DNA of 64,000 nt from Bryobacterales bacterium (GTDB lineage: Bacteria > Acidobacteriota > Terriglobia > Bryobacterales > Bryobacteraceae), in contig PMTR01000074.1 of NCBI GenBank assembly GCA_003167255.1, positions 97,266 to 161,265 of the forward strand, given 5' to 3'. How positions within the stretch are numbered: position 1 is the first letter of the stretch; every line of letters starts with the position of its first letter. A program made the position numbers and the translations under genes. This document shows, piece after piece, positions 1 to 64,000 of this stretch. The notes below the pieces were generated by a model. It worked only from the letters and a program-made list of their open reading frames with translations. It made no database searches and was not told where the DNA came from.

Positions 1-127
1 GCATGAGTGCGTGCGCCACAATGTGAAGCAGGTCGGTGAGGGCGAGCGCCAAGGCGCTGATGAAAACCAGAAACGGAGAGAGCAGAAGCAGCGGGAGCGA
101 GCGGAGGAAGCGTTTCAGGAGCGGCAT
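1..127 (-). CDS. Partial membrane protein, N-terminus only
   Basis: An open frame starts at ATG 127-125, one base after the stop of the upstream methyltransferase, and runs off the left edge of the window. The 42 visible residues begin MPLLKRFLRSLPLLLLSPF and are basic then strongly hydrophobic, so this is a signal anchor or first membrane helix. The one-base spacing places it in the same operon as the methyltransferase and the export ATPase. The last visible codons lie in a copy of the GCACGAGTGC-type dispersed repeat, so the frame may be disturbed just outside the window. No family can be named. Confidence 0.5.
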   Translation of the reverse strand, partial: MPLLKRFLRSLPLLLLSPFLVFISALALALTDLLHIVAHALM

Positions 128-128
128 G

Positions 129-1400
129 TCAACTGGTTGGCATGGTGGGGCCGAGGCCGACCTTGTGGCCCAGCCTCACCCAGCGGGAAGCACGGAAGAG
201 CGCGACCTGCTGGGCGAGCCGGGCGCCTTCCTCCTGTAAACGGAGCGCCCACTCGGTGCGCTCGTTGAGTTCCTTCTCAGTATGGTGGAGAGCTTCGACG
301 GCCTTCACCAGCGCATCGGTCTGTTTCTGGATGTCGAGGGTCTGCTTCCGGATTTCGGCGGTGAGGTTGGTCTCGACGCGTAGAGCCCACTCGATCTTGG
401 ACTGGATATCCTGTTCCAGGTCGGCGATTTTGGCCTCATATTCCTGGGCCATGAGACGGGCGGCCTGCTGATCGCGGGCCAGTTCATCCTGCAGTTCGGC
501 GACGCGGGCGCGGCTACGGCCGAGTTCCAGGTTGAGTTGTTCGGCCCAGCGGTTGCTGGCTTCGAGTTCGGCTTCCACTTTGGCGCACTGGGCCATGGAC
601 TCGGCAAGTGAACGCTGGGCGTCGTTGAGCCAGCCTTCTTTTTCGGCGACCTCATGCAAGAGAAGGTCGATGTGGCGCTCGCGCTCGCGCAGGACGTTGG
701 CGGCGCGGGGCACGTACACAAAAGTGGGATTGCCGATTTGCGGACGGCGGGCGCAGACGGCCACGAAGAAGTGGGAATGGTCGGGCGCGGGTTCGCCGGC
801 ATCGACGCGCACTTCGACGGTCTCGCCGGCCTCATGCGGCTGGAAGGTGACTCCTTCGATGTGGTTTTCAAGGAATAAAGAAACGTGAGGAAAGACGGCG
901 TTAAGCTCCTGGCGGAATTCGTCGAAGGTGAACTCGTGGACGTGAAACGGGTTGGCGCCGTGGGGACCGCGCGATTCCGTGTAATAGAGCTTGTTGGGCG
1001 TGGAGACCACCAATTGTCCGTTGGGGGAAAGCACGCGCGCGGCTTCGAGCAGAAAGGCGCGCCAATCTTGCAGGTGCTCGATGACCTCAAAGGCGACCAC
1101 CAGATCGAAGCTCGAGGCGTCATACGGCAGGCTGACGCAGGAGGCCTGTTCGAAGTGAAGGTTGGGGGACTGGTAGTGAGCGCGGGCGAAATCGACGGCT
1201 TCGGGCGCGAGGTCGACGCCGGCCACGGTAAGGGCGGTGCGGGCCAGCTCGGCGGAACCGTAACCGGCGCCGCAGCCGGCATCGAGCACGCGTTTGCCGC
1301 GCGCCAGGCGGGAGGCAAAGGTATAGCGGGCGACGTGCTCATTGAGCAGGTCGACGTCGACCTCGCCGGGGATGAGGCGCTCTCCGGTAAATTCAGCCAC
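129..1400 (-). CDS. SAM-dependent methyltransferase with long C-terminal coiled coil
   Basis: About 423 residues. The N-terminal half is a class I methyltransferase: motif I VLDAGCGAGYGS near residue 40, followed by FDLVVAFEVIEHLQDW and a post-motif with SPNGQLVVSTPN. From about residue 235 to 405 it is a nearly uninterrupted charged coiled coil with EWALR-type repeats. The GTG start at 1400 overlaps the stop of the export ATPase by 8 bases (GTGGCTGA), which indicates translational coupling. In ABC-exported O-antigens, methyltransferases with coiled coils (WbdD type) cap and measure the chain before the Wzt C-terminal domain recognises the cap. A similar role is inferred here, although the kinase domain of WbdD is absent. 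Confidence 0.85.
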   Translation of the reverse strand: MAEFTGERLIPGEVDVDLLNEHVARYTFASRLARGKRVLDAGCGAGYGSAELARTALTVAGVDLAPEAVDFARAHYQSPNLHFEQASCVSLPYDASSFDLVVAFEVIEHLQDWRAFLLEAARVLSPNGQLVVSTPNKLYYTESRGPHGANPFHVHEFTFDEFRQELNAVFPHVSLFLENHIEGVTFQPHEAGETVEVRVDAGEPAPDHSHFFVAVCARRPQIGNPTFVYVPRAANVLRERERHIDLLLHEVAEKEGWLNDAQRSLAESMAQCAKVEAELEASNRWAEQLNLELGRSRARVAELQDELARDQQAARLMAQEYEAKIADLEQDIQSKIEWALRVETNLTAEIRKQTLDIQKQTDALVKAVEALHHTEKELNERTEWALRLQEEGARLAQQVALFRASRWVRLGHKVGLGPTMPTS

Positions 1401-2721
1401 TGTGTTTCTCCAGCAGGGGCGCGGGTTCGGCGACGGGCGAGCCCAGGCGCGCATTGACTTCGACGTGGCAGGGCAAGTGGATGTATCCGTAGATCTCGTT
1501 ATCGCCACGGGACATCTGCAAGGCCAGGGCGTTATCGATCCAATCGCACATCTGGTAGCCGAGCAGGGTACCATCGGCAACGGCGGGCGAAAAAGAGAAG
1601 GACGCGGGATAGAGTTCCGGCAGATCGACGTGAAAATCGACCGTGCAGATGTCGCCGGCGCGCATGGGGGCCAGGTCGTATCCCTCGCGGCTGGTGTTCG
1701 TGCCGGAGAAATCCATGCCCAACTGGTTGCGCAGCATGAAGCCGACAATGGGCATGGCCACTTCGGCTTTGGCGCGCACGCTGATGCGGACCACGATACG
1801 GGAAGAGGGCGCCAGCATGGAAAGCGGCGCGCCATCCCCGGTGAGGACGGCGATGCCGATGATTTCGGCGCGGGCATCGCCGTAGCGGTGATCGATATTG
1901 GGAATGGTGTCGGCGATTTCGGGAGCGCGCGACGGGCCGGCGGTGGAGGGCAGTTCGACGCCGGCGGTTTTGCGCAGGCGGTAGGTGGAGTCCTTCTCGA
2001 CCATGGTGGCCATGTATTTGGAGATGACGCGGTCGGGCTCGCCGATTTCGATGAGGCGGCCTTTATCGAGCCACATGACGCGGTCGCCGATGGCCTTGAC
2101 GTCGGCGACGGCGTGGGAAACGAACAGGATGGTGACGCCGCGCTGTCGCAGTTCGTGCACCTTGCGCATGCAGCGCTGGCGGAAATAGATGTCGCCGACG
2201 GCGAGGGCTTCGTCGACGAGCAGGATTTCGGGATCGACGCTGATGGCTACGGCGAAGGCCAGGCGCACCACCATGCCGCTGGAATAGGTCTTGACGGGCT
2301 GGTTGATGAAGTCGCCGATTTCGGCGAAGTTTTCGATGTCCTGGTAGCGCTGGTCGATCTGGCGGGTGGTGAGCCCGAGGATGGATCCGTTGAGGTAGAC
2401 GTTGTCACGGCCGCTGAATTCGGGGTTAAAGCCGGCGCCGAGCTCGAGCAAGGCGGAGACGCGGCCGTTGACGATGGCGGCGCCGCGGCTGGGTTGGAGA
2501 ATTCCGGCGATGATCTGGAGAGCGGTGCTCTTGCCCGAACCGTTTTCGCCGACGATGCAGAAGGTCTCGCCGCGCTTCACTTCGAAGGTGACTTGGTCGA
2601 GGGCCAGGAAATCCTTGTGGCAGCGGGCGCGGTTCAGAGACAGGAGTTCCTTGAGCCGGTCGCCCGGCGAGTCGTAGATCGCGTAGCTCTTGGAAACACT
2701 CTGGAACTCAACAGCGTTCAC
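1393..2721 (-). CDS. Polysaccharide ABC exporter ATP-binding protein (Wzt-like)
   Basis: About 442 residues from a GTG start at 2721. Walker A GENGSGKST lies near residues 58-66, the ABC signature YSSGM near 146-150 and Walker B ILLVDEALAVGD near 165. Residues from about 270 onward form an extra beta-rich domain typical of Wzt proteins that bind the terminally modified O-antigen. It energises export of a completed glycan across the inner membrane. The partner permease (Wzm) is not in the window. The long frame extends upstream without a good ATG, and GTG at 2721 is chosen because homology begins there (AVEFQSVSKSY). The upstream part would otherwise translate repeat DNA. Confidence 0.9.
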   Translation of the reverse strand: MNAVEFQSVSKSYAIYDSPGDRLKELLSLNRARCHKDFLALDQVTFEVKRGETFCIVGENGSGKSTALQIIAGILQPSRGAAIVNGRVSALLELGAGFNPEFSGRDNVYLNGSILGLTTRQIDQRYQDIENFAEIGDFINQPVKTYSSGMVVRLAFAVAISVDPEILLVDEALAVGDIYFRQRCMRKVHELRQRGVTILFVSHAVADVKAIGDRVMWLDKGRLIEIGEPDRVISKYMATMVEKDSTYRLRKTAGVELPSTAGPSRAPEIADTIPNIDHRYGDARAEIIGIAVLTGDGAPLSMLAPSSRIVVRISVRAKAEVAMPIVGFMLRNQLGMDFSGTNTSREGYDLAPMRAGDICTVDFHVDLPELYPASFSFSPAVADGTLLGYQMCDWIDNALALQMSRGDNEIYGYIHLPCHVEVNARLGSPVAEPAPLLEKHSG

Positions 2722-2874
2722 GGTGGAGAAAGAAAGACCAGTGTATCGGAAGTCGGAGTGGTGGTGGGGCGGAAGGAGAGAAATGCGGAAGTGGCGGTGC
2801 GGCGTCATTGTCAGGAGGCGGAAGTCAAGAGTCAGAAGTAAGAAGTCAGAATGCTCCGGCCTACGGGGATGGGC

Positions 2875-2967
2875 GGACCCAATTTGGAAAATACCAAACG
2901 AACCCAATTTGCGAGGCAACCATAAGAATCCAAAGCGGGTATCGCTTCCGAAGCGAACCCAAATCAG
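2875..2967. repeat. 93-base direct repeat, copy 1
   Basis: Begins GGACCCAATTTGG and ends CGAACCCAAATCAG. It aligns without gaps to 3052-3144, with about ten mismatches by eye. Each copy contains two internal CGAACCCAA motifs. Confidence 0.85.
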
Positions 2968-3051
2968 CGGCGCGAGATCAGACGATTGGCGCCATGTTGC
3001 GCCGCCGCACGGCCCGTGAACGCCACTAAAAAATGACCGATCGGACCGATC

Positions 3052-3144
3052 GGACCCAATCCGCGAAATACCAAACGAACCCAATTTGCGAGGCAACCGC
3101 AGGAATCCAAAGCAAGTATCGCTTCCGAAACGAACCCAAATCAG
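3052..3144. repeat. 93-base direct repeat, copy 2
   Basis: Begins GGACCCAATCCGC and ends CGAACCCAAATCAG. It is the same length and orientation as copy 1 at 2875-2967, with 84 bases between the copies. Confidence 0.85.
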
Positions 3145-3407
3145 GAGTGCAACATCACGGCGGCTCAAACGGAGCCGCGAGGCGATTGATTGGTCACAGG
3201 CCAGGAAACGGCTGGCGGTCCGGTGCATCTCAAACGGACGGCAACCGCTATTCGCCTACCCGCTTTCATTTTGGCAGACGAGTTCCAAATTCCTGTGCGT
3301 GGCGGCAGGGAAAATGGAGCTTAAGTTGCGGGGATGAAAGGAAATAACGAAATTTTGGGCTCTTGTGACTGCCAACTTTCCATTCTTCGTGCCGGAGGCC
3401 GCGCGAC

Positions 3408-5381
3408 TTACGGGGCGGGCTGGGTCACAACGATAGCGAATAGCGGGCTGGAGATCGCGGTTCCATCCGGCAGCAGTACCTGCAGGTAACCCCCGCCAGC
3501 CGTGACGCGGATGTTGATCTGGACGAGCCCGGCCGGTTCAAAGGGCGCCGGACCGGCGTACAGGATCTCTCCGGGAACGTCCGGAGGGATGGCGCGCGGA
3601 ATCATATACCTGACCCCATAATTCTGAGTGGGCAGCGGCAACTGCGTCACCGCGCCGTCGATCGGCACAGGCGTGACTGGGCCCATTCCAGTCACGAAGA
3701 TCGACGCGACCGATCCAAATGCCGCCGGGTTCTCCGGCGAATTTACGGTCTGGTCTTGATTCAGCGCGGCGGCATAACCCGTATTTGTCAGAAAGACGCC
3801 TGGAGCAGCACCGACTACCGCCGTCTGAATGCAATTAGTGGGTGCGCCCCGATAGGTAATGCAAACCTGGGAGCTGGTCTTGCCTGCGATTCCCCAGGGC
3901 GCGATAGCGTTGATCTGCGATGCCTGCACGTAGAGCAGCGGCGCCGCGACGCCATCGAAGGTCACTTGGGTTTCGGCCACCGTAGTGCTGAGCCGCTGGT
4001 TGGCATCCAACTGATACGGGACGCCGACGTCGGGACCGATACCTTCGCCAAAAAGGCTTACCACTTCGCCCGGCGCGATGCCGAACCCGAAGGTCGCCGC
4101 ATTTCCGATGCAGCCGAACTGCAAGGTCGCGGCACTCCCGGTGACGGGTCCGAGGGTCAAAACGGCGAGTTGGTCGCTGTCGGTAGCGACATAGCCGACC
4201 CCGGCAGTAACCGCGAATGCCAGGGGGAGGCCTGCTGCGCCTTGCGTCAGATAGGTGGATTGCAGCAAGTCGCCTTGGGTCGACAGGCGCAGGAGGAATG
4301 TGTTTGGGCCTCCTGGAAAACTCACGAGATCGCAAGACTGGGTGATCTGGTGAAGGGGGAAGTTGACCGAATTCGTGTATCCTACCACGTTGGCAATGCC
4401 GAGATTGTCGACCCCAATGGCCACGGGCACATTCCGCGGGCCACCGGCCACGGGGGACACATTCGGGACACTCGTGGCGAAGATCTTCTCATACGTTACA
4501 GCCGGCCCGCCGCCAACGTATTTGCGGACGAACATGCTGCCATCGGACTCGCGCCCGGTCAGGTATACGTTGGCCGAGCCGTCAAGAGCCAGAGAGCCTG
4601 GTGTTTCGCCCGCTTTACCGTCCAAATAATTGACCAGCGCCGTCCCACTGGCGTTCAGCTCGGCCAGGAAGGAAGCGGAAAGCGTGGTGCCGCTCAGGAA
4701 GATGTTGCCGGCGGAATCCGTAGAGATCGGCCCCGGCATCAAGGGATCACTTCCCAGTTCGGCGGCGAAGATCAACCGGGCACCTCCTGCCGCCAGTTTG
4801 GTGACGAAGACAGAGCCGCCCTGCGAAAAAGCCCCCGGCGTGGGCGCCGCCGATGGCCCGAGCGTGGTGCCGTCCATGCAGACATTCCCCGCCGCGTCCA
4901 CCGCCATGCCGGTGATGGAGAACTGGTTGGTGTCCAGGTAGGTGCAGAACGCCAGTGAGCCGTCCGGCTTCAACTCGCACACGTACTCGTTGAAATCGCC
5001 GACTGGCGTGGAGCGGTATGCGCCTGCGGTGATTGGCAACCCCGCTAGCGTCGCGGCGCCTGCAAAATAGACATTGCCGGCCGAGTCCGCAGCGACTGCA
5101 TCGATGCGATACGCTCCGCCGATCTCAACGGAAAATCCGGGCGCGCCGCCGGCGTTTACCTTGGAGACAAACACGTTCCACTGCCCAACGCCGCCATACT
5201 GCCGGGTGGGCGGACTGAGTGGAGGCGCGCCGGATCCGACATAAAAGTCTCCGCTTGCCGTCGCCGCGGTGAAGCTGTAGTTGCCCCACGCGCCGAACTG
5301 CCTGACTTCGCTCACTGCCCAAGGCTGGGCCCAAAGACACGCCGCCGAAACCGGCAGCCATGCCGCCAGTGCGATCCGCAC
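3408..5381 (-). CDS. Secreted SBBP-type beta-propeller protein with Solibacter C-terminal domain
   Basis: 657 residues with a signal peptide (MRIALAAWLPVSAACLWAQ). Residues about 30-400 contain repeated units of the form DSAGNVYFAG, DAAGNVCMDG, DSAGNIFLSG and DGSANVYLTG, which are SBBP/NHL-like propeller blades. The last 240 residues match the C-terminal domain common in Solibacter secreted proteins (GIAPGEVVSLFGEGIGP, YVQASQINAIAPW, GMGPVTPVP). It is probably exported to the periplasm or surface; its ligand is unknown. It stands alone, divergent from the gene at 5557. This protein is the best single taxonomic marker in the window. Confidence 0.88.
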   Translation of the reverse strand: MRIALAAWLPVSAACLWAQPWAVSEVRQFGAWGNYSFTAATASGDFYVGSGAPPLSPPTRQYGGVGQWNVFVSKVNAGGAPGFSVEIGGAYRIDAVAADSAGNVYFAGAATLAGLPITAGAYRSTPVGDFNEYVCELKPDGSLAFCTYLDTNQFSITGMAVDAAGNVCMDGTTLGPSAAPTPGAFSQGGSVFVTKLAAGGARLIFAAELGSDPLMPGPISTDSAGNIFLSGTTLSASFLAELNASGTALVNYLDGKAGETPGSLALDGSANVYLTGRESDGSMFVRKYVGGGPAVTYEKIFATSVPNVSPVAGGPRNVPVAIGVDNLGIANVVGYTNSVNFPLHQITQSCDLVSFPGGPNTFLLRLSTQGDLLQSTYLTQGAAGLPLAFAVTAGVGYVATDSDQLAVLTLGPVTGSAATLQFGCIGNAATFGFGIAPGEVVSLFGEGIGPDVGVPYQLDANQRLSTTVAETQVTFDGVAAPLLYVQASQINAIAPWGIAGKTSSQVCITYRGAPTNCIQTAVVGAAPGVFLTNTGYAAALNQDQTVNSPENPAAFGSVASIFVTGMGPVTPVPIDGAVTQLPLPTQNYGVRYMIPRAIPPDVPGEILYAGPAPFEPAGLVQINIRVTAGGGYLQVLLPDGTAISSPLFAIVVTQPAP

Positions 5382-5556
5382 AAAGCTCTGCTGTGCACGT
5401 TGCCAGCCACTCAGATTTCGCCCCTACGGCGCTACTTAGGCCTTGGAACGTGGCAAACCGACACGGCGGATGGACTTCCGACCCTGTCCCACGGCTGGTG
5501 TGTCAGATGAAAACCTTCGTTCCCGCGGTTTGCCCGGTTCGTTGTAAGGTGAGAAT

Positions 5557-6228
5557 GTGAGAGCCAGATCCTTCCTATCGGCGGCGGCCATCTGGGTAAC
5601 CGCAATTTCGGTGGCCGCCGGACAGGACCGCCCCAGCATGGCCTGTAGCTTCGACGGCTTCGGTACGAACGCGAGATTGGCGGAGGTTGCCACCGCGCGA
5701 TCGACCAAGGGATACTACGGCTGCTCGTCAGCCAATAACTGCCTTGCGACTACTCTAGCGCCAGGCGATCCGGTCCTGGTGTATCGAGTCGAGGGCGACT
5801 GGACCTGTGGATATCTGTCGCAGCACAATGGGGCGGGACCCGGTTGGGTTCGATCCAAGGACATCCGTCCGGTCACCTTCGATCCAACCCCTCCGCTGAA
5901 TGCGTGGCTCGGAACCTGGGCGAACGGAGAGGATCGCATCAGGATTCAACCATCGAAATCTTCGGGAGGGCTGGATCTTGAAGGAGAGGCCGCCTGGCAT
6001 GGCGGAGGAGGCGTGGTTCATACGGGCGGTTTCGCCGGTGAAGCGGCTCCCGCCGGGAACCGATTGCACTTCGTCGAAGAGGGCGCCGATTCCTGCACCG
6101 TCGATCTCACGCTGATTGGCAAGTATATCGTCGCCAACGACAACGCCAGGTGCGGTGGGATGAATGTGCGGTTTTGGGGCATCTGGAAGCGGGGCGGGAA
6201 GTCGGAAACAACACGCTCACCGCAGTAG
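5557..6228 (+). CDS. Secreted protein with SH3-like N-terminal region, function unknown
   Basis: 223 residues, GTG start preceded by AAGGTGAG about 5 bases upstream. The signal peptide ends near AAGQ. Residues 28-110 look like a small SH3-type module (LAPGDPVLVYRVEGDWTCGY, GPGWVRSKDI). The second half is a glycine-rich beta domain ending in IWKRGGKSE, reminiscent of proteins with a lysozyme-inhibitor-like fold. Six cysteines are present, consistent with a periplasmic protein. Its last 12 bases overlap the convergent DUF362 gene. No specific function is assigned. Confidence 0.65.
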   Translation: MRARSFLSAAAIWVTAISVAAGQDRPSMACSFDGFGTNARLAEVATARSTKGYYGCSSANNCLATTLAPGDPVLVYRVEGDWTCGYLSQHNGAGPGWVRSKDIRPVTFDPTPPLNAWLGTWANGEDRIRIQPSKSSGGLDLEGEAAWHGGGGVVHTGGFAGEAAPAGNRLHFVEEGADSCTVDLTLIGKYIVANDNARCGGMNVRFWGIWKRGGKSETTRSPQ

Positions 6229-7287
6229 CGGAGCGGCGGCTGGGTTCCACGGGACCAGAACAGGCCGCACAAACGCGCGCCGGACACGCTCGAGCGGTTC
6301 GCCGCGAGTTTCAATCTCATCCAGGCTTCGCGGACGGAGCCCTGCCTTGTGCGCCCATGTGAAGGTTGAAATTTCGTTTGGCTCGAAACCCATGAGGCTC
6401 GCCGCCACCATATCGGTAGCCAGCGGATTGGTGCCGGCGACAATGGTCTCCATAGGAACCTGCGTTCCGCTCGTGGGGCCGTTCCCTTCCATGGCCGAGG
6501 AGCCATCGATCACCACCAGCCCGAGTTTGTTGGCCCGCACCATGTCCACGATGGGCGCGGCCGTGGCGGAGGGCTCCAACTTCGCCGCGATGTCGTGCAT
6601 GTTCCCGCGCAGCGCCTGATAGATGGCGCCAGGGTAGACGCCGATCAGGTTCTTCATTCCCAGCGTGACCCCGGCCAGAACGTGGGTCTTCATCATTGGC
6701 ACCGAGCAAAGCAGGTCGGTCTCGGTCAGCGACCGATGCAGGGTCAGCTTGTCGAACAGCAGCGCGCCAGGAACCTTCACATCTACGAACTCGCCGGTAT
6801 GAAGATTCACCAGCGGAACGCTCTGCGCCTTGCTGAACTCGCTGTAGCCCAACTCGTCAAAGACGTACTGCTGAAGGCCGTTGAGCAGTTCTTTGTTGGT
6901 GGTGCGGAAGATCTGGTTGTTGCGTACGTTGAATGGAGGTGCGGCGGCCGAACCCTCGCCGATGGAGACATCCTTGTGCGCGCTCCGCATCAGGCGCACC
7001 AGGGCTCGCATCACGGGTAGCTTGGTAGTGGCTTCGGGCATGGGCGCGACCAGATTGGGCTTGAGCATGATGCGCTGCTTGCCGCGCGTAATCGCCGCCA
7101 TGCCGCCCAGGAGCTCGATGGCCTGCTCCACGGCGGCTTCGATGTTACCCCTGCGAATCCTGACAACGCTGACAACCGGCTTGATCTCGGCAGCCTGGCA
7201 CGATGCCAGCGCGCCGGGAAGCACAGAAACGGCAGCACAAGACAGGAACTCCCGGCGTGTGCGGCGACTGGCGGAATTCCGTTCCAT
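6217..7287 (-). CDS. DUF362 domain protein with Tat signal
   Basis: About 356 residues from ATG 7287. The N-terminus carries a twin-arginine type signal (SRRTRREFLSC) followed by a hydrophobic stretch. The body matches DUF362 proteins: IMLKPNLVAP, a GEGSAA loop, SVPMMKTHVLAGVTLGMKN and a C-terminal GTNPLATDMV segment. DUF362 proteins occur beside iron-sulphur or cofactor enzymes, but their reaction is not established. An upstream in-frame start at 7335 exists; 7287 is preferred because it puts the Tat motif near the N-terminus. Single gene, convergent with its left neighbour. Confidence 0.85.
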   Translation of the reverse strand: MERNSASRRTRREFLSCAAVSVLPGALASCQAAEIKPVVSVVRIRRGNIEAAVEQAIELLGGMAAITRGKQRIMLKPNLVAPMPEATTKLPVMRALVRLMRSAHKDVSIGEGSAAAPPFNVRNNQIFRTTNKELLNGLQQYVFDELGYSEFSKAQSVPLVNLHTGEFVDVKVPGALLFDKLTLHRSLTETDLLCSVPMMKTHVLAGVTLGMKNLIGVYPGAIYQALRGNMHDIAAKLEPSATAAPIVDMVRANKLGLVVIDGSSAMEGNGPTSGTQVPMETIVAGTNPLATDMVAASLMGFEPNEISTFTWAHKAGLRPRSLDEIETRGEPLERVRRAFVRPVLVPWNPAAAPLLR

Positions 7288-7754
7288 AAGTCCGCATACG
7301 AACGGAAGTGCAGGAAAGTTCATGAGGGAGGACAAACGCAGAAAAGGCGGCCGCCGGCCCCTGCTGTCAATGAATGTGCCCGCAAGCCATAGAGACAGCG
7401 GCTCAAAAGCCGCGGCGCCAAATTAAGCACTACAACGGCGCGTCAGGACTTGCGGCCGGTCAGCCGAGGAAGCCGGAAGCCGCCCGTGTTGTGGACTGGT
7501 TCTATGTAACTTCCTCCTTCACTATGACTCCCCCGTGAAAGGGGATCGCGATTGCCTCTTTCCGAGAAAGAGGTCTTTAAACGGCCTTTCACACCGTTCG
7601 ATTCCACTATGCGCCTGAGAGGGCAAGAAGTCAAGATGGTCTCGATTCGAGAATTCGAGATTTGATCGCCACAGGCGCGAAAAACGCCGGCTAAAAGCCG
7701 GCGGCAGGCTGAAAGCCTGGCCCCACATGGGCTTAAAGGCGCGACAATGATGCC
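7288..7754. other. Intergenic region with hairpins
   Basis: No credible gene. It holds a CCCC/GGGG hairpin at about 7531-7544, a perfect 8-bp hairpin CCTCTTTC-CGA-GAAAGAGG at 7555-7573, and the dispersed repeat at 7685-7727 just before the next start codon. Confidence 0.6.
7685..7727. repeat. Dispersed double-hairpin repeat
   Basis: GCCGGC-TAAAA-GCCGGC followed by CAGGCT-GAA-AGCCTG and CCCCACA. Related copies lie at 18406-18470 and 12069-12094. Confidence 0.8.
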
Positions 7755-8753
7755 ATGCGCGCATGGCTGATGGACTCCTACGATGGCGTCGAGAAACTCC
7801 GACTGGGTGAGGTGGCCGACCCCGATCCGGGGCCGGGGCAGGTGGTTCTGCGAGTCAGGTTCGCCGCGCTCAACCCGGCGGATGCTTTTCTGGCGCGGGG
7901 GATGTACCCGGCCAAACCGGCGCTGCCGCACATTCTGGGGCGCGATGCGGTGGGCGAGGTCGTATCCATCGGACCTGGCGTGGAACAGGTGCGGGTGGGA
8001 GAAACCGTGGGAATTCTGCGGTGCGACGTGGGCGTGAGCGTATGGGGAACACTGGCCGAGAAGGTGGTGGTGCCGGCAGCCTGCCTGGCACCGGTACCGG
8101 CGGGTTGGAAGACGGAAGAGATGGCCGGCGCGCCGCTGGTATGTCTGACGGCCTGGCAGGCGCTGACTCAATGGAGCGAGCCCGCGGCGCCGCCGGCCGG
8201 GGGCCAAGTGCTGCTGGTGACGGGAGCTTCCGGTGGCGTGGGCGTGGCTTCGGTGCTGCTGGGGAAATCCATGAACCTGACGGTGGCGGGACTCTCGCGC
8301 AACGCCGGCAAGGGCGCGAAACTGCGGGAACTGGGCGCGGATTTCGTGTTCGACCCGCAGGACGCGGACTGGCGCAAGAAGCTGACGGCGGCGATTGCGC
8401 CGCGCAAGGTGGACCTGGTGGTGGACAGCGTGGGCGGCGCGTTGTTCAACCAGGTGGTGGCGGTGCTGGGGTATGGCGGGCGGATCAGCGTGGTGGGCCG
8501 CAGCGGCGGACCGGTGCCGGAGTTCAACACGGGGACGCTGTTTTTCCGCCGGAACCGGATCGGCGGGGTGGCGGTGGGCGACTACACGGCCGCCTCGGCG
8601 CAAGCGGCGTGGCAGCGGATAGTGAAGCAGTTGGATTCCACGGGGAAGCGGCCGGTGACGGACGGAGTGTTTGCGTTTACGGATACGATCAAGGCTTTTG
8701 CGCGGCTGGCGGAGGGACCGATGGGGAAGGTGCTGGTGAGGGTGGCAGAGTAA
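7755..8753 (+). CDS. Medium-chain dehydrogenase/reductase (quinone oxidoreductase family)
   Basis: 332 residues. The N-terminal GroES-like half contains LNPADAFLARGMYP and LGRDAVGEVVSIG. The Rossmann half has VLLVTGASGGVGVASVLLGK, the dinucleotide-binding loop of zinc-independent NAD(P)H-dependent reductases. No catalytic-zinc cysteine set is visible, so a quinone or enone reductase is more likely than an alcohol dehydrogenase. It is separated by 52 bases from the secreted protein downstream. The second family member in this window is at 14674-15645. The substrate cannot be predicted. Confidence 0.85.
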   Translation: MRAWLMDSYDGVEKLRLGEVADPDPGPGQVVLRVRFAALNPADAFLARGMYPAKPALPHILGRDAVGEVVSIGPGVEQVRVGETVGILRCDVGVSVWGTLAEKVVVPAACLAPVPAGWKTEEMAGAPLVCLTAWQALTQWSEPAAPPAGGQVLLVTGASGGVGVASVLLGKSMNLTVAGLSRNAGKGAKLRELGADFVFDPQDADWRKKLTAAIAPRKVDLVVDSVGGALFNQVVAVLGYGGRISVVGRSGGPVPEFNTGTLFFRRNRIGGVAVGDYTAASAQAAWQRIVKQLDSTGKRPVTDGVFAFTDTIKAFARLAEGPMGKVLVRVAE

Positions 8754-8792
8754 TTGCGAGGCGGGTCTTTCCCCCGTTTGCGGTGTCCAATC

Positions 8793-8800
8793 AGGAGGAG
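8793..8800 (+). promoter_or_regulatory. Strong ribosome-binding site deciding a GTG start
   Basis: AGGAGGAG, 5 bases upstream of GTG 8806. Few genes in the window have such a consensus site. Confidence 0.8.
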
Positions 8801-8805
8801 GAATC

Positions 8806-10974
8806 GTGCGGAACGTCGTCGCTCTGGCAGTTTTGCAGGCCACTGCGTGTATTGCGCTCGTGCAGTCCAACCAGGAGGCGGCCTCCTACGTCAAGCTAGT
8901 GGCCCGCACGCGGGACGGGCAGACCACATTTCACATCGGCGAAGTGATCCCTCTCGAGCTGTCGTTCACCAGTTCGGCCGAGAAGAAGTATCAGCTCGAC
9001 ATGGCCACCTACGACCGCAGCGGCCGGCTCCGCGAAGAGAGCTTCGCCGTGGAACCGCGAACCGGCTGGGTGGATCCGCTCGACCTCTATTTCCGGGCCT
9101 GGGGCGGATTTATGGGTGGAGGGGGAAGAGGCATACAGGTTCTCTCCGCGAAGCCCATGGTGGTATACGAAGAGTTGAACGAGTGGGTGCGATTCGAGAA
9201 ACCGGGCGAATATCGCGTCACCGTCAGGTCGTCGCGGGCGAGTACGTTGGACTCGCCTTTCAGCGGGAACGGAGCGCCGGCTGTGTCCAACGAGCTGCGG
9301 CTGACGATTGTCGCGGCGACGCCCGCATGGCAACAGCAAACGCTGCAGCAGGCGGTCGCGGGCCTGGATGCACCCCTGCCTGCTGACTGGCCAATCCATC
9401 CTGGCCAGCCCGATAGCCACCGCGACGCGAGCAAGGCTCTGCGGTACCTGGGTACAGCCGCCGGCGCGCGCGAAATGGCGCACCGCACCCAGTATACGGA
9501 CTTCCGCATGGGCTTGGCCGGCTCGCCTGCGCGCGAAGCCGGGCTGGACGAAATGAAGAAGCTGCTGCGCGATCCGAACGCGGCCATCGACATCGAGTTT
9601 CTCAACATAATGTCGGTGCTGGCGCTGCCGGACGGCCCGGGGCAGCGTTGGAAGGAGCGGCAGGACACCGAGAATGGTTTTCGGCAGGAACTCATTTCCC
9701 TTTTGTCTCTCAAGCAGGGTGCGGCGCGGGCGACCAGCACCAAGACGATCCTGGATAGCTCCGAAGAGTTGCCGGCCGAATTGAAGCAGGAGCTTGCGAA
9801 GGCGATGACTGCCAACTTCGATAGCCTGACGGTGGCGGAACAGGCCGACTTGATTCAGTACCGGTTGAAGGCGCTGGACCGAGAAACCTTGCTTCCGCTG
9901 CTTCGCAAAGCGGCGCAACGATACCAGGATTTTCCGGAACCGCGGGAGATGAATGCGTGGAACTTCAATCAGGCCAGTGGTTCTGCGCTCCAGCAGTGGT
10001 ACGCGGCGGCGCCCGAAGAGGCCCGGCCAGCGGTGCTGCTGGAGATATTGCGACCCGAGCCGCGCTTTGGCGCGAAAGTGCTCGGCATGCTTCCAGACCG
10101 GGAATTGCCGGGGGAGACGCCCAAGCTGGTTGAGCACCTGAAGGCTGCCAAGGGTTCGGACACCTTCAACCTGGCATCGCTGATTTACCGGTATGCGGAT
10201 GCGTCAGCGGAGCCGGAAGTCCTGAGCTACCTGGATCCAAGCCTCGGGAAAGGGGCGTGCGACATTCAGGACTGGTTGCTGGCATGGCTCTTGAAGGTGG
10301 ACCCGGATAGCGCACGGCCACGGCTGGAGACCGTCATGGCGGCGCGGAAGGATACCGGCTGCTTCACATCCCTGATGGTCGAGGTGGGGGACCTGCAGGA
10401 CAGCCCCATCCTTCAGGAAATGGCGCTGAAAGCGCTGAACGACCCCGATATGCAACTGGTCGCCAACGCGGCCGCGTATCTGGGGAACCACGGGACCGCG
10501 GCAGCGGAAGACACACTCTGGGCGCGATTCACGGCGTGGCACGAACGTTGGGCCGGGCACGAAGCGGAACTGCGTTACATCCCAGGGGGGAGCACCGATG
10601 TCCAGTGGGAGTCGGGCGCCGGCCAGAATATGCTGCGGGCTCTGGGCAGCGGTCAGGGCTGGCTGGCCAGCGAAGACCAACTGCGCCGGCTGATTGCGCT
10701 CGCCGTGGGGACGACGCAACGGCAGCAGGCGGAACAGTTGCTCAAGACGTGGCAAACTACGCCTTGGACGATCCAGTTCACGGGCATGGGGCACTTTCAG
10801 ATTGCGCAGTATCAGGCCACGTCCCTCGATCTCGCGAAGGCCAAGCTGCTCCAGTTTCCCAAGGGGACCGAATTCCGGCTTGGTGTCAACGGACAGGATG
10901 GCGAGGCAGAGGTGGTCAAGCAACTTTCCGGGTTCTTGGAGGAGCACGGCCTGGCGATCAGGCGTGAGCGCTAG
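8806..10974 (+). CDS. Large secreted protein of unknown function with helical repeats
   Basis: 722 residues. A textbook ribosome-binding site AGGAGGAG at 8793-8800 lies 5 bases before GTG 8806 and fixes the start. The signal peptide is MRNVVALAVLQATACIALVQ. Residues 25-170 form a beta domain (LVARTRDGQTTFHIGEVIPL, EYRVTVRSSRAS). The remainder is alpha-helical with HEAT-like units, for example ALKALNDPDMQLVANAAAYL. The architecture, an Ig-like N-terminus plus HEAT repeats, recurs in acidobacterial exported proteins of unknown role. The 3' end overlaps the convergent M24 peptidase by 4 bases. Confidence 0.7.
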   Translation: MRNVVALAVLQATACIALVQSNQEAASYVKLVARTRDGQTTFHIGEVIPLELSFTSSAEKKYQLDMATYDRSGRLREESFAVEPRTGWVDPLDLYFRAWGGFMGGGGRGIQVLSAKPMVVYEELNEWVRFEKPGEYRVTVRSSRASTLDSPFSGNGAPAVSNELRLTIVAATPAWQQQTLQQAVAGLDAPLPADWPIHPGQPDSHRDASKALRYLGTAAGAREMAHRTQYTDFRMGLAGSPAREAGLDEMKKLLRDPNAAIDIEFLNIMSVLALPDGPGQRWKERQDTENGFRQELISLLSLKQGAARATSTKTILDSSEELPAELKQELAKAMTANFDSLTVAEQADLIQYRLKALDRETLLPLLRKAAQRYQDFPEPREMNAWNFNQASGSALQQWYAAAPEEARPAVLLEILRPEPRFGAKVLGMLPDRELPGETPKLVEHLKAAKGSDTFNLASLIYRYADASAEPEVLSYLDPSLGKGACDIQDWLLAWLLKVDPDSARPRLETVMAARKDTGCFTSLMVEVGDLQDSPILQEMALKALNDPDMQLVANAAAYLGNHGTAAAEDTLWARFTAWHERWAGHEAELRYIPGGSTDVQWESGAGQNMLRALGSGQGWLASEDQLRRLIALAVGTTQRQQAEQLLKTWQTTPWTIQFTGMGHFQIAQYQATSLDLAKAKLLQFPKGTEFRLGVNGQDGEAEVVKQLSGFLEEHGLAIRRER

Positions 10975-12137
10975 ATTACCCGCAGCTCTTTACTGGTCGG
11001 CGTGAGGATCTCGCAGCCGTTCTCGGTGACCACAACGGTGTCCTCGATGCGGATGCCGCCGAAGTTTTCCAGGTACACGCCGGGTTCGATGGTGATGGCC
11101 ATGCCGGCCTGCAGGCGGCCCTTGTCGCTCTTCCCGAGACGCGGCGGTTCGTGGATTTCGAGGCCCAACCCATGGCCGGTGGAGTGGATGAACGCACGAT
11201 CGAGGCAGTAGCGCTTGAGAACGTCGCGCGCGGCGGCATCCACGTGGGCGGTGCGGGCTCCGGCGCGGACGGCGTCGATTCCGGCCAACTGCGCTTCGAG
11301 CACGGCGCGATAAGTGCGCTTCACTTTGGCGGTGGGAGTTCCCAGATATAACATGCGGGTCATGTCGCTCGCATAGCCCTCTTGGAGAGCGCCCATATCG
11401 ACCACCACGAGTTGGCCGAGCTGGAGGCGGGCGGCGGTGGGTTGGGCGTGCGGCAGCGCGGAGCGGACGCCGGCGGCGACGATGGTTTCAAACGACGGCT
11501 TTTCGGCGCCCAGGCGGCGCATGCGGTATTCGAGTTCGGCGGCGAGATCCTGCTCGGTGATGCCGGCGCGGACTCCCGGTACGGTCTGTTCGAAGGCGCG
11601 CGAGTTAGTCAGAACGGAGCGGCGGATGCGGTCGATTTCGGAGGGCGACTTGACCATGCGCATCCGTTCGACCGAGCCGCCGGCAGCGACCAGCGAGGCT
11701 TTGGCGGGCAGGCGCGATTCGAGGGAGCGGAAGGCTTCGCAGCTTATCAGCGCCGGCTCGTAACCGATGCGTTTGACGCGGTGGCGGCCGATGGCGGCAA
11801 CCAGATCGGCCTCCAAGGGGCCCTTGGCGATGGTGACGGTGCAGGAGACTTCCTGCGCGGCCTGGATCTGGTAGCGTGGATCGGTAAACAGGATGGACTG
11901 GCCGGGCAGGAGAAGCAGCAGGGCGTTGCTGCCGGTGAAGCCCGCGAGGTAGCGCAGGTTGGGGCCGAAGGAGACGAGCAAGGCGTCAAGCTTGCGGCCG
12001 GCGAGAGAGGCGGCAACGGCGTGGCGGCGCTCGTCGAATTCGGAGGCAGGCTCCGCGGCGGCGGGATTGGCAGGCGAAAGCGCCTGCCCCACTGAGGAAT
12101 TGGGCTGAAGCCTCTTAATGGACATGGGCGCAACCAA
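10971..12137 (-). CDS. Xaa-Pro aminopeptidase (M24B family)
   Basis: 388 residues. The C-terminal pita-bread domain has the metal-ligand segments VVDMGALQEGYASDMTRM (two aspartates), IHSTGHGLGLEIHE (histidine), TIEPGVYL and GIRIEDTVVV (glutamates), so the dinuclear site looks intact. The N-terminal creatinase-like domain contains DALLVSFGPNLRYLAGFTG. It probably cleaves N-terminal residues before proline in the cytoplasm. The first 30 codons translate a dispersed repeat (12069-12094) as SVGQALSPANPAAA. The start is therefore uncertain: ATG 12137, ATG 12125 or a later codon. Confidence 0.9.
   Translation of the reverse strand: MVAPMSIKRLQPNSSVGQALSPANPAAAEPASEFDERRHAVAASLAGRKLDALLVSFGPNLRYLAGFTGSNALLLLLPGQSILFTDPRYQIQAAQEVSCTVTIAKGPLEADLVAAIGRHRVKRIGYEPALISCEAFRSLESRLPAKASLVAAGGSVERMRMVKSPSEIDRIRRSVLTNSRAFEQTVPGVRAGITEQDLAAELEYRMRRLGAEKPSFETIVAAGVRSALPHAQPTAARLQLGQLVVVDMGALQEGYASDMTRMLYLGTPTAKVKRTYRAVLEAQLAGIDAVRAGARTAHVDAAARDVLKRYCLDRAFIHSTGHGLGLEIHEPPRLGKSDKGRLQAGMAITIEPGVYLENFGGIRIEDTVVVTENGCEILTPTSKELRVI
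12069..12094. repeat. Dispersed hairpin repeat inside a coding region
   Basis: GGCAGGCG-AAAG-CGCCTGCC followed by CCACTGAGG. It lies within the first codons of the M24 peptidase and is read in frame as part of its N-terminus. Confidence 0.75.
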
Positions 12138-12153
12138 TGCGAGATACCGCCAA

Positions 12154-12199
12154 GCGTCGACACGAGTGTCGACGCGGCACGCACGAGTGCGTGCGCCAC
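12154..12199. repeat. Dispersed palindromic repeat (GTGTCGACGC / GCACGAGTGC type)
   Basis: Two tandem hairpins: GCGTCGACAC-GA-GTGTCGACGC (12154-12175) and GCACGCAC-GA-GTGCGTGC (12177-12194), ending GCCAC. Related copies lie at 1-20 and 19543-19667. Confidence 0.85.
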
Positions 12200-12256
12200 G
12201 GAGTCAAGGAGTCTTTGCGGCGATCGAAGAAACGGAGCGGATGGAATACTGTCTGG

Positions 12257-12850
12257 TTATTTGCCACTCTGGAGCTCCTTGGCAAGGATGTGGGCGCGAC
12301 CTGCGAGGTCGTCGGCGGAGCGCAGGTCGCCGGTTCTTTCGGCTTCGCTGGAGCTCTTGACGAACTGATTGATGCGGGTGATGAGCGCCTGTTCGGCGGC
12401 GGTGAGGCTGCGGCGCTGGGCCTGCGCGACTAGTTGGAGGGCCTGGCGCTGGTGATCCTGCGCGGACTGGCGCAACTGCTGCTGCACGTTAGCGGACAGG
12501 ATTTCCTGAATGGGAGGCCGGGCCGCTTCGGCGGGCGGCGTTTCGGGCTTGGGCGGCGGCGCGGCCTGATGCCGGGTGGTCTGCGGCGGCTTGTTGGCGG
12601 CCGGCGGCGCGGCGGCAGGCGGGGCGGCGGCGGGAAGCGCAGTCGAGAGCGAGTCGGGATCGAGCGGTTGCGGCCGCGGCAACTGCACTTGAGTTTGGGG
12701 AATGGAAAGCGGCTGGGGTGGCGGCGCGGGAGCGGCGGGCGTTGCGGCCGGAACGGGTTGTTTGGCGCGCGCGGCGCAACCGGCCAGACCAACCAGCAGG
12801 GCGGCGGCCAGGATTGCTTCCACTGGTTTCATTCGGAATCGCTCGGTCAC
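12257..12850 (-). CDS. Proline-rich lipoprotein with C-terminal helical region
   Basis: 197 residues. The lipobox LVGLAGC lies about 25 residues from the GTG start at 12850, so it is predicted to be lipidated and outer-membrane or periplasmic. Residues 35-115 are a Pro/Ala-rich linker. Residues 115-197 are helical (QQLRQSAQDHQRQALQLVAQ) and end in a short charged tail. The start overlaps the stop of the histidine kinase in a GTGA junction, so the two are translationally coupled. It could act as a periplasmic partner of the kinase or an envelope tether. An alternative start at ATG 12832 would shorten the n-region only. Confidence 0.75.
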   Translation of the reverse strand: MTERFRMKPVEAILAAALLVGLAGCAARAKQPVPAATPAAPAPPPQPLSIPQTQVQLPRPQPLDPDSLSTALPAAAPPAAAPPAANKPPQTTRHQAAPPPKPETPPAEAARPPIQEILSANVQQQLRQSAQDHQRQALQLVAQAQRRSLTAAEQALITRINQFVKSSSEAERTGDLRSADDLAGRAHILAKELQSGK

Positions 12851-14667
12851 ACCGCAAGCGGCAGACGGATCACAAAGGTAGTGCCTTTGCCCGGCTCGCT
12901 GCTGAAGTCGATTGTACCATCGTGTAATTGCACGATCCGGAAAGTCATGGCGAGGCCGATGCCGCTTCCGCCGGTCTTGGTAGTGAAGTAAAGGCGGAAG
13001 ATTTTTTCTTTCAGATCGGGCGGAATACCAGGGCCGGTATCGGAGATGCGGATCTCGGCGGTGTTTTTGGACGCGGAGGCTTCGAAGCGCAGCTCGCCGC
13101 CTTCGGGCATGGCCTGGATGGCGTTGACGACGACGTTGAGGACGGCCTGTTTGAAGAGGTCGCTATCGACGGTGACTTCGACGCCATCGGCGGCCAAGGC
13201 TTCCGGGACGGCGACGACTTTGATATTGGCGGCAGCGGCCTGGGGGCGCGCCAGGTCGGCGATCTCACCGAGGATTTGTTGCAAGAGAACCGGGCGCAGT
13301 TTGAGTTCGACGGGGCGGGTGAAATCGAGGAAGGTTTTCACGACGCGGTCGAGGCGCAGGATTTCGCGGGAGATGATCTCCATTTGCGGTTCGACGGCGG
13401 AATCGCCGCGTGCGAGCTTGCTGCGGGCGACTTCGACGTGGAGGAGGATGGCGTTCAGCGGATTCTTGACTTCGTGGGCGACGCCGCCGGAGACGCGGCT
13501 GATGGCGGCGAGGCGGTCCGCGGTCTGGAGCTGGTGGCCGATCTGGCGCTGGGCTTCGGGATCGCGCACGCGGACGATGAGACCGGAACGGGGATTGGCA
13601 GCGCCGGGCTGAGCTTCGAGGAGGTCGACGGAGAGCAGCACGGAGGCGCTCTCAGGCGCGCCGGTGAGGGGGATGCGGCGGTTGCGAATGTGGATGCCGG
13701 TCGACGCGGCTTCGTCGATGAGAAGGCCGAGGTTGGTGGAAGGTGGGAAGATTTCGGCGATGGATTGGCCGGAGAGATTGGAGCGGTCGCGGCCGAGGAA
13801 TTTATCGACCGAGCCGGAAGCGAAGACCAGGCGGCGTTCGCGGTTGAAGATGAAGACGGCATCTTCGAGATCGCGCAGCAGGCGGTCCATGTTGCCGCGG
13901 AGGTCGGAGACTTCGAATTGCGCGCCGCGCAGGCGTTCGCCCAGGAGGCTGACCTTGGAGGCCATGATGGAGACTTCGTCGTCCGAGCGAGAGCCGGTGG
14001 CTGGCTCGGGGGGTGCGTAGTCGCCGGATGCGAGCAGGTCGAGTTGGCGGCGCAGGCGGCCCAGCGGGCGGAAGGCGAAGGCGGAAAACAGGAAGGTGAT
14101 GCAGATGGCGCCGATGACGGAGATGAGCGCGATGTTGGCGCTCTGGGTCAAAGCCGGCTTGATGGCATCGCGAATGAAGGCGGGGGCCACGATGACGCGC
14201 ACAAAGAGTGGCGGCGGCCCCAATTTCTTCTCGACCTGGAGGTTACTGGCGTCGCGGCCCAGCAGCACGCGTAGCTGGTCGAACCAGCCGGCTTGGTTGA
14301 CCAGGGGAGCGAGATCGGGATAACTCGGGCAGGTTTCCCCCTGTCGATCGGCGAAGCTGTCGGCCAGGATTTTGCCATCCTGATTGACGACGGCGACCTC
14401 GAATATCTCGGGTGAGGCGGCCATCACGCTGCGAAGGCGGTCGAAGAGTTCGGGGGTCTGGAGCGCGCCGGGGAAAGGCAGCGCCTGCGGGCGGTTGAGG
14501 GCCTGCTTGACGTCGTCGGTGGCGACCAACTGAACCACGCCGGCGCGGTGCAGGGTGTGCTCGAACTCATTCTGCATGATGTCGCCCAGATCGACGGCGG
14601 AAATGAGCGCCACGACGATGGTGACCAGCAACACCGTACCGAGCGTCAGCTTGGCCTGGAGGGTCAT
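12847..14667 (-). CDS. Membrane sensor histidine kinase (HAMP-PAS-HisKA-HATPase)
   Basis: 606 residues. Two membrane helices (about residues 7-27 and 175-197) frame a periplasmic sensing domain. A HAMP-like linker starts FRPLGRLRRQLDLL, then a PAS region, then the H-box GVAHEVKNPLN with phospho-acceptor His near residue 398. The N-box has NAIQAMPEGG and the G-boxes ISDTGPGIPP and GGSGIGLAM. All catalytic elements are present. No response regulator is adjacent. The operon order is hypothetical protein, quinone oxidoreductase, this kinase, lipoprotein, with 6 bases to the oxidoreductase upstream. The NtrB-like C-terminus suggests partnership with a sigma-54 activator elsewhere. Confidence 0.92.
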   Translation of the reverse strand: MTLQAKLTLGTVLLVTIVVALISAVDLGDIMQNEFEHTLHRAGVVQLVATDDVKQALNRPQALPFPGALQTPELFDRLRSVMAASPEIFEVAVVNQDGKILADSFADRQGETCPSYPDLAPLVNQAGWFDQLRVLLGRDASNLQVEKKLGPPPLFVRVIVAPAFIRDAIKPALTQSANIALISVIGAICITFLFSAFAFRPLGRLRRQLDLLASGDYAPPEPATGSRSDDEVSIMASKVSLLGERLRGAQFEVSDLRGNMDRLLRDLEDAVFIFNRERRLVFASGSVDKFLGRDRSNLSGQSIAEIFPPSTNLGLLIDEAASTGIHIRNRRIPLTGAPESASVLLSVDLLEAQPGAANPRSGLIVRVRDPEAQRQIGHQLQTADRLAAISRVSGGVAHEVKNPLNAILLHVEVARSKLARGDSAVEPQMEIISREILRLDRVVKTFLDFTRPVELKLRPVLLQQILGEIADLARPQAAAANIKVVAVPEALAADGVEVTVDSDLFKQAVLNVVVNAIQAMPEGGELRFEASASKNTAEIRISDTGPGIPPDLKEKIFRLYFTTKTGGSGIGLAMTFRIVQLHDGTIDFSSEPGKGTTFVIRLPLAV

Positions 14668-14673
14668 GAAGGT

Positions 14674-15645
14674 TTAGGGAACGGTGAGCAGGAGCTTGCC
14701 GGCGGTTTCGCGGCTTTCGAGGTCGCGGTGGGCGGCGGCGGCATCGGCGAGGGGATACGTGCGGTGGATGCGGAGCTGGAGCTTTCCGGAATCCAGCCAG
14801 CCGAGCACGTCGCCGGCGCGCCACAGCAACTCTTCGCGCGTGGCTACGTAGTGGCCCAGGGCGGGGCGGGTGAGGAAGAGCGAACCCTTGGCGTTGAGGA
14901 TGACTGGGTCGAAGGGCGGAACAGGGCCACTCGACTGACCGAAGAGCGCCATGAGACCGCGCGGGCGCAGGCAGTTGAGACTCTTGTCGAAGGTGGTCTT
15001 GCCGACGGAATCGTAGACCACGTCGACGCCGCGGCCGGCGGTGAGGCGCTTCACTTCGGCTTCGAAATCCTGTTCGGAATAGAGAATGATTTCATCGGCG
15101 CCGTGGGAGCGCGCGATTTCCGCCTTGGCTTGGGTTGAGACGGTGCCGAAAACTCGCGCGCCGAGCATTTTGGCCATCTGCACGATGAGGCCACCGGCGC
15201 CACCGGCGGCGGCGTGGACCAGGCAGGTGTCGCCGCTCTTGAGAGCGAAGGTGGAGTGCGTGAGGTAGTGCGCGGTCATGCCTTGCAACATGGCGGCGGC
15301 GGCGGTGGGGAAATCGAGATGGGCGGGCAGCTTGACGAGTTGCGCGGCGGAGACGACGGCATACTCGGCATAGGAGCCGCGCGCCATGGCGTAGGCCACG
15401 CGATCGCCCGGAGCCACCTCGGTGACGCCGGGGGCGACGGCTTCGACGGTGCCGGCGGCTTCACTGCCGAGCGTGACCGGGAGATCGGCTTTGTAGAGGC
15501 CCGTACGGAAATAGACGTCGATGAAGTTGACGCCGCTCGCGGCGATGCGCACCAGCGCCTGCCCGGGACCGGGGACGGGAGTGGGCACATCGGCCAACTG
15601 CATTTTTTCGGGACCGCCGGTTTCAACAACCTGGATACGTTTCAT
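14674..15645 (-). CDS. NADPH:quinone oxidoreductase (MDR superfamily)
   Basis: 323 residues. The N-terminus RIQVVETGGPEKMQLADVP, the segment SGVNFIDVYFRTGLYKADLP and the nucleotide-binding loop LVHAAAGGAGGLIVQMAK match the QorA branch of zinc-independent reductases. It likely reduces quinones with NADPH in the cytoplasm. It lies 3 bases after the preceding gene and 6 bases before the histidine kinase, so it belongs to a four-gene operon. Physiological role in that operon is unknown. Confidence 0.9.
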   Translation of the reverse strand: MKRIQVVETGGPEKMQLADVPTPVPGPGQALVRIAASGVNFIDVYFRTGLYKADLPVTLGSEAAGTVEAVAPGVTEVAPGDRVAYAMARGSYAEYAVVSAAQLVKLPAHLDFPTAAAAMLQGMTAHYLTHSTFALKSGDTCLVHAAAGGAGGLIVQMAKMLGARVFGTVSTQAKAEIARSHGADEIILYSEQDFEAEVKRLTAGRGVDVVYDSVGKTTFDKSLNCLRPRGLMALFGQSSGPVPPFDPVILNAKGSLFLTRPALGHYVATREELLWRAGDVLGWLDSGKLQLRIHRTYPLADAAAAHRDLESRETAGKLLLTVP

Positions 15646-15648
15646 AGA

Positions 15649-16194
15649 TCAACCTCGAAGGGCCCGCCGCGCATGGACCGCGGCGGCGTAGAGCAGCAGG
15701 TACAGCAATGTGAAGGGAAAGGAAAAGAGGCGCGCCAGGATTCGCACGGCGCCGGCGCCGGCAAGGCCTGTGCGCAACATCACAAAACCCCAGGCGGCCG
15801 CGAAGTGCATGCGGTCGAGCCAGAAATAATCGGCGTTTTCGTTGATGAGAAAGACCTTGGCGGGGATGCGCGCGGCCAGCATCCATTTCCACTTGGTCAT
15901 GAGCGGTTCGGCGGAACAGACTAGCCCCAAGTGCGAGTAGCGGTTGCGGGCCAGTTCGCGATAGAGCTTGCCGCGGCCTTCGTGCCCACGATAATCGGCG
16001 ACGCGATAGAGGCGGGTTGCGGGCGGGAAGCCGGCGGGCAGGGTGGCGTAGCAGGTGACCAGATCGATGGCGGCCTCCTTGCCCCAGGATTGGCGCAAAC
16101 CGGGGATGACGCGTTCGAGGATGCCGCGAGAGCCGCTTTCCACCAGCAGGATGGCCGTGGCGGCGGGCTGATGGCCGGTGAGAATATAGCGCAC
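15649..16194 (-). CDS. Conserved protein with C-terminal membrane segment, function unknown
   Basis: About 181 residues from GTG 16194, where the sequence becomes well behaved (VRYILTGHQPAATAILLVES). A Rossmann-like N-terminal half with YRVADYRGHEGRGKLYRELA is followed by KVFLINENADYFWLDR and a hydrophobic tail (LFSFPFTLLYLLLYAAAVHA). This looks like the N-terminal half of a glycosyltransferase family that reads a glycan-synthesis enzyme, but I cannot name a function. First gene of the operon with the oxidoreductase and kinase; divergent from murQ. A longer frame up to 16299 would run into the murQ 5' region and is not preferred. Confidence 0.6.
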   Translation of the reverse strand: MRYILTGHQPAATAILLVESGSRGILERVIPGLRQSWGKEAAIDLVTCYATLPAGFPPATRLYRVADYRGHEGRGKLYRELARNRYSHLGLVCSAEPLMTKWKWMLAARIPAKVFLINENADYFWLDRMHFAAAWGFVMLRTGLAGAGAVRILARLFSFPFTLLYLLLYAAAVHARRALRG

Positions 16195-16253
16195 TAGTTT
16201 GAATATAGCCTGATCGGGAATGGGGCCGCGACGCGGAGCGTTAAGATAAGACG

Positions 16254-17150
16254 ATGGCCGGGCTGGAAAAACTTTTGACGGAACAAACCAACCCGGCATC
16301 GGCGTCCATCGATACGCTGTGCACGGAAAGCGTTCTGCACATCATGAATGCGGAAGACCGCCAGGTGGCCGAGGCGGTGGAACGCGAGATTCCGGCGATT
16401 GCGCGGGCGGTGGATGCGATCGTGGCGGCATTCGAACGCGGCGGGCGGCTGTTTTATCTCGGCGCGGGGACCAGCGGGCGGCTGGGAGTGCTGGATGCTT
16501 CGGAGTGCCCGCCGACGTTCAACGTTCCGCCAGAGATGGTGCAGGGGATCATCGCGGGCGGGGAAGCGGCGCTCAGCCAGGCCACGGAAACCACGGAGGA
16601 CGATCCGGCGATCGGCGCGCGCGACCTGGAAGTCCGCGGCTTCACCGCGGGCGATGTGCTGGTGGGGATTGCGGCCAGCGGGCGCACACCGTATGTGTTG
16701 GGCGCGGTCGCCAAGGCGCGGCGGCTGGGGGCGGTGACAGTGGGGATCAGTTGCACGCCGGATTCCGAACTGGCACGCGCGGTGGAAATCGCCATTACAC
16801 CGCTGGTGGGGCCGGAGGTGGTGGCCGGGTCCACGCGGCTGAAAGCGGGGACGGCGCAGAAGCTGGTACTCAACATGCTCTCTACCGGGGCGTTCGTGCG
16901 GTTAGGTTACGTTTACGGCAACCTGATGGTGAACGTTCAGCCCAAGAACCAGAAGCTGCGCGACCGCGCGCGCCGCATAGTCGCGCAGGCGGCTGGGATT
17001 TCCGTGGAACGGGCGGGCGAGTGGCTGGCGGAGGCCGGCGGAAGCGTGCGCGTGGCGATCGTGATGGCGAAGCGGGGCGTTACCCGCGAGGATGCGGAAC
17101 GGCGCCTGGCCGCGGCGAAGGGAAGGGTTTCCAAGGCTCTGAATGGATAA
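16254..17150 (+). CDS. murQ: N-acetylmuramic acid 6-phosphate etherase
   Basis: 298 residues with the SIS-domain signature RLFYLGAGTSGRLGVLDASE and ECPPTFNVPPEMVQGIIAGG. The segments ETTEDDP and STRLKAGTAQKLVLNMLS are diagnostic for MurQ. It cleaves the lactyl ether of MurNAc-6-phosphate to GlcNAc-6-phosphate and D-lactate in cytoplasmic peptidoglycan recycling. Its stop overlaps the start of murA by 8 bases, so recycling and de novo peptidoglycan synthesis are translationally linked. No murP or anmK is adjacent. Confidence 0.97.
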   Translation: MAGLEKLLTEQTNPASASIDTLCTESVLHIMNAEDRQVAEAVEREIPAIARAVDAIVAAFERGGRLFYLGAGTSGRLGVLDASECPPTFNVPPEMVQGIIAGGEAALSQATETTEDDPAIGARDLEVRGFTAGDVLVGIAASGRTPYVLGAVAKARRLGAVTVGISCTPDSELARAVEIAITPLVGPEVVAGSTRLKAGTAQKLVLNMLSTGAFVRLGYVYGNLMVNVQPKNQKLRDRARRIVAQAAGISVERAGEWLAEAGGSVRVAIVMAKRGVTREDAERRLAAAKGRVSKALNG

Positions 17151-18399
17151 GTTCGTAATCAATGGCGGGACTGCGCTCCAAGGGGAAATCGCTGTAAGCG
17201 GGTCGAAGAATTCGGCGCTGCCGGCGCTGGCCGCGGCGCTGCTCACCGAGGAACCGGTGACGCTGCGGCGCGTTCCGGCGGTGCGGGATATCCGCACGAT
17301 GCAGCGGCTGCTGGTGGATATCGGCTCCAAGGTGGACGTGGACGGCGAAACGGTGCGGCTGGAGACGCCAACGATTGTTTGCGCGGAGGCGCCGTACGAG
17401 TTGGTGAAGACCATGCGCGCTTCCAGCCTGGCGCTGGGGCCGCTGGTGGCGCGGTGCGGCCGGGCGCGGGTGTCGCTGCCGGGAGGCTGCGCCATCGGGG
17501 CGCGGCCTATCAACCTGCACATTTTCGGGTTGGAACAACTGGGAGCGCGCATCAACCAGGCGCATGGCTATATCGAGGCTGTGGCGCCGGAAGGGCTGAG
17601 AGGAGCGGTGGTCCACTTCGACCGCATCACTGTCACGGGCACCGAAGACCTGATGATGGCAGCCGTGTTGGCCAAGGGCGAAACGGTATTGCGCAACGCG
17701 GCGCGCGAGCCGGAGGTGGCCGACCTGGCGGAGTTGCTGGTGAAGATGGGCGCGCGGATCGAAGGCGCGGGCACATCGACGATCAAGGTGCAGGGCGTGG
17801 AGCGGCTGCACGGAGCAGAGCACACGGTCATCGCGGACCGCATCGAGGCGGGGACTTTCCTGATCGCGGGAGCCATTACGGGCGGCGATGTGACGGTGAC
17901 GGGCTGCGTGCCGGAGCACGTGGGCGCACTCGTGTCCAAGCTGCAACAGACTGGAGTGGGCGTGACACAGCCGGACTCGACCAGTTTGCGGGTGCGCGGC
18001 GGCGGGCGGCTACGCTCGGTGGACATGACCACGGAAGAGTATCCGGGGTTTGCCACCGACTTGCAGGCGCAGTACATGGCGCTGATGACGCAAGGGGACG
18101 GGATCGCCATCATCGTGGAGACGATTTTTGAAAACCGCTTCATGCACGCGCAGGAGCTGGCGCGCATGGGCGCGAATATCCGGCTGGACGGCAAACAGGC
18201 GATTGTGGCGGGGCCGCGCGAGCTGACGGGCGCGGGCGTGATCGCGTCGGACCTGCGGGCCAGCGCATCGCTGGTGCTGGGCGCCCTGGTGGCGCGCGGG
18301 GAAACGGTAATCGACCGGGTGTACCACATCGACCGGGGCTATGAGAAGATCGAGACGAAGCTGGCGCGAGTGGGGGCGAAGATTGCGCGCGTGGAATAG
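17143..18399 (+). CDS. murA: UDP-N-acetylglucosamine 1-carboxyvinyltransferase
   Basis: 418 residues, the normal length. It has the substrate-binding GSKNSALPALAAALL (Lys22-Asn23) and the catalytic loop SLPGGCAIGARP with Cys116, the fosfomycin-target cysteine. It transfers enolpyruvate from PEP to UDP-GlcNAc in the first committed step of peptidoglycan synthesis. ATG 17143 overlaps murQ. The last 100 bases are duplicated at 19421-19537, together with the following rhodanese gene. Confidence 0.98.
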   Translation: MDKFVINGGTALQGEIAVSGSKNSALPALAAALLTEEPVTLRRVPAVRDIRTMQRLLVDIGSKVDVDGETVRLETPTIVCAEAPYELVKTMRASSLALGPLVARCGRARVSLPGGCAIGARPINLHIFGLEQLGARINQAHGYIEAVAPEGLRGAVVHFDRITVTGTEDLMMAAVLAKGETVLRNAAREPEVADLAELLVKMGARIEGAGTSTIKVQGVERLHGAEHTVIADRIEAGTFLIAGAITGGDVTVTGCVPEHVGALVSKLQQTGVGVTQPDSTSLRVRGGGRLRSVDMTTEEYPGFATDLQAQYMALMTQGDGIAIIVETIFENRFMHAQELARMGANIRLDGKQAIVAGPRELTGAGVIASDLRASASLVLGALVARGETVIDRVYHIDRGYEKIETKLARVGAKIARVE

Positions 18400-18405
18400 A
18401 AGTGG

Positions 18406-18470
18406 GACCGGCCTCCTGGCCGGTCGGGCGCCGGCTGAAAGCCGGCGGCAGCCAGGATTGGCTGCCCCAC
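18406..18470. repeat. Triple-hairpin dispersed repeat between murA and rhodanese copy 1
   Basis: Three consecutive hairpins: GACCGGCC-TCCT-GGCCGGTC (18406-18425), GCCGGCT-GAA-AGCCGGC (18430-18446) and GGCAGCCA-GGAT-TGGCTGCC (18447-18466). It could also serve as a murA terminator or mRNA-processing site. Confidence 0.85.
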
Positions 18471-18485
18471 ATTTAGGAAGAGGCG

Positions 18486-18863
18486 ATGAAACATAATCCG
18501 GGATTTCTGAAACTGGTGGACGACGCCAAAGCGCGCGTGCAGCAGATCGATATCGAAGGCTACAAGAAGATGGCGGCGGCGCGCGAGCCGCACGTGCTGG
18601 TGGATACGCGCGAAGACAACGAGTGGGCTGCCGGGCACGTGGCGGGCGCGGTGCATTTGAGCCGCGGGATTATCGAGCGCGACATCGAGACGCAGGTTCC
18701 GGACAAGGCGGCCACGCTGGTGCTCTATTGCGGCGGCGGGTTCCGGTCGGCGCTGGTGGCGGATAACCTACAGAAGATGGGCTACACCGGCGCGATCTCG
18801 CTCGATGGCGGCTGGCGGGCGCTGAAGGAATCGGGGCTGGCGCTCACCGAGCCGCGACCGTAA
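18486..18863 (+). CDS. Rhodanese-like domain protein, copy 1
   Basis: 125 residues, a single rhodanese domain. The active loop is YCGGGFRSA with the catalytic Cys. The entry motif is HVLVDTREDNEWAAGHVAGA. It probably transfers sulphane sulphur or acts as a redox or carrier protein in the cytoplasm. It is almost identical to 19684-20049; the differences are one extra Ala (MAAAREP versus MAAREP), Gly versus Asp after the catalytic Cys, and the C-terminus. Here the tail LTEPRP is encoded by a dispersed repeat (GAGCCGCGACCGTAAGGGAG), whereas copy 2 ends EK. Confidence 0.92.
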   Translation: MKHNPGFLKLVDDAKARVQQIDIEGYKKMAAAREPHVLVDTREDNEWAAGHVAGAVHLSRGIIERDIETQVPDKAATLVLYCGGGFRSALVADNLQKMGYTGAISLDGGWRALKESGLALTEPRP

Positions 18864-18871
18864 GGGAGCGG
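18849..18871. repeat. Dispersed repeat fragment (CCGCGACCGTAAGGGAGCG)
   Basis: It matches, in reverse complement, the inner edge of the right arm of the inverted-repeat element at 46781-46803. It supplies the last codons and stop of rhodanese copy 1. Confidence 0.75.
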
Positions 18872-18911
18872 AGGGCCGGTGGTCATAAACCACGCGGGCA
18901 CTGGAGTAGCG

Positions 18912-19121
18912 TCAGGCGAACAGAAGCCGGCCCTTGGGTTCGGGGATGGGGCGTCCCAGTTCGCGCGCGGCTTCCAGCCATTCGGCGATCACTATCTCGG
19001 CGTTGGCAAGGGCGTCCTGCCGGGTGACGCCATCGGCGGCGCAGCCAGCCAGCTCAGGCACCTCGGCGATAAACGCCTGATCTTCGGCACTCCAATAAAG
19101 AATGATCTCGTACTTGGTCAT
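18912..19121 (-). CDS. HicB-like antitoxin
   Basis: 69 residues with the HicB signature: IILYWSAEDQAFIAEVPELAGC and GVTRQDALANAEIVIAEWLE, the partial RNase H-like fold. It is the short form with no C-terminal DNA-binding domain. Its ATG overlaps the end of the HicA-like gene by 4 bases, so the order is toxin then antitoxin, as in canonical hicAB. It neutralises HicA by direct binding. Confidence 0.85.
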   Translation of the reverse strand: MTKYEIILYWSAEDQAFIAEVPELAGCAADGVTRQDALANAEIVIAEWLEAARELGRPIPEPKGRLLFA

Positions 19122-19351
19122 TCGGCCCCTTCTGTCAGTTTATACCGAACCAGCAATTTGCGTACTTGTTTGACTTGATAGGGCTTCGCCATTGAGTCCC
19201 GCGGCTGGAGGTTGAGAATCTCATCGATATCTTCCCGCGTGAAAATGTGATGGCTGCCCTTGATCCGCTCCGCGAAGCCAAGACCGAGAAGAAGAGTGCG
19301 GAGGTCGCTGAAGCGAATGTTCGCATCCGATGATCCCCGCAGCACTCGCAT
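19118..19351 (-). CDS. HicA-like mRNA interferase toxin
   Basis: 77 residues from ATG 19351 (a GTG at 19369 would add six). The dsRBD-like HicA fold is indicated by DLRTLLLGLGFAERIKGSHH, with the conserved GSHHIF histidine, and by KPYQVKQVRKLLVRYKL. HicA toxins cleave mRNA. The module sits between rhodanese copy 1 and a duplicated murA tail, so it lies inside the duplication. Confidence 0.85.
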   Translation of the reverse strand: MRVLRGSSDANIRFSDLRTLLLGLGFAERIKGSHHIFTREDIDEILNLQPRDSMAKPYQVKQVRKLLVRYKLTEGAE

Positions 19352-19375
19352 TACAACCGATTCGGCCACTCCTGA

Positions 19376-19537
<162 letters not shown>

Positions 19538-19542
19538 TTTCG

Positions 19543-19667
19543 GGGCGCACGCACTCGTGCGACGCACTCGTGCGTGCCGCGTCGAGACTCTCTCGACACG
19601 TCTTGGTGAGCGAAGACCCGTGCGTCGGCACGAGTGCCGACGCGGCACGCACGAGTGCGTGCGCCAC
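19543..19667. repeat. Compound dispersed palindromic repeat between murA fragment and rhodanese copy 2
   Basis: A mosaic of GCGCACGCACTCGTGC, GTCGAGACTCTCTCGAC, GCGTCGGCACGAGTGCCGACGC (19623-19644) and GCACGCACGAGTGCGTGC hairpins. It is the same family as 12154-12199. It occupies the position held by a different repeat family (18406-18470) in the first copy of this unit. Confidence 0.85.
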
Positions 19668-19683
19668 AATTTGAGGAGGGGCG

Positions 19684-20049
19684 ATGAAACACAATCCGGG
19701 ATTTCTGAAACTGGTGGACGACGCCAAAGCGCGCGTGCAGCAGATCGATATCGAAGGCTACAAGAAGATGGCGGCGCGCGAGCCGCACGTGCTGGTGGAT
19801 ACGCGCGAAGACAACGAGTGGGCTGCCGGGCACGTGGCGGGCGCGGTGCATTTGAGCCGCGGGATTATCGAGCGCGACATCGAGACGCAGGTTCCGGACA
19901 AGGCGGCCACGCTGGTGCTCTATTGCGACGGCGGGTTCCGGTCGGCGCTGGTGGCGGATAACCTACAGAAGATGGGCTACACCGGCGCGATCTCGCTCGA
20001 TGGCGGCTGGCGGGCGCTGAAGGAATCGGGGCTGGCGCTGGAGAAGTAG
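19684..20049 (+). CDS. Rhodanese-like domain protein, copy 2
   Basis: 121 residues, nearly identical to copy 1 at 18486-18863. It keeps the catalytic Cys but has CDGGFRS instead of CGGGFRS. The change in the active-site loop may alter substrate preference. The ribosome-binding site GAGGAGGGG lies just upstream. The C-terminus LALEK is probably the ancestral one, because copy 1 ends in repeat-derived codons. Confidence 0.92.
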   Translation: MKHNPGFLKLVDDAKARVQQIDIEGYKKMAAREPHVLVDTREDNEWAAGHVAGAVHLSRGIIERDIETQVPDKAATLVLYCDGGFRSALVADNLQKMGYTGAISLDGGWRALKESGLALEK

Positions 20050-20059
20050 AGGCGGCGCG

Positions 20060-20419
20060 TTAAGGCGCGGAAAAGCCCATCGCCGAGGCTGCGTGCATCA
20101 TTGCGCGATCTGCCGTGAAGAGGCCCCATCCGGAGAGCTTGGCGGCAGCCAGCAAGTGAAGATCGACCCAACCCAAGCCCTTACCCCACCGACGGCTCGA
20201 TTCCAGCAGATGGCGGACCTCGTTCTCACTGGCGATGGAAGCTTGAGGCAGTCTGGCCAAGTCGCGGAGCGTAGCGGCACGGTTCTTGAGATTGCCGCAA
20301 GCCAGTTCCCCCACGATGAACGGGTGCATGCCGGCGGAGCCATCGGTGAGCAATTGCATGAGAGCGGCATCGGGTTTCCGGAAATGATTCACCCAGATGG
20401 AAGTATCAACCAGGGTCAT
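20060..20419 (-). CDS. PIN-domain ribonuclease toxin (VapC-like)
   Basis: 119 residues. The acidic PIN residues are visible: LVDTSIWVNHFR (Asp5), IVGELACG (Glu), GWVDLHLLAAAK (Asp) and FTADRAM (Asp). It is an RNase expected to cut tRNA or rRNA when free of VapB. Its start overlaps the vapB-like stop by 4 bases. It lies convergent with rhodanese copy 2. Confidence 0.92.
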   Translation of the reverse strand: MTLVDTSIWVNHFRKPDAALMQLLTDGSAGMHPFIVGELACGNLKNRAATLRDLARLPQASIASENEVRHLLESSRRWGKGLGWVDLHLLAAAKLSGWGLFTADRAMMHAASAMGFSAP

Positions 20420-20625
20420 CGCGTTGTGCCGGGCTTGCGACGGCGTCCTGCCTCGAAATTGGGCATCGTTCCACCCAGAGCGGCCAGGCGGCGGGCGGCT
20501 TCTCTCGCGACCAACTCCCGCAGGGCTTCATGGATGAGGGCGGTCTTTTCCTGAATGCCGGTGTATAGGCGGGCCAGGCGGAGAAGTTCGTCGTCGAGGT
20601 TCAGCGTAGTCCGCGTAGCGCTCAT
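20416..20625 (-). CDS. VapB-like antitoxin
   Basis: 69 residues from ATG 20625. The N-terminal ribbon-helix-helix motif is RTTLNLDDELLRLARLYTG, followed by the toxin-binding tail. A second in-frame ATG at 20631 lies inside the operator palindrome, so 20625 is preferred. The gene overlaps the 3' part of the ABC permease frame (20528-22327) on the same strand, in another reading frame. Confidence 0.9.
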   Translation of the reverse strand: MSATRTTLNLDDELLRLARLYTGIQEKTALIHEALRELVAREAARRLAALGGTMPNFEAGRRRKPGTTR

Positions 20626-22327
20626 ATGCATCAGTATATACGACTGATGCAGATGGCGCCGTGTCAGCGCCGCCATCGCTATGCAGATCCAGACTCTCGA
20701 TATCCCGGGGCGGCCACTCTTCGAATTGCAGCTGGCTCACCGGGTATGAGGCCGTGCGGCGATAGGCCCAACGCGCGACGACCGCAAGAACAGAGAGCAG
20801 GATGAGGAATCCGATGGGGTGTTGGAGCGTGAAGTATTCCAGGTTCACGCCTTGCTCAGTAAGGAAAATGAACGCGATGGCGCCGATGCCCAGACGGACG
20901 TGCAGATTGGCCTTGCCCGGCAGGTAGGAACAGGCGAAGGGGATCTTGCGGAAGCGGTAGAGCGCGAAATCAGCCATCAGGACGGCGGTGACGGCGAGGA
21001 TGGCGAGGTGCTGGAGCGAGGGGCGCACCGGCCAGATGGCGAGATAGAGGGCGGCGAAGACCAGCCAAACGGGCAGCGCGCAGAGCGTGACGAGCGATTT
21101 GCGAATGGCGGCGCAGTAGGAGGCAGGGCTGTGCACGGCGGTGAGGCGAAAGGTCCAGTTGGCGGGCAGCGCGATAGGTAGAGAGAAGATGGAGCGCGCC
21201 GCCATGACGGCGAAAAACAACAGGATGAAGCTGCCGACCAGCAGTTGAGGATTGGGCCGGTTCCATTGCGGATTGCGCCAGAACCGCTCAAAAGTCGATG
21301 AGCCGTACAGCAGATCGCGGGCGTAGGCGAGGGCGACGGCGAGCCCGATGCCGCAGTATGCCGCGAGGAGCAGGCGATGATGGCGGCTGCGCGCGATGGT
21401 GCGGGCGGTGAAGAGCACGATGGCACGGTCGATGGGTTTGGGAAAAAGCCTTTTCGCACTGGACCAGGAGCGCCGGGCGGGAGCAATTTCGGGCTGCTCG
21501 ATAATGCGGCGGTTGTTGCGCCGGAAGGCGAGTGCGAACGTCACGGCGGCGGTGGGGACGGCGATCATCAGCGCAGTCCAGGCGCGCGCGGCCAGCGGGG
21601 CGAAGAACGGATCAGCGGAGCCGTTGAGCTGCTGGTAGAGGCCGAGGAACCATGCGGAGGGCAGCGCGCGGGGAAACGGCGGCTTGAGGAAATACTCGCC
21701 CAGGATGACGAAAAACGCGCCGAGTTGCAGAACGCTGGAAAGTCTCAGGAAGAGGCGGTAAGGCAGCAATTGCGCGGCGAGGCCCTGAATTGCCAGCAGG
21801 GAACCACAGACGAACGTGCCGGCGGCGATCATGGTGAGCCACCAGGCGGCGAGCGATCGTATGATAGCCAGCATGCCGGCGCCCGGCGCGGCTGAGGCGA
21901 AGGGATACGCAAGGCCGGTGAAGCTGTTGATGGCAACGACGCTCAGTCCGAGAATCGTCGCGAGCGCGGCCAGTTTGGCGAAGAAGATGGTGCGCTGGCG
22001 GACTGGCAGCAGGCCGAGAATGAGGCAGTCGCGGCGGTCGGGAAGGACCGTGTTCCACGCGAGCACGGTGAACATCCCGGCGACTGCCATGGTAGTGGAG
22101 ATGAGAAGATCCCGATCCGCATTGATCACCTTGCTGAGCGCGGCGTAGGGCATAGTGGCAAGGGCGTAGCGCGGGACAAAGTAGACGGTGAAGGTGAAAC
22201 TGAAGGCTGCCAGCATGGCGCCGAACTGAACCAGCAGCCGCTCGATTTCGCCGCGCGAAGATAGCAGCTCGAGATCGAGGATGCGCGTCAGAAAGTCGCG
22301 GTATAGGATGCGGAACTGCGCCATCAC
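20528..22327 (-). CDS. ABC-2 type exporter permease with rebuilt C-terminus
   Basis: 599 residues from GTG 22327, which overlaps the ATPase stop in a GTGA junction. At least ten hydrophobic segments are visible, for example ALATILGLSVVAINSFTGL and LLVGSFILLFFAVMAARSIF. After PPRDIESLDLHS, near residue 547, the frame runs through the VapBC operator and into vapB out of frame. The last 50 residues (SVVYTDAYERYADY onward) are therefore not native. Related proteins usually end near this DIESLDL segment. The native end was probably lost when the toxin-antitoxin module inserted. Pairs with the ATPase at 22324-23088. Confidence 0.75.
   Translation of the reverse strand: MMAQFRILYRDFLTRILDLELLSSRGEIERLLVQFGAMLAAFSFTFTVYFVPRYALATMPYAALSKVINADRDLLISTTMAVAGMFTVLAWNTVLPDRRDCLILGLLPVRQRTIFFAKLAALATILGLSVVAINSFTGLAYPFASAAPGAGMLAIIRSLAAWWLTMIAAGTFVCGSLLAIQGLAAQLLPYRLFLRLSSVLQLGAFFVILGEYFLKPPFPRALPSAWFLGLYQQLNGSADPFFAPLAARAWTALMIAVPTAAVTFALAFRRNNRRIIEQPEIAPARRSWSSAKRLFPKPIDRAIVLFTARTIARSRHHRLLLAAYCGIGLAVALAYARDLLYGSSTFERFWRNPQWNRPNPQLLVGSFILLFFAVMAARSIFSLPIALPANWTFRLTAVHSPASYCAAIRKSLVTLCALPVWLVFAALYLAIWPVRPSLQHLAILAVTAVLMADFALYRFRKIPFACSYLPGKANLHVRLGIGAIAFIFLTEQGVNLEYFTLQHPIGFLILLSVLAVVARWAYRRTASYPVSQLQFEEWPPRDIESLDLHSDGGADTAPSASVVYTDAYERYADYAEPRRRTSPPGPPIHRHSGKDRPHP
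20628..20650 (-). promoter_or_regulatory. Palindromic operator upstream of vapBC
   Basis: Perfect 8-base arms GCATCAGT (20628-20635) and ACTGATGC (20643-20650) with a 7-base spacer (ATATACG). It sits immediately upstream of the vapB-like start, as expected for autoregulation by a VapBC complex. Confidence 0.75.
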
Positions 22328-23088
22328 AACTCCATCAACTGGACCATTTGTTCGGAGATCGCGTGGGTGTCCTGCTCGATGGCCAATTGGGAGAAGATTT
22401 CCTCGAGCGTGGGCAGCGACATGAGGGCGCGCAACTGCTCGATGGAATCGTTGGCGACCACACGGCCTTTGTGCAGGATGACGATGCGCGAACAGACGCG
22501 CTCCACGGTTTCCATTTCGTGCGAGCTGAAGAGCACGACTTTGCCGCGGGCGGCAAGCTGGCGGATGAGATCGCGCAGCACCAGCGCGGAATTAACGTCG
22601 AGGCCGGAGAAGGGCTCGTCGAGGAGGACCAGCTCGGGGTTGTGCAGCAGAGCGGCGGCGAGGAGCACCTTCTGGCGCATTCCCTTGGAGTAAGACGAGA
22701 TCGGCACGTGGCGGTCTCCGTGAAGCGAGAGGAGCTGCAAGAAACCGTCGATCTTGGCGGCGAGCGGGCTCTCGGCGAGGCCGCGCAACTGGCCGACCAT
22801 TTCGAGATACTCGGCGCCGGTGAGGTGCGGATAGAGGTGCGGCTCCTCGGGGACGTAGCCGAGGAGGCGGCGGTAAGCGATGCGGTCGCGGCCGATGGGC
22901 TGGCCGCGAAACAGAATCTGCCCTGCGGTCGGATCGATGAGGCCGGTGATCATCTTGAGCGTGGTCGACTTGCCGGAACCGTTTGGGCCGAGGTAGCCGG
23001 TGACCTCGCCGGCGCGCGCTATGAAGCTGACATCGTTGACAGCGGTGACGCCGGGGTAGCGTTTGGTTACCGAGCGTAGTTCGAGCAT
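22324..23088 (-). CDS. ABC exporter ATP-binding protein
   Basis: 254 residues from ATG 23088 (MLELRSVTKRYPGVTAVND). Walker A is GPNGSGKST, the signature is YSKGMRQ (a variant of LSGGQ), Walker B is LVLLDEPFSGLD and the H-loop is SSHEMETVERV. It energises the multi-membrane-span permease encoded downstream. Its start lies 22 bases inside the preceding membrane protein gene. Third gene of a PadR-headed operon. The substrate is unknown. Confidence 0.93.
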   Translation of the reverse strand: MLELRSVTKRYPGVTAVNDVSFIARAGEVTGYLGPNGSGKSTTLKMITGLIDPTAGQILFRGQPIGRDRIAYRRLLGYVPEEPHLYPHLTGAEYLEMVGQLRGLAESPLAAKIDGFLQLLSLHGDRHVPISSYSKGMRQKVLLAAALLHNPELVLLDEPFSGLDVNSALVLRDLIRQLAARGKVVLFSSHEMETVERVCSRIVILHKGRVVANDSIEQLRALMSLPTLEEIFSQLAIEQDTHAISEQMVQLMEL

Positions 23089-23516
23089 AGACGGCCCCTC
23101 CGGGAGATTCGATTGACCAAGGCCACCAGGAACAGCACCATCAGAATCAAGGCCCCCAAGATGAAGACGGTGAGGAAGACCAGAGTCTCCACGGTGATGG
23201 GAGCGCGCGCCAGGGGAGCCTTGACGACCGCCGGCGGCGTGGCGGCCAATTGAGCGACATGGCGTCCGAAGGCGAGCATTCCCAGGCCGCCGGCAGTCAC
23301 TTGCAGCATCGCCAGCAACAGGGCGGCGGCAATCTTCCAGGAACCGGAACGCAGCAGCCATTGGCGCGCGAGGGAGCGGAAGGCGTCGGCGAGGAGCGGC
23401 CGCGGGCCCTGGGCGCAGACTGCTTCGTCGAAGATCCACAGCATTTCGCCGGCGAACTCGTGCCGGAAAGCAGGCGGATGAAGCCAGAGCAGGCAGCGGT
23501 AAAGGGTGCGGGTCAT
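23067..23516 (-). CDS. Small membrane protein of PadR-ABC operon
   Basis: 149 residues. The N-terminus (LYRCLLWLHPPAFRHEFAGE) is the short amphipathic motif found at the start of many acidobacterial membrane proteins linked to PadR. It is followed by membrane helices near residues 62-82 and 110-137. It overlaps PadR by 4 bases and the ATPase by 22 bases. Probably an accessory subunit of the exporter or a regulator of it; no function is established. Confidence 0.75.
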   Translation of the reverse strand: MTRTLYRCLLWLHPPAFRHEFAGEMLWIFDEAVCAQGPRPLLADAFRSLARQWLLRSGSWKIAAALLLAMLQVTAGGLGMLAFGRHVAQLAATPPAVVKAPLARAPITVETLVFLTVFILGALILMVLFLVALVNRISRRGRLCSNYAR

Positions 23517-23863
23517 GAGGCCCTCCGGGGAACCCGCAGGTGGACGCGGGCTTCGCGGACCACCGCGTCCAGGCGGCCGATCTCCGCGCCCAGCACGCGA
23601 CGGCCGAAAGAAGTCAGGTGGTAATAGCGGCGGCGCGGATCCTCATGCGCGAACGAGCGGGTGGATTCCCCCACCAAGCTCTGTGTCAGGAGTTTTTGGA
23701 GATTGTCGTACAGGGTTCCGGGTCCGAGCTTGTATTGGCCTTCGGACTGGCGCGCGACCTCCTGCATGATGCCATAGCCATGGCGGTCTTCGGGGGCGAG
23801 TGAAAGGAGGATATGCAGGCTGGCCGGCGACAACGGTAAGAACGGAGTGATGTCGTCGATCAT
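23513..23863 (-). CDS. PadR-family transcriptional regulator
   Basis: 116 residues with the PadR winged helix: LHILLSLAPEDRHGYGIMQE, KLGPGTLYDNLQKLL and RRRYYHLTSFGRRVLGAE. First gene of the operon padR - membrane protein - ATPase - permease. It probably represses the exporter until a ligand binds. An inverted repeat at 23864-23889 abuts its start codon. Confidence 0.92.
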   Translation of the reverse strand: MIDDITPFLPLSPASLHILLSLAPEDRHGYGIMQEVARQSEGQYKLGPGTLYDNLQKLLTQSLVGESTRSFAHEDPRRRYYHLTSFGRRVLGAEIGRLDAVVREARVHLRVPRRAS

Positions 23864-23889
23864 TCGGATTTTGTTATATCGGAATCCGA
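23864..23889 (-). promoter_or_regulatory. Candidate PadR operator
   Basis: Inverted repeat TCGGATT (23864-23870) and AATCCGA (23883-23889) with a 12-base AT-rich spacer containing TTGTTATATC. It begins one base upstream of the padR start codon. Autoregulation is inferred from position. Confidence 0.6.
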
Positions 23890-23945
23890 GTAAGTTGTCA
23901 AGGGGCTAACCGCCGGCCCACTTCATTGCACGATGGCGCGCAAGC

Positions 23946-26762
23946 CTAGCGGTACGCGAAGATCATCGCGTAGAGGATCAGCCCGATCATCACCATGCCC
24001 AGGCCCAGCGCGGTGAAGCCCAGGCGGCGCCAGAAGCGCTGCGAACGCTCGGGCGGGGCGGGCATCAGGTTCTCTTCCAACTGGCCGGCGTCCACCATCT
24101 CCTGGTACTCCCGCGGACGGTCGCGCTTGAATTCTTCGAGCGGCATGCCGGTGGTGAAAATCACCGTGTCGATGGGGAACTTTTCGGGACGAAAGTGCGT
24201 GTTGAAGAAGTGGATCACGAAGATGAAACTGACCGCCAGCAGGGCTTCGTCGCTGTGGATGGTGGTTGCGACGTTCACCATCCAGCCGGGGAAGATGCGG
24301 GTGAAAGCTTCGGGGAACCAGAGCATCAGACCGGTGCCGCCGATGATCGCCACGCCCCAAAAGACGGCGAAGTAATCGAATTTTTCCCAGTAGGTCCAGC
24401 GACCGTATTGCGGGCGCTCGCCGCGGCCCAGGAACCATTTCATGGAGCCGATGAATTCGCGCCAGTCGCGGCCGTTGAGCAACATGCTTTCGGAACTGGT
24501 GATGTACTTCAGCCAGGATTTGCCGCTCTTGCGGTGCTGCTTCAACAGGTCGTACACGTGCAGGCCGAAATAGGTGAACGTCAAGGCGGCGCAGAAGCGG
24601 TGGATATACCCGGCGGATTCGAAGCCTCCCAGCAGCCGCGCGATCACCTTGGCCCAGGGGGCGTAGGAGAACTTCAGGGTCATGCCGGTGAGGGCGAGAC
24701 CGAGGAAGCTCGAGATCACCATCAGGTGCAGGTTGCGGTGGAGCGGGCGGAAGCGCCGTACGTAAACGCCGTTTTCGTCGTGGCCGCTCCTGGCTTCCTT
24801 GCGGTATTGGAGCGAGCGCGGGAGCCAGGCCAGCGTGTGGGTGCCGGAGATTACCAGCGTGCCGACGAGCAGCGTGGTCATGCCCCAGAAGGTGTAGAAG
24901 AGGAACGGATACTTTTGCGGGTCGTGATGGGTGGCGTGAGTGAGGTATCCGGCGAACTGGCGGTGCGAGCCCATGTGGCACTTGCCGCAGGTATTGACAA
25001 TGTTGGCGCGGCTGAGACGGGAACGCGGGTCGGTGACGGGCAGGATGTCGTGCGAGCCGTGACAGTCGTAGCACTTGGCGGTCTGCAGGCCGCCCAGATT
25101 GGAAACCTTGCCGTGAAAGGTTTCGAAATAGGCCTCGGTAATCTGCCGATGGCAACGGCCGCACTGGTTCATGATGTTCAGCCGGAAGTCGCTGCTGTCG
25201 GTGCGTTCGATGCTGTGGGCCGAGTGGCAGTCGGCGCACACCGGGAGCGGTTTTCCCGACTTGGTCACGGTGGGGCTATGAACGCTGGCGGTGAACTGTT
25301 CGTAGATGCCGCGGTGGCATTGCGCGCACGTGGCGGCGATGTTGGCGCGGTAGACGCTGGAGCGCGGATCGCTGGCGGGTAGCTCACGGTGCGCGGTGTG
25401 GCAGGCGGTGCAGGCCGCCGTGACCGTCAGGCCGGACTGCAGCAGGCCCTTGCCGTGGATGCTCTCGGTGTAGTTCTCGATGATGTTGGTCTGCTTGCCG
25501 GTGTACCGCAGGGCGGCTTTGTGGCCGGTCTGGTGGCACTGGGCGCAGAGCCTCGGGACGTTGCGCGAGAACGTCGGCGAAGCCGAGTCGTTCTTGGCCA
25601 GGGTGTGGTGGGGGCTGTGGCAATCCTGGCAGGTGGGAGCGTCGTGGCTGCCTTGGGCCGCCAGCGTGCCGTGGGTACTCTCGTGATAGTCGTTGACCTG
25701 GGTCGGGTGGCAGATCGAACAATCGACCTTCGCCGGTATGGTATCGCAAGGCCGCGTGTGCGACGGCGTGCCGCCGGTATGGCATTGCACGCAAGCCACG
25801 GGCGTGTCGGGGTGACTGGGCGGGTTGTGGTGGATGGAGGTGTCCGTCTCGGCTTTGTCGACGAACAGCGAAACGGTCTTCGAGCCGCGAGTCACCTTGA
25901 GGTTGGGATTGGCGTGGCAGCGCTGGCAGTCTTGGTCCGCCATGCCCTCGGTGTAGGAGAACTTCCGCACTTTGTGCGGTTCGTGACAATCCACGCAGGC
26001 GGGAATCATGTTCGGCGCGGATTCCCAGAGCTGGCCGTTGATCACCTTACGGTGCACGTCCTCAATCCGGCCGTGGCACTTGCGGCAGGTCTCGGCGATT
26101 TTGTCTTTGGCGATGGACGAGCGCGGGTCGGTGTGCGGCAGCACGAAGTGCGCGGTGTGGCAACTGGTGCAGACGGCGGCGACGGTGAGGCCCTTGGTGA
26201 ATAGCGCCTGGCCATGGATACTGTCGGTGTAGTTTCCCAGGATGTTGGTCTGCGGGATGTCGTGGGTCTTGCTGACGTCGGTGTCTTTGCTGTGGCAACT
26301 ACCGCAGAGGCCGGGAATCTCCATGGTGGAGGTGCGAGCCTTGGGGTTCGACGGGAGCAGGATGTTGTGCGTCCCGTGGCAGGTTTTGCAGCCGGGCGCA
26401 GAGTTGTCGCCGCGCGCCGAAGCCTTCCCGTGGAGGCTGGCGGCGTATTGGGTCTGCTCGTCGGGGTGGCACGCGCCGCAGTCCACTTTGGCCAGCTTTT
26501 CGGGATGGGGGAATTCTTTCTTGGCGAGCTCGGCGTGGCAGGCGGCGCATTCCTGGTCCGCGTGTGGGGAGGCTTTGAGCGCGGCGGCGTCGAATGGCGG
26601 AGGGACGCCGGGCTGCCGTTTGCCCACACGGACCCCGGTTTCATGACAGCCGAGGCAATCGTCGGAGCCGGGGAGCGGCTTGGACTGCTGCGCCGGGAGG
26701 GCTGCTGCCAGAAGTCCGGCTGCTACCAGGAGGCGCCGCAGGATAGCTACTCGGTGAATCAT
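23946..26762 (-). CDS. 19-haem cytochrome c / cytochrome b fusion protein
   Basis: About 938 residues from ATG 26762. After the signal peptide (RRLLVAAGLLAAALPAQ) come 19 CxxCH haem sites in about 600 residues, from CLGCH to CGKCH. Haems 3-7 and 11-15 lie in two homologous five-haem blocks (compare NYTDSIHGQALFTKGLTVAA with NYTESIHGKGLLQSGLTVTA). The last 300 residues hold six membrane helices with paired histidines (YIHRFCAALTFTYFGLHVYD, SDEALLAVSFIFVIHFF), a di-haem cytochrome b of the FdnI/HydC type. The layout resembles Geobacter CbcL, which oxidises menaquinol for extracellular electron transfer, but with twice the haems. It has its own promoter (26787-26815). Confidence 0.93.
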   Translation of the reverse strand: MIHRVAILRRLLVAAGLLAAALPAQQSKPLPGSDDCLGCHETGVRVGKRQPGVPPPFDAAALKASPHADQECAACHAELAKKEFPHPEKLAKVDCGACHPDEQTQYAASLHGKASARGDNSAPGCKTCHGTHNILLPSNPKARTSTMEIPGLCGSCHSKDTDVSKTHDIPQTNILGNYTDSIHGQALFTKGLTVAAVCTSCHTAHFVLPHTDPRSSIAKDKIAETCRKCHGRIEDVHRKVINGQLWESAPNMIPACVDCHEPHKVRKFSYTEGMADQDCQRCHANPNLKVTRGSKTVSLFVDKAETDTSIHHNPPSHPDTPVACVQCHTGGTPSHTRPCDTIPAKVDCSICHPTQVNDYHESTHGTLAAQGSHDAPTCQDCHSPHHTLAKNDSASPTFSRNVPRLCAQCHQTGHKAALRYTGKQTNIIENYTESIHGKGLLQSGLTVTAACTACHTAHRELPASDPRSSVYRANIAATCAQCHRGIYEQFTASVHSPTVTKSGKPLPVCADCHSAHSIERTDSSDFRLNIMNQCGRCHRQITEAYFETFHGKVSNLGGLQTAKCYDCHGSHDILPVTDPRSRLSRANIVNTCGKCHMGSHRQFAGYLTHATHHDPQKYPFLFYTFWGMTTLLVGTLVISGTHTLAWLPRSLQYRKEARSGHDENGVYVRRFRPLHRNLHLMVISSFLGLALTGMTLKFSYAPWAKVIARLLGGFESAGYIHRFCAALTFTYFGLHVYDLLKQHRKSGKSWLKYITSSESMLLNGRDWREFIGSMKWFLGRGERPQYGRWTYWEKFDYFAVFWGVAIIGGTGLMLWFPEAFTRIFPGWMVNVATTIHSDEALLAVSFIFVIHFFNTHFRPEKFPIDTVIFTTGMPLEEFKRDRPREYQEMVDAGQLEENLMPAPPERSQRFWRRLGFTALGLGMVMIGLILYAMIFAYR

Positions 26763-26786
26763 AACAGAAATTAAGACCCTATTCTC

Positions 26787-26815
26787 TGTATAACATCTGT
26801 AGGGTTTTTCGTCAA
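26787..26815 (-). promoter_or_regulatory. Candidate sigma-70 promoter of the 19-haem cytochrome gene
   Basis: On the minus strand TTGACG (26815-26810), a 17-base spacer, and TATACA (26792-26787). The predicted transcript start is about 20 bases before ATG 26762. It makes the 19-haem gene independently transcribable from the upstream cytochrome operon. Confidence 0.6.
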
Positions 26816-26897
26816 TGCGCGGAATCCTATTGTTGGAAATTTCAGCGGGGCAGGTCTGAACCAGCCCAAGTTCGCGTGAAAATGTCAAAACCGCCGC

Positions 26898-26919
26898 GGA
26901 CAGGCCGGGAGGCCTGTCC
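26898..26919 (-). terminator. Hairpin after the NapC-type cytochrome gene
   Basis: A perfect 9-bp stem, GGACAGGCC and GGCCTGTCC, with a 4-base loop. Reading on the minus strand, TTTT follows a few bases later. It lies 9 bases after the NapC-type stop. It may terminate the upstream operon and also belongs to the dispersed hairpin family of this genome. Confidence 0.55.
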
Positions 26920-26928
26920 TACTGACGG

Positions 26929-28380
26929 CTACTTTTGGGCGGACTTGCTTTCTACAATACCGAGATCTGTGAGCACCTTCGGGTTGGTTTCATCCATGGC
27001 CAGGATGTTGTGGCAGGCGCTGCAGTCCTGCGTGATGGCGTCTCCGGTCTTGGGGGCGTGCGAGCCGTCGTGGCAACGGAAACAGCCGGGGTAATCGGTG
27101 TGACCGATATTAACGGGGTAGGTGCCCCAGTTGACTTTCATTTCGGGGAAGATGTTGCGGTCATAGATGGCAACGAGTTCTTTGGCGGACGATGCGATTT
27201 CCGGCTGCCGGCCGCTCCAAACGGCAGGGTAGGTCTGCCGATAAAACTGGGCGAACGTGGCGGGGATCTTCTGCTCGGCTTCTACGCGCGACAGGTAGGG
27301 CGCTTTGAGGACTTCGACGGACTTCTTCTTGACGAAGGGGAGCGAAGTGGAAATCAAGTTGTCGTGCATGGCTTTATCCACGGCGCGGTCGGGGAGGTCG
27401 TAGCTGTGAGCGGGGCGGTTGTGGCAATCCATGCAGTCCATGGTGCGGGGGGTCCCTGGGGGCTCGGCCTTGGAGTCGGAAGTGGCGTAGACAGTGCTCT
27501 TGCCGTTGTCTTCGTATTTCACCCAGGGGATGGTCTGGCGGGCTTCGTCGGAATGGTAGCTGATCACGACTCCAGGGCCGAGGTGGGTGCCGTGGATGCC
27601 GATGCCGTTGTTCCCCCCGCCAATCCTCATCAGCAGGACCGTCTTGGTGACGCTGTTGGTTTCGTCTTCGGCGTATTTGGAAATGACCTTCACGCGGTCT
27701 TCGCCGTACTTCTGCGGCCAGTGGCATTGCTCGCAGGTTTCGCGGGCGGGACGCAGGTTGGTGACCGGGGTGGGGATGGGCTCTGGATAGGTGTGGAACG
27801 TGACGGCGAAGACCTGGCCCACGCCGGAGAGTTTGCTTTTCACGAACCAGCCGGCGCCGGGACCGATGTGGCACTTCACGCACTCCACGTTGGAGTGCGG
27901 AGAATTCACATAGGCGGTGAATTCGGGCTGCATGACGGTGTGGCAGGTCTGGCCGCAGAAGGTCACGGAATCCATGTAATTGACCGCGCCGTAGGCGAAC
28001 TGGCTGGCGATCGCGATGTTGAGCATGGTGGTGGCAGTGACGAAGTAGACCAGCTTGCGCAGTTCGGGGTTGTGCCAGTTGAGCGGCGGGAAGCCGGGCG
28101 GATAAATGCCTTTGCGGCCCTCGCGTCTGCGCTTCAGCCAGATGCCCAGCGGAACCATGACCAGGCCCGTGAAGAAAGGCGCGGGCAGGCCTAGAAATAC
28201 CAGGATGCCAATGTAGGGGCTGGCGGCTTCGCCCTTCAGGGTGGTGGGCAGCAAGAAGAGCCAGAAGACGACGGTGGTGGTCACGATGACCACGCCGGCG
28301 AGGCTGATCCAGTTGTTTGACAGGTAGACGAACGGGGACAACCAGCCCCGGTGGCTTATATCGGATGGATTTGGTGTCAT
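26929..28380 (-). CDS. NapC/NirT-type membrane multihaem cytochrome c
   Basis: 483 residues. Three hydrophobic helices lie in the first 150 residues, then six haem sites: one CX3CH (FCGQTCHTVM), then CVKCH, CEQCH, CMDCH, CFRCH and CSACH. The first site with the following Val-Met resembles the NapC/NrfH first haem (CxxCHxM) but has an extra residue between the cysteines. NapC/NirT proteins draw electrons from quinol and pass them to periplasmic partners. The size and extra haems recall Geobacter ImcH. It lies 10 bases after the 9-haem fusion gene, so it is co-transcribed. Confidence 0.9.
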   Translation of the reverse strand: MTPNPSDISHRGWLSPFVYLSNNWISLAGVVIVTTTVVFWLFLLPTTLKGEAASPYIGILVFLGLPAPFFTGLVMVPLGIWLKRRREGRKGIYPPGFPPLNWHNPELRKLVYFVTATTMLNIAIASQFAYGAVNYMDSVTFCGQTCHTVMQPEFTAYVNSPHSNVECVKCHIGPGAGWFVKSKLSGVGQVFAVTFHTYPEPIPTPVTNLRPARETCEQCHWPQKYGEDRVKVISKYAEDETNSVTKTVLLMRIGGGNNGIGIHGTHLGPGVVISYHSDEARQTIPWVKYEDNGKSTVYATSDSKAEPPGTPRTMDCMDCHNRPAHSYDLPDRAVDKAMHDNLISTSLPFVKKKSVEVLKAPYLSRVEAEQKIPATFAQFYRQTYPAVWSGRQPEIASSAKELVAIYDRNIFPEMKVNWGTYPVNIGHTDYPGCFRCHDGSHAPKTGDAITQDCSACHNILAMDETNPKVLTDLGIVESKSAQK

Positions 28381-28390
28381 GCTGTGGGTG

Positions 28391-30070
28391 TCAGTCTCCC
28401 GCGGTCTTCACCGGCTCGCGCTCTGGTGAGTGCTCCTTCTTTTTTACACTAAGTCCAGTCAGAAAAGCTGTGTTGAGCGGGTAGACATCGGGATCGAAGA
28501 TGACGGAGTAGAAGTGCCATACCACGATTGCCAGGGTGGCGAGGATGGCCTCATACAGATGAACCGACGTAGCAACGTCGAGCCAGCTCTTGGGGAGGAA
28601 TCTCATGACCAGGGTGTTGGCCCAAAGGAAGGCCCCGGAAGCAATCATGACGACCGCACCCCAGACCACGGCCCAGTATTCGGCCTTCTCGATGTAACTG
28701 TGCGGCGACCGGGGCGGCGGGTCGGAACCCAAGCCGAGGTTGTAGGCGAAGCCTGCCAGCGCCTCGCGCGGGTCATCCATTTTGGGCAGCATCTCTTTCC
28801 AGTGATGGCGCAGCTTGCGGTTGGCAATCAGCGAGACCAGGTGCGTGACGGCGACCGCCGTGAACGCGGCGGCGGCGATGCGATGGATCAGGCTGCGCAC
28901 GGCGTACCTGCCTTCCAACATCAGCAGGGGGCGCGCCCACCAGGTGTCGGGATATTTCAGGGCGAAGCCGGTCCAGATCAGAGTGAGGAACGAGAGCGCC
29001 ATGACGGCGTGCTGGACGCGTTCGAAGGGCAACATGCGAAGCTCGCCGTGTCCGGCTGCGGCAATCCGGCCGGGTTGTGCAATGCGGCGTTGAAAACGCA
29101 GTTTGACCAGCTTGCGGATCCAATCGCCGCCCTGGTGAAGCATCATGAGGCCGATGGTGACGGGGATCAGCAGCAGGTAGAACTGACGCACCCAGCGCAG
29201 GGCCACGGTTTCGGAGTTGTCGGTGAGGTGCACCTGGCTGATGGCGAAACGGGTACCGGCGCCGGCGTGGCACTGCCCGCAAGTTTTGGGCAGGTTCTTC
29301 GGATTAATGGTCGACTTGGGATCGGATGACGGCAGGATGTTGTGCACACCGTGGCAGCTCGAGCAGTTGGCCACGGTTTGGGAGCCGGCCTTGCCGGCGA
29401 GACCGTGGTAGGAAGCGTCAAAGCTGACCACTCGGTCGGATGGCAGCCCGAAGGAGCTGGTCAGCCGCACGTTTCCGTGGCAACTACCGCAGGTATCGCG
29501 GATGTGCGCGGCGTTGACCATGGAAGAGGTGTTGCCGGGCTTGAGGATCTTGTGCTCGCCGTGGCAATCGTTGCAAATGGGCGCCTGGGTGACACCCCGG
29601 GCGAGGGCCTGGCCATGCACGCTGGTGCGGAACTGATCGACGACTTCGCTGTGGCACATACCGCAGGTGTCGGGGACGGCGGTGCGAAATGCCTGCGACT
29701 GCGGGTGCAGCAGCTCATGGGCGCTGCCGTGGCACAGAGCGCAATCGGGGGCGCCTTCATTGCCATGCTTGCGGGCTTGGCCGTGAACGCCGAGGGCGTA
29801 GTCGCCGGCCTGATCCTGGTGACAGGTGACGCACTGCGGTTTGGGGATGTTGGCGGGGTGAGGATACTGGTCGTGGGATTCGTGGCAGGTGTCGCAGGGC
29901 AACCCGGCGTGGGCGCTTTTTTCGAGCTTCTGGGCCTGGTCGTGGCACGAAGAGCAGTCCGCACCGGGCTGCTCCACCGCATGGGCATTGAGGCCGGTCA
30001 GGCTGAGGACGAGGCCGAATAGGGCAGAACCGAGCGCTTGGCTGATGGTTCGAAGGGCCCGGTTCTTCAT
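28391..30070 (-). CDS. 9-haem cytochrome c / cytochrome b fusion (CbcL-like)
   Basis: 559 residues. Signal peptide, then nine CxxCH sites (CSSCH, CDTCH, CVTCH, CALCH, CGMCH, CNDCH, CGSCH, CSSCH, CGQCH), then a membrane cytochrome b domain with helices around FYLLLIPVTIGLMMLHQGG, VMALSFLTLIWTGFALKYP and WAVVWGAVVMIASGAFLW, and paired His in HRIAAAAFTAVAVTHLV and HLYEAILATLAIVVWHF. Nine c haems plus a di-haem b domain is the CbcL architecture of Geobacter, a menaquinol oxidase for low-potential extracellular acceptors. Function here is inferred. GGAG about 10 bases upstream supports ATG 30070. Confidence 0.93.
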   Translation of the reverse strand: MKNRALRTISQALGSALFGLVLSLTGLNAHAVEQPGADCSSCHDQAQKLEKSAHAGLPCDTCHESHDQYPHPANIPKPQCVTCHQDQAGDYALGVHGQARKHGNEGAPDCALCHGSAHELLHPQSQAFRTAVPDTCGMCHSEVVDQFRTSVHGQALARGVTQAPICNDCHGEHKILKPGNTSSMVNAAHIRDTCGSCHGNVRLTSSFGLPSDRVVSFDASYHGLAGKAGSQTVANCSSCHGVHNILPSSDPKSTINPKNLPKTCGQCHAGAGTRFAISQVHLTDNSETVALRWVRQFYLLLIPVTIGLMMLHQGGDWIRKLVKLRFQRRIAQPGRIAAAGHGELRMLPFERVQHAVMALSFLTLIWTGFALKYPDTWWARPLLMLEGRYAVRSLIHRIAAAAFTAVAVTHLVSLIANRKLRHHWKEMLPKMDDPREALAGFAYNLGLGSDPPPRSPHSYIEKAEYWAVVWGAVVMIASGAFLWANTLVMRFLPKSWLDVATSVHLYEAILATLAIVVWHFYSVIFDPDVYPLNTAFLTGLSVKKKEHSPEREPVKTAGD

Positions 30071-30075
30071 GACAA

Positions 30076-30354
30076 TTACACTCCTGATTGGGATGTCTCA
30101 ATCCAGGCCTGGTACGCGTAGGCAGCGCCCAGAATGACACCGTAAACCACGGCGATCACGGTGAGAATCTTGCCCCACTTGTCGATCTGATCGAGCTGGT
30201 GGGCAATCACGGGTTGATTGGCGCCGCCGCCATCGAGCACGTGCAGGGTGTCGTCTTCATGGCTCGCAATGGCCTTGCGCCGCACCAGCAGCACAATGAC
30301 GGCAAGGGCCAGAACGATCCAGGGATACAGGAACGGGCGCAAATTGATATTCAT
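30076..30354 (-). CDS. Small two-helix membrane protein of the cytochrome operon
   Basis: 92 residues with two membrane helices (YPWIVLALAVIVLLVRRK and ILTVIAVVYGVILGAAYAY) joined by a charged loop of about 40 residues containing HEDDTLHVLDGGG. GGAGATGAGC upstream supports the start. It lies 5 bases before the 9-haem fusion gene, whose ribosome-binding site overlaps its end. The placement suggests an assembly or anchoring subunit of the cytochrome b complex. No known family recognised. Confidence 0.75.
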   Translation of the reverse strand: MNINLRPFLYPWIVLALAVIVLLVRRKAIASHEDDTLHVLDGGGANQPVIAHQLDQIDKWGKILTVIAVVYGVILGAAYAYQAWIETSQSGV

Positions 30355-30386
30355 AAGCTCATCTCCAGGTTCAGATCACAGTTAGT

Positions 30387-30803
30387 TCAGATCACAGTTG
30401 AATTTGCGGCCTTGGGCGAGCGGCGGGGGGGGGTGATTCCGCTACCCGCATCACCCAAGCCGTGCTTATCGAAAGTCTTCCCGGTGGCTTCCTCGATGGC
30501 ATCCACAACCAAAAGCAAATAAGCATCCAGGGCGCACTGGACCTGCTGGCGGGTTTCGCAGGAGCCGTCGCCAGCCTGCCCGGCGCAAACCGAGCAGATG
30601 TTGCGGCGGATAGCTTCGATGTACTGCTGGATATCGTCGCTCTCGACAGACTGGATGGCTTGGGCTACTTGGGGAAACAGACGGAACAGGGCGCAACTGG
30701 AGGGTTGTTCCAAGCCGCACTGACTCTCTACGGTACGTTCGGTACAAACGCTGCAGATCCGGTTGCGGACCACAACCTCGAGCTCCGCTAATGAGCGATC
30801 CAT
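30387..30803 (-). CDS. Cysteine-rich protein with two identical C4 motifs
   Basis: About 138 residues, start ATG 30803 with AAGGAG 8 bases upstream. Two internal repeats each contain CSVC-x8-C-x7-C: Cys 17, 20, 29, 37 and Cys 70, 73, 82, 90, offset by 53 residues. The repeats start RNRICSVC and RRNICSVC, and each is followed by a hydrophobic helix region (PQVAQAIQSVES, LLLVVDAIEEATG). No signal peptide is visible, so it is probably cytoplasmic. Eight cysteines in two equal sets suggest two metal or iron-sulphur sites. I do not recognise the family. Embedded in the cytochrome operon. Confidence 0.75.
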   Translation of the reverse strand: MDRSLAELEVVVRNRICSVCTERTVESQCGLEQPSSCALFRLFPQVAQAIQSVESDDIQQYIEAIRRNICSVCAGQAGDGSCETRQQVQCALDAYLLLVVDAIEEATGKTFDKHGLGDAGSGITPPRRSPKAANSTVI

Positions 30804-30870
30804 ATCTGAATCTCCTTTCGCCTGAACAAAGAGTAATGCACGCCGAAGTCCAAGCGGGCGGCAAACCAAA

Positions 30871-31317
30871 CTATGGGGTTTTGCAACGTTTTGGGCCGCA
30901 ATGCCGATGAAGTGGGGCTATTGACGCAGACTCGGAGCTGATTGAATGGGTTATTTCGCCGGCGACCTCCGAACTGTGGGGTTTTGCAATACGCAAGGCA
31001 GCAGCCATGATGGCCAGCAGAACGGTACTGAGGGGATCTTGCTCCGAGACAACGGAAACAATCCCAGCTTCCCAAGCCTGAGCAAGGAATTGAGGATCCT
31101 GCAGATCGTGGCGGGTGATCAGGACAACCCGCTCAGGGTTGGAGAGGGGGAGGGGCAGCCGTCTGAATGACTGTTCGTCCAGGACCATCACACAATGCTG
31201 CGAGAGGTCGGGGCGATCGACGGGCTGGATGTGCCAGGCGCAACTACGGGTCAGGGCGTCCCGAACCGTTGCGGCGTACTGGCCGTCAGCAATCGAAAGC
31301 TGAACCGTTTGCATCAT
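30871..31317 (-). CDS. Receiver-like protein of the cytochrome operon
   Basis: About 148 residues from ATG 31317 (GGAG 6 bases upstream). The segment RVVLITRHDLQDPQFLAQAW plus EAGIVSVVSEQDPLSTVLLAI has the beta-alpha rhythm of a response-regulator receiver domain. The usual phospho-acceptor Asp context (DVVLLDxxMP) is not evident, so it may be a pseudo-receiver or another Rossmann-like fold. No DNA-binding domain is attached; the C-terminus (about 40 residues) is low in structure. Perhaps a regulatory partner for the divergent sigma-54 activator. Function uncertain. Confidence 0.6.
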   Translation of the reverse strand: MMQTVQLSIADGQYAATVRDALTRSCAWHIQPVDRPDLSQHCVMVLDEQSFRRLPLPLSNPERVVLITRHDLQDPQFLAQAWEAGIVSVVSEQDPLSTVLLAIMAAALRIAKPHSSEVAGEITHSISSESASIAPLHRHCGPKRCKTP

Positions 31318-31350
31318 GCACGACTCCACGCCTCCGCCTTCCATCGGCAG

Positions 31351-31584
31351 TTACTTCTTCTCGACGTAGCCGTCCAGCGACTTATTCTTCCCGTAATACT
31401 TACCTGCGTCGGTCAAGTTCTTATTCATGGCGTCCTTATCGTTAGGGACGTTCTTCTCATGGCAGTAATTGCAGGCTTTCTTAGTACTCTTCATGTATTC
31501 CGGTTTGCCATACGAGGCCGTGGAGCAAACCAGGAAACCGCCCAGCAGGATGACAGCGGGCAAAGCAATTTTCCAATGGGACAT
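31351..31584 (-). CDS. Small monohaem cytochrome c
   Basis: About 77 residues from ATG 31584 with GGAGGC just upstream. A signal or anchor helix (IALPAVILLGGFLVCSTAS) is followed by one haem site ACNYCHEKN and a lysine-rich region ending LDGYVEKK. A small soluble or tethered electron carrier. It is the first gene of the minus-strand cytochrome operon and is divergent from the sigma-54 activator, with a 171-base shared regulatory region. Confidence 0.85.
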   Translation of the reverse strand: MSHWKIALPAVILLGGFLVCSTASYGKPEYMKSTKKACNYCHEKNVPNDKDAMNKNLTDAGKYYGKNKSLDGYVEKK

Positions 31585-31755
31585 GATGCCTCCGCCCGAA
31601 AGGGTAGCAATTGCATCACCATGCATGTATCTTCAAACACAGCAGCAGGTTTGCAGGAATATCCACCACCCGGATGGGGGCATTCCCCCCGAAATAGCGG
31701 CATGATGGGCCAATTCCCCCAAACCGCTTGATATAATCCAAATACGTACCTGTGA
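31585..31755. promoter_or_regulatory. Divergent regulatory region between cytochrome operon and sigma-54 activator
   Basis: 171 bases without a gene. It contains GGGGGCATTCCCCCC (31676-31690) and CCAATTCCCCC. A sigma-54 promoter was looked for; the nearest element (TGGTGG..CCTGCA on the minus strand) is off spacing by a base. The exact promoters remain unresolved. Confidence 0.45.
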
Positions 31756-33099
31756 ATGTCTAAGCTCATCCCAGGCTGGCAGAAGACCAGCGTGCTCGAA
31801 TCGGTGTTTGACCAGCTTTCGGACGCGCTCGTCCTTTATGATCCGGAGTTCCGGATTACCGGTGTCAACCGGTCGGCGGAGAGGCTGTTTGGCGTTTCCT
31901 CGGAGGAAATGCTGGGAAAGCACTGCCAGGATATCTTTAAGTGCGAGCTCTGCGAACCCGGTTGCGGCGTCCTGGTGGGGCTGAACCAGGCGCCCGCCGC
32001 GCCTCATTCCACGGTGCGGTTGCACACCGCAAACGGCATGGAACGGCTGGTGGTGATGCGCACTACGCAGATGTTCGACGATGCCGGCAACCTCAGCGGA
32101 GTGGTAGCCACCATCAAAGACATCACCGACGAGGCGGCGCCTCAGAAGCGGGAAGTGATCGCCGAATCGCCGTCCATGCGGGAGGTGCTGAATTTTGTGC
32201 GCCGGGTGGCGGCCAGCGAAGCCACTACAATTCTGCTGGAAGGCGAAAACGGGACCGGCAAGGACCTGATCGCCAAGACGCTGCATTACCAAAGCGTGCG
32301 CCAGGCCGAGCCGTTTATCGCCATCAACTGCGCGGCCATTCCCGATTCGCTGCTGGAGAGCGAACTGTTCGGGTATGAAAAGGGCGCGTTCACGGACGCG
32401 CGGTCGCAAAAACGGGGCATTTTCGAACTGGCCGACAAGGGCACGCTGTTCCTGGACGAGATCGGCGAGATCCCACTGATGTTGCAGGCCAAGCTGCTGC
32501 GGGTGCTGGAAGAGCAGACCTTCCGGCGGCTGGGCGGCCTGAAAGACATCAAACTGGATCTGCGGGTGGTAGCGGCCACCAACAAGAATCTGCGGGAAGC
32601 CGTGAAAGAAGGGGCGTTCCGGCAGGATCTGTATTTCCGGCTCAACGTGATCCAGATTCTCATCCCGGCGCTGCGGGAGCGCACCGAGGATATCGTGCCG
32701 CTCACGAAGTTTTTCGTCGAGCACTACAACCGCAAGTTCAAGCGGAACATCGAAGGGTTGAATGAGGCGGCGGCCAGGCTGTTGATGAGCCACGACTGGC
32801 CGGGCAACGTGCGCGAGTTGCGCAACGCCATCGAGCGGGCCATGATCCTGGAGGAGTCGTCGCTGATCACGCCGGCCAGCCTGCCGATTGCGATTTCGCG
32901 TCCCGAATCCGGCACGGTTTTGCCGGTTCCGGCCAGCACGGACCTTCCCACGGAGGGGCTTTCGCTCGAAGACAACGAACGCAACCTGCTGGCGCGGGCG
33001 CTCGAAAAAACCAACGGCAACCAGACGCAGGCGGCGCGATTGCTGCGGATCACGCGGGATACGCTTCGCTACAAGATGAAGAAATTCAACTTGCGGTAG
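31756..33099 (+). CDS. Sigma-54 dependent activator with cysteine-bearing PAS domain
   Basis: 447 residues: PAS (about 12-125), AAA+ (about 135-365) and Fis-type helix-turn-helix (about 405-447). Walker A is GENGTGKD (163-170) and Walker B LFLDE (231-235). The sigma-54 contact loop reads GAFTDA (210-215) rather than GAFTGA. The PAS domain carries four clustered cysteines (57, 63, 66, 70; KHCQDIFKCELCEPGCG), which suggests redox or iron-sulphur sensing. It is divergent from the cytochrome operon and is its likely activator. Direct evidence of target sites is lacking. Confidence 0.93.
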   Translation: MSKLIPGWQKTSVLESVFDQLSDALVLYDPEFRITGVNRSAERLFGVSSEEMLGKHCQDIFKCELCEPGCGVLVGLNQAPAAPHSTVRLHTANGMERLVVMRTTQMFDDAGNLSGVVATIKDITDEAAPQKREVIAESPSMREVLNFVRRVAASEATTILLEGENGTGKDLIAKTLHYQSVRQAEPFIAINCAAIPDSLLESELFGYEKGAFTDARSQKRGIFELADKGTLFLDEIGEIPLMLQAKLLRVLEEQTFRRLGGLKDIKLDLRVVAATNKNLREAVKEGAFRQDLYFRLNVIQILIPALRERTEDIVPLTKFFVEHYNRKFKRNIEGLNEAAARLLMSHDWPGNVRELRNAIERAMILEESSLITPASLPIAISRPESGTVLPVPASTDLPTEGLSLEDNERNLLARALEKTNGNQTQAARLLRITRDTLRYKMKKFNLR

Positions 33100-33160
33100 G
33101 CGCCTGCGGCGCCAACATCGACAAGAACGGTCGATGTTGAGAAGTCAGAAGACAGAAGTT
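33099..33160. repeat. Double-hairpin dispersed repeat, left copy
   Basis: GGCGCC-TGC-GGCGCC (33099-33113) then AACATCGAC-AAGAACG-GTCGATGTT (33114-33138) then AGTCAGAAG repeats. It starts on the last base of the activator stop codon. A direct copy lies at 35938-35999, at the other end of the degraded island. Confidence 0.85.
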
Positions 33161-33167
33161 AGAATTA

Positions 33168-33383
33168 TCATGCCGGACGGCGCAGTGGCGGCATAACGGC
33201 GTACTCGACGGACATGGGATTCGCCATGCGCTTCGACGCATCGAGAATCTCGAAACTCACCATGTTGCCGCCGTCGTCGTAGTCCAGGATGACGCCGGGC
33301 TTAGCCTGATCGCTTTCCGCGACCGGCGCGTCACTCAGCAGGACGCTGAGCGAGTCCACCTCGGGGTCGTATACGACTTTCAT
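33168..33383 (-). CDS. DUF2283 family protein
   Basis: About 71 residues from ATG 33383 with GGAG 7 bases upstream. The pattern KVVYDPEVDSLSVLLSDAPV, GVILDYDDGGNMVSFEILDA matches DUF2283. Such proteins are commonly the partner of DUF4258 proteins in toxin-antitoxin-like pairs. Its start overlaps (ATGA) the end of a truncated DUF4258 reading frame. Confidence 0.85.
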   Translation of the reverse strand: MKVVYDPEVDSLSVLLSDAPVAESDQAKPGVILDYDDGGNMVSFEILDASKRMANPMSVEYAVMPPLRRPA

Positions 33384-33463
33384 TCGGAGCTCCAATACTT
33401 CTCAGTCTTGCTGGTCCGGTAAGCCGTGACTATCACAGGCGGCTGTTCCTCTTCGGCCAAGTC
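33380..33463 (-). pseudogene. C-terminal remnant of a DUF4258 gene
   Basis: The frame upstream of the DUF2283 gene encodes DLAEEEQPPVIVTAYRTSKT followed by EKYWSSE stop. The VVTAYRTSK..KYW ending is typical of DUF4258 proteins. The stop overlaps the DUF2283 start in ATGA, the usual pair arrangement. The 5' part is missing, replaced by the DUF1828 gene at 33462. Confidence 0.75.
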
Positions 33464-34226
33464 ACGCCGCTCGCTCGCGTTCGAAGAATTGCGGGCCGTT
33501 CTCCCGGAAGTCGTCGAGCGACGGAAACTGCTTGTCGCTGGCGCTGGTGATCCGGGTACGATCCTTCTTGGTGATCCCGCTCTCGAAATCCTGGTGCACC
33601 ATCACGCCCTTGAACGGGATGCGCCGCCGCTGAAACTCCAGGCATGAAATGGTGGCCAGCCGCGCCTTGTCGTTGTCTTTCACTCCGAACAGAAAGAGCT
33701 GGCGCGGGCCGATATCGAACTGGTAATCCACTTCGTACTCGTCGTGGTCCGGAATCGGTAAACTGTTCCGGCGCGGATTGTACTCGGCCAGCTTCTCCTC
33801 GACGAACTCGGCCAACTGCTCGTAGAAGAGGTTCTGGATAACCTCCCGCTTGTAGTACTGCATGCTGGAGACCTTGGCGACCGTCTGCGCGAACTGAAGC
33901 AGCGCCGGGTACAGCCGTTCAGGTTCGGCCTCGATATACAACCGCCAGTCCTGTTCCTGAATCCGGTTTTCCGACAAGATGCGATTGAAAATGCGCTGCT
34001 TGTTCTCGGTGTCCAGGTCGTAGGTGTACGTGAGACGCATCAGCGTCAGTCCATGGTCGCCGATCCGGACCTTGCCGGAACCGTTCACGGGCTCGTCGAG
34101 GAAGATATCTACCATGTCGCCGTCTTCGTGAAACAACGGGGCCAGAACCTGGAGCACACCCGGGCGGCGTTCCCGGAACGCCACGTGGCCATTGAACTGC
34201 TGTTTCAGTAAATCCAAGCCGGTCAT
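33462..34226 (-). CDS. DUF1828 domain protein
   Basis: 254 residues. The N-terminal half has the DUF1828 pattern DGDMVDIFLDEPVNGSGKVR, RIGDHGLTLMRLTYTYD. The C-terminal half (about 140-250) is a DUF1829-like region with DYQFDIGPRQLFLFGVKDND. Proteins of this type are found in mobile and defence regions; the function is unknown. It overlaps the next gene upstream by 4 bases, so they are co-expressed. It cuts off the DUF4258 gene at its 3' side. Confidence 0.8.
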   Translation of the reverse strand: MTGLDLLKQQFNGHVAFRERRPGVLQVLAPLFHEDGDMVDIFLDEPVNGSGKVRIGDHGLTLMRLTYTYDLDTENKQRIFNRILSENRIQEQDWRLYIEAEPERLYPALLQFAQTVAKVSSMQYYKREVIQNLFYEQLAEFVEEKLAEYNPRRNSLPIPDHDEYEVDYQFDIGPRQLFLFGVKDNDKARLATISCLEFQRRRIPFKGVMVHQDFESGITKKDRTRITSASDKQFPSLDDFRENGPQFFERERAA

Positions 34227-34399
34227 TGGGTTGGCTCCTCTTCGGGGAAGGGCAATATCCCCTGAGCGAGATCCCCGAAATACGTCCTCGCGTCCGTGAT
34301 GTTCGTCGCCCTCAGGAAATACTGTACCGCCTCTGCATAGGACGCGAAATCCCGGTTGATCGTCGCGGTTCTTTCCGGCCGCAATCCGGCCTCGATCAT
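34223..34399 (-). CDS. Small protein co-transcribed with DUF1828
   Basis: About 58 residues from ATG 34399: MIEAGLRPERTATINRDFAS then YAEAVQYFLRATNI and TYFGDLAQGILPF. It overlaps the DUF1828 start by 4 bases. It is probably a partner antitoxin-like or accessory protein. The frame stays open upstream to 34504, but that part does not look coding. Start and function are uncertain. Confidence 0.5.
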   Translation of the reverse strand: MIEAGLRPERTATINRDFASYAEAVQYFLRATNITDARTYFGDLAQGILPFPEEEPTQ

Positions 34400-34463
34400 C
34401 TCCGCGCTGGCGCGGTGGACGTGGTAGTCCCGATGCGGATGTTGTAGCCCGCCACCGGTTCTT

Positions 34464-34871
34464 TCAATCGCCGAACCGGGACTCGAGCCGGGCGGCCACC
34501 GCATCCAGAAGCTGTCCGGCCGCGTGCCGGGCCTCTTCCGCTTCTGTTCGTTCGGGAGAATACCTGGCGCCGGGATAACGGAAACGCCAGGCGTATTGCG
34601 AGAGCTTCCCTATGCCGGCCAATTGAGCGGTGAGGTCTTCGGCGAGCGGCACGCACGCCTGTTTCAGTTCGTCCAGGTCGTGCGTCTTCTTGAAGGGAAC
34701 CTGGTGCCAAGTGAGAACGGCTTTCATCGCCTTTTCAGCGCATTGCTGGGCATGAAACAGCGCCTCCGCCGGCAACGCGACCGCAATCAGGGCGTCGCAG
34801 GCCGCTAAGTCCGAGCGCGCCCGTTCAAGCCACTCCCGCGTTTCCACTATCAGAGTCTCACGCGGACTCAT
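34464..34871 (-). CDS. HEPN domain protein
   Basis: 135 residues, all helical, with the HEPN pattern REWLERARSDLAACDALIAV, ALFHAQQCAEKAMKAVLTWH and KTHDLDELKQAC plus YAWRFRYPGARYSPE. It is the form without an obvious RX4-6H RNase motif. It overlaps the nucleotidyltransferase gene by 14 bases, making a HEPN/MNT toxin-antitoxin-type pair. Confidence 0.88.
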   Translation of the reverse strand: MSPRETLIVETREWLERARSDLAACDALIAVALPAEALFHAQQCAEKAMKAVLTWHQVPFKKTHDLDELKQACVPLAEDLTAQLAGIGKLSQYAWRFRYPGARYSPERTEAEEARHAAGQLLDAVAARLESRFGD

Positions 34872-35193
34872 ACAGCACCCTCCCCTCGCGGACCACCGTC
34901 GCCGGCAGCGATGCCCTTACATAGGCCGCCCGGCCTTCGAAGTCGGTCTGCCGCCACGGTATCACATCCTTCGCCATGCCGAATCCCGTGAGACGCGAAT
35001 ACACTTCGCCGCTCCGCATCGTCGATTCCGGAGTGTCGTCAGGCACCACCACCAGGAAATCCAGATCGCTGTCCGGCCCCGCGTCGTCGCGCGCCTCCGA
35101 GCCGAAGAGGTAGATTCGGACCGGCCGGTAGAACTCTACCAGCCGCCGCGTCATCTCCTCGATCACTTCCTGTTTCGTGAGTTGAGTTTGCAT
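34858..35193 (-). CDS. MNT-type minimal nucleotidyltransferase
   Basis: 111 residues from ATG 35193 with GGAG just upstream. The polymerase-beta motif LFGSEARDDAGPDSDLDFLV gives GS-x10-DxD. In HEPN/MNT pairs this subunit AMPylates or neutralises the HEPN partner. The upstream DNA is the tail of a broken methylase gene. Confidence 0.9.
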   Translation of the reverse strand: MQTQLTKQEVIEEMTRRLVEFYRPVRIYLFGSEARDDAGPDSDLDFLVVVPDDTPESTMRSGEVYSRLTGFGMAKDVIPWRQTDFEGRAAYVRASLPATVVREGRVLYESA

Positions 35194-35221
35194 TGCTCCA
35201 CCTATCGCCGATCCTCCGAGG

Positions 35222-35430
35222 TTACCGCAGTTCAAATGCTTCCGACGCCATGGATGGCCACGCCACCACGAGGCTGTTGAGTAGCCTGCCTCTTCCGCCC
35301 AACCCTTGCGCTCGCAGAGTGTGCAGAGCCGGTAGGCGAGGTCGAGGGCGATCTCGGCCAGCCCACCGATCTTCGCCTTCAGATTTGCCGTTTCCTTCTC
35401 GCCCTTCTGGTCGAGGCGCCTGATCGGGTG
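35222..35430 (-). pseudogene. Frameshifted 3' end of a DUF1156-type DNA methylase gene
   Basis: One frame encodes HPIRRLDQKGEKETANLKAK and then ALDLAYRLCTLCERKGWAEE. Near 35280 the reading must shift by two bases to continue as NSLVVAWPSMASEAFELR stop. Both pieces match the C-terminus of DUF1156 adenine-specific methylases found in anti-phage islands. The rest of the gene is absent. Confidence 0.7.
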
Positions 35431-35459
35431 CTGTGTACCGGCGTGGCGACACGGCCATC

Positions 35460-35843
35460 TCAGAGTCCTCCTCGCAAGGCGTGGCCGCGGTCCGGGCCAG
35501 ACCGCACAGATTCTGCCCGCGCCAGGTACTCCATTTCCTTATCCAACAACTGCGGGTTCCGGCAGACGTGGAAGGCCCACCTCCGCAACTGACCCCAGTT
35601 GTTAACCGCCTCAACCCACCGGTTCGCCGCGGTGTGCTTGGCCTTCGTCTGGTCGTCTTCGAAGCCCTTGATCTCCAGCACCACCGTCACGCCGTTACTC
35701 AGCCGCACCAGAAAATCCGGTTCATAGGCGTGGTCAATCCCCATGTACTCGTACGGGATCGTCGCCTCGGGAAAACGGTAGTCGCTGACGTTTTTCAGTG
35801 CGTCATCCGCGGGCGCAGTCGTCGACTTCTGCTTCTTGGCCAT
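35460..35843 (-). pseudogene. C-terminal nuclease piece of a restriction helicase
   Basis: 127 residues open. It matches the end of type III-like restriction helicases of the BPTD_3080 type: TIPYEYMGIDHAYEPDFLVR, LEIKGFEDDQTKAKHTAANR, NNWGQLRRWAFHVCRNPQLL. The PD-(D/E)XK core (PDFLVR..LEIK) is intact, but the helicase body is missing. The first 15 residues (MAKKQKSTTAPADDA) may come from another gene. It may still be expressed as a stand-alone nuclease fold. Confidence 0.7.
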
Positions 35844-35937
35844 AATCGTGATCGGTCTCTACGATTGTATGTCGCCGCTCCCCCGTTGTCCGCTGACCGG
35901 TGCGGTTATCGGCCAGATCGCCGGCGAGCTGCCCGGC

Positions 35938-35999
35938 GGCGCTGCGGCGCCAACATCGGTGAGAGCTGTCGATGTTCAGGAGTCAGAAGCCAGAAGCAT
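35938..35999. repeat. Double-hairpin dispersed repeat, right copy
   Basis: GGCGC-TGC-GGCGCC then AACATCG...CGATGTT (35952-35976) then AGTCAGAAGCCAGAAG. Same orientation as 33099-33160. The two copies bracket 2.8 kb of toxin and defence remnants. Confidence 0.85.
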
Positions 36000-36004
36000 C
36001 CCGG

Positions 36005-37006
36005 CTAATTCGTAGGCGCGGGGACGAAAACGATGCGCGGCGCGGGGGCGCCTGCATCGAACAGCCACAGCGGCGCGGCACCGAATTCATTCAAACGGAA
36101 CAGACTTCCCATGGGCGCCAGCGTGCTCGGCGCACATTCGCAGACCATCATACTGCGGCTGTTCGCGGACAGATCGAAAGTCACGACTCCTTTGGCCGCG
36201 GAACTGGCGACATAAAGTTTGGCGCCATCCTGCGAAAAGCCGATCCCAGCGGCAGAAGCCAGACTGTCATCCAGTTGTGCGATGGTCCGCTGGCTGGCTG
36301 CGCCAGCGGCGTCGCGGATGAGCAGAAGGCCCGCGGCGGGATCCAGCACGGCGGCATCGTGACCGCCTGGAGCGAAAGCCACCAAGGCACCGGCGCCAGC
36401 CGGGGCAAGACTGCGATTCTCGCCGTTCACGCTGAGCAGCCGCACGGAACCACCAGAGACGCCGAGAAGATAGACGCCGTCATCGCTGAGGGCGAAATCG
36501 GCGGCGGTGGGAGTGCGCTGGCGCGAGCGGCTGGCCGTTACGGGTGAGACCTGGGCACTGCCGGCAGCAGGGAGCTTGATGACTCCGGCCAGCGCGGGAG
36601 CGCCGGGCAGGCCTTGGAACACCTGGACTCTGCCCGGCGTAAAGAGGGCCGCGGCAGTGCCGGCTGGGCTGAACACTACACGCTGCGGAATGAAGCTGAT
36701 GCCGCCCAGACTGATTTCCGCGGGGCCGGCGGAAGTCAGGCGGAATAAGTGGAGCATGCCGTCGGCAGACACCACAAATGCCGAATCCTGACGGGGGGAG
36801 ACATAGGCGGCCGTGAGATCCAGGTTAAGGTTGATGGCATCACCGATCAGTGACGCGCCGGGGACTCCTTGAATGGGCCGCAACGCGCGGCCAGGGCTAT
36901 CGTAAATGAATCCCGCCACAGGCCCCGAGAGCGAGCCCTGTTGCGCTGCAAGCACGCCGCCCGCAGCCAGGACGAGACCGAATATCCGGAAGAGTCGAGT
37001 GGTCAT
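36005..37006 (-). CDS. Secreted beta-propeller-like protein
   Basis: About 333 residues from ATG 37006 with a signal peptide (RLFRIFGLVLAAGGVLAAQ). Several blades are visible: RQDSAFVVSADGMLHLFRL, FALSDDGVYLLGVSGGSVRL, GFSQDGAKLYVASSAAKGVV. It lies 7 bases after the Ig-like protein gene, in a two-gene operon. Function unknown; extracytoplasmic. A 49-residue extension to 37153 reads back into the neighbouring gene and is not preferred. Confidence 0.75.
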   Translation of the reverse strand: MTTRLFRIFGLVLAAGGVLAAQQGSLSGPVAGFIYDSPGRALRPIQGVPGASLIGDAINLNLDLTAAYVSPRQDSAFVVSADGMLHLFRLTSAGPAEISLGGISFIPQRVVFSPAGTAAALFTPGRVQVFQGLPGAPALAGVIKLPAAGSAQVSPVTASRSRQRTPTAADFALSDDGVYLLGVSGGSVRLLSVNGENRSLAPAGAGALVAFAPGGHDAAVLDPAAGLLLIRDAAGAASQRTIAQLDDSLASAAGIGFSQDGAKLYVASSAAKGVVTFDLSANSRSMMVCECAPSTLAPMGSLFRLNEFGAAPLWLFDAGAPAPRIVFVPAPTN

Positions 37007-37013
37007 GTTGTTC

Positions 37014-37601
37014 TCAATGCGGCGGGCCAACCGCTCCGGCGCCTGCCGTGATGGTGGTTGCGGGATTGGTGGTAGAGCTACTGCCGCCCCCGGTGTGTGT
37101 GGCCCAGTAAACGCCGCCGGCCACCGCGGCGCCGGCGACAGCAAGAATCGCAATCAGCTTGCCGGAACCGGCCGATGCTGACGTGCCCGCGCCTGCGACG
37201 GCATTGGTTTGTGTGATGACGGCGCTGGCGGTGGCGCCGCCGTAAGAAGCCGTGATGTGGATCTGGTATTGCCCTTTGGCGGAACTGGGTGTCAATCCGC
37301 GGGCCACGGCGCGGCCTTGCGCATCCGTGGTCACCGAAAGGGAGTGCGCACCGCCGGGGAATTCTCCGCTGGCCCCGCGGGAGGGCAGTTCGAACAGGAT
37401 GAGGGCGCCGGCTACCGGCTTGTGGTTTTCGTCCTGCACCTCGACAACGGGCTCACGCGCGGTGCGTTGGCGGATATTGTTGATGGCGCCGTCGCCTTCC
37501 ACGATCACCAGGTTGAGCTTGGCGACCGGGGCCTGGGCAGGCGCGCCGGGCGGAAACGGCAAGGCGATCAATCCGGCGAGAAGCCAAGACAGGTTACGCA
37601 T
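37014..37601 (-). CDS. Secreted/anchored Ig-like (Big-1-type) domain protein
   Basis: 195 residues. The signal peptide is MRNLSWLLAGLIALPFPPG. The Ig-like domain carries VVEVQDENHKPVAGALILFE and TDAQGRAVARGLTPSSAKGQ. A C-terminal hydrophobic segment (LIAILAVAGAAVAGGVYWAT) is followed by a glycine/serine-rich tail, so it may be membrane-anchored. First gene of a two-gene operon with the propeller protein. Confidence 0.75.
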   Translation of the reverse strand: MRNLSWLLAGLIALPFPPGAPAQAPVAKLNLVIVEGDGAINNIRQRTAREPVVEVQDENHKPVAGALILFELPSRGASGEFPGGAHSLSVTTDAQGRAVARGLTPSSAKGQYQIHITASYGGATASAVITQTNAVAGAGTSASAGSGKLIAILAVAGAAVAGGVYWATHTGGGSSSTTNPATTITAGAGAVGPPH

Positions 37602-37711
37602 CGCAACCCTCCGAGGCTTATATTATGGCTGGTAGCAGGTGAAAACTCAAACCCAAAGGTATGGCGATTGGGGCGGCGGAACACAGTTCCGGTCGGCGGC
37701 AGGGCCAATCG

Positions 37712-39148
37712 CTATCGTTTCAGGGGGTCCTCGACCCAGGGCGGGGTGGCATCGATGAGGCGGCCCAGTTCGGGTTCGAGCGCCTCCATTTTCTGTTTCA
37801 TCTGCCAGGCCACCTCGCGGTAGCTGAAGTGGCCCTTGACGCCGCTGCGTAAACGCGACATGTATTCGGCCTCGGCGAAATCCATTTTGAAGAGGAAGCG
37901 GGAGCGAGCGCCAAAGGGCAGCAGATAATGGGCTCCCGGCGCGGGAAGACCGGCCATTCGCTCGAAGGCCTGCCGCATGGCGGTCTCATAGACCGCGCCA
38001 GCGGCGGCATCGGCCACCAGCGCGGGCGTTTCAAAGCCGAGAAGGCCGGAATAAGCCTGGCGGAATTTCTGACAGCGGCGGTGACGATGGAGGTCGCGAT
38101 AGGCGCCCACATCGATCACCATGTCGAAGGCGTAGAGGCCGCCGCGGAACCCCCCGAGAATCTCGTCGCGACGGGTTCGAGAGGCCAGTGCCACGTCGAT
38201 CACCTCGGCGCGGCGGCGGTCGCTCCAGCCGCAGGTCATGTCGTACAACTCGCGGAATGGGCGATCGGTGACGGGGTAGAGCAGGGTGGCGGCGACATCG
38301 GCGGGAACGTTGGTGGGGCGCACGAGGTCGACGCGCCCGGCATCGGCGGAGGAGTGCGCGGCCGGAGGCAGATTCTGCGCGGCCCATTGGCGGAGATCGT
38401 CGCGAGACCGGACGGCGTGTTCGTCGGCGCCGGCGTGGCGGGCGAGCGTGGGGGCCAGCGGCTCGGCAGCGGCCGCCGGGTCCCAGCGGCAATCCGGCTC
38501 GGCGGCGCAGGCCTGGGCGATTTCCCCGCCCAATTGGCGCAGCTCGGCATACTCGGAGGCCTTCAGGCGGCGGATCTGTTTTTCGAGCGTGCGAATGCTC
38601 ACCACCTGGCCGACGTTGGTGGGGACGCCCCAAAAGAGCAGATAGCGGGCGACGTCGAAGGCACGCGCGGTCAAGTTCCGCTGGTAGGCGTCGGGCTTCA
38701 TGTCGGCGGGGCGCGGGAGGCGTTCCGACAGGCAGGCGAAGGCCAGCCGCTTCACCGTCGCGTAGGCGGCGATTAGCGCCTGACCGGCGGCCTGGTAGCG
38801 CGCGGCGTCATCGGCCGCGAACTCGGGCGGGGTCACAAAGCCGGAGGTGGAAAAATCCTGGTAGCGGGAGGACTTGGCCTGGCCGTCCCACAGGGGCTCT
38901 TCTTCGATTTCGGTGGCGGCCAGTTCGGAGACGCCCTCGAAGCAGACCACGGTGTGGCCGAGATCGGCGATGGATGCGTGGCCATACTGAAAGTAGAAGC
39001 TCTCCAGGAACTTCTGGGAGTCGTGGGTGCGCACCCAATCGATCGAATCGCGAATGGAATCGGGCGAGCGGCTATAGCGGGCCAGGGCGTAGGCGCTTTT
39101 CTCCGGCGGCATGGGCGCCACGGTGATGACGCGTTTCGTGGGAGTCAA
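37712..39148 (-). CDS. Two-domain ThyX-like FAD-dependent thymidylate synthase
   Basis: About 478 residues, twice the usual ThyX length. The N-terminal half has FLESFYFQYGHASIADLGHT and SSRYQDFS. The C-terminal half has RDLHRHRRCQKFRQAYS, the ThyX RHR-x7-S-like signature, and the end resembles ThyX again. ThyX makes dTMP from dUMP with methylene-tetrahydrofolate and FAD. The divergent neighbour is dUTPase, which supplies dUMP, so the pairing fits. The start is unclear: TTG 39148 or GTG 39121 or ATG 39112 are in frame. Confidence 0.8.
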   Translation of the reverse strand: MTPTKRVITVAPMPPEKSAYALARYSRSPDSIRDSIDWVRTHDSQKFLESFYFQYGHASIADLGHTVVCFEGVSELAATEIEEEPLWDGQAKSSRYQDFSTSGFVTPPEFAADDAARYQAAGQALIAAYATVKRLAFACLSERLPRPADMKPDAYQRNLTARAFDVARYLLFWGVPTNVGQVVSIRTLEKQIRRLKASEYAELRQLGGEIAQACAAEPDCRWDPAAAAEPLAPTLARHAGADEHAVRSRDDLRQWAAQNLPPAAHSSADAGRVDLVRPTNVPADVAATLLYPVTDRPFRELYDMTCGWSDRRRAEVIDVALASRTRRDEILGGFRGGLYAFDMVIDVGAYRDLHRHRRCQKFRQAYSGLLGFETPALVADAAAGAVYETAMRQAFERMAGLPAPGAHYLLPFGARSRFLFKMDFAEAEYMSRLRSGVKGHFSYREVAWQMKQKMEALEPELGRLIDATPPWVEDPLKR

Positions 39149-39169
39149 GACGCTATCATAGCGGAAACG

Positions 39170-39601
39170 ATGCAATTGCGAATCCAGAAAGTTCACCCGG
39201 CGGCGGAACTGCCGTCCTACGCACACGGGCCCGGGGAAGACGCCGGCATGGACCTGCGCGCGGTGGAAGACGTGACGCTGGAGCCGGGCGTGCCGCGGCT
39301 GGTTCCCACGGGGCTGACGGTGGAGATCCCGGCCGGCTACGAAGCCCAGGTGCGGCCGCGCAGCGGGCTGGCGCTGAAGCACGCCATCACCATGCCGAAC
39401 ACGCCAGGCACCATCGATCCGGGGTATCGCGGCGAGATCCGCGTCATCCTGCTGAACCTCGGGCGCGAAGCGTACACGGTGCGGGCGGGCGACCGCATCG
39501 CACAGATGATCGTGGCGCGATACGAGGCCGTCGAGTGGGTGGAAGCGGAACTGTCAGATTCCGAGCGGGGCGCGGGGGGATTCGGTTCGTCCGGAAGATA
39601 G
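39170..39601 (+). CDS. dut: Deoxyuridine 5'-triphosphate nucleotidohydrolase
   Basis: 143 residues with all five trimeric dUTPase motifs: AGMDLRA, PRSGLALKHAI, NTPGTIDPGYRGEI, RAGDRIAQMIV and the C-terminal GAGGFGSSGR arm. It hydrolyses dUTP to dUMP. Divergent from the ThyX-like gene with about 20 bases between the starts, so they probably share control. Confidence 0.96.
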   Translation: MQLRIQKVHPAAELPSYAHGPGEDAGMDLRAVEDVTLEPGVPRLVPTGLTVEIPAGYEAQVRPRSGLALKHAITMPNTPGTIDPGYRGEIRVILLNLGREAYTVRAGDRIAQMIVARYEAVEWVEAELSDSERGAGGFGSSGR

Positions 39602-39760
39602 AAGCTGCTGAAGAATCTCAAAAAGCATAGTGAGCCGCCGATCAACGCCATAGAAACCAATTCTTTTCAATCGATGTTCATCGGCGGCCAATGCTTTGGC
39701 TTCGAACTGCGCTACGCGACCAAGTGGGAGATGCGCCAGGCCGTTCATCGCTTGGCGTGA
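39602..39760 (+). pseudogene. Remnant resembling the C-terminus of the protein at 62490
   Basis: Directly after the dut stop, in the same frame, an open 52-codon stretch ends FELRYATKWEMRQAVHRLA. The protein at 62490-63521 ends QLRYVSTWEMRQAVDAAV, so this is probably the tail of a relative whose body is lost. It overlaps the 3' end of the next gene by 16 bases. Expression only by readthrough of the dut stop. Confidence 0.6.
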
Positions 39761-40779
39761 TTTGAGGAACGCGCCGGAGCATCCTCCCGTGCGGGTTCTT
39801 CCACGTTGAAGGTACGGGCGACGAGGTACAAAGGCCGCCCTTTTACCTGCTCGTAGATTTTCCCGACGTATTCTCCCAATACGCTGATGCTCATCAATAG
39901 TGCGCTGCCTATCAGGCTGGTCACGACCATTAAGGAGATCCATCCAGGCACGGTTTGCTTTCCCAGAAAATGCGCCAGAAGGGCGCGCGCGGCTTCCTCG
40001 ATGCCGAACAGCCCGAACACCATGCCAAGGCCGAAACCGAACTTAAGCGGAAGGCTGGAGAACGAGGTGACCGCGATCCAGGCGAGCATCAGCATTTTGC
40101 GGAGTGGATACTTGGTTTCGCCGGCTGTGCGCTCGCGCCGCCGGTAAGGCACCGCGATCTGGGGATATCCGGCCCAGGCGACCATGCCGCGCAAGAAGCG
40201 ATGGGTTTCGCGCATGGAGGCGAGTCCGTCGCGGAATTGGCGTGAGAGGAGACGAAAATCGCCAGCATCGACCGGCAACTGAGCTTGTGTCAACAGGCGC
40301 ATGACACGGTAAAAGGCCCAGGCTGTGGCAAGTTTGAGGCGCGTCTCTCCAACCCGGGCTTCGCGCTGTCCGTAAACAACGTCGTAGCCTTCCCGATAAC
40401 GCGCGACCATTTCGTGAATCACTTCCAGCGGGTCTTGCAGGTCGGCATCGATCAGAACGATGGCATCGCCGGTCGAGTAATCCAGGCCGGCGGTGGCGGC
40501 CAGTTGATGGCCGAAATTCCGCGACAGATGGACGACTTTAATGCGGGAGTCTTCAGCCGCCCAAGCGGCGATGCGTTCGAGCGTTCGATCCGAACTCCCG
40601 TCATTCACCAGAACGATCTCTACTTCGCAGGGCACCCCGGTGAAGAAGCGCTCCAGTTCGCCGCGCAGGGCCGGCACGATGGCCTCCTCGTTGTACATGG
40701 GTATGACGAGGGAGATCTTTCCGGGATAAGGCCTGGGGCACAAAAGATGATTCGTCATCTTCTGAGGGCGGGTAGCCAT
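39745..40779 (-). CDS. Family 2 glycosyltransferase with C-terminal membrane helices
   Basis: 344 residues. The GT-A core has SLVIPMYNEEAIVPALRGEL, IVLVNDGSSDRT and the metal-binding DADLQDP. It ends with two membrane helices (GFGLGMVFGLFGI, LMVVTSLIGSALLMSISVLG). This matches polyprenyl-phosphate glycosyltransferases (DPM1/GtrB type) that load a sugar onto undecaprenyl phosphate. First gene of the surface glycan locus; 33 bases from the aminotransferase upstream. Confidence 0.9.
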   Translation of the reverse strand: MATRPQKMTNHLLCPRPYPGKISLVIPMYNEEAIVPALRGELERFFTGVPCEVEIVLVNDGSSDRTLERIAAWAAEDSRIKVVHLSRNFGHQLAATAGLDYSTGDAIVLIDADLQDPLEVIHEMVARYREGYDVVYGQREARVGETRLKLATAWAFYRVMRLLTQAQLPVDAGDFRLLSRQFRDGLASMRETHRFLRGMVAWAGYPQIAVPYRRRERTAGETKYPLRKMLMLAWIAVTSFSSLPLKFGFGLGMVFGLFGIEEAARALLAHFLGKQTVPGWISLMVVTSLIGSALLMSISVLGEYVGKIYEQVKGRPLYLVARTFNVEEPAREDAPARSSNHAKR

Positions 40780-40811
40780 ACGTCTGTGTAGTTTAGCAGG
40801 GCGATGGATCT

Positions 40812-41948
40812 TTATTCCTGGAAATCGGCCAGGGCGTGGATTACTTCGTCCTGCAGCTCTTCGGTGAGGCCGTTGTAGAACGGCAGCCGCAACAATCGGT
40901 CGCTCACGCTTTCAGTGACCGGGCACTGTCCCTCACGGCCGCCGAATCGCTTGCCCATATCCGAGAGGTGCAAGGGCAGGTAGTGGAAGACGCTGAGGAT
41001 GCTGCGCTGCTTCAAGTGCGCGATCAGTTTCTGCCGGCATTCGAGCGAGGGCATCAGAATGTAGTACATGTGGAAGGCGTGCTGGCAGTGTGGCGGCACC
41101 TTGGGGCAGACCACGCCCCTGCCCGCGGCCCAATCGCGCAACCGCTCGTCATACCGCTCCCATATGCGCCTGCGCACGGCTTGAATCTGCTCGTGGCGCT
41201 CCAACTGGGCCAGCAGGAATGCCGCCAGAATCTCCGACGGCAGGTAGCTCGATCCGATGTCGACCCACGTATACTTGTCCACCTGGCCACGGTAGAAGCG
41301 GCTGCGGTTGGTTCCTTTTTCGCGGATGACCTCGGCGCGTTCCACGTACCTGGCATCGTTGATGAGCAAGGCTCCGCCTTCGCCGCAGATGATATTCTTG
41401 GTTTCGTGAAAGCTCTGCGTGGCGAGACAGCCGAAGGTGCCCAGCAGCTTTCCCTTGTAGCGCGCGAACAGGCCGTGAGCGTTGTCTTCCACGACGGCGA
41501 CGGAGTGGCGCTGCGCAATCTCCAGGATGCGGTCCATCTCGCAGCCGACTCCCGCGTAGTGCACCGGAAGAATCGCGCGCGTGCGCGATGTGATGAGCGG
41601 CTCCAGTTGTTCCTCATTCAGGTTCAACGTGTCGGGACGGACATCGGCAAACACCGGCTTGGCGCCGCGGAGAACAAAAGCGTTGACCGTGGAGACGAAG
41701 GTGAACGCGGGAACGATGACCTCGTCACCGGCCTGGATGTCGAGCAGCAGCGCGGCCATCTCCAGGGCGTGCGTGCAGGAAGTGGTCAGCAAGACGCGCG
41801 GCACGCCGAGTTCACGCTGCAGGAACTCGTGGCACCTGGCGGTGTACACGCCGTCGCCGGCGGTGTGACCCCGGGTGATGGCGTCGGCCACATAGCGCAG
41901 TTCGTCTCCGGCCAGGCCTGGCACATTGAACGGGATGCGGAATGCCAT
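40812..41948 (-). CDS. wecE: dTDP-4-amino-4,6-dideoxyhexose transaminase (WecE/RffA type)
   Basis: 378 residues of the DegT/DnrJ/EryC1 fold. The start IPFNVPGLAGDELRYVADAI, the PLP lysine in SFHETKNIICGEGGALLIND and the end LPFYNGLTEELQDEVI are all characteristic of WecE. It makes dTDP-Fuc4N (4-amino-4,6-dideoxygalactose) from the 4-keto sugar. The neighbouring formyltransferase could then formylate this amino group. No rmlA/rmlB genes lie in the window. Confidence 0.88.
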   Translation of the reverse strand: MAFRIPFNVPGLAGDELRYVADAITRGHTAGDGVYTARCHEFLQRELGVPRVLLTTSCTHALEMAALLLDIQAGDEVIVPAFTFVSTVNAFVLRGAKPVFADVRPDTLNLNEEQLEPLITSRTRAILPVHYAGVGCEMDRILEIAQRHSVAVVEDNAHGLFARYKGKLLGTFGCLATQSFHETKNIICGEGGALLINDARYVERAEVIREKGTNRSRFYRGQVDKYTWVDIGSSYLPSEILAAFLLAQLERHEQIQAVRRRIWERYDERLRDWAAGRGVVCPKVPPHCQHAFHMYYILMPSLECRQKLIAHLKQRSILSVFHYLPLHLSDMGKRFGGREGQCPVTESVSDRLLRLPFYNGLTEELQDEVIHALADFQE

Positions 41949-42175
41949 TTCTCTACACTACCCGATTGCGCCGGCATCAAACCAGCGGTGGTACCAGAGT
42001 AACCAGAGTTGCACTTGCTCGGCGACGAAGCCGCAGGGGACGAAGCCGACAGGGGACATTTTAAACGAGGCTTGACACAGGCGACGAAGCCGCAGGTCTT
42101 AAGGATGACGGCTGGTGTATACTAACCCCGAAGCCGGGAGCCAAGAGGGAAACTGCGGTTCACCAGCGGATTGCC
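41949..42175. repeat. Intergenic short repeats GCGACGAAGCCGCAGG
   Basis: Two exact copies of GCGACGAAGCCGCAGG (42022-42037 and 42081-42096) with a degenerate copy GGACGAAGCCGACAGG between them. The region also separates two divergent genes and must contain their promoters; GTATACT at about 42117-42123 could be the -10 of the formyltransferase gene. Confidence 0.6.
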
Positions 42176-43054
42176 ATGAACAGGATTTGCCTTTTTGTGA
42201 TGAATCAGAAAGGCTTCGCGGTCGTCGAAGCTGTTTCACGCAAGCAGATGAACGCTTCGATTGCCTGCGTGGTAGCCGCGCGTGACGCCAACGTCCGCCG
42301 CGATTTCTACGACGAGATCCATACTGCCTGCCTGCAAGAGGGAATCCCGTTCCTCGATCGCGCGGACGCCAAGGGCCTGTCGGCCGACTATGCGATTGCC
42401 GTGGGCTGGCGGTGGATGATTCGTGGCTGTCAAAAACTGATTGTGTTTCATGATTCACTGCTGCCTCGCTACCGCGGGTTTGCGCCCCTCCCGACCGCCC
42501 TGATCAATGGGGATGAGGAAGTCGGGGTGACCGCTCTATTCGGAGCCGACGAATACGACCGCGGCGACATCATCGCTCAAAGGAAGTTGCCGATTCAGTA
42601 CCCCGTGAAGATTCAGGCGGTGGTCGACGGAGTGGCCGCCCTCTACGCGGAGCTGGCCGTCGAACTGATCGAGGCCATTCTTGCCGGTTCGCGGTTGCCG
42701 GCCTGTCCACAGGATGAAGCGGCCGCCACTTATTCTCCCTGGCGGGACGAAGAGGATTACCATATCGACTGGTCGCACGACGCTGCCGCCATCAAGCGCT
42801 TCATTGATGCCGTGGGCTACCCCTACCTTGGCGCCTTTAGTAATTTGGACGGCGCGCCCGCCAGAATCCTGAAAGCCGTGGTAGAAACCGATGTGAAAAT
42901 CGAGCAGCGCGTTCCAGGCAAAGTGATGTTCGTCCGCGACGGCCTGCCTATAGTGGCTTGCGGAACCGGCATGTTGCGGCTGCTCGATGTGCGAGACGAA
43001 ACCGGAACCGAGAGCCTGTTGCCTCTTCGCAAGTTCCGCACGCGGTTTCGTTAG
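42176..43054 (+). CDS. Sugar N-formyltransferase (formyl-transferase family)
   Basis: 292 residues. The formyltransferase core is FHDSLLPRYRGFAPLPTALI with TALFGADEYDRGDIIAQRKL, which supplies the catalytic His and the distal Asp. The Asn two residues before the His in FMT, ArnA and GART (NxH) is replaced by Val here (IVFHDS). A C-terminal domain follows. Formyl groups come from 10-formyl-tetrahydrofolate. Between wecE and an ArnC-like transferase, it probably formylates a dTDP-4-amino-4,6-dideoxy sugar. Loss of the Asn leaves the activity less certain. Confidence 0.8.
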   Translation: MNRICLFVMNQKGFAVVEAVSRKQMNASIACVVAARDANVRRDFYDEIHTACLQEGIPFLDRADAKGLSADYAIAVGWRWMIRGCQKLIVFHDSLLPRYRGFAPLPTALINGDEEVGVTALFGADEYDRGDIIAQRKLPIQYPVKIQAVVDGVAALYAELAVELIEAILAGSRLPACPQDEAAATYSPWRDEEDYHIDWSHDAAAIKRFIDAVGYPYLGAFSNLDGAPARILKAVVETDVKIEQRVPGKVMFVRDGLPIVACGTGMLRLLDVRDETGTESLLPLRKFRTRFR

Positions 43055-43065
43055 AACCGGCCGCT

Positions 43066-44028
43066 TCAAGCACGTCGCTCACTTGCGTCGTCCGTCTGGC
43101 CGGGGCCCAATTGTTCGCGGATGGCATAGGGGGGCCGCTCCATCGACCGGAAATGAATGCGCGCCAGGTACTCGCCCATGATGCCGAGCGCGAACATCTG
43201 CGCGCCGGAGAAGATGGCGATCAGCGACGCCAGGAACGGAAAGCCCGCCACCGAGCTCCCCTGAATCAGGTAGCGAACCACCACGTAGATCAGCACCAGC
43301 AAACCGAACACGGTGAAGACGAAGCCCATGATGCTGGCGGCCTGCAGAGGCCACACGCTGAAACCGGTCATCATGTTGAGTGCGTGCGTGACCAGTTTGC
43401 GGAAGGTGTAATTGGAGGTTCCAATGGTGCGCGGCTCGTGCCGCACGGGCACGCTACTGAAGCGAGTGGTGGCCCAGGTGAGCAGCACGTCGATCGAAAC
43501 AAACGAGCCCTCATAGCTGGCGAAGGCCTGGCGCACGTTAGTGCGGAAGACGCGGAAGGCGCTCACACTGCGCGCCGTCCCGGCGCCCATGGCGCCTTGC
43601 AGTGCCAGCTTGCTGATGCTTGAAGCCATGTCGCGGAACAGGCCGTGCTGTTGTGCGAGGGGCGTGCCGTACACCACGTCGAAGCCTTCTTCCAGGCGCG
43701 CCAGCAGTTTGGGCAGCTCTTCCGGCGGATGTTGCAGGTCGTCATCCATGGTGGCCGTCACGGGGTGGCGCGCCTGGCGGATGCCGCACAGCAGAGCGTT
43801 GTGCTGGCCGTAATTGCGCATCAGGTTCACGCCGCGAACTTCGGGATGCGCCTGGCAGAGCTCCTGGATTTTTGGCCAACTGCGGTCGCGACTGCAGTCG
43901 TTCACCAGGATGATTTCGCCATCCATCCTGCGGTCGCGGAAGAACTGAAGCAGTTGCTCCGCCAATGGGCCGAGCGAGCCCTCGCTGTTATAAACCGGGA
44001 TGACTATCGACAGGGCCTGAATGGACAT
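43066..44028 (-). CDS. ArnC-like polyprenyl-phosphate glycosyltransferase
   Basis: 320 residues: LSIVIPVYNSEGSLGPLAEQ, IILVNDCSRDRSWPKIQ, then ATMDDDLQHPPEELPKLL, and two C-terminal membrane helices (GFVFTVFGLLVLIYVVVRYL, SLIAIFSGAQMFALGIMGEY). ArnC transfers 4-formamido-arabinose to undecaprenyl phosphate. A homologue beside a formyltransferase and an ArnT-like protein suggests an analogous formamido-sugar route. It lies 6 bases after the ArnT-like gene on the same strand. Confidence 0.9.
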   Translation of the reverse strand: MSIQALSIVIPVYNSEGSLGPLAEQLLQFFRDRRMDGEIILVNDCSRDRSWPKIQELCQAHPEVRGVNLMRNYGQHNALLCGIRQARHPVTATMDDDLQHPPEELPKLLARLEEGFDVVYGTPLAQQHGLFRDMASSISKLALQGAMGAGTARSVSAFRVFRTNVRQAFASYEGSFVSIDVLLTWATTRFSSVPVRHEPRTIGTSNYTFRKLVTHALNMMTGFSVWPLQAASIMGFVFTVFGLLVLIYVVVRYLIQGSSVAGFPFLASLIAIFSGAQMFALGIMGEYLARIHFRSMERPPYAIREQLGPGQTDDASERRA

Positions 44029-44034
44029 GGGGCG

Positions 44035-45483
44035 TCACTGAACCTTGTAAACCTCTAGGCCGCCGTAGAATTCATTGGGGACTCTGGCGGCCAGCGTGGC
44101 ATGGTCCCGCACGAATGAAGTTAGTTGCCCGCGTAGTCCTACAAAATCGTCGAGGCCGGTTCCCGATCCGTGCATCATGACGCGGTCCCAGAGGATCAGG
44201 TACTGCGGATGCAGGTTGGCCAGGGCGTATGGAAAGGGTGTCCGGTCGTACGAATAGTACACGCGGTCGTTCAAGGCCATATAGAAAGTGATAGCGCCAT
44301 AAACCGACGCGCCGGGAGGAATGGCGGCGCGCAGGCCTTGCGCCACTTGAGGGTAATCGGCTTTGCGGCCCAGGCGGATCCATAACACATTGCCCGCCAG
44401 TTGCGTGCCGGCGTAAAGCAGAAACAGCAACGCGGACGCCTGGCGCCGGCGCTTGCCCAGCGTGGACAATTGCGCCAGTCCGACACCCACGATCACCGAA
44501 AAGATGGGCGCGATGACGGCAAAGTATCGCGGTCCTTTGCTCACCTGGTCGGCCCACCAAAGAAGGTTGACCACAACCACGACTCCCAGTTCGATGGCGA
44601 GCTTGCGGTTCTTGCGGTATACCAGAACGAATGCGGCTAGCAGGATGAGGGCCAGGTGCAGGCGCACCGGGACGGAGCCGATGAGAGGCACCTTGCGGTT
44701 GCCGAACCCGAGGAAATCGGCGTACCGCGGCCATTCGGCCGCGAGCTTTTCGCTCAAAGGAACAGCCAGGCGCCCCAGGTAAACCTGGCGGAATGCCTGG
44801 AGGTTGACGGGGGCGGAGCAGATCCAGATCGCGAACGGGGCAATGGATAAGGCCACACCGGCCACCAGTGCCCAGAAACGCTTCTCCAGGAAGACGCGCG
44901 CGCGAAATTCGATCAGCAGCAGCACGCCAATGGCGGCCACGAATCCAACGCCGTGGGGATGGAAGTTGAGGGCCGCGCCGAGCGAGAGACCGCTGCCGAG
45001 CGCCAGCAGGAACGAATTCTTTTCTCGCGCCTTATAGAACAGCAGCAGCGCGAGCGAGCAAAAGAACGCGCAGTGGATCTCCGGCCGGGCGGTGCGCGAG
45101 GCGATCACGATAAATAAGTCCGTGGCAGCGGCCATCGCCGAGAGCGATGCCGCCAGCGGGCCCCAGAAGGAAAGAGCCAGTAACCATACCACGATCACTG
45201 TGCCGATGCCGGCGACCACCGAGAACATGCGGGCCTGCGCGATGCCGATGCCAAACAGACGGAACGTGGTTCCCATGCCGATGGGCGTGAGCGGGGGGCG
45301 AGCGTCCACCACCGAGGCGAGATCGGCGTTAAAGCTGGACATGCGCAAGCGGCCCTCGCGCATCCAGGTGACCGATTCGTCGGTATTCCAGCTTTCGTCT
45401 TCCACCCAGCGCGTCTGTATGAGAACGACGCACTGGATGAACAACAGGAGACACGCCAAGGCCAGGACCACACGATGATTCAT
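44035..45483 (-). CDS. ArnT/PMT-like membrane glycosyltransferase
   Basis: About 482 residues from ATG 45483, with ten or more membrane helices. The first periplasmic loop has EDESWNTDES and RPPLTPIGM, the acidic motif of lipid-linked-sugar transferases (GT39/GT83). It probably moves a sugar from undecaprenyl phosphate to lipid A, glycan or protein on the periplasmic face. Coupled with the ArnC-like gene 6 bases downstream. About 250 bases upstream hold no gene; they contain a 14-base palindrome CTAGCCCGGGCTAG (45653-45666). Confidence 0.85.
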   Translation of the reverse strand: MNHRVVLALACLLLFIQCVVLIQTRWVEDESWNTDESVTWMREGRLRMSSFNADLASVVDARPPLTPIGMGTTFRLFGIGIAQARMFSVVAGIGTVIVVWLLALSFWGPLAASLSAMAAATDLFIVIASRTARPEIHCAFFCSLALLLFYKAREKNSFLLALGSGLSLGAALNFHPHGVGFVAAIGVLLLIEFRARVFLEKRFWALVAGVALSIAPFAIWICSAPVNLQAFRQVYLGRLAVPLSEKLAAEWPRYADFLGFGNRKVPLIGSVPVRLHLALILLAAFVLVYRKNRKLAIELGVVVVVNLLWWADQVSKGPRYFAVIAPIFSVIVGVGLAQLSTLGKRRRQASALLFLLYAGTQLAGNVLWIRLGRKADYPQVAQGLRAAIPPGASVYGAITFYMALNDRVYYSYDRTPFPYALANLHPQYLILWDRVMMHGSGTGLDDFVGLRGQLTSFVRDHATLAARVPNEFYGGLEVYKVQ

Positions 45484-45730
45484 TAAAGCGTGTAGTATAG
45501 CAAGGTCGCATGGCGGGACGCTCCGGCGGCCGCGGTGGGCCGATCGAGAACCAGATCGCCAGACGGGACTGGCTCGAACGGAAAGGAATTCGCAAGCATA
45601 AGCGGAAGGCTGCGACCGGCCGGTGCGCGTTGCGCGGCACTTCCCGCCGAGGCTAGCCCGGGCTAGGGATTCTTGCCCGCCGCAACCGGAGAAACCATTG
45701 CGGCAATTGCTTTCGGCGCCAGCACGGCAG

Positions 45731-46594
45731 TTATGTTGTTGCTTTTGCGCCGACGGCCGGGTGCTCGGCTTTAGTCGAATCCGGTCGGTCGAAGCCGAGG
45801 AGCCCCACCCGGCGATTTCGCCCGTTCCCAAATATTAAGCGATACCCCAGTGCGCTGAAATGCCTCTTCAACTCGTCTGCCCGACCATGATGATACTCCA
45901 CACGGACCCGCTCAATCCGGTTCCAGATCTCCGGAGCCGTGCTGAAGATGATGTCGTATTCGCTCCCTTCACAATCAAGCTTCAGGAAGTCCACTCTCTC
46001 AAGCTGGTTGGCCAGTACAATTTCGGTGAGAGTCAACGCCTTCACCAGAATTCCACGCCTGTTGTGTGGCACAGGACTAACGTACCCGCTGGCGTTCCCG
46101 TCCGGATAGAAGGTCACCGACGCGGCCTTAGAGCCGACAACAGCGGCCTGAAAGGGAAAGATTTGTGATGCCAGGCGGTTGGCTTGAACGTTTTCAACGA
46201 GGGTCTTGAACAGAATAGGATCCGGCTCGTAGGCATAAACGGTCGCCGCCCCGGAAGCGACGGCGTACAGGCTGAAAGAGCCTAAATGCGCACCCACGTC
46301 AATGCAGACCGCGTTCTTGGGAACTTGACCGTAATCTCTTCTCCCGAAAACAAGCAACAGGGTAGAAATATCGTCCTCGTCACCGGAAAGGCGGACACGT
46401 AACCCCGACCTTGTTTCGACATAAAGGCCTGGCGGACACTTTCTGAGAAGGTAGTGCCGTGCCATTTGCAATGGGTTGCGGAACTCCCTTACGCCCAGGA
46501 GACTCCGCAGCACGGTAGGAAGACCCAAGGCACCGGCCAGAACGCGCCGCGGGCTCCTTCCCAAAATCCTCTGCCTCCGATAGTCGAACATCAC
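45731..46594 (-). CDS. FkbM-family methyltransferase
   Basis: 287 residues. The SAM motif is VCIDVGAHLGSFSLYAVASG, then VYAYEPDPILFKTLVENVQA, and FLKLDCEGSEYDIIFSTAPE, the FkbM hallmark. It O-methylates a sugar hydroxyl. Codon use looks more AT-rich than the neighbouring glycosyltransferases. Start is ATG 46594 or the adjacent ATG 46591. Transcribed alone. Confidence 0.92.
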   Translation of the reverse strand: MMFDYRRQRILGRSPRRVLAGALGLPTVLRSLLGVREFRNPLQMARHYLLRKCPPGLYVETRSGLRVRLSGDEDDISTLLLVFGRRDYGQVPKNAVCIDVGAHLGSFSLYAVASGAATVYAYEPDPILFKTLVENVQANRLASQIFPFQAAVVGSKAASVTFYPDGNASGYVSPVPHNRRGILVKALTLTEIVLANQLERVDFLKLDCEGSEYDIIFSTAPEIWNRIERVRVEYHHGRADELKRHFSALGYRLIFGNGRNRRVGLLGFDRPDSTKAEHPAVGAKATT

Positions 46595-47016
46595 CGTTCA
46601 GCGCAAACAAGTATAACTTAAGCAATGAACGGGAACAAAGTGGCGTGCAGTTGCCAGTGCGCGACGCAGCAGTGGGAGATTCCTCGAAGCATCGGCCAAT
46701 CGAGAGAATCCTAGCGAGGAGTACGTCAGGCAGAGCCGCGGCGGTAAGGGAGCGCTTGCCGGCCTCGTGTACCGACCTAACGCTCCCTTACGGTCGCGGC
46801 TCCGATTGGAGTACTCCCTACACTAGGATTCTCTCAATTGGCCGGTATTTGCGTAGATCTCCCACTTCCGTGTCGCGCACCCGAGACAAGACTCGCAAAC
46901 CCGATTTGGACAAGAGTGTGTGATAATGGAGTGGGTTCACATCCGCATCATCATATTTGCTCCGGTGCATGGCACCCTGACGTCGGGTCCTCCCGGCCAG
47001 GAGCCAAGCCGGCGCG
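46595..47016. other. Intergenic region dominated by an inverted-repeat element
   Basis: 422 bases with no gene. The inverted-repeat element at 46659-46878 fills more than half. The rest holds the upstream region of the acyl-AMP ligase, including CCAGGAGCC before its TTG start. Confidence 0.65.
46659..46878. mobile_element. 220-base inverted-repeat (MITE-like) element
   Basis: Left arm 46659-46754 and right arm 46781-46878 are imperfect reverse complements along almost their full length. They share GAGAGAATCCTAG, GGAGTAC and GTAAGGGAGCG. The 26-base centre is CTTGCCGGCCTCGTG-like. No ORF inside. The inner GTAAGGGAGCG edge matches the fragment at 18849-18871. It behaves like a non-autonomous element or a very large stem-loop. 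Confidence 0.8.
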
Positions 47017-48759
47017 TTGACAACCATAGGATTGAAGGTGGACGCTCAGAGTTTCCGTGAACTACTGCTTTCCCGTTTGCAGCAGAACCGGGACCGCGTG
47101 CTGCTGCGCATCCTGCTTTCTCCTGGGGCTGAGCCCGTGGAACTTACCGGGGCGGATATTCTGTCCCGGGCGCCGGAGTTAGCGCGCCGTTACCAGGCAG
47201 CGGCGGAATCGTCCGTGGTGTTGTTGCTCCTGCCGCACTCCGTGGAGCTTTTCCTGCTGCATTTCGGGCTGATTCTGGAAGGGCGGCTGCCGGCTATTCT
47301 GGCGTGGCCCACCAACCGGATCGACCCTGAAAAATACCAGCGCAATCTGCTGCACCAGTTGCGCCACCTTCCCGCCGATCAACTCATCACTCTGCCCCGG
47401 CTGGCCACAAACCTGGCGGGAGGCGTACACTTTCCCGTCACTGAGTGCCGCGTTGAAAACGCCCGGCAACTGGAGGAATCGTTCCGGATTCCGTTGCCGC
47501 TGGAGGTTCCGGAAGGCGAACCCGCGCGGCCCCGCGCCGGCGATACGCCGGCAGATGCGATTTTTCTGCAATTCTCCGGAGGCACCACGGGTGCACAGAA
47601 GGCCGTGGCTGTCACGGCGTCCCTGCTGGCCGCGCAACTGGAGAGCCTGCGCCGGTGCCTGGCGTTCACCGCGGAGGATGGCGTGGCTTCGTGGCTTCCC
47701 CTGTACCATGACATGGGGCTGATTGCGTGCCTCTGGTTCCCGCTGTGGTGCGGCGCGCCCTCGCTCCACTTCAGCGCCAACGACTGGTTGCTCAACCCCG
47801 AGCTACTGTTCCGGTGCCTGGACCGCTACCGCGCCACCTTTTGCTGGCTACCCAATTTCGCGTTCTCTTACCTGGCGGCCCAGCGGGGGCGCATGAAGCA
47901 ATCGTATTCTCTAGGCCACGTGCGCGCGTGGATCAACTGTTCGGAACCGGTGCGGCTGCGGTCATTCCGGGAGTTCGCCGAAGCGTTCGCCCCGTGGGGC
48001 GTAACTGTGGAATCGCTGCAAGCCTCGTACGCCATGGCGGAGAACATATTCGCCGTCACGCAAACGCCGCTCGGATTGCAGCCCAGGACGTTCCCGCGGA
48101 GCCGCCTGCGGCACCGCGCCGCCGCATTTCAGGAGACCGCCTTCGACCTGCTGGATGACGTATACGTCTCGAGCGGCCCCGTCCTGGAAGGCATGAGCGT
48201 GCGCGTGGTCAACCCGCAAGGCGAAGTATGCGCGGATGCCGAGCCCGGCAATATCCAGCTTCGAACGGAATGCCTTTTCAGCGGTTACTGGACCAGCGGC
48301 GGGTTCATCACCGAGTCGATCGTGAACGGCTGGTACAGCACCGGAGATTATGGCTTCCTGGCAGGAGAGGACCTGTACGTCATCGGCAGATTGAAGGACA
48401 TCATCATCGTGGGTGGCCAGAACATCTTCCCGGAAGACGTCGAATTAGTGGTAAATTCGATTGACTCCATCTACCCGGGCCGGGTGGTGGCCTTCGGAAT
48501 CAACGATGAGCAGTACGGTACGGAAAGGCTGGCCGTGGTAGCCGAGTTGCGCGGGGAATTCGACGCCGGCAAGGCCGAAGCCGTGGAGCGGCGCGTGCAC
48601 CAGCTCGTGCTTTCCACCATCGGGATTGCTCCGCGTTACGCCGCCGTGGTGCCCGAGCGGTGGATCGTCAAGAGCACGGCCGGGAAGATCTCACGGCGCG
48701 ACACGCGGGTGCGGTTTCTACGCGAGCGGCTGAACCAGCCGCAGGTTACCGCCGGCTGA
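47017..48759 (+). CDS. Fatty-acyl/aminoacyl-AMP ligase of a dlt-like operon
   Basis: 580 residues of the ANL superfamily. Motifs: FSGGTTGAQKAVAV (phosphate loop), ASYAMAENIFAVTQ, GWYSTGDYGFL, GRLKDIIIVGGQNIFPEDVE and the C-terminal lysine KSTAGKISRRD. It adenylates a carboxylic acid and passes it to the carrier protein encoded 10 bases downstream. The sequence looks closer to fatty-acyl-AMP ligases than to DltA. TTG 47017 is used as start; TTG 47032 or GTG 47038 are alternatives. Confidence 0.85.
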   Translation: MTTIGLKVDAQSFRELLLSRLQQNRDRVLLRILLSPGAEPVELTGADILSRAPELARRYQAAAESSVVLLLLPHSVELFLLHFGLILEGRLPAILAWPTNRIDPEKYQRNLLHQLRHLPADQLITLPRLATNLAGGVHFPVTECRVENARQLEESFRIPLPLEVPEGEPARPRAGDTPADAIFLQFSGGTTGAQKAVAVTASLLAAQLESLRRCLAFTAEDGVASWLPLYHDMGLIACLWFPLWCGAPSLHFSANDWLLNPELLFRCLDRYRATFCWLPNFAFSYLAAQRGRMKQSYSLGHVRAWINCSEPVRLRSFREFAEAFAPWGVTVESLQASYAMAENIFAVTQTPLGLQPRTFPRSRLRHRAAAFQETAFDLLDDVYVSSGPVLEGMSVRVVNPQGEVCADAEPGNIQLRTECLFSGYWTSGGFITESIVNGWYSTGDYGFLAGEDLYVIGRLKDIIIVGGQNIFPEDVELVVNSIDSIYPGRVVAFGINDEQYGTERLAVVAELRGEFDAGKAEAVERRVHQLVLSTIGIAPRYAAVVPERWIVKSTAGKISRRDTRVRFLRERLNQPQVTAG

Positions 48760-48768
48760 ACACAGGTT

Positions 48769-49017
48769 ATGCTGAATCCGAACCAGGTACGCAAGGCCGC
48801 GCAGGAAGTGGTGGCGGAGATGATCGGCAAGAAGGTCGGGGACGCCGATTATCTGATTTCCTCCGGATTGATCGACTCTCTTTCCATCCTCAAGCTGATC
48901 GGCAATCTCGAGAACCGGCTCTCGGTCACGATCCCGGCCGGGGACCTGCAGCCCGACGACTTCGAGAGCGTCGACTTCATCACGGATACCGTGCTGCGCG
49001 TTGCCCGATCCAGATGA
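48769..49017 (+). CDS. Acyl carrier protein of the dlt-like operon
   Basis: 82 residues. The phosphopantetheine attachment site is GLIDSLSILKLIGNLE (Ser in DSL). The helices and length fit DltC-type carrier proteins. ATGA overlap with the SGNH gene (start 49014) indicates coupling. It carries the activated acyl group between ligase and membrane acyltransferase. Confidence 0.92.
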   Translation: MLNPNQVRKAAQEVVAEMIGKKVGDADYLISSGLIDSLSILKLIGNLENRLSVTIPAGDLQPDDFESVDFITDTVLRVARSR

Positions 49018-50183
49018 AGCGAGCGGTATCCAGCATCGTGGTGGTCGCCGCTACACTGGTCTGCCTGTCCGGGCTATTCGCGCTGCAACCGTTCGCGCGC
49101 ATGTCGGACGGGCTCGATCGCGTTTTCAGCGCCCTGCCGGCGTGGACGCAGGTCGCGAATATGTTCCGCGACCCCACCACTCAGGAAGTGAGCCGCGGCG
49201 ATTCTCCCATCGACAGCTTCCGGACTCTGTCTGCATCGTGGGCCGCGCACTCGGGCGCCGTCCGCGTGATGCTGATGGGGAACTCGCAGAGCCTGATGAC
49301 CAGCCTGGCGCCGGGCGAATCGCCTCCCTCCGGCCCCGAGAAGACTTATCCCGACCACATCGCGGATCGCTATCGCCAAGCCGGTTCGCAAAAACTCTTT
49401 TATCGCCTGTCGGCGGGTGGGATGAGCTACCAGGAAATGCTGTGGTACGCAATGTACCTCAGCGGCAGGCAGGACATCAAGCCCGATGTTTTGCTGGTGC
49501 AGTTAAACTATCAGAACTTCGTCAACGGGGGGATCCGCGGAGGCATGCTGGCTCTGCTGTCCGACAGCGATTTCCGCCACAAGGTGGAGGCCATCGTGCA
49601 GCGCAACGGCGCCGATGCGGATGCGTTTGCCGAAGCGCTGCACACCTTCGATCGGTTTCAGAATCGCAGCGGCCCAGCCACCACCAGCGCCGGACAGACC
49701 CTCGGGTACCGGATGGAAACCGGGTTCCGCCGGCAATTGGACCGCATCCCCGGTTTCAACAGCCGTGGGGCCATCAAAGCATCCTTCGTGCTGCTGATGA
49801 CCCAGTGCCGCGTCTATTTTCTTCACCTGAAGTCGGCCAGGGCGCGCACGTTGACCGGCAGCCGGATTGCCGCCAGCCGGGCGGCGCTCGCGGATCTTGC
49901 GGAGGTGTGCGGCCAGTCGGGGATCCGTGTGATTCTCTTCGAGGCCCCCACCAACCCGGCGGTGCCCTTGTACCTCACCCCGGACGACGATCGCCAATAC
50001 CACGAGTTCACGCGATCCGTGGCTTCCCGCTTCGGACTGAAGATTCTGGATTTCGAGCACAGCATCCCCGCCGGCGAGTGGGGCATGTCACTCAACGTCC
50101 CCGATCCCTTGCACCTCGGCCGTGAAGGCCATCGCCGGCTGGCCGGTCTCATGTGCGCAGCGCTCGATCAGAACGGAGTCTGA
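49014..50183 (+). CDS. DltD-like SGNH/GDSL-type secreted acyl-transfer protein
   Basis: 389 residues. One N-terminal helix (SSIVVVAATLVCLSGLFAL) anchors it. Block I is LMGNSQSLMTS, where GNSQ replaces the usual GDSQ, and the C-terminal catalytic pair is PDPLHLGREGH (Asp, His). In Dlt, alginate and other MBOAT operons this protein completes acyl transfer outside the membrane. It starts inside the ACP stop codon and is 3 bases from the MBOAT gene. Confidence 0.8.
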   Translation: MKRAVSSIVVVAATLVCLSGLFALQPFARMSDGLDRVFSALPAWTQVANMFRDPTTQEVSRGDSPIDSFRTLSASWAAHSGAVRVMLMGNSQSLMTSLAPGESPPSGPEKTYPDHIADRYRQAGSQKLFYRLSAGGMSYQEMLWYAMYLSGRQDIKPDVLLVQLNYQNFVNGGIRGGMLALLSDSDFRHKVEAIVQRNGADADAFAEALHTFDRFQNRSGPATTSAGQTLGYRMETGFRRQLDRIPGFNSRGAIKASFVLLMTQCRVYFLHLKSARARTLTGSRIAASRAALADLAEVCGQSGIRVILFEAPTNPAVPLYLTPDDDRQYHEFTRSVASRFGLKILDFEHSIPAGEWGMSLNVPDPLHLGREGHRRLAGLMCAALDQNGV

Positions 50184-50186
50184 ACC

Positions 50187-51629
50187 ATGCAATTCAACTC
50201 CTACTCCTATCTCCTGCTGCTGATTCCGGCGACTGCTCTCTTCTGGGCGCTGCCCGTGCCCTGGCGGCGCTGGTATGTGCTGGCCATGAGCATCCTCTAT
50301 TACGCCACCTGGAATGCCGCGTTTGTGGCGGTGCCCCTGGCCCTGGCCCTGGGGGTGCACTTGGCGGCGCGCCTCTTGATCGCTCAACCCGAGCGCGGCA
50401 GGCGGTGGTTTTGGAGTGGCGTGGCGCTGGTCCTCGCGATCTTCGGCTTTTTTCGCTACCGGCTGTTCCTGCTGGCCAACATCAACCACCTGCTGGCGGC
50501 ATTCGGCGCCCGGCCAATGAGTGTCGCCTGGCAGATTGCGGTTCCGCTGGGCATTTCGTTTTATTCGTTTGAGGCCATCAGCTACCTGATCGACGCCAAA
50601 CAGGGGCGCATCAAGAAGAGCCGGTTCTCCGACCTGTACCTGTTCATCATGTTCTGGCCTCACTTGATGGCCGGGCCGATTGTGCGATTCCGCGAACTGG
50701 GCCCGCAACTGGACTTCGCCAGGCCGTTCGAGTTGCGCATGCTTCTGCGGGGCCTGGACCGCCTGGTTTGGGGTCTGGTGCAGAAGAACCTGTTCGCCAA
50801 TCCCCTGGGGAGCTGGGTGGACCAGGGCTTCCTCCACAATGCCGTCCGCAACAATTCCACCGTGGACAGTTGGGCGCTGGCGGTAGCCTTCGGGCTGCAG
50901 ATTTACTTCGACTTTGCCGCCTATTCGAACATGGCCATCGGCGTGGCACAACTGATCGGCATCGTGCTGCCCGAAAACTTCCGCTTCCCCTACCACGCCC
51001 AGAGCCCCGCCGACTTCTGGAACCGGTGGCACATGACGCTGTCGCGCTGGATCCGCGATTATCTCTTCTTCCCGGTGACTGCCCGTTTTCGCGGCTCACC
51101 GGGAGCGCTGTATGCCAGCCTGCTGGTGGTCATGGCGCTGGTCGGCCTCTGGCACGGAGCGGGCTGGGGGTTCGTCGCCTGGGGCGTGTTGCACGGCGCG
51201 TATCTGGTGCTCTACCGCGTGTGGGAGAGCCTGGGCGAAACACGCCTGGCCGCTGTTACGAAATCGCGCCTGGCCGCGTGGGGCTGGCGCATCTTCACTC
51301 TCACCGCGGTTACCGCGGCGTGGGTACCCTTCCGCACCGCCACCGGAGCAGATGCCGCGCACATGCTGGCCGGCATGTTCGGACGTTTTCGTTTTGGCTT
51401 TTCGTACCCCATGGATTTTTACCTCCTGGTGCTGCTGATGGCGCTATTTTGCGTGGTGGAGCCTTTCCTGGCGGAGTCCTGGACCCGGGCCGAAAACACC
51501 ATCGCTGCCCTCCGCGGCGGTCTGCTGGCGCATTCTTACCTGCTGCGGCCCGCGATTTACGCGTGCGGCCTGTTGCTGTTCCTGATCTTTGACGATCGCA
51601 GCACGCAATTCATCTATTTCCAGTTTTGA
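50187..51629 (+). CDS. MBOAT family membrane O-acyltransferase (DltB/AlgI-like)
   Basis: 480 residues with about eleven helices. MBOAT signatures: FWPHLMAGPIVRFRELGPQL, NFRFPYHAQSPADFWNRWHM, TLSRWIRDYLFFP and the catalytic His in LVGLWHGAGWGFVAWGVLHG. It takes the acyl group from the carrier protein across the membrane to a surface polymer. Last gene of the four-gene operon ligase - ACP - SGNH - MBOAT. The acceptor is probably the glycan made by the surrounding locus. Confidence 0.93.
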   Translation: MQFNSYSYLLLLIPATALFWALPVPWRRWYVLAMSILYYATWNAAFVAVPLALALGVHLAARLLIAQPERGRRWFWSGVALVLAIFGFFRYRLFLLANINHLLAAFGARPMSVAWQIAVPLGISFYSFEAISYLIDAKQGRIKKSRFSDLYLFIMFWPHLMAGPIVRFRELGPQLDFARPFELRMLLRGLDRLVWGLVQKNLFANPLGSWVDQGFLHNAVRNNSTVDSWALAVAFGLQIYFDFAAYSNMAIGVAQLIGIVLPENFRFPYHAQSPADFWNRWHMTLSRWIRDYLFFPVTARFRGSPGALYASLLVVMALVGLWHGAGWGFVAWGVLHGAYLVLYRVWESLGETRLAAVTKSRLAAWGWRIFTLTAVTAAWVPFRTATGADAAHMLAGMFGRFRFGFSYPMDFYLLVLLMALFCVVEPFLAESWTRAENTIAALRGGLLAHSYLLRPAIYACGLLLFLIFDDRSTQFIYFQF

Positions 51630-51689
51630 TGAAGAACCTGGAATCGGTGCCAGGGCCCCTCTGCTACAAGGTGACGAAGCATGCGAGTG

Positions 51690-51695
51690 TATAAT
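51690..51695 (+). promoter_or_regulatory. Candidate -10 element (TATAAT) upstream of BNR-repeat gene
   Basis: A perfect TATAAT about 65 bases before the start at 51762; no matching -35 box is visible at 17 bases. Confidence 0.4.
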
Positions 51696-51761
51696 GGCTC
51701 GTAGCGCTTGACGGACTGGTGCTCCTATCCGCCCGCTCCGCCGGCGGACGAGGTGCCACGA

Positions 51762-54203
51762 ATGACGAAACGGACAGTCGGCTGGACTGCCGCGCTGGGC
51801 TTGCTGCTGGCGGCTGCGCTGTGCGCTGTCGTGTCGGTGCGTGGCGTGAGGCGAGAACTCCACCGTTCGATACTTACCGCGGTCCACGCGGCTCCAGACA
51901 CCAGCCAGACCGTCGTCCAGCGCGCTCCGGATTTCCTCCAGCCGCAGCGCCTGGATGCCTGGCAGATCATCGGGCCCGGTGGAGGAGGGACCTTCTACAA
52001 TCCCTCGATCAGCCCACACGACCCCAACCTCGTCTTCGCCTCGACCGACATGACCGCATGCTATGTCTCGGAGAACGGAGGCCGCACGTGGCGCACGTTC
52101 AACTTGAGGAGTCGCTGCAAGTTTGCTTTCGATCCCAAGCTCCCCAATAGGGTGTATGCAATGGCAGCTGGTCTGTGGCGCTCCGACGACCGGGGCCACA
52201 CGTGGAGCCTGATCTATCCCGACGGCTCGGCCACGGTTCGATACGTGGACGACGAAGCGGATCCCTACCTGTACGCTTCATGGGGGTATGTGCCGGGGAT
52301 ATCCGCCCTTGAGATCGACCCCGACGATGGCAATACGCTGTACGCTACCTTTGACGATCAACTGCGGGTGTCCCGGGACGGCGGCAAAACCTGGAAGGCC
52401 CTGGCGTCGGATGGCAACGCGGAACAACTCTGGATCGACCCCACGTCGCCGCGCGACAGGCGCACGGTCTACACACGCCGTGGCAGCGTGATTGGCACAT
52501 GGGATGGCGCCAAGTATGCGAGGCGGGCTGTCGAAGGTATAGGCGACGTCTCCTGGGCGGCGTTCGGGATCCCCTCGGGCGGCGGCAAGCCGGTGATCTA
52601 TCTCGCCGGCGGCTACGTGGTCAAGGAGGGTCAGCAGCCGACCGGCGGTATCATGGCCAGCAACGATGGCGGGCAGACATGGAGGTCGCTGAATGAGAGC
52701 ATCTTGAAACAAGTGGCCAAGGGTAAATTCCCGAATTTCACTATTATTGCGGCAAGCCGGAAACACGCCGAGGTGGTCTACGTTTCCGTGAACCGGTTCG
52801 TCCCCCTCAGTGATCTCTCGCAGTATTACCTTGGCGTCCTGAAAAGCTCGGATGGCGGCGCTACCTGGGCTACCGTCCGTCTGGAAGCGGGCGTGACCGG
52901 CGCGAATATGCACAATGACTGGACCTCCAGCCGCTTCGGACCGGACTTTGCAGAGGAGCCTGTGTCCATGGCAGTGGATGACAACAACCCCGACCTCGTC
53001 TACACCGGCGACCTGGGCCGCGTCATGCGCACCGTGGATGGCGGGAAGAACTGGTTCGGCGTCTTCTCCCAAAGCACCGGCAAGGGGTACACAACTACCG
53101 GCCTGGACGTGACCACTTGCTATGGCATCCACTTCGATCCCTTCGATCCCAAACGTATCTTCATCAGCTATACCGACATTGGATTGATGCGCAGCGAAGA
53201 CGGCGGCGAAAGCTGGCTTGGCGTCAACACTGCGGGCTTGCCGGGCGACTGGCGGCATAACACGTACTGGGTGGAGTTCGATCCCGCGGTGAAAAGCAAG
53301 ATGTGGGCGGTAATGTCGAGCAAACACGATGTGCCCCGCGGTCGAATGCTGAATCTGTATGGCGGCGGGGCCGGCGGTGTGGCCCTATCCGTGGACGGCG
53401 GCCACTCCTGGACGCCTGCCAGCCATGGTCTGCCGTCTGCAATGGTGCCGACACACATCCTCCTCGATCCCAAGAGCCCTGTGGCAGCCCGCGTGCTCTA
53501 CCTCACCGCCTTTGGCATTGGCGTCTATAAATCCACGGACGGCGGCCAAAACTGGATGCGAAAGAGTGACGGCCTGCCGGAGAAGGCTCCATTGACGTGG
53601 CGCATGGCCATCGGCAGCGAGGGAACGTTGTACGTGGTAACGGTCCGCCGGTCCTCCGATGGAAAGTACGGCAACGACCAGGACGGCTGGCTGTTCCGCT
53701 CGCGCAATGGGGCGGAAAGCTGGGAGCGCGTACCGTTGCCGGAAGGGGTGAATGGCCCCATGGGAATCACCGTGGATCCGCGGGATCCTTCGCGCCTGTA
53801 CCTCTCGACGTGGGCCCGATACAAGCTCTACGCTACCGAACCACCTCCCGATGGAGGCGTCTACATGTCGACCGACGGCGGCCAGCACTGGCAGAATGTG
53901 GTGAACGGCAGCCGGCGCATTTATGACGTGACCGTGGATCCGCGCAATTCCGATTTGGTGTATGCCGCGGGGTTCGAACCTTCGGCCTGGCGCTCGACCG
54001 ACCGTGGCAAGACCTGGAGCCGCATCGGGGGGTTCAACTTCAGGCTTGGCCACCGCGTGATACCCGACCCCACCGATATCAACAAAATCTACATCGCCAC
54101 TTTTGGTAACAGCGTCTGGCACGGGCCGGCTGCGGGCGATCCCAAAGCGGTTGAGGATATCATCGGCCCCCCATCGATGATGTTTCAGTCCGCCGGGAAG
54201 TAG
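51762..54203 (+). CDS. Secreted BNR/Asp-box repeat protein (sialidase/GH74-like propeller)
   Basis: 813 residues from ATG 51762 (GAGGTG upstream). A signal anchor (VGWTAALGLLLAAALCAVV) is followed by about twelve Asp-box repeats, S-x-D-x-G-x-x-W: SENGGRTW, SDDRGHTW, SRDGGKTW, SNDGGQTW, SSDGGATW, SEDGGESW, STDGGQNW, STDGGQHW, STDRGKTW and others. It looks like a two-propeller GH74-type or VPS10-type scaffold; catalytic residues cannot be assigned. Within a glycan locus it may bind or trim the polymer. The last 80 bases recur as a broken copy at 57288-57372. Confidence 0.85.
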   Translation: MTKRTVGWTAALGLLLAAALCAVVSVRGVRRELHRSILTAVHAAPDTSQTVVQRAPDFLQPQRLDAWQIIGPGGGGTFYNPSISPHDPNLVFASTDMTACYVSENGGRTWRTFNLRSRCKFAFDPKLPNRVYAMAAGLWRSDDRGHTWSLIYPDGSATVRYVDDEADPYLYASWGYVPGISALEIDPDDGNTLYATFDDQLRVSRDGGKTWKALASDGNAEQLWIDPTSPRDRRTVYTRRGSVIGTWDGAKYARRAVEGIGDVSWAAFGIPSGGGKPVIYLAGGYVVKEGQQPTGGIMASNDGGQTWRSLNESILKQVAKGKFPNFTIIAASRKHAEVVYVSVNRFVPLSDLSQYYLGVLKSSDGGATWATVRLEAGVTGANMHNDWTSSRFGPDFAEEPVSMAVDDNNPDLVYTGDLGRVMRTVDGGKNWFGVFSQSTGKGYTTTGLDVTTCYGIHFDPFDPKRIFISYTDIGLMRSEDGGESWLGVNTAGLPGDWRHNTYWVEFDPAVKSKMWAVMSSKHDVPRGRMLNLYGGGAGGVALSVDGGHSWTPASHGLPSAMVPTHILLDPKSPVAARVLYLTAFGIGVYKSTDGGQNWMRKSDGLPEKAPLTWRMAIGSEGTLYVVTVRRSSDGKYGNDQDGWLFRSRNGAESWERVPLPEGVNGPMGITVDPRDPSRLYLSTWARYKLYATEPPPDGGVYMSTDGGQHWQNVVNGSRRIYDVTVDPRNSDLVYAAGFEPSAWRSTDRGKTWSRIGGFNFRLGHRVIPDPTDINKIYIATFGNSVWHGPAAGDPKAVEDIIGPPSMMFQSAGK

Positions 54204-54264
54204 GACTTGTCGCCTGGCTGCACGGAGTTTTAGCGCTGAACTGGGATAAACTGAAGCTTCTACG

Positions 54265-55575
54265 ATGAGACCACAGGATGCCACGACGCCGTGGGGGGCC
54301 GCGTTTCTCACGAGAATGTGGATGGGAAAGAGCGGGATCCGCTGGGGCGTGATTCTGTTTTGTATGGGCCTGCTCCTGAGGGTCGCGCTTGTTATGCTGC
54401 GCACTCCGGGGGACGTCCCTCACTGGGAGACATTCCGAATCGCCCAGTCCCTTGCGACCAAAGGCTCTTATGCTGGCGCCTTCGGCGACAGCGGACCGTC
54501 GGCTCACTGTGCGCCTCTCCTGCCCCTGCTGCAGGCCATCCCGATAAGGATGTTCGGCCCGACCCCTCGCGCCACGCTCGCCATCAATATTATGGGTTCG
54601 GCCTCTTCGGCCCTGGGATATGCCCTGCTGCCAACCCTCGCCGTTGCGAGCGGGCTGGGAATCGTTCCCGGCATCGTGGCGGGGCTTGCCGGTGAGCTGA
54701 TCCCGATCAACTTCATGGCGCAGACCAGCGGCGTCGCCGATGCTTCCTATGCTTTCTTGTTCGTGAACGTTCTTAGCATTGTGATGTGCCGCGCGTGGGG
54801 TGCCTTCCCGCCCCGCCAAGCCTTGAAGACCGGCCTTGTGATGGGGCTAGCCTGTCTGATGAACGCGGGGATTCTCCAGATATTCGTGGCGTGGGCGGCT
54901 GTGGCCGCGCTGCGGTGTCCCCTGAGGCGCGTTGTACCGTTTTTCGGTATTGCGGGTCTGGTCGCGGCATGCGTAATGACGCCCTGGGCGATACGAAACT
55001 ACATCGCACTTGGTTCGCCAATTTTCACTCGCACAAATTTCGGCCTGGAACTCTACATGTCGAACAACGACTACATGACCGCCGAAGAGAGCGTCAACGT
55101 AAAGTCGCAGGCTTTTCACGTCTTACACCCGTCCGACAGCGGCGTTGAACTGGCCCTGGTGCGGACCTTGGGCGAGGTGGCCTACTCGGAGGGCAAGAAG
55201 CGGCAGGCGCTCGCGTGGATCGAGCAACACAAGGAGCGGTTCCTGGCTCTCTCCACGCAGCGAGTTGCCCTTTTTTGGTTTCCACATATGCTGCGGCTTT
55301 GGCAGACCTGCCTGGAAGCGGCGATGACGCTGTTGGCGCTCGCGGGGGCTATTGTCATGTTCAGGAAACGGAACCCGTTTGTCTGGCCCCTCACGGCGGC
55401 GGCCGTGGGCTACTCGCTGGTGTACATCATTATTCAAACGTCCCCCAGGTATCGCTTTCCAGTCGAAGGGATCATTTTAGTTCTCGGGTCGGCCCTGCTC
55501 GACCGACGGCGGCCGCGGCCTCTTCACAACGGGCGAGAGCCGCTTATGCCATTCTGCGACGACAAGAAGCGATGA
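54265..55575 (+). CDS. Membrane glycosyltransferase (PMT/ArnT-like superfamily)
   Basis: 436 residues with about nine helices. The first loop, HWETFRIAQSLATKGSYAG, the periplasmic TRTNFGLELYMSNNDYM segment and the end SPRYRFPVEGIILVLGSALL are seen in membrane glycosyltransferases that use lipid-linked donors. It is similar in layout to 57501-58781, which has GGSTFYGSNNDVTL at the equivalent place. Substrate unknown. Confidence 0.75.
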   Translation: MRPQDATTPWGAAFLTRMWMGKSGIRWGVILFCMGLLLRVALVMLRTPGDVPHWETFRIAQSLATKGSYAGAFGDSGPSAHCAPLLPLLQAIPIRMFGPTPRATLAINIMGSASSALGYALLPTLAVASGLGIVPGIVAGLAGELIPINFMAQTSGVADASYAFLFVNVLSIVMCRAWGAFPPRQALKTGLVMGLACLMNAGILQIFVAWAAVAALRCPLRRVVPFFGIAGLVAACVMTPWAIRNYIALGSPIFTRTNFGLELYMSNNDYMTAEESVNVKSQAFHVLHPSDSGVELALVRTLGEVAYSEGKKRQALAWIEQHKERFLALSTQRVALFWFPHMLRLWQTCLEAAMTLLALAGAIVMFRKRNPFVWPLTAAAVGYSLVYIIIQTSPRYRFPVEGIILVLGSALLDRRRPRPLHNGREPLMPFCDDKKR

Positions 55576-55720
55576 CCAAAGGAATCTGCCCTTCGCAAAC
55601 TGGCGCGCCCTGAACCACGATTCGGTCGGCTTCGGCGTCCAGGTCCAAGCCCATCGAAACGGGCGCCCGAAGGGGGCATAGGCGTAAACGCTCGCAGAAT
55701 CAAAAGATGGGGGTTTGGTT

Positions 55721-55726
55721 TATACT
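55721..55726 (+). promoter_or_regulatory. Candidate -10 element (TATACT) before the methyltransferase-GT fusion
   Basis: TATACT 23 bases before ATG 55749. It would make 55749 rather than 55707 the functional start. No clear -35 box. Confidence 0.35.
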
Positions 55727-55748
55727 GAATGGGATCTGGAAGTCCAAA

Positions 55749-57215
55749 ATGGAAATTCCGGGTGAGATGGTTTTGACAAAAGCCGTTGCTGGGCAATACA
55801 GCGCAGTTGCTTATAGAGCAGCGCGAATCCAGTACTGGAACGAATACGCCACCGCCTCGCCGCGGTACGAGCGATCTCGCCGGTACTATCGGCGGAGGCT
55901 GGCTGAGCTTTATCGCTTTTTCATACCGCCCGGCATGCGCGTCTTGGAGTTAGGCTGTGGCCACGGGGATCTCCTGGCGTCCCTGCACCCATCATATGGT
56001 GTGGGGATCGATTTGTCGCCCGTAATGATCGATAGCGCAAGGCTTCGGCATCCTGAGATCCGGTTTTTCACTGTGGACGCGCATGAATTGGATCTTCATG
56101 AGAAGTTCGACTACGTCATTTGTTCGGATTTAGTAAACGAGGTCTGGGATGTTCAGAGGATCCTGGAGATGGTGAAATTGCACTGTTTCCCGGCCACGCG
56201 GTTTATTCTGAACTTGCACAGTAATCTATGGCAGGGACCCCGGCATCTTGCGGCGCGAGTGGGCTTGGCACGGCCCCAGATGATTCAGAATTGGCTTACG
56301 CCGGAAGATATTTCGAATTTGCTCTATCTTGCGGGCTTTGAGGTAATTCGGACATCGAACGAGATCCTATGGCCGATCTACACTCCCTTGGTTGCAGGGT
56401 TCTGTAATCGTGTACTGGTGAAGTGTTGGCCGTTCTGCTATTTCGGTTTAACAAACGTGGTGATCGCAAGGCCTAGACCGACCGAACCGCTGCCGACGCC
56501 AATAGTATCTGTAGTCGTACCCGCGCGCAACGAGGCTGGAAATATTCCGGCAATTTTCGATCGTGTCCCGAATATGGGGCGCGGCACGGAATTGATATTT
56601 GTTGAGGGCGGGTCCACGGATCCAACCTACGATACAATCAAACGCGAGATGGAGTTGCGGCAACGCCCTATGACCAGCCTTCTGCGGCAGAGTGGTAAGG
56701 GAAAAGGGGATGCCGTCCGCCTCGGATTCGCCCATGCCAGCGGCGAAGTCCTGATGATTCTGGATGCGGATTTGACTGTTGCACCTGAAGACTTGCCCCG
56801 CTTCTATGACGCGTGGGTTTCGGGTAAAGGTGACTTCGTTAACGGCGTTCGCCTGATATACCCAATGGAAGAAGGTGCGATGCGGTTCTTCAATTTGCTG
56901 GGCAATAAGTTTTTCAGCCTTGCCTTTAGCTTCCTGTTGGGCCAGAACGTCAAGGATACGGCGTGTGGCACCAAAGTTCTGAGCCGTGCGCACTATGAGC
57001 CGATCCTTGCGAACCGCGCCTATTTTGGCGATTATGACCGCTTTGGAGATTTTGACCTGCTTTTTGGTGCAGCTAAGTTCAATCTCAGGATTGTCGACCT
57101 TCCGATCCGATACCGCGAACGGACATACGGAGAAACCAAGATGCAGCGTTGGCGGATCGGCTGGCTGCTGATCCGTATGGTGTTTTTGGGGTTGAGGCGG
57201 CTTAAATTCGTCTGA
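55749..57215 (+). CDS. Methyltransferase - family 2 glycosyltransferase fusion
   Basis: About 488 residues in two domains. Residues 1-235: SAM methyltransferase (MRVLELGCGHGDLLASLHP, FDYVICSDLVNEVWDVQRI). Residues 240-488: GT-A glycosyltransferase (VVVPARNEAGNIPAIFDRV, MILDADLTVAPEDLP, KDTACGTKVLSRAHYE, YRERTYGETKMQRW). Fusion implies a sugar is transferred and modified, or vice versa, by one protein. Base composition is visibly more AT-rich than the genes to its left, suggesting transfer. ATG 55707 is an alternative start. Confidence 0.85.
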   Translation: MEIPGEMVLTKAVAGQYSAVAYRAARIQYWNEYATASPRYERSRRYYRRRLAELYRFFIPPGMRVLELGCGHGDLLASLHPSYGVGIDLSPVMIDSARLRHPEIRFFTVDAHELDLHEKFDYVICSDLVNEVWDVQRILEMVKLHCFPATRFILNLHSNLWQGPRHLAARVGLARPQMIQNWLTPEDISNLLYLAGFEVIRTSNEILWPIYTPLVAGFCNRVLVKCWPFCYFGLTNVVIARPRPTEPLPTPIVSVVVPARNEAGNIPAIFDRVPNMGRGTELIFVEGGSTDPTYDTIKREMELRQRPMTSLLRQSGKGKGDAVRLGFAHASGEVLMILDADLTVAPEDLPRFYDAWVSGKGDFVNGVRLIYPMEEGAMRFFNLLGNKFFSLAFSFLLGQNVKDTACGTKVLSRAHYEPILANRAYFGDYDRFGDFDLLFGAAKFNLRIVDLPIRYRERTYGETKMQRWRIGWLLIRMVFLGLRRLKFV

Positions 57216-57287
57216 CCCGGCGCACCCGGAACCGGTGCGCTGGCACTTGCTGATGGGCTTCACGTGATTCCATGAAAATGGCGCGGG

Positions 57288-57372
57288 AGCAACCGGCCAC
57301 GGGCGATCCCAAAGCTCCGGAGGACCTCACCGGCCCCCCCCAGCGATGAAGTTTCAGTCCGCCTGGAAGTAG
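57288..57372 (+). pseudogene. Broken copy of the 3' end of the BNR-repeat gene
   Basis: Resembles 54122-54203: ATGDPKAPEDLTGPP here versus AAGDPKAVEDIIGPP there, then AMKFQSAWK stop versus SMMFQSAGK stop. A run of 8 C here versus 6 C in the intact gene puts the two parts out of frame. The rest of the gene is absent. Confidence 0.85.
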
Positions 57373-57500
57373 GCCCCGCCGGAGCCGCTGGCTAACCTCA
57401 ATCCGGATATCCTCAGCCACATCGAGGACACTATCGACAGCCAGCGCGGAGGTAGTTGCGGACCGGGGAGGCGACCGTGCCCATTCACAGATGCGAAGAA

Positions 57501-58781
57501 TTATACTTTCTTCGCCGGTTCGACCAGACTGCTCTTAACAGACGTCGCAGCATAGAGCACGAGCACTGATGCTGTGCAGTCCCGGAAACGTGCGGACCCG
57601 TAAAAGACCACAGTGGCGATGAGGTTAGCGACAATGACAGAATGTACGACGAGCCATGCAGGGCTCCGGAATGCGGCCGTCCTGGCGTTGCGGAACAATC
57701 CCAATGCAATCAGGGCAGCCAACGGAAGATAGGTTACGCACTGCGCCAAGACAAACATTCGGTTTTGCGACCAGAGCTCGGGCAAAATAAAGCGGCCCGT
57801 CTTATAGAGGACCAGCAGGGGCAGCCATCGCCAATGGCTACGAACCCACGCCCAGCCGAGAGACCACTCCATCCGATCATGGCTCACCTCATCTGGCGTT
57901 CGATCGATCCAATCGCGGTGCGGCAATTCTGTCGTGGAGACCCACCCGCCCATGTGGGCGGCATCGTGGAGTGTCACATCGTTATTGCTTCCATAAAACG
58001 TGGACCCTCCATTTGTTGTGAATACGACTACCTGGTGATAGATCCGATAGTTTCGATAGGCCCACGGGGTGAGGACTATGGTTGACGCAATCGCAAAATA
58101 TAGCAGCGGGCGCACGCGACCTTTGCCTGACCGAAAGCTATGCCACGCAATAATTGCGGCGCTCATAGGAATACATAAGAAAGCGAATGGCCGTGTTAGC
58201 GATGCATAACCGAAGGCGACTGCCGCGCCAATCAACAACCATACCGCGCCGGACTTGAAGAATCGAATCAGGAGCAAGGGCCCCAGTGTTAGCAGGAATG
58301 CCGTAAGGGCTTCCGCCAAAAACGTACTTGAGAAGTACGCGTGCGGAAAATATATAGCCAGCAGCACACCCGATAGGCGAGCTGCTCGCTCACTTATAAG
58401 CGAACGAGCCAGATAGTATGTTGCAACACAGGTGAGAGCTCCAACCACGCAGAACGTGATATAAGCCAGAAAATAGTCTTCATACGACACCCGATACACA
58501 AGTGAAAGCAATGCGGGAAAACCCGGCGCGCGAAATGCTGTGACATGATTGTTAAGGGTATAGCCTCTACCGCTTGCCAGGTTCAGGGCAAGGTCGTTGA
58601 ATTCGATGGCGTCCGCACCGCAGCAGGAGGGGTTGGGAAAGTGATGAAGATTGCGCAGCGTAGCCGTGACTGCCAAGCGAATAACGAAAGCGAGCACGAA
58701 TAGTAGCATGGCAAATTGCCATCCAGACAGCGTGAAACGCTTTCGCGGCGTAAGACTTGCAGTAATCGCGGCTGGCGTCAT
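57501..58781 (-). CDS. Membrane glycosyltransferase (PMT/ArnT-like superfamily)
   Basis: 426 residues with about ten helices. Early loop: ADAIEFNDLALNLASGRGYT and AFRAPGFPALLSLVYRV, with the acidic Asp/Glu pair typical of GT39/GT83 transferases. The end is RFRDCTASVLVLYAATSV. Distinctly AT-rich relative to the housekeeping genes. Oriented opposite to its neighbours. Substrate unknown. Confidence 0.8.
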   Translation of the reverse strand: MTPAAITASLTPRKRFTLSGWQFAMLLFVLAFVIRLAVTATLRNLHHFPNPSCCGADAIEFNDLALNLASGRGYTLNNHVTAFRAPGFPALLSLVYRVSYEDYFLAYITFCVVGALTCVATYYLARSLISERAARLSGVLLAIYFPHAYFSSTFLAEALTAFLLTLGPLLLIRFFKSGAVWLLIGAAVAFGYASLTRPFAFLCIPMSAAIIAWHSFRSGKGRVRPLLYFAIASTIVLTPWAYRNYRIYHQVVVFTTNGGSTFYGSNNDVTLHDAAHMGGWVSTTELPHRDWIDRTPDEVSHDRMEWSLGWAWVRSHWRWLPLLVLYKTGRFILPELWSQNRMFVLAQCVTYLPLAALIALGLFRNARTAAFRSPAWLVVHSVIVANLIATVVFYGSARFRDCTASVLVLYAATSVKSSLVEPAKKV

Positions 58782-59323
58782 CGTGAGAACACTATCCCTC
58801 TCTGTAAGAAGTGCCGGGTGGCTCCGTTTATCGATCGTTTCCGGCCTGTTCTATCTATAGTCTGGAATCTCCTTTTTGGATCCCACATCTCTAGGAGTAT
58901 ACACCCAGACTGGCGAAGGTCCAGGCGGGTCCACCACTGGCGCCGCATCTTGCCGGCGGTAGTACCCAGCCCGGCTCACGTGAGCCAGCCGGCACAGCCG
59001 TTCCAGCGGAATGGGCGCCGCCAGGATCATTTCTTTTTCGAGGTGTGGGTAGACGAGCCGCGGGTAGTCAATGCTTGCAGCTTGCGCTGCTCCTCGTGAT
59101 CTTCGGCTCAGGTTTGCGCGGTATATCAGCCATCGGTATTGGGCCGGCGTTGAGCTGGGTCCTCAAAGCTGCGTCGAAATCGGCTTTCGGCTACGAGACG
59201 CGGCCTCGGAAGCGTCCCTTTGGAATGGCCGGCGGGAAGCAAACGCATGGTAAACTCAGTCGTTGTCGCATTCACCGCCTGGAACCGGCGACTCTGGGTC
59301 TGGCGTGAGGCGGCGGGACGAAT
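58782..59323. other. Intergenic region with insertion-sequence remnant
   Basis: 542 bases between two glycan genes. 58851-59030 is the IS3-type remnant; 59031-59323 shows no convincing gene. Small frames here lack family features. Confidence 0.6.
58851..59030 (-). mobile_element. IS3-family transposase OrfB remnant
   Basis: On the minus strand from ATG 59030 the frame encodes MILAAPIPLERLCRLAHVSR then AGYYRRQDAAP, the N-terminal helix-turn-helix typical of IS3-type OrfB (VSRxGYYxW). It ends at a stop after 59 codons with no DDE domain. Upstream codons (YPHLEKE) extend the similarity a little beyond the ATG. Confidence 0.7.
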
Positions 59324-60592
59324 ATGGGCTTAGCGTTGCTCTTGACATACATCGCGCTTAACCTGCTGTCGCCGGTGGACATGCTCCCGGGTCTGGCGCC
59401 GTATCGCCCAAGCCTGATTCTGGCGCTGGCGAGCCTGCCACTGGCGATGTTGGTCCGCTTGCAGTCGCCCGAGATCGGCAAACTTCGCACCCAGTTGATC
59501 CTGGTGATTCTGTTCTTCGGGTACGCATGTGGCTCCTGGCTTCCACATGGCGCATACGGCGCCAACGTGAGGACGCTCCTCGAGTTGGCGCCGAATGTCA
59601 TCGTATACTTCGTGGGGATGGTGCTATTACGCAGCCCATTCCGGTTGGGGCTCATGCGTGCCACGCTGGTGCTGGTTGCGATCTTCGTGATGGCTAATGG
59701 GTTTCGGGAGATCCCCTATGTCCGCGCCACCGGCGAATCGACGCCCTATGTGCTGGCGGTCCGTGACCCAATCAGCAAGGAGGCGGTGCGGATTCAAGGC
59801 CTGGGTATGTTGCACGACCCGAACGTCTTTGGACAGTACCTGTTGATGATCCTGCCGATGTTGTTCGTCAGCAAGAAAGGCACCGGTCTCAGCGTCGGAT
59901 ACATGCTCGCCGTCCCCATCACGGTGCTGTTCTTGGTGGGAGTGTACTTGACCGGTTCGCGGGGAGCAGAGATGGGGGTGGCGGCGCTCATCGGGCTGTT
60001 CATGACCAGGCGGTTCAAGAGGACCGGCGCCCTGCTCTCGGCGGCTGTCGGAGCGCTATTGCTGGTAGCAATCAATGCGACCAGCAGCCGGACGATATCG
60101 ATGTCGGGGGGAAAAGATCGCTTGGCGCTCTGGTCCGACGGGATGTCTTACCTCAAGCACTCGCCCTTGTGGGGGATCGGCTTCGGCAACTTTCAGGAGA
60201 GCCAAGGCATGACGGCCCACAATTCCTATTTGCTGTGCGCGGCTGAGCTGGGAATGTTGGGATATTTCCTGTGGATGAGCATCGTGGTGGTGACCATGAT
60301 GCAACTGGGCCGCGTCCCTAAGGTAGTGGGCGCATCGAACCCGGCCCTGGCACGGTGGGCCGTGGCGCTCAGGATATCGCTGGGCGTGTACCTGTTTACC
60401 GGCTTTTTCCTCTCGCGCACCTACGAGCTGCCTCTGTTCCTGCTGATTGGCATGTCCGGCGCCATCATCACGGCCGCCGGGGGCGACGATGCCATACCGC
60501 TGCGGGGCACGTTTTGGCCGGTGTGGTCGTTCGGACTTTGTGTGGGTATACTAACTTTGATATACGCGATGCTGCGGCTGCGGCTTGTGTAG
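59324..60592 (+). CDS. O-antigen ligase/polymerase-like membrane protein
   Basis: 422 residues with about ten helices and a large periplasmic loop. Wzy/WaaL features: GLGMLHDPNVFGQYLLMILP, VYLTGSRGAEMGVAALIGLF and HSPLWGIGFGNFQESQGMTA followed by HNSYLL. This H-N-S-Y-L motif occurs in O-antigen ligases. It polymerises or ligates lipid-linked glycan on the periplasmic face. Followed by the flippase gene on the same strand after 210 bases. Confidence 0.88.
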   Translation: MGLALLLTYIALNLLSPVDMLPGLAPYRPSLILALASLPLAMLVRLQSPEIGKLRTQLILVILFFGYACGSWLPHGAYGANVRTLLELAPNVIVYFVGMVLLRSPFRLGLMRATLVLVAIFVMANGFREIPYVRATGESTPYVLAVRDPISKEAVRIQGLGMLHDPNVFGQYLLMILPMLFVSKKGTGLSVGYMLAVPITVLFLVGVYLTGSRGAEMGVAALIGLFMTRRFKRTGALLSAAVGALLLVAINATSSRTISMSGGKDRLALWSDGMSYLKHSPLWGIGFGNFQESQGMTAHNSYLLCAAELGMLGYFLWMSIVVVTMMQLGRVPKVVGASNPALARWAVALRISLGVYLFTGFFLSRTYELPLFLLIGMSGAIITAAGGDDAIPLRGTFWPVWSFGLCVGILTLIYAMLRLRLV

Positions 60593-60802
60593 GGTTGCGG
60601 TGCGGCTTTACGCCCGGGCGTATCGCGACATACCTACCGGCCCGGGAAAGTAAGCGCCCGGCCTTCCTGGATGGTAAAGCGTGGGCAGCTAGCTTGACAG
60701 TTTGCCCGGCAACCAGCCACACTCTTGGTTTGCCGGCTACCGTCCGTCGCAGCCCAGATCGGCAGCACCTTATTCTGGTGGAGCTTATCCCGAGAGCACC
60801 CG

Positions 60803-62362
60803 ATGAAAACTGAGAATACCGGGCCTTCCGGCTCCGCGGACAACACCCAGACCATCGCGCGCAACTCGTTCTGGTACGGTCTCGAATTGTTCTTCAGCCT
60901 GGTTGCCACCTTTTTGACATCGGTGGCCGTGGCGCGCGTCCTGGGACCGGAAAGGCTCGCCCCCTACCAATACATAGTGTGGCTAACCAACATCACGGTC
61001 TCGGTGGGTGCTTTCGGCCTGCCGGTTACCACACGCAAATACATGGCCGAGTATCTGAACCGCGGGGAGCCCGGCGTGGCGCGCGCCACCTATCTGGCCA
61101 CCCTCAAGATCCAAGCCTATATCGCCCTGGGAGTTTCCGCGGTGGCGCTGGCGTTGGTGCTCTGGCTGGGAGACCCGCGGCAACTGGCGTTCTCGGTGTT
61201 GCTGGTTTCGGCCATGGCGCCACGCATCGTCGGAACCATTCCGTCCCAGGCCAATAACGCCGCCGAAGTGATGCGGCGGAACACTGGTCCGGCGCTGGCT
61301 GGTGTGATAACTTCAACCGCCCTCACGATCTTCGGCCTGCTGGTCAAATGGGACCTCATAGGGGTGGCGGCGGCGGTTGTGGTGGGCTCTTTTCTGGAAT
61401 GCGGCTTGAAGCTGCGTTCGGTGGAGCGCTGGCTGGGCGGCGTCGCTCGGGGAACGGTCTCCCCGGAGCTGAAGAAGCGTATGTTCGCTTACTCCGGTCA
61501 GGGCCTGGCTCTCCTGCTGCTCAACGTGGTGGTTTGGGACCGCTCCGACATAGTGATTCTGAAGGCCATGAACAACGACCCGCGCCAAATTACGTTCTTT
61601 ACAATCGCCTTCAATCTGACGGAACGCATCTTTATGATTCCCGTTTCGTTCGGCACATCGCTGGCGGCCACCATGATGGCTCAGTACGGCCGCGGCCAGG
61701 CGCGCTTGAAAGAAATGACAGTGGACGGCGCCCGCTACGCCTTACTGGTGACCCTGCCGCTGCTGCTGGGCATGGCATGCCTCAGCCCGTTGGTGCCCCC
61801 GTTGTACGGCGAGAAATTTCGGCTCATGATCCCTACCCTGACTATCGTTGCCCTAATGGCCATTCCAAAGGCATTGGTGGCAGCGCCCATCATGTTTCTG
61901 CAGGCCACGGAGAGACAAGGGTTTCTGATCTGGTGGGGTTGCCTCTGCGGGGTGGTCGACGTAGGGCTGGACATTCTTCTGATCCCGCAGCATGGAGCCA
62001 ATGGCGCGGCGATCGCCAACGGCACCGCTCAATTGGTGGCCGGACTGGGGATTTGGACCTACGTCTGGAGAACCACTGGCCTCGATCTCAAGCTGCGCGA
62101 CTTCGGCCGGATTGTGGTCTGCGGCGCGACCATGGCGGTGTGTGTGCTCGCGTTCATCCGTGCAGTGCCGGGTTACGTGGGCATGTTCGGCTCGATCGCG
62201 ATCGGTGCCGCCATCTGGCTGATCGCGCTTCGCGTCAGCGGGGCGTTGAAACCGGAAGACGCCAGCCGGATCCTTTCGGTTGGCGGCCAGCTCCCCGCCG
62301 CCTTGCGGCCGCATTGGAAACGCCTGATCGCCTGGCTGGCTCCGGCGGGCGCAGCGGCTTGA
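60803..62362 (+). CDS. Polysaccharide flippase (Wzx-like, MOP superfamily)
   Basis: About 519 residues from ATG 60803 with 12-14 helices. Start ARNSFWYGLELFFSLVATFL, then SVAVARVLGPERLAPYQYIV and GLPVTTRKYMAEYLNRGEPG; central ERIFMIPVSFGTSLAATMMA. It moves undecaprenyl-linked oligosaccharide to the periplasmic side. With the O-antigen ligase/polymerase it makes a Wzx/Wzy-type pathway, distinct from the Wzt-type exporter at the left end. Confidence 0.88.
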   Translation: MKTENTGPSGSADNTQTIARNSFWYGLELFFSLVATFLTSVAVARVLGPERLAPYQYIVWLTNITVSVGAFGLPVTTRKYMAEYLNRGEPGVARATYLATLKIQAYIALGVSAVALALVLWLGDPRQLAFSVLLVSAMAPRIVGTIPSQANNAAEVMRRNTGPALAGVITSTALTIFGLLVKWDLIGVAAAVVVGSFLECGLKLRSVERWLGGVARGTVSPELKKRMFAYSGQGLALLLLNVVVWDRSDIVILKAMNNDPRQITFFTIAFNLTERIFMIPVSFGTSLAATMMAQYGRGQARLKEMTVDGARYALLVTLPLLLGMACLSPLVPPLYGEKFRLMIPTLTIVALMAIPKALVAAPIMFLQATERQGFLIWWGCLCGVVDVGLDILLIPQHGANGAAIANGTAQLVAGLGIWTYVWRTTGLDLKLRDFGRIVVCGATMAVCVLAFIRAVPGYVGMFGSIAIGAAIWLIALRVSGALKPEDASRILSVGGQLPAALRPHWKRLIAWLAPAGAAA

Positions 62363-62489
62363 GGCACTCCGGAGCCATGATTAATCAGGATCTTTATCTA
62401 CCGCTCAAGCGGCGGATGTGGACCGGTCCGTCCAGTGCAAGTGTTCGATCGGGACGGTTTTCTGAGGATCGTCTGCCCTGAGTCCGGGG

Positions 62490-63521
62490 TCAACCCGCTT
62501 CGCCGCGGACTGCAGCGTCTACCGCCTGGCGCATCTCCCACGTGGACACATAGCGGAGTTGGTGGCCGTACTGGCGGCAACCCTCAACCAGCAGAGTGAA
62601 CAACCGCTCCAGCCCGCCTTGGAGCAGCAGCGCGGATGAGTGCCTTTCCTGGGCGCCGTGCGTGTAAAGTTTGATGAAGATATCGCTGCCGATGCGCGGC
62701 GCCAGGTCGAGCCACCGCTGCACGCGGCAGGGTGTCGGCAGGTCCTGGCAGGCGATTTCACCGGTTTCCAGCCTAGGCTTGAGGCGTTCCGCCCACCGCA
62801 GGCCGAGGGGGCCGGGGATCATGAGCAGGTCGCCCGCACCCGGCACGCCCGGTTTCACCGCCACTCCGCGGTCGTAGGATCGCGGCTTCAACGGGTCGTC
62901 GCACACCCAGTAGATCGTGTTGACCGTACGCGACTGAGTCGGCGAGTTTCCCGAGGGCATCGTGAAATCGGCATAGCAGCCCAGGTCCCGCAGCAGGGTG
63001 ATTTCGTTATTGAGTCCGCACCACCTGCCGTCCGGGCGCGAATTGTCCAGTGCCCAATTGCCGTGAATGAACCCGAAGACCGGACGCCCGTGCGAAAGCC
63101 GAAGCAGCCCGTGACGGGTGACCAGCGCTTCGATGAAGCCGCTCATGCGGTCGACGAAGTTCTGTTGGCCTTCGCCATCGTGGTGGATGTGCACGTCCAC
63201 ATCGGCAATGCCGGCCCGTTTCATTTCCGCCAGTGAGTCCAGAAATCGCGGCCGATATTCTTCCTGGGGATAGTAGAACGTGTACTGCGGGGCGCGCCCG
63301 GTGGAATCGGCGTGCCGCCGTGCGATTTCCGGCCAGTGTTTCACCCAGAGGGCTACACGTCCGGCGGCGGTTTCGTCGGAAGGATTCGACCAGTACGGCT
63401 CCCAATGATCGGCAATCGCCACCCACACACGCGCGCCGCGAAGCGCGGGTTGAGCGGCCAAGCGGTTGCGGATGTAACCGGGAAGCCAGAGCTCAGCATG
63501 GCGCGGCAGCGAGATAGTCAA
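62490..63521 (-). CDS. Polysaccharide-deacetylase-like protein of the glycan locus
   Basis: About 343 residues; the frame starts near TTG 63521 (TISLPRHAELWLPGYIRNRL), with an imperfect start. Features: WVAIADHWEPYWSNPSDETA, DVDVHIHHDGEGQQNFVDRM, FGFIHGNWALDNSRPDGRWC, IKLYTHGAQERHSSALLLQG. The HIHH, HGNW and YTHGAQ histidines suggest a metal-dependent hydrolase of carbohydrate-deacetylase type. It ends QLRYVSTWEMRQAV, similar to the fragment at 39602-39760. Activity not proved. Confidence 0.7.
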   Translation of the reverse strand: MTISLPRHAELWLPGYIRNRLAAQPALRGARVWVAIADHWEPYWSNPSDETAAGRVALWVKHWPEIARRHADSTGRAPQYTFYYPQEEYRPRFLDSLAEMKRAGIADVDVHIHHDGEGQQNFVDRMSGFIEALVTRHGLLRLSHGRPVFGFIHGNWALDNSRPDGRWCGLNNEITLLRDLGCYADFTMPSGNSPTQSRTVNTIYWVCDDPLKPRSYDRGVAVKPGVPGAGDLLMIPGPLGLRWAERLKPRLETGEIACQDLPTPCRVQRWLDLAPRIGSDIFIKLYTHGAQERHSSALLLQGGLERLFTLLVEGCRQYGHQLRYVSTWEMRQAVDAAVRGEAG

Positions 63522-63604
63522 CCTTCTCAGAATAGCAGGCGCGGCGCGGGTTGCTGTCCACCTGCTCACGGATGGCGTAGGGCGGCCACTGCCCTGGTCG
63601 GCCG

Positions 63605-64000
63605 TCACTTGATAGTGAGGGAGTAATCTCCGGCGGTCTTGGACTGGGACCAAACCTGAATGTAATAGGTCTTGCCGGATTCGGCTTTCATGGAGAAACG
63701 GAGGTCGGAGCCGGGGGCACTCAGTTTGGGGCCAAAGCCATTGTTGGCCATTTCGGGAGTGAAAGTGGTGAGGGCGGGGATGAGGGCCTTGGAGCGGTTC
63801 TGAATCTCAATCGTGACGGTGCCGCGCGCGGAGCCGCGGAAGGAGTAATAATCGGTGTCTTCGCCGTCCATGATATTGGCTTCGACGGTTTGATCGAGGC
63901 CGATTTTGGTGGCGTTGAGGATGTCGTCGTTGGGCTCGAAAGCGTCAAAGGCTTTCATGGCAGAGACGGTAAGAGAGTAGGCGCCGGCGGTATCGATGAG
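63605..64000 (-). CDS. Partial secreted protein with tandem PPC-type domains
   Basis: Runs off the right edge; 131 residues visible. It contains the end of one repeat (TAGAYSLTVSA) and a full second one: FDAFEPNDDILNATKIGLDQ, DGEDTDYYSFRGSARGTVTI, GKTYYIQVWSQSKTAGDYSL. These match bacterial pre-peptidase C-terminal (PPC) domains, which occur at the end of secreted proteases and other exported enzymes. The N-terminal domain is outside the window. Confidence 0.8.
   Translation of the reverse strand, partial: LIDTAGAYSLTVSAMKAFDAFEPNDDILNATKIGLDQTVEANIMDGEDTDYYSFRGSARGTVTIEIQNRSKALIPALTTFTPEMANNGFGPKLSAPGSDLRFSMKAESGKTYYIQVWSQSKTAGDYSLTIK

Follow-up and report, generated by a model that had tools for sequence, protein, structure and literature searches.

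C8, an undescribed family of duplicated four-cysteine proteins in Acidobacteriota and its possible role as a redox-sensing adaptor beside multihaem cytochromes

This analysis indicated that the window (the whole 64 kb stretch of DNA that was analysed) encodes, within a multihaem cytochrome operon, a small protein with two tandem four-cysteine modules, here called C8, which by sequence comparison represents a real and undescribed family. We tentatively propose, with a probability of about 0.4, that C8 serves in the cytoplasm as an accessory adaptor which senses redox state, probably through two Fe-S (or Zn) sites, and acts on a regulator. Acidobacteriota are abundant soil bacteria, and this proposal, if true, would describe a specific regulatory circuit for their multihaem respiratory chains, made up of a sigma-54 activator with a four-cysteine PAS, its promoter and, as an optional part, a redox adaptor with two sites. 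Our literature searches found no description of a C8 protein in titles and abstracts, and no paper on the control of multihaem respiration in Acidobacteriota.

The C8 protein and its family

The C8 reading frame lies on the minus strand, from an ATG at 30803 to a stop at 30387, and encodes 138 aa. The initial annotation had reported two copies of CSVC-x8-C-x7-C spaced by 53 residues, and translation bears this out, the copies covering residues 17-37 and 70-90. These are the only two occurrences in a six-frame translation of the whole window, and none of 200,000 shuffles of the C8 protein contained two copies. The dN/dS ratio, determined against six relatives, was approximately 0.04-0.13, which points to a real gene under strong purifying selection. 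The two modules aligned with each other in profile comparison (hhalign probability 98.1, E 1e-13; reversed control 0.9), which argues for a true internal tandem duplication. The absence of a signal peptide had also been claimed; C8 has no hydrophobic segment at all (best 19-residue Kyte-Doolittle mean, 1.22), which is consistent with a soluble cytoplasmic protein. An AF2 model of C8 plus 11 near relatives contained four helices only, with a helix-CxxC-loop-helix arrangement predicted at low confidence in each module (pLDDT 59), and a Foldseek search with this weak model yielded no structural relative. We therefore make no claim as to the fold.

Sequence and profile searches of Pfam, NCBIfam and PDB returned no family match. 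The earlier statement that no described family has this pattern thus holds in these three databases, in which the profile match to a characterised family that had been named beforehand as refuting it did not appear. The best match in PHROGs, at E 0.0028 over 30 residues, was to a family without known function, and no relatives were found in the plasmids and viral contigs searched. Of 257 genomes of the order, 42 carry a relative, as do six of 38 from a second class of the phylum. When 396 genomes were sampled evenly across the phylum, seven matched, namely the window's own genome and the same six. A scan of genome contigs for near relatives found C8 in Acidobacteriota only.

The eight cysteines are kept in most relatives and rank among the most conserved positions of the family alignment. 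Those of module 1 occur in every relative, and module 2 lacks one or more ligands in a few (loci L041 and L045). Genome G634 carries two divergent copies of different subtypes (L079:163-525 and 584-1426), the first of which resembles the C8 proteins linked to PAS-LuxR regulators (see below). At two loci (L046:1870-2511 and L047:8883-9647), C8 has a fused extension at its N-terminus, roughly 85-130 residues long.

Some known four-cysteine proteins invite comparison. Bacterial 2[4Fe-4S] ferredoxins carry two copies of CxxCxxCxxxCP and, like C8, owe their two four-cysteine motifs to internal duplication. However, C8 has the different motif CxxC-x8-C-x7-C and a predicted all-helical fold, and it gave no match to a Fer4 family of Pfam, so that it falls outside this group. 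WhiB-like proteins are also small, cytoplasmic and regulatory (in C8, by proposal), with four conserved cysteines including a CxxC; they hold a single cluster, have a CxxC that is usually central and are restricted to actinobacteria (PMC4601167). C8, by contrast, has two modules, each with CxxC as its first pair, and shows neither a detectable sequence relation to them nor any match in Pfam or NCBIfam, and we do not assign it to this family.

The operon and its divergent regulator

The initial annotation had placed C8 in a multihaem cytochrome operon, and the genes around it confirm this. The features of the locus are as follows.

23946..26888, minus strand: multihaem cytochrome (19 CXXCH motifs) in fusion with a b561-type membrane domain, found only in some operons
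26929..28380, minus strand: NapC/NirT-type membrane cytochrome c with five CXXCH motifs
28391..30070, minus strand: nine-haem c-type cytochrome fused to a cytochrome b561-type membrane domain (b/c cytochrome)
30076..30354, minus strand: small membrane protein for which two helices are predicted, immediately downstream of C8 and a conserved neighbour
30387..30803, minus strand: C8, 138 aa, soluble, with two tandem four-cysteine modules (from translation, family alignment, duplication and dN/dS)
30837..30852, minus strand: second -24/-12-like element, TGGACTTCGGCGTGCA, between the pseudo-receiver gene and C8
30871..31311, minus strand: pseudo-receiver, 146 aa from the ATG at 31311 (longest ORF to 31344)
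31351..31584, minus strand: small secreted monohaem c-type cytochrome, 77 aa from the ATG that follows the promoter
31606..31621, minus strand: candidate sigma-54 -24/-12 promoter, TGGTGATGCAATTGCT, upstream of the operon
31756..33099, plus strand: divergent sigma-54 activator with PAS, AAA+ and Fis HTH domains (Pfam)

Most Bryobacteraceae loci carrying C8 share the gene order divergent activator, monohaem cytochrome, pseudo-receiver, C8, two-helix membrane protein, b/c cytochrome and NapC, with or without the 19-haem b/c cytochrome. At loci L008 and L091, the homologue of the latter is inverted and lies between the b/c and NapC genes. The membrane cytochromes resemble, by description only, the inner-membrane quinol oxidases CbcL, CbcBA and ImcH of Geobacter, CbcL combining multihaem c-type with b-type parts and ImcH being of the NapC/NirT type; the parts of that account consulted name no C8 counterpart for these oxidases (PMC12307469).

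The divergent neighbour is a sigma-54 enhancer-binding protein, with a Sigma54_activat domain (PF00158, 233.9 bits) and a Fis-type HTH (PF02954, 58.1 bits). Its PAS domain carries C-x5-C-x2-C-x3-C (CQDIFKCELCEPGC) in all 24 aligned C8-linked loci, of which at least 22 are distinct, and this activator is the only one of 22 readable sigma-54-activator frames of the genome to do so. Such a domain (hereafter C4-PAS), a PAS with four invariant cysteines, would be an NreB-like Fe-S PAS sensor if these cysteines bound a cluster. The PAS domain of NreB, in the NreABC system of Staphylococcus, holds a [4Fe-4S] cluster and controls nitrate respiration; NreB is a cytoplasmic four-cysteine PAS protein regulating anaerobic respiration, as the activator next to C8 would be, but it is a histidine kinase, whereas the activator joins its PAS to a sigma-54 AAA+ domain and has its cysteines in the C-x5-C-x2-C-x3-C spacing (PMC4601167). 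Unlike NreB, C8 itself has no PAS fold in its model.

Promoters that depend on sigma-54 are marked by a GG-N10-GC element at -24/-12, and the sequence upstream of the operon has this form. TGG-N7-ATTGC was found on the operon strand, upstream of the operon, at 24 of 24 activator-linked loci. A single match is not rare, 0.82 being expected by chance in the whole window, so that the case for a promoter lies in the conservation of its place among loci that have diverged. In its longest form, reaching 31626, the monohaem cytochrome ORF overlaps this element, and the start is likely to be the ATG at 31584. The second element, TGGACTTCGGCGTGCA, is conserved in close loci with C8 and in six loci lacking it, and is absent from deeper-branching loci; both elements may act as promoters. 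The interval from the pseudo-receiver gene to C8 was also considered as a structured RNA; this was set aside, since Rfam gave no match there and the conserved block is better explained by the -24/-12 element.

The pseudo-receiver, which has no match in Pfam, is predicted to adopt a CheY-like fold: its AF2 model (mean pLDDT 77) gave the receivers of DctD, NtrC1 and AmiR as best Foldseek matches (E ~1e-4). The Asp at the end of the third strand varies among pseudo-receivers, being N in L034 and L093. In close relatives, the protein ends in a conserved basic tail, for instance SKRCKTQ.

Optional presence and other contexts of C8

C8 is an optional member of the operon, as far as the sampled genomes indicate. 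Within the order, the C4-PAS activator was detected (E below 1e-25) in 103 of 257 genomes, against the 42 with C8. Among 20 fetched loci lacking C8, 17 kept the pseudo-receiver, the small membrane protein and the b/c cytochrome in order, and a profile search of the fetched loci gave no clear C8 remnant. On the tree of the b/c cytochrome, the presence of C8 changed at least eight times, at least three of these changes being forced by well-supported branches. In the draft genome G641 (locus L205), a stretch that matches the C8 3' end persists between the neighbouring genes, so that C8 was here lost rather than never gained. Absence from related clusters had been named beforehand as refuting the initial proposal; C8 is missing from many such operons and present in others. 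Being optional and repeatedly lost, it would be an accessory and not a core component; that many intact operons lack it speaks against an essential role in maturation or electron transfer. The four PAS cysteines were kept in all 19 activators from C8-less loci whose PAS segment was displayed. C8 is therefore not required by the C4-PAS activator, and we rejected an obligatory role in loading or serving it.

Distant C8 genes occur in other contexts, for which a simple script called the genes and the identity of several neighbours was judged by eye. A PAS-LuxR regulator converges on C8 in L039 and lies close to it in L040; its PAS has four cysteines at the place matching C4-PAS, and three of the four align. 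A cNMP-binding protein overlaps or abuts C8 in L075-L078, and Rrf2 regulators lie near it in L039, L043 and L075. Molybdoenzymes of the Nar/Nxr type are found near distant C8 genes among loci L039, L043, L044 and L075 (in part by eye). Cytochrome oxidase genes accompany C8 in L045, where the second module is degenerate, and MgtC-like genes (by eye) in L046 and L047; no obvious regulator adjoins C8 in these three loci. Many of the enzymes associated with C8 are respiratory (multihaem cytochromes, Nar/Nxr-type molybdoenzymes, cytochrome oxidase). Directly upstream of C8 in L039 (7825-11379) lies a gene that, by eye, is pyruvate:ferredoxin oxidoreductase-like.

Possible role of C8 and the alternatives

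A redox-sensing accessory is favoured because the factor common to these contexts is a cytoplasmic regulator of respiration beside the duplicated four-cysteine protein. Sequence evidence shows the family itself, its duplication and conserved cysteines, the operon, the promoter sequence, the four-cysteine PAS and the optional presence of C8; the cofactor, the partner, the direction of effect and the activity of both promoters are what we infer. Each helix-CxxC-loop-Cys-Cys-helix module would most likely hold one metal centre, with Fe-S favoured over zinc by analogy with NreB and with the WhiB proteins, small four-cysteine Fe-S regulators of which several bind [4Fe-4S] (PMC4601167). C8 would be made together with the cytochromes around it, from the sigma-54 promoter heading the operon and perhaps also from another directly before its own gene. 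Its target would be the regulatory layer, and most probably either the divergent sigma-54 activator, with its own four-cysteine PAS, or the adjoining pseudo-receiver, and cytochrome synthesis would in this way track the redox or oxygen/NO state of the cell. Of the roles first suggested for C8, two metal or Fe-S sites are plausible, given that no positions are more conserved than the cysteines and that the modules are duplicated. A cytoplasmic redox sensor fits the recurrent neighbours (C4-PAS sigma-54 activator, PAS-LuxR, Rrf2 and cNMP-binding proteins), which suggest such a role. The adaptor proposal is weakened by the persistence of the C4-PAS cysteines without C8, by those distant C8 genes that have no obvious regulator beside them, and by the weak AF2 model with no structural relative.

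In a more extended form, which we rate as rather doubtful, C8 would found a new class of duplicated four-cysteine sensor modules serving varied transcription regulators (sigma-54 C4-PAS activators, PAS-LuxR, cNMP-binding/Rrf2 systems) and thereby setting the expression of respiratory chains in Acidobacteriota, multihaem cytochrome operons included. If this were true, one adaptor could open several regulons, the family recurring beside nitrate/nitrite-type molybdoenzymes.

The best surviving alternative, although unlikely in our view, is that C8 is a zinc-stabilised helical scaffold, with structural zinc in both modules and a function as a protein-protein adaptor free of redox chemistry. Sets of four cysteines suit zinc as readily as Fe-S, and the weak profile matches of C8 among curated cellular families were mostly to zinc-finger models. 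All of these matches (best 0.019 and 0.0076) are far below the cut-off, and C8 does not qualify as a zinc finger (zf-HC5HC2H and others), its best score being 15.6 bits against a Pfam gathering cut-off of 29.1. Moreover, the recurrent redox and respiratory context speaks against a scaffold, and the ligand losses in module 2 would be unusual in a purely structural site.

It is less probable still that C8 is a small ferredoxin-like carrier passing electrons from cytoplasmic donors to the membrane cytochromes or molybdoenzymes. It has two four-cysteine sites, and its neighbours include molybdoenzymes and the pyruvate:ferredoxin oxidoreductase-like gene of L039; however, the motif spacing is not that of ferredoxins, the neighbouring multihaem domains are expected in the periplasm, and the operon is retained without C8 in the 17 loci described above. 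We hold a maturation or assembly factor, inserting haem, Fe-S or cytochrome b into the adjoining cytochrome complex, to be just as improbable. Such a function, one of those originally proposed, would suit the position of C8 directly before the small membrane protein and the b/c cytochrome gene, but it is disfavoured by the many genomes that encode the same complex without C8, by the 17 conserved operons, by the loss from an intact operon in L205 and by the association of distant C8 genes with unrelated enzymes. A metal-free thiol-disulfide switch, in which the cysteines would form disulfides on oxidation, is the least probable reading of all, since the CxxC pair of each module and the cytoplasmic regulator context agree with it but four conserved cysteines per module at fixed x8 and x7 gaps would better suit a metal site.

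Beyond the preferred reading of C8 as a redox-sensing adaptor, the genes flanking the activator deserve mention. Just past it lies a DUF1828 protein (PF08861; 33462-34226, minus strand). Two further genes near the activator (34464-34871 and 34858-35235, minus strand) look by eye like a HEPN/nucleotidyltransferase (MNT) toxin-antitoxin pair, and homologues of both also adjoin the activator in L084 (8113-8863).
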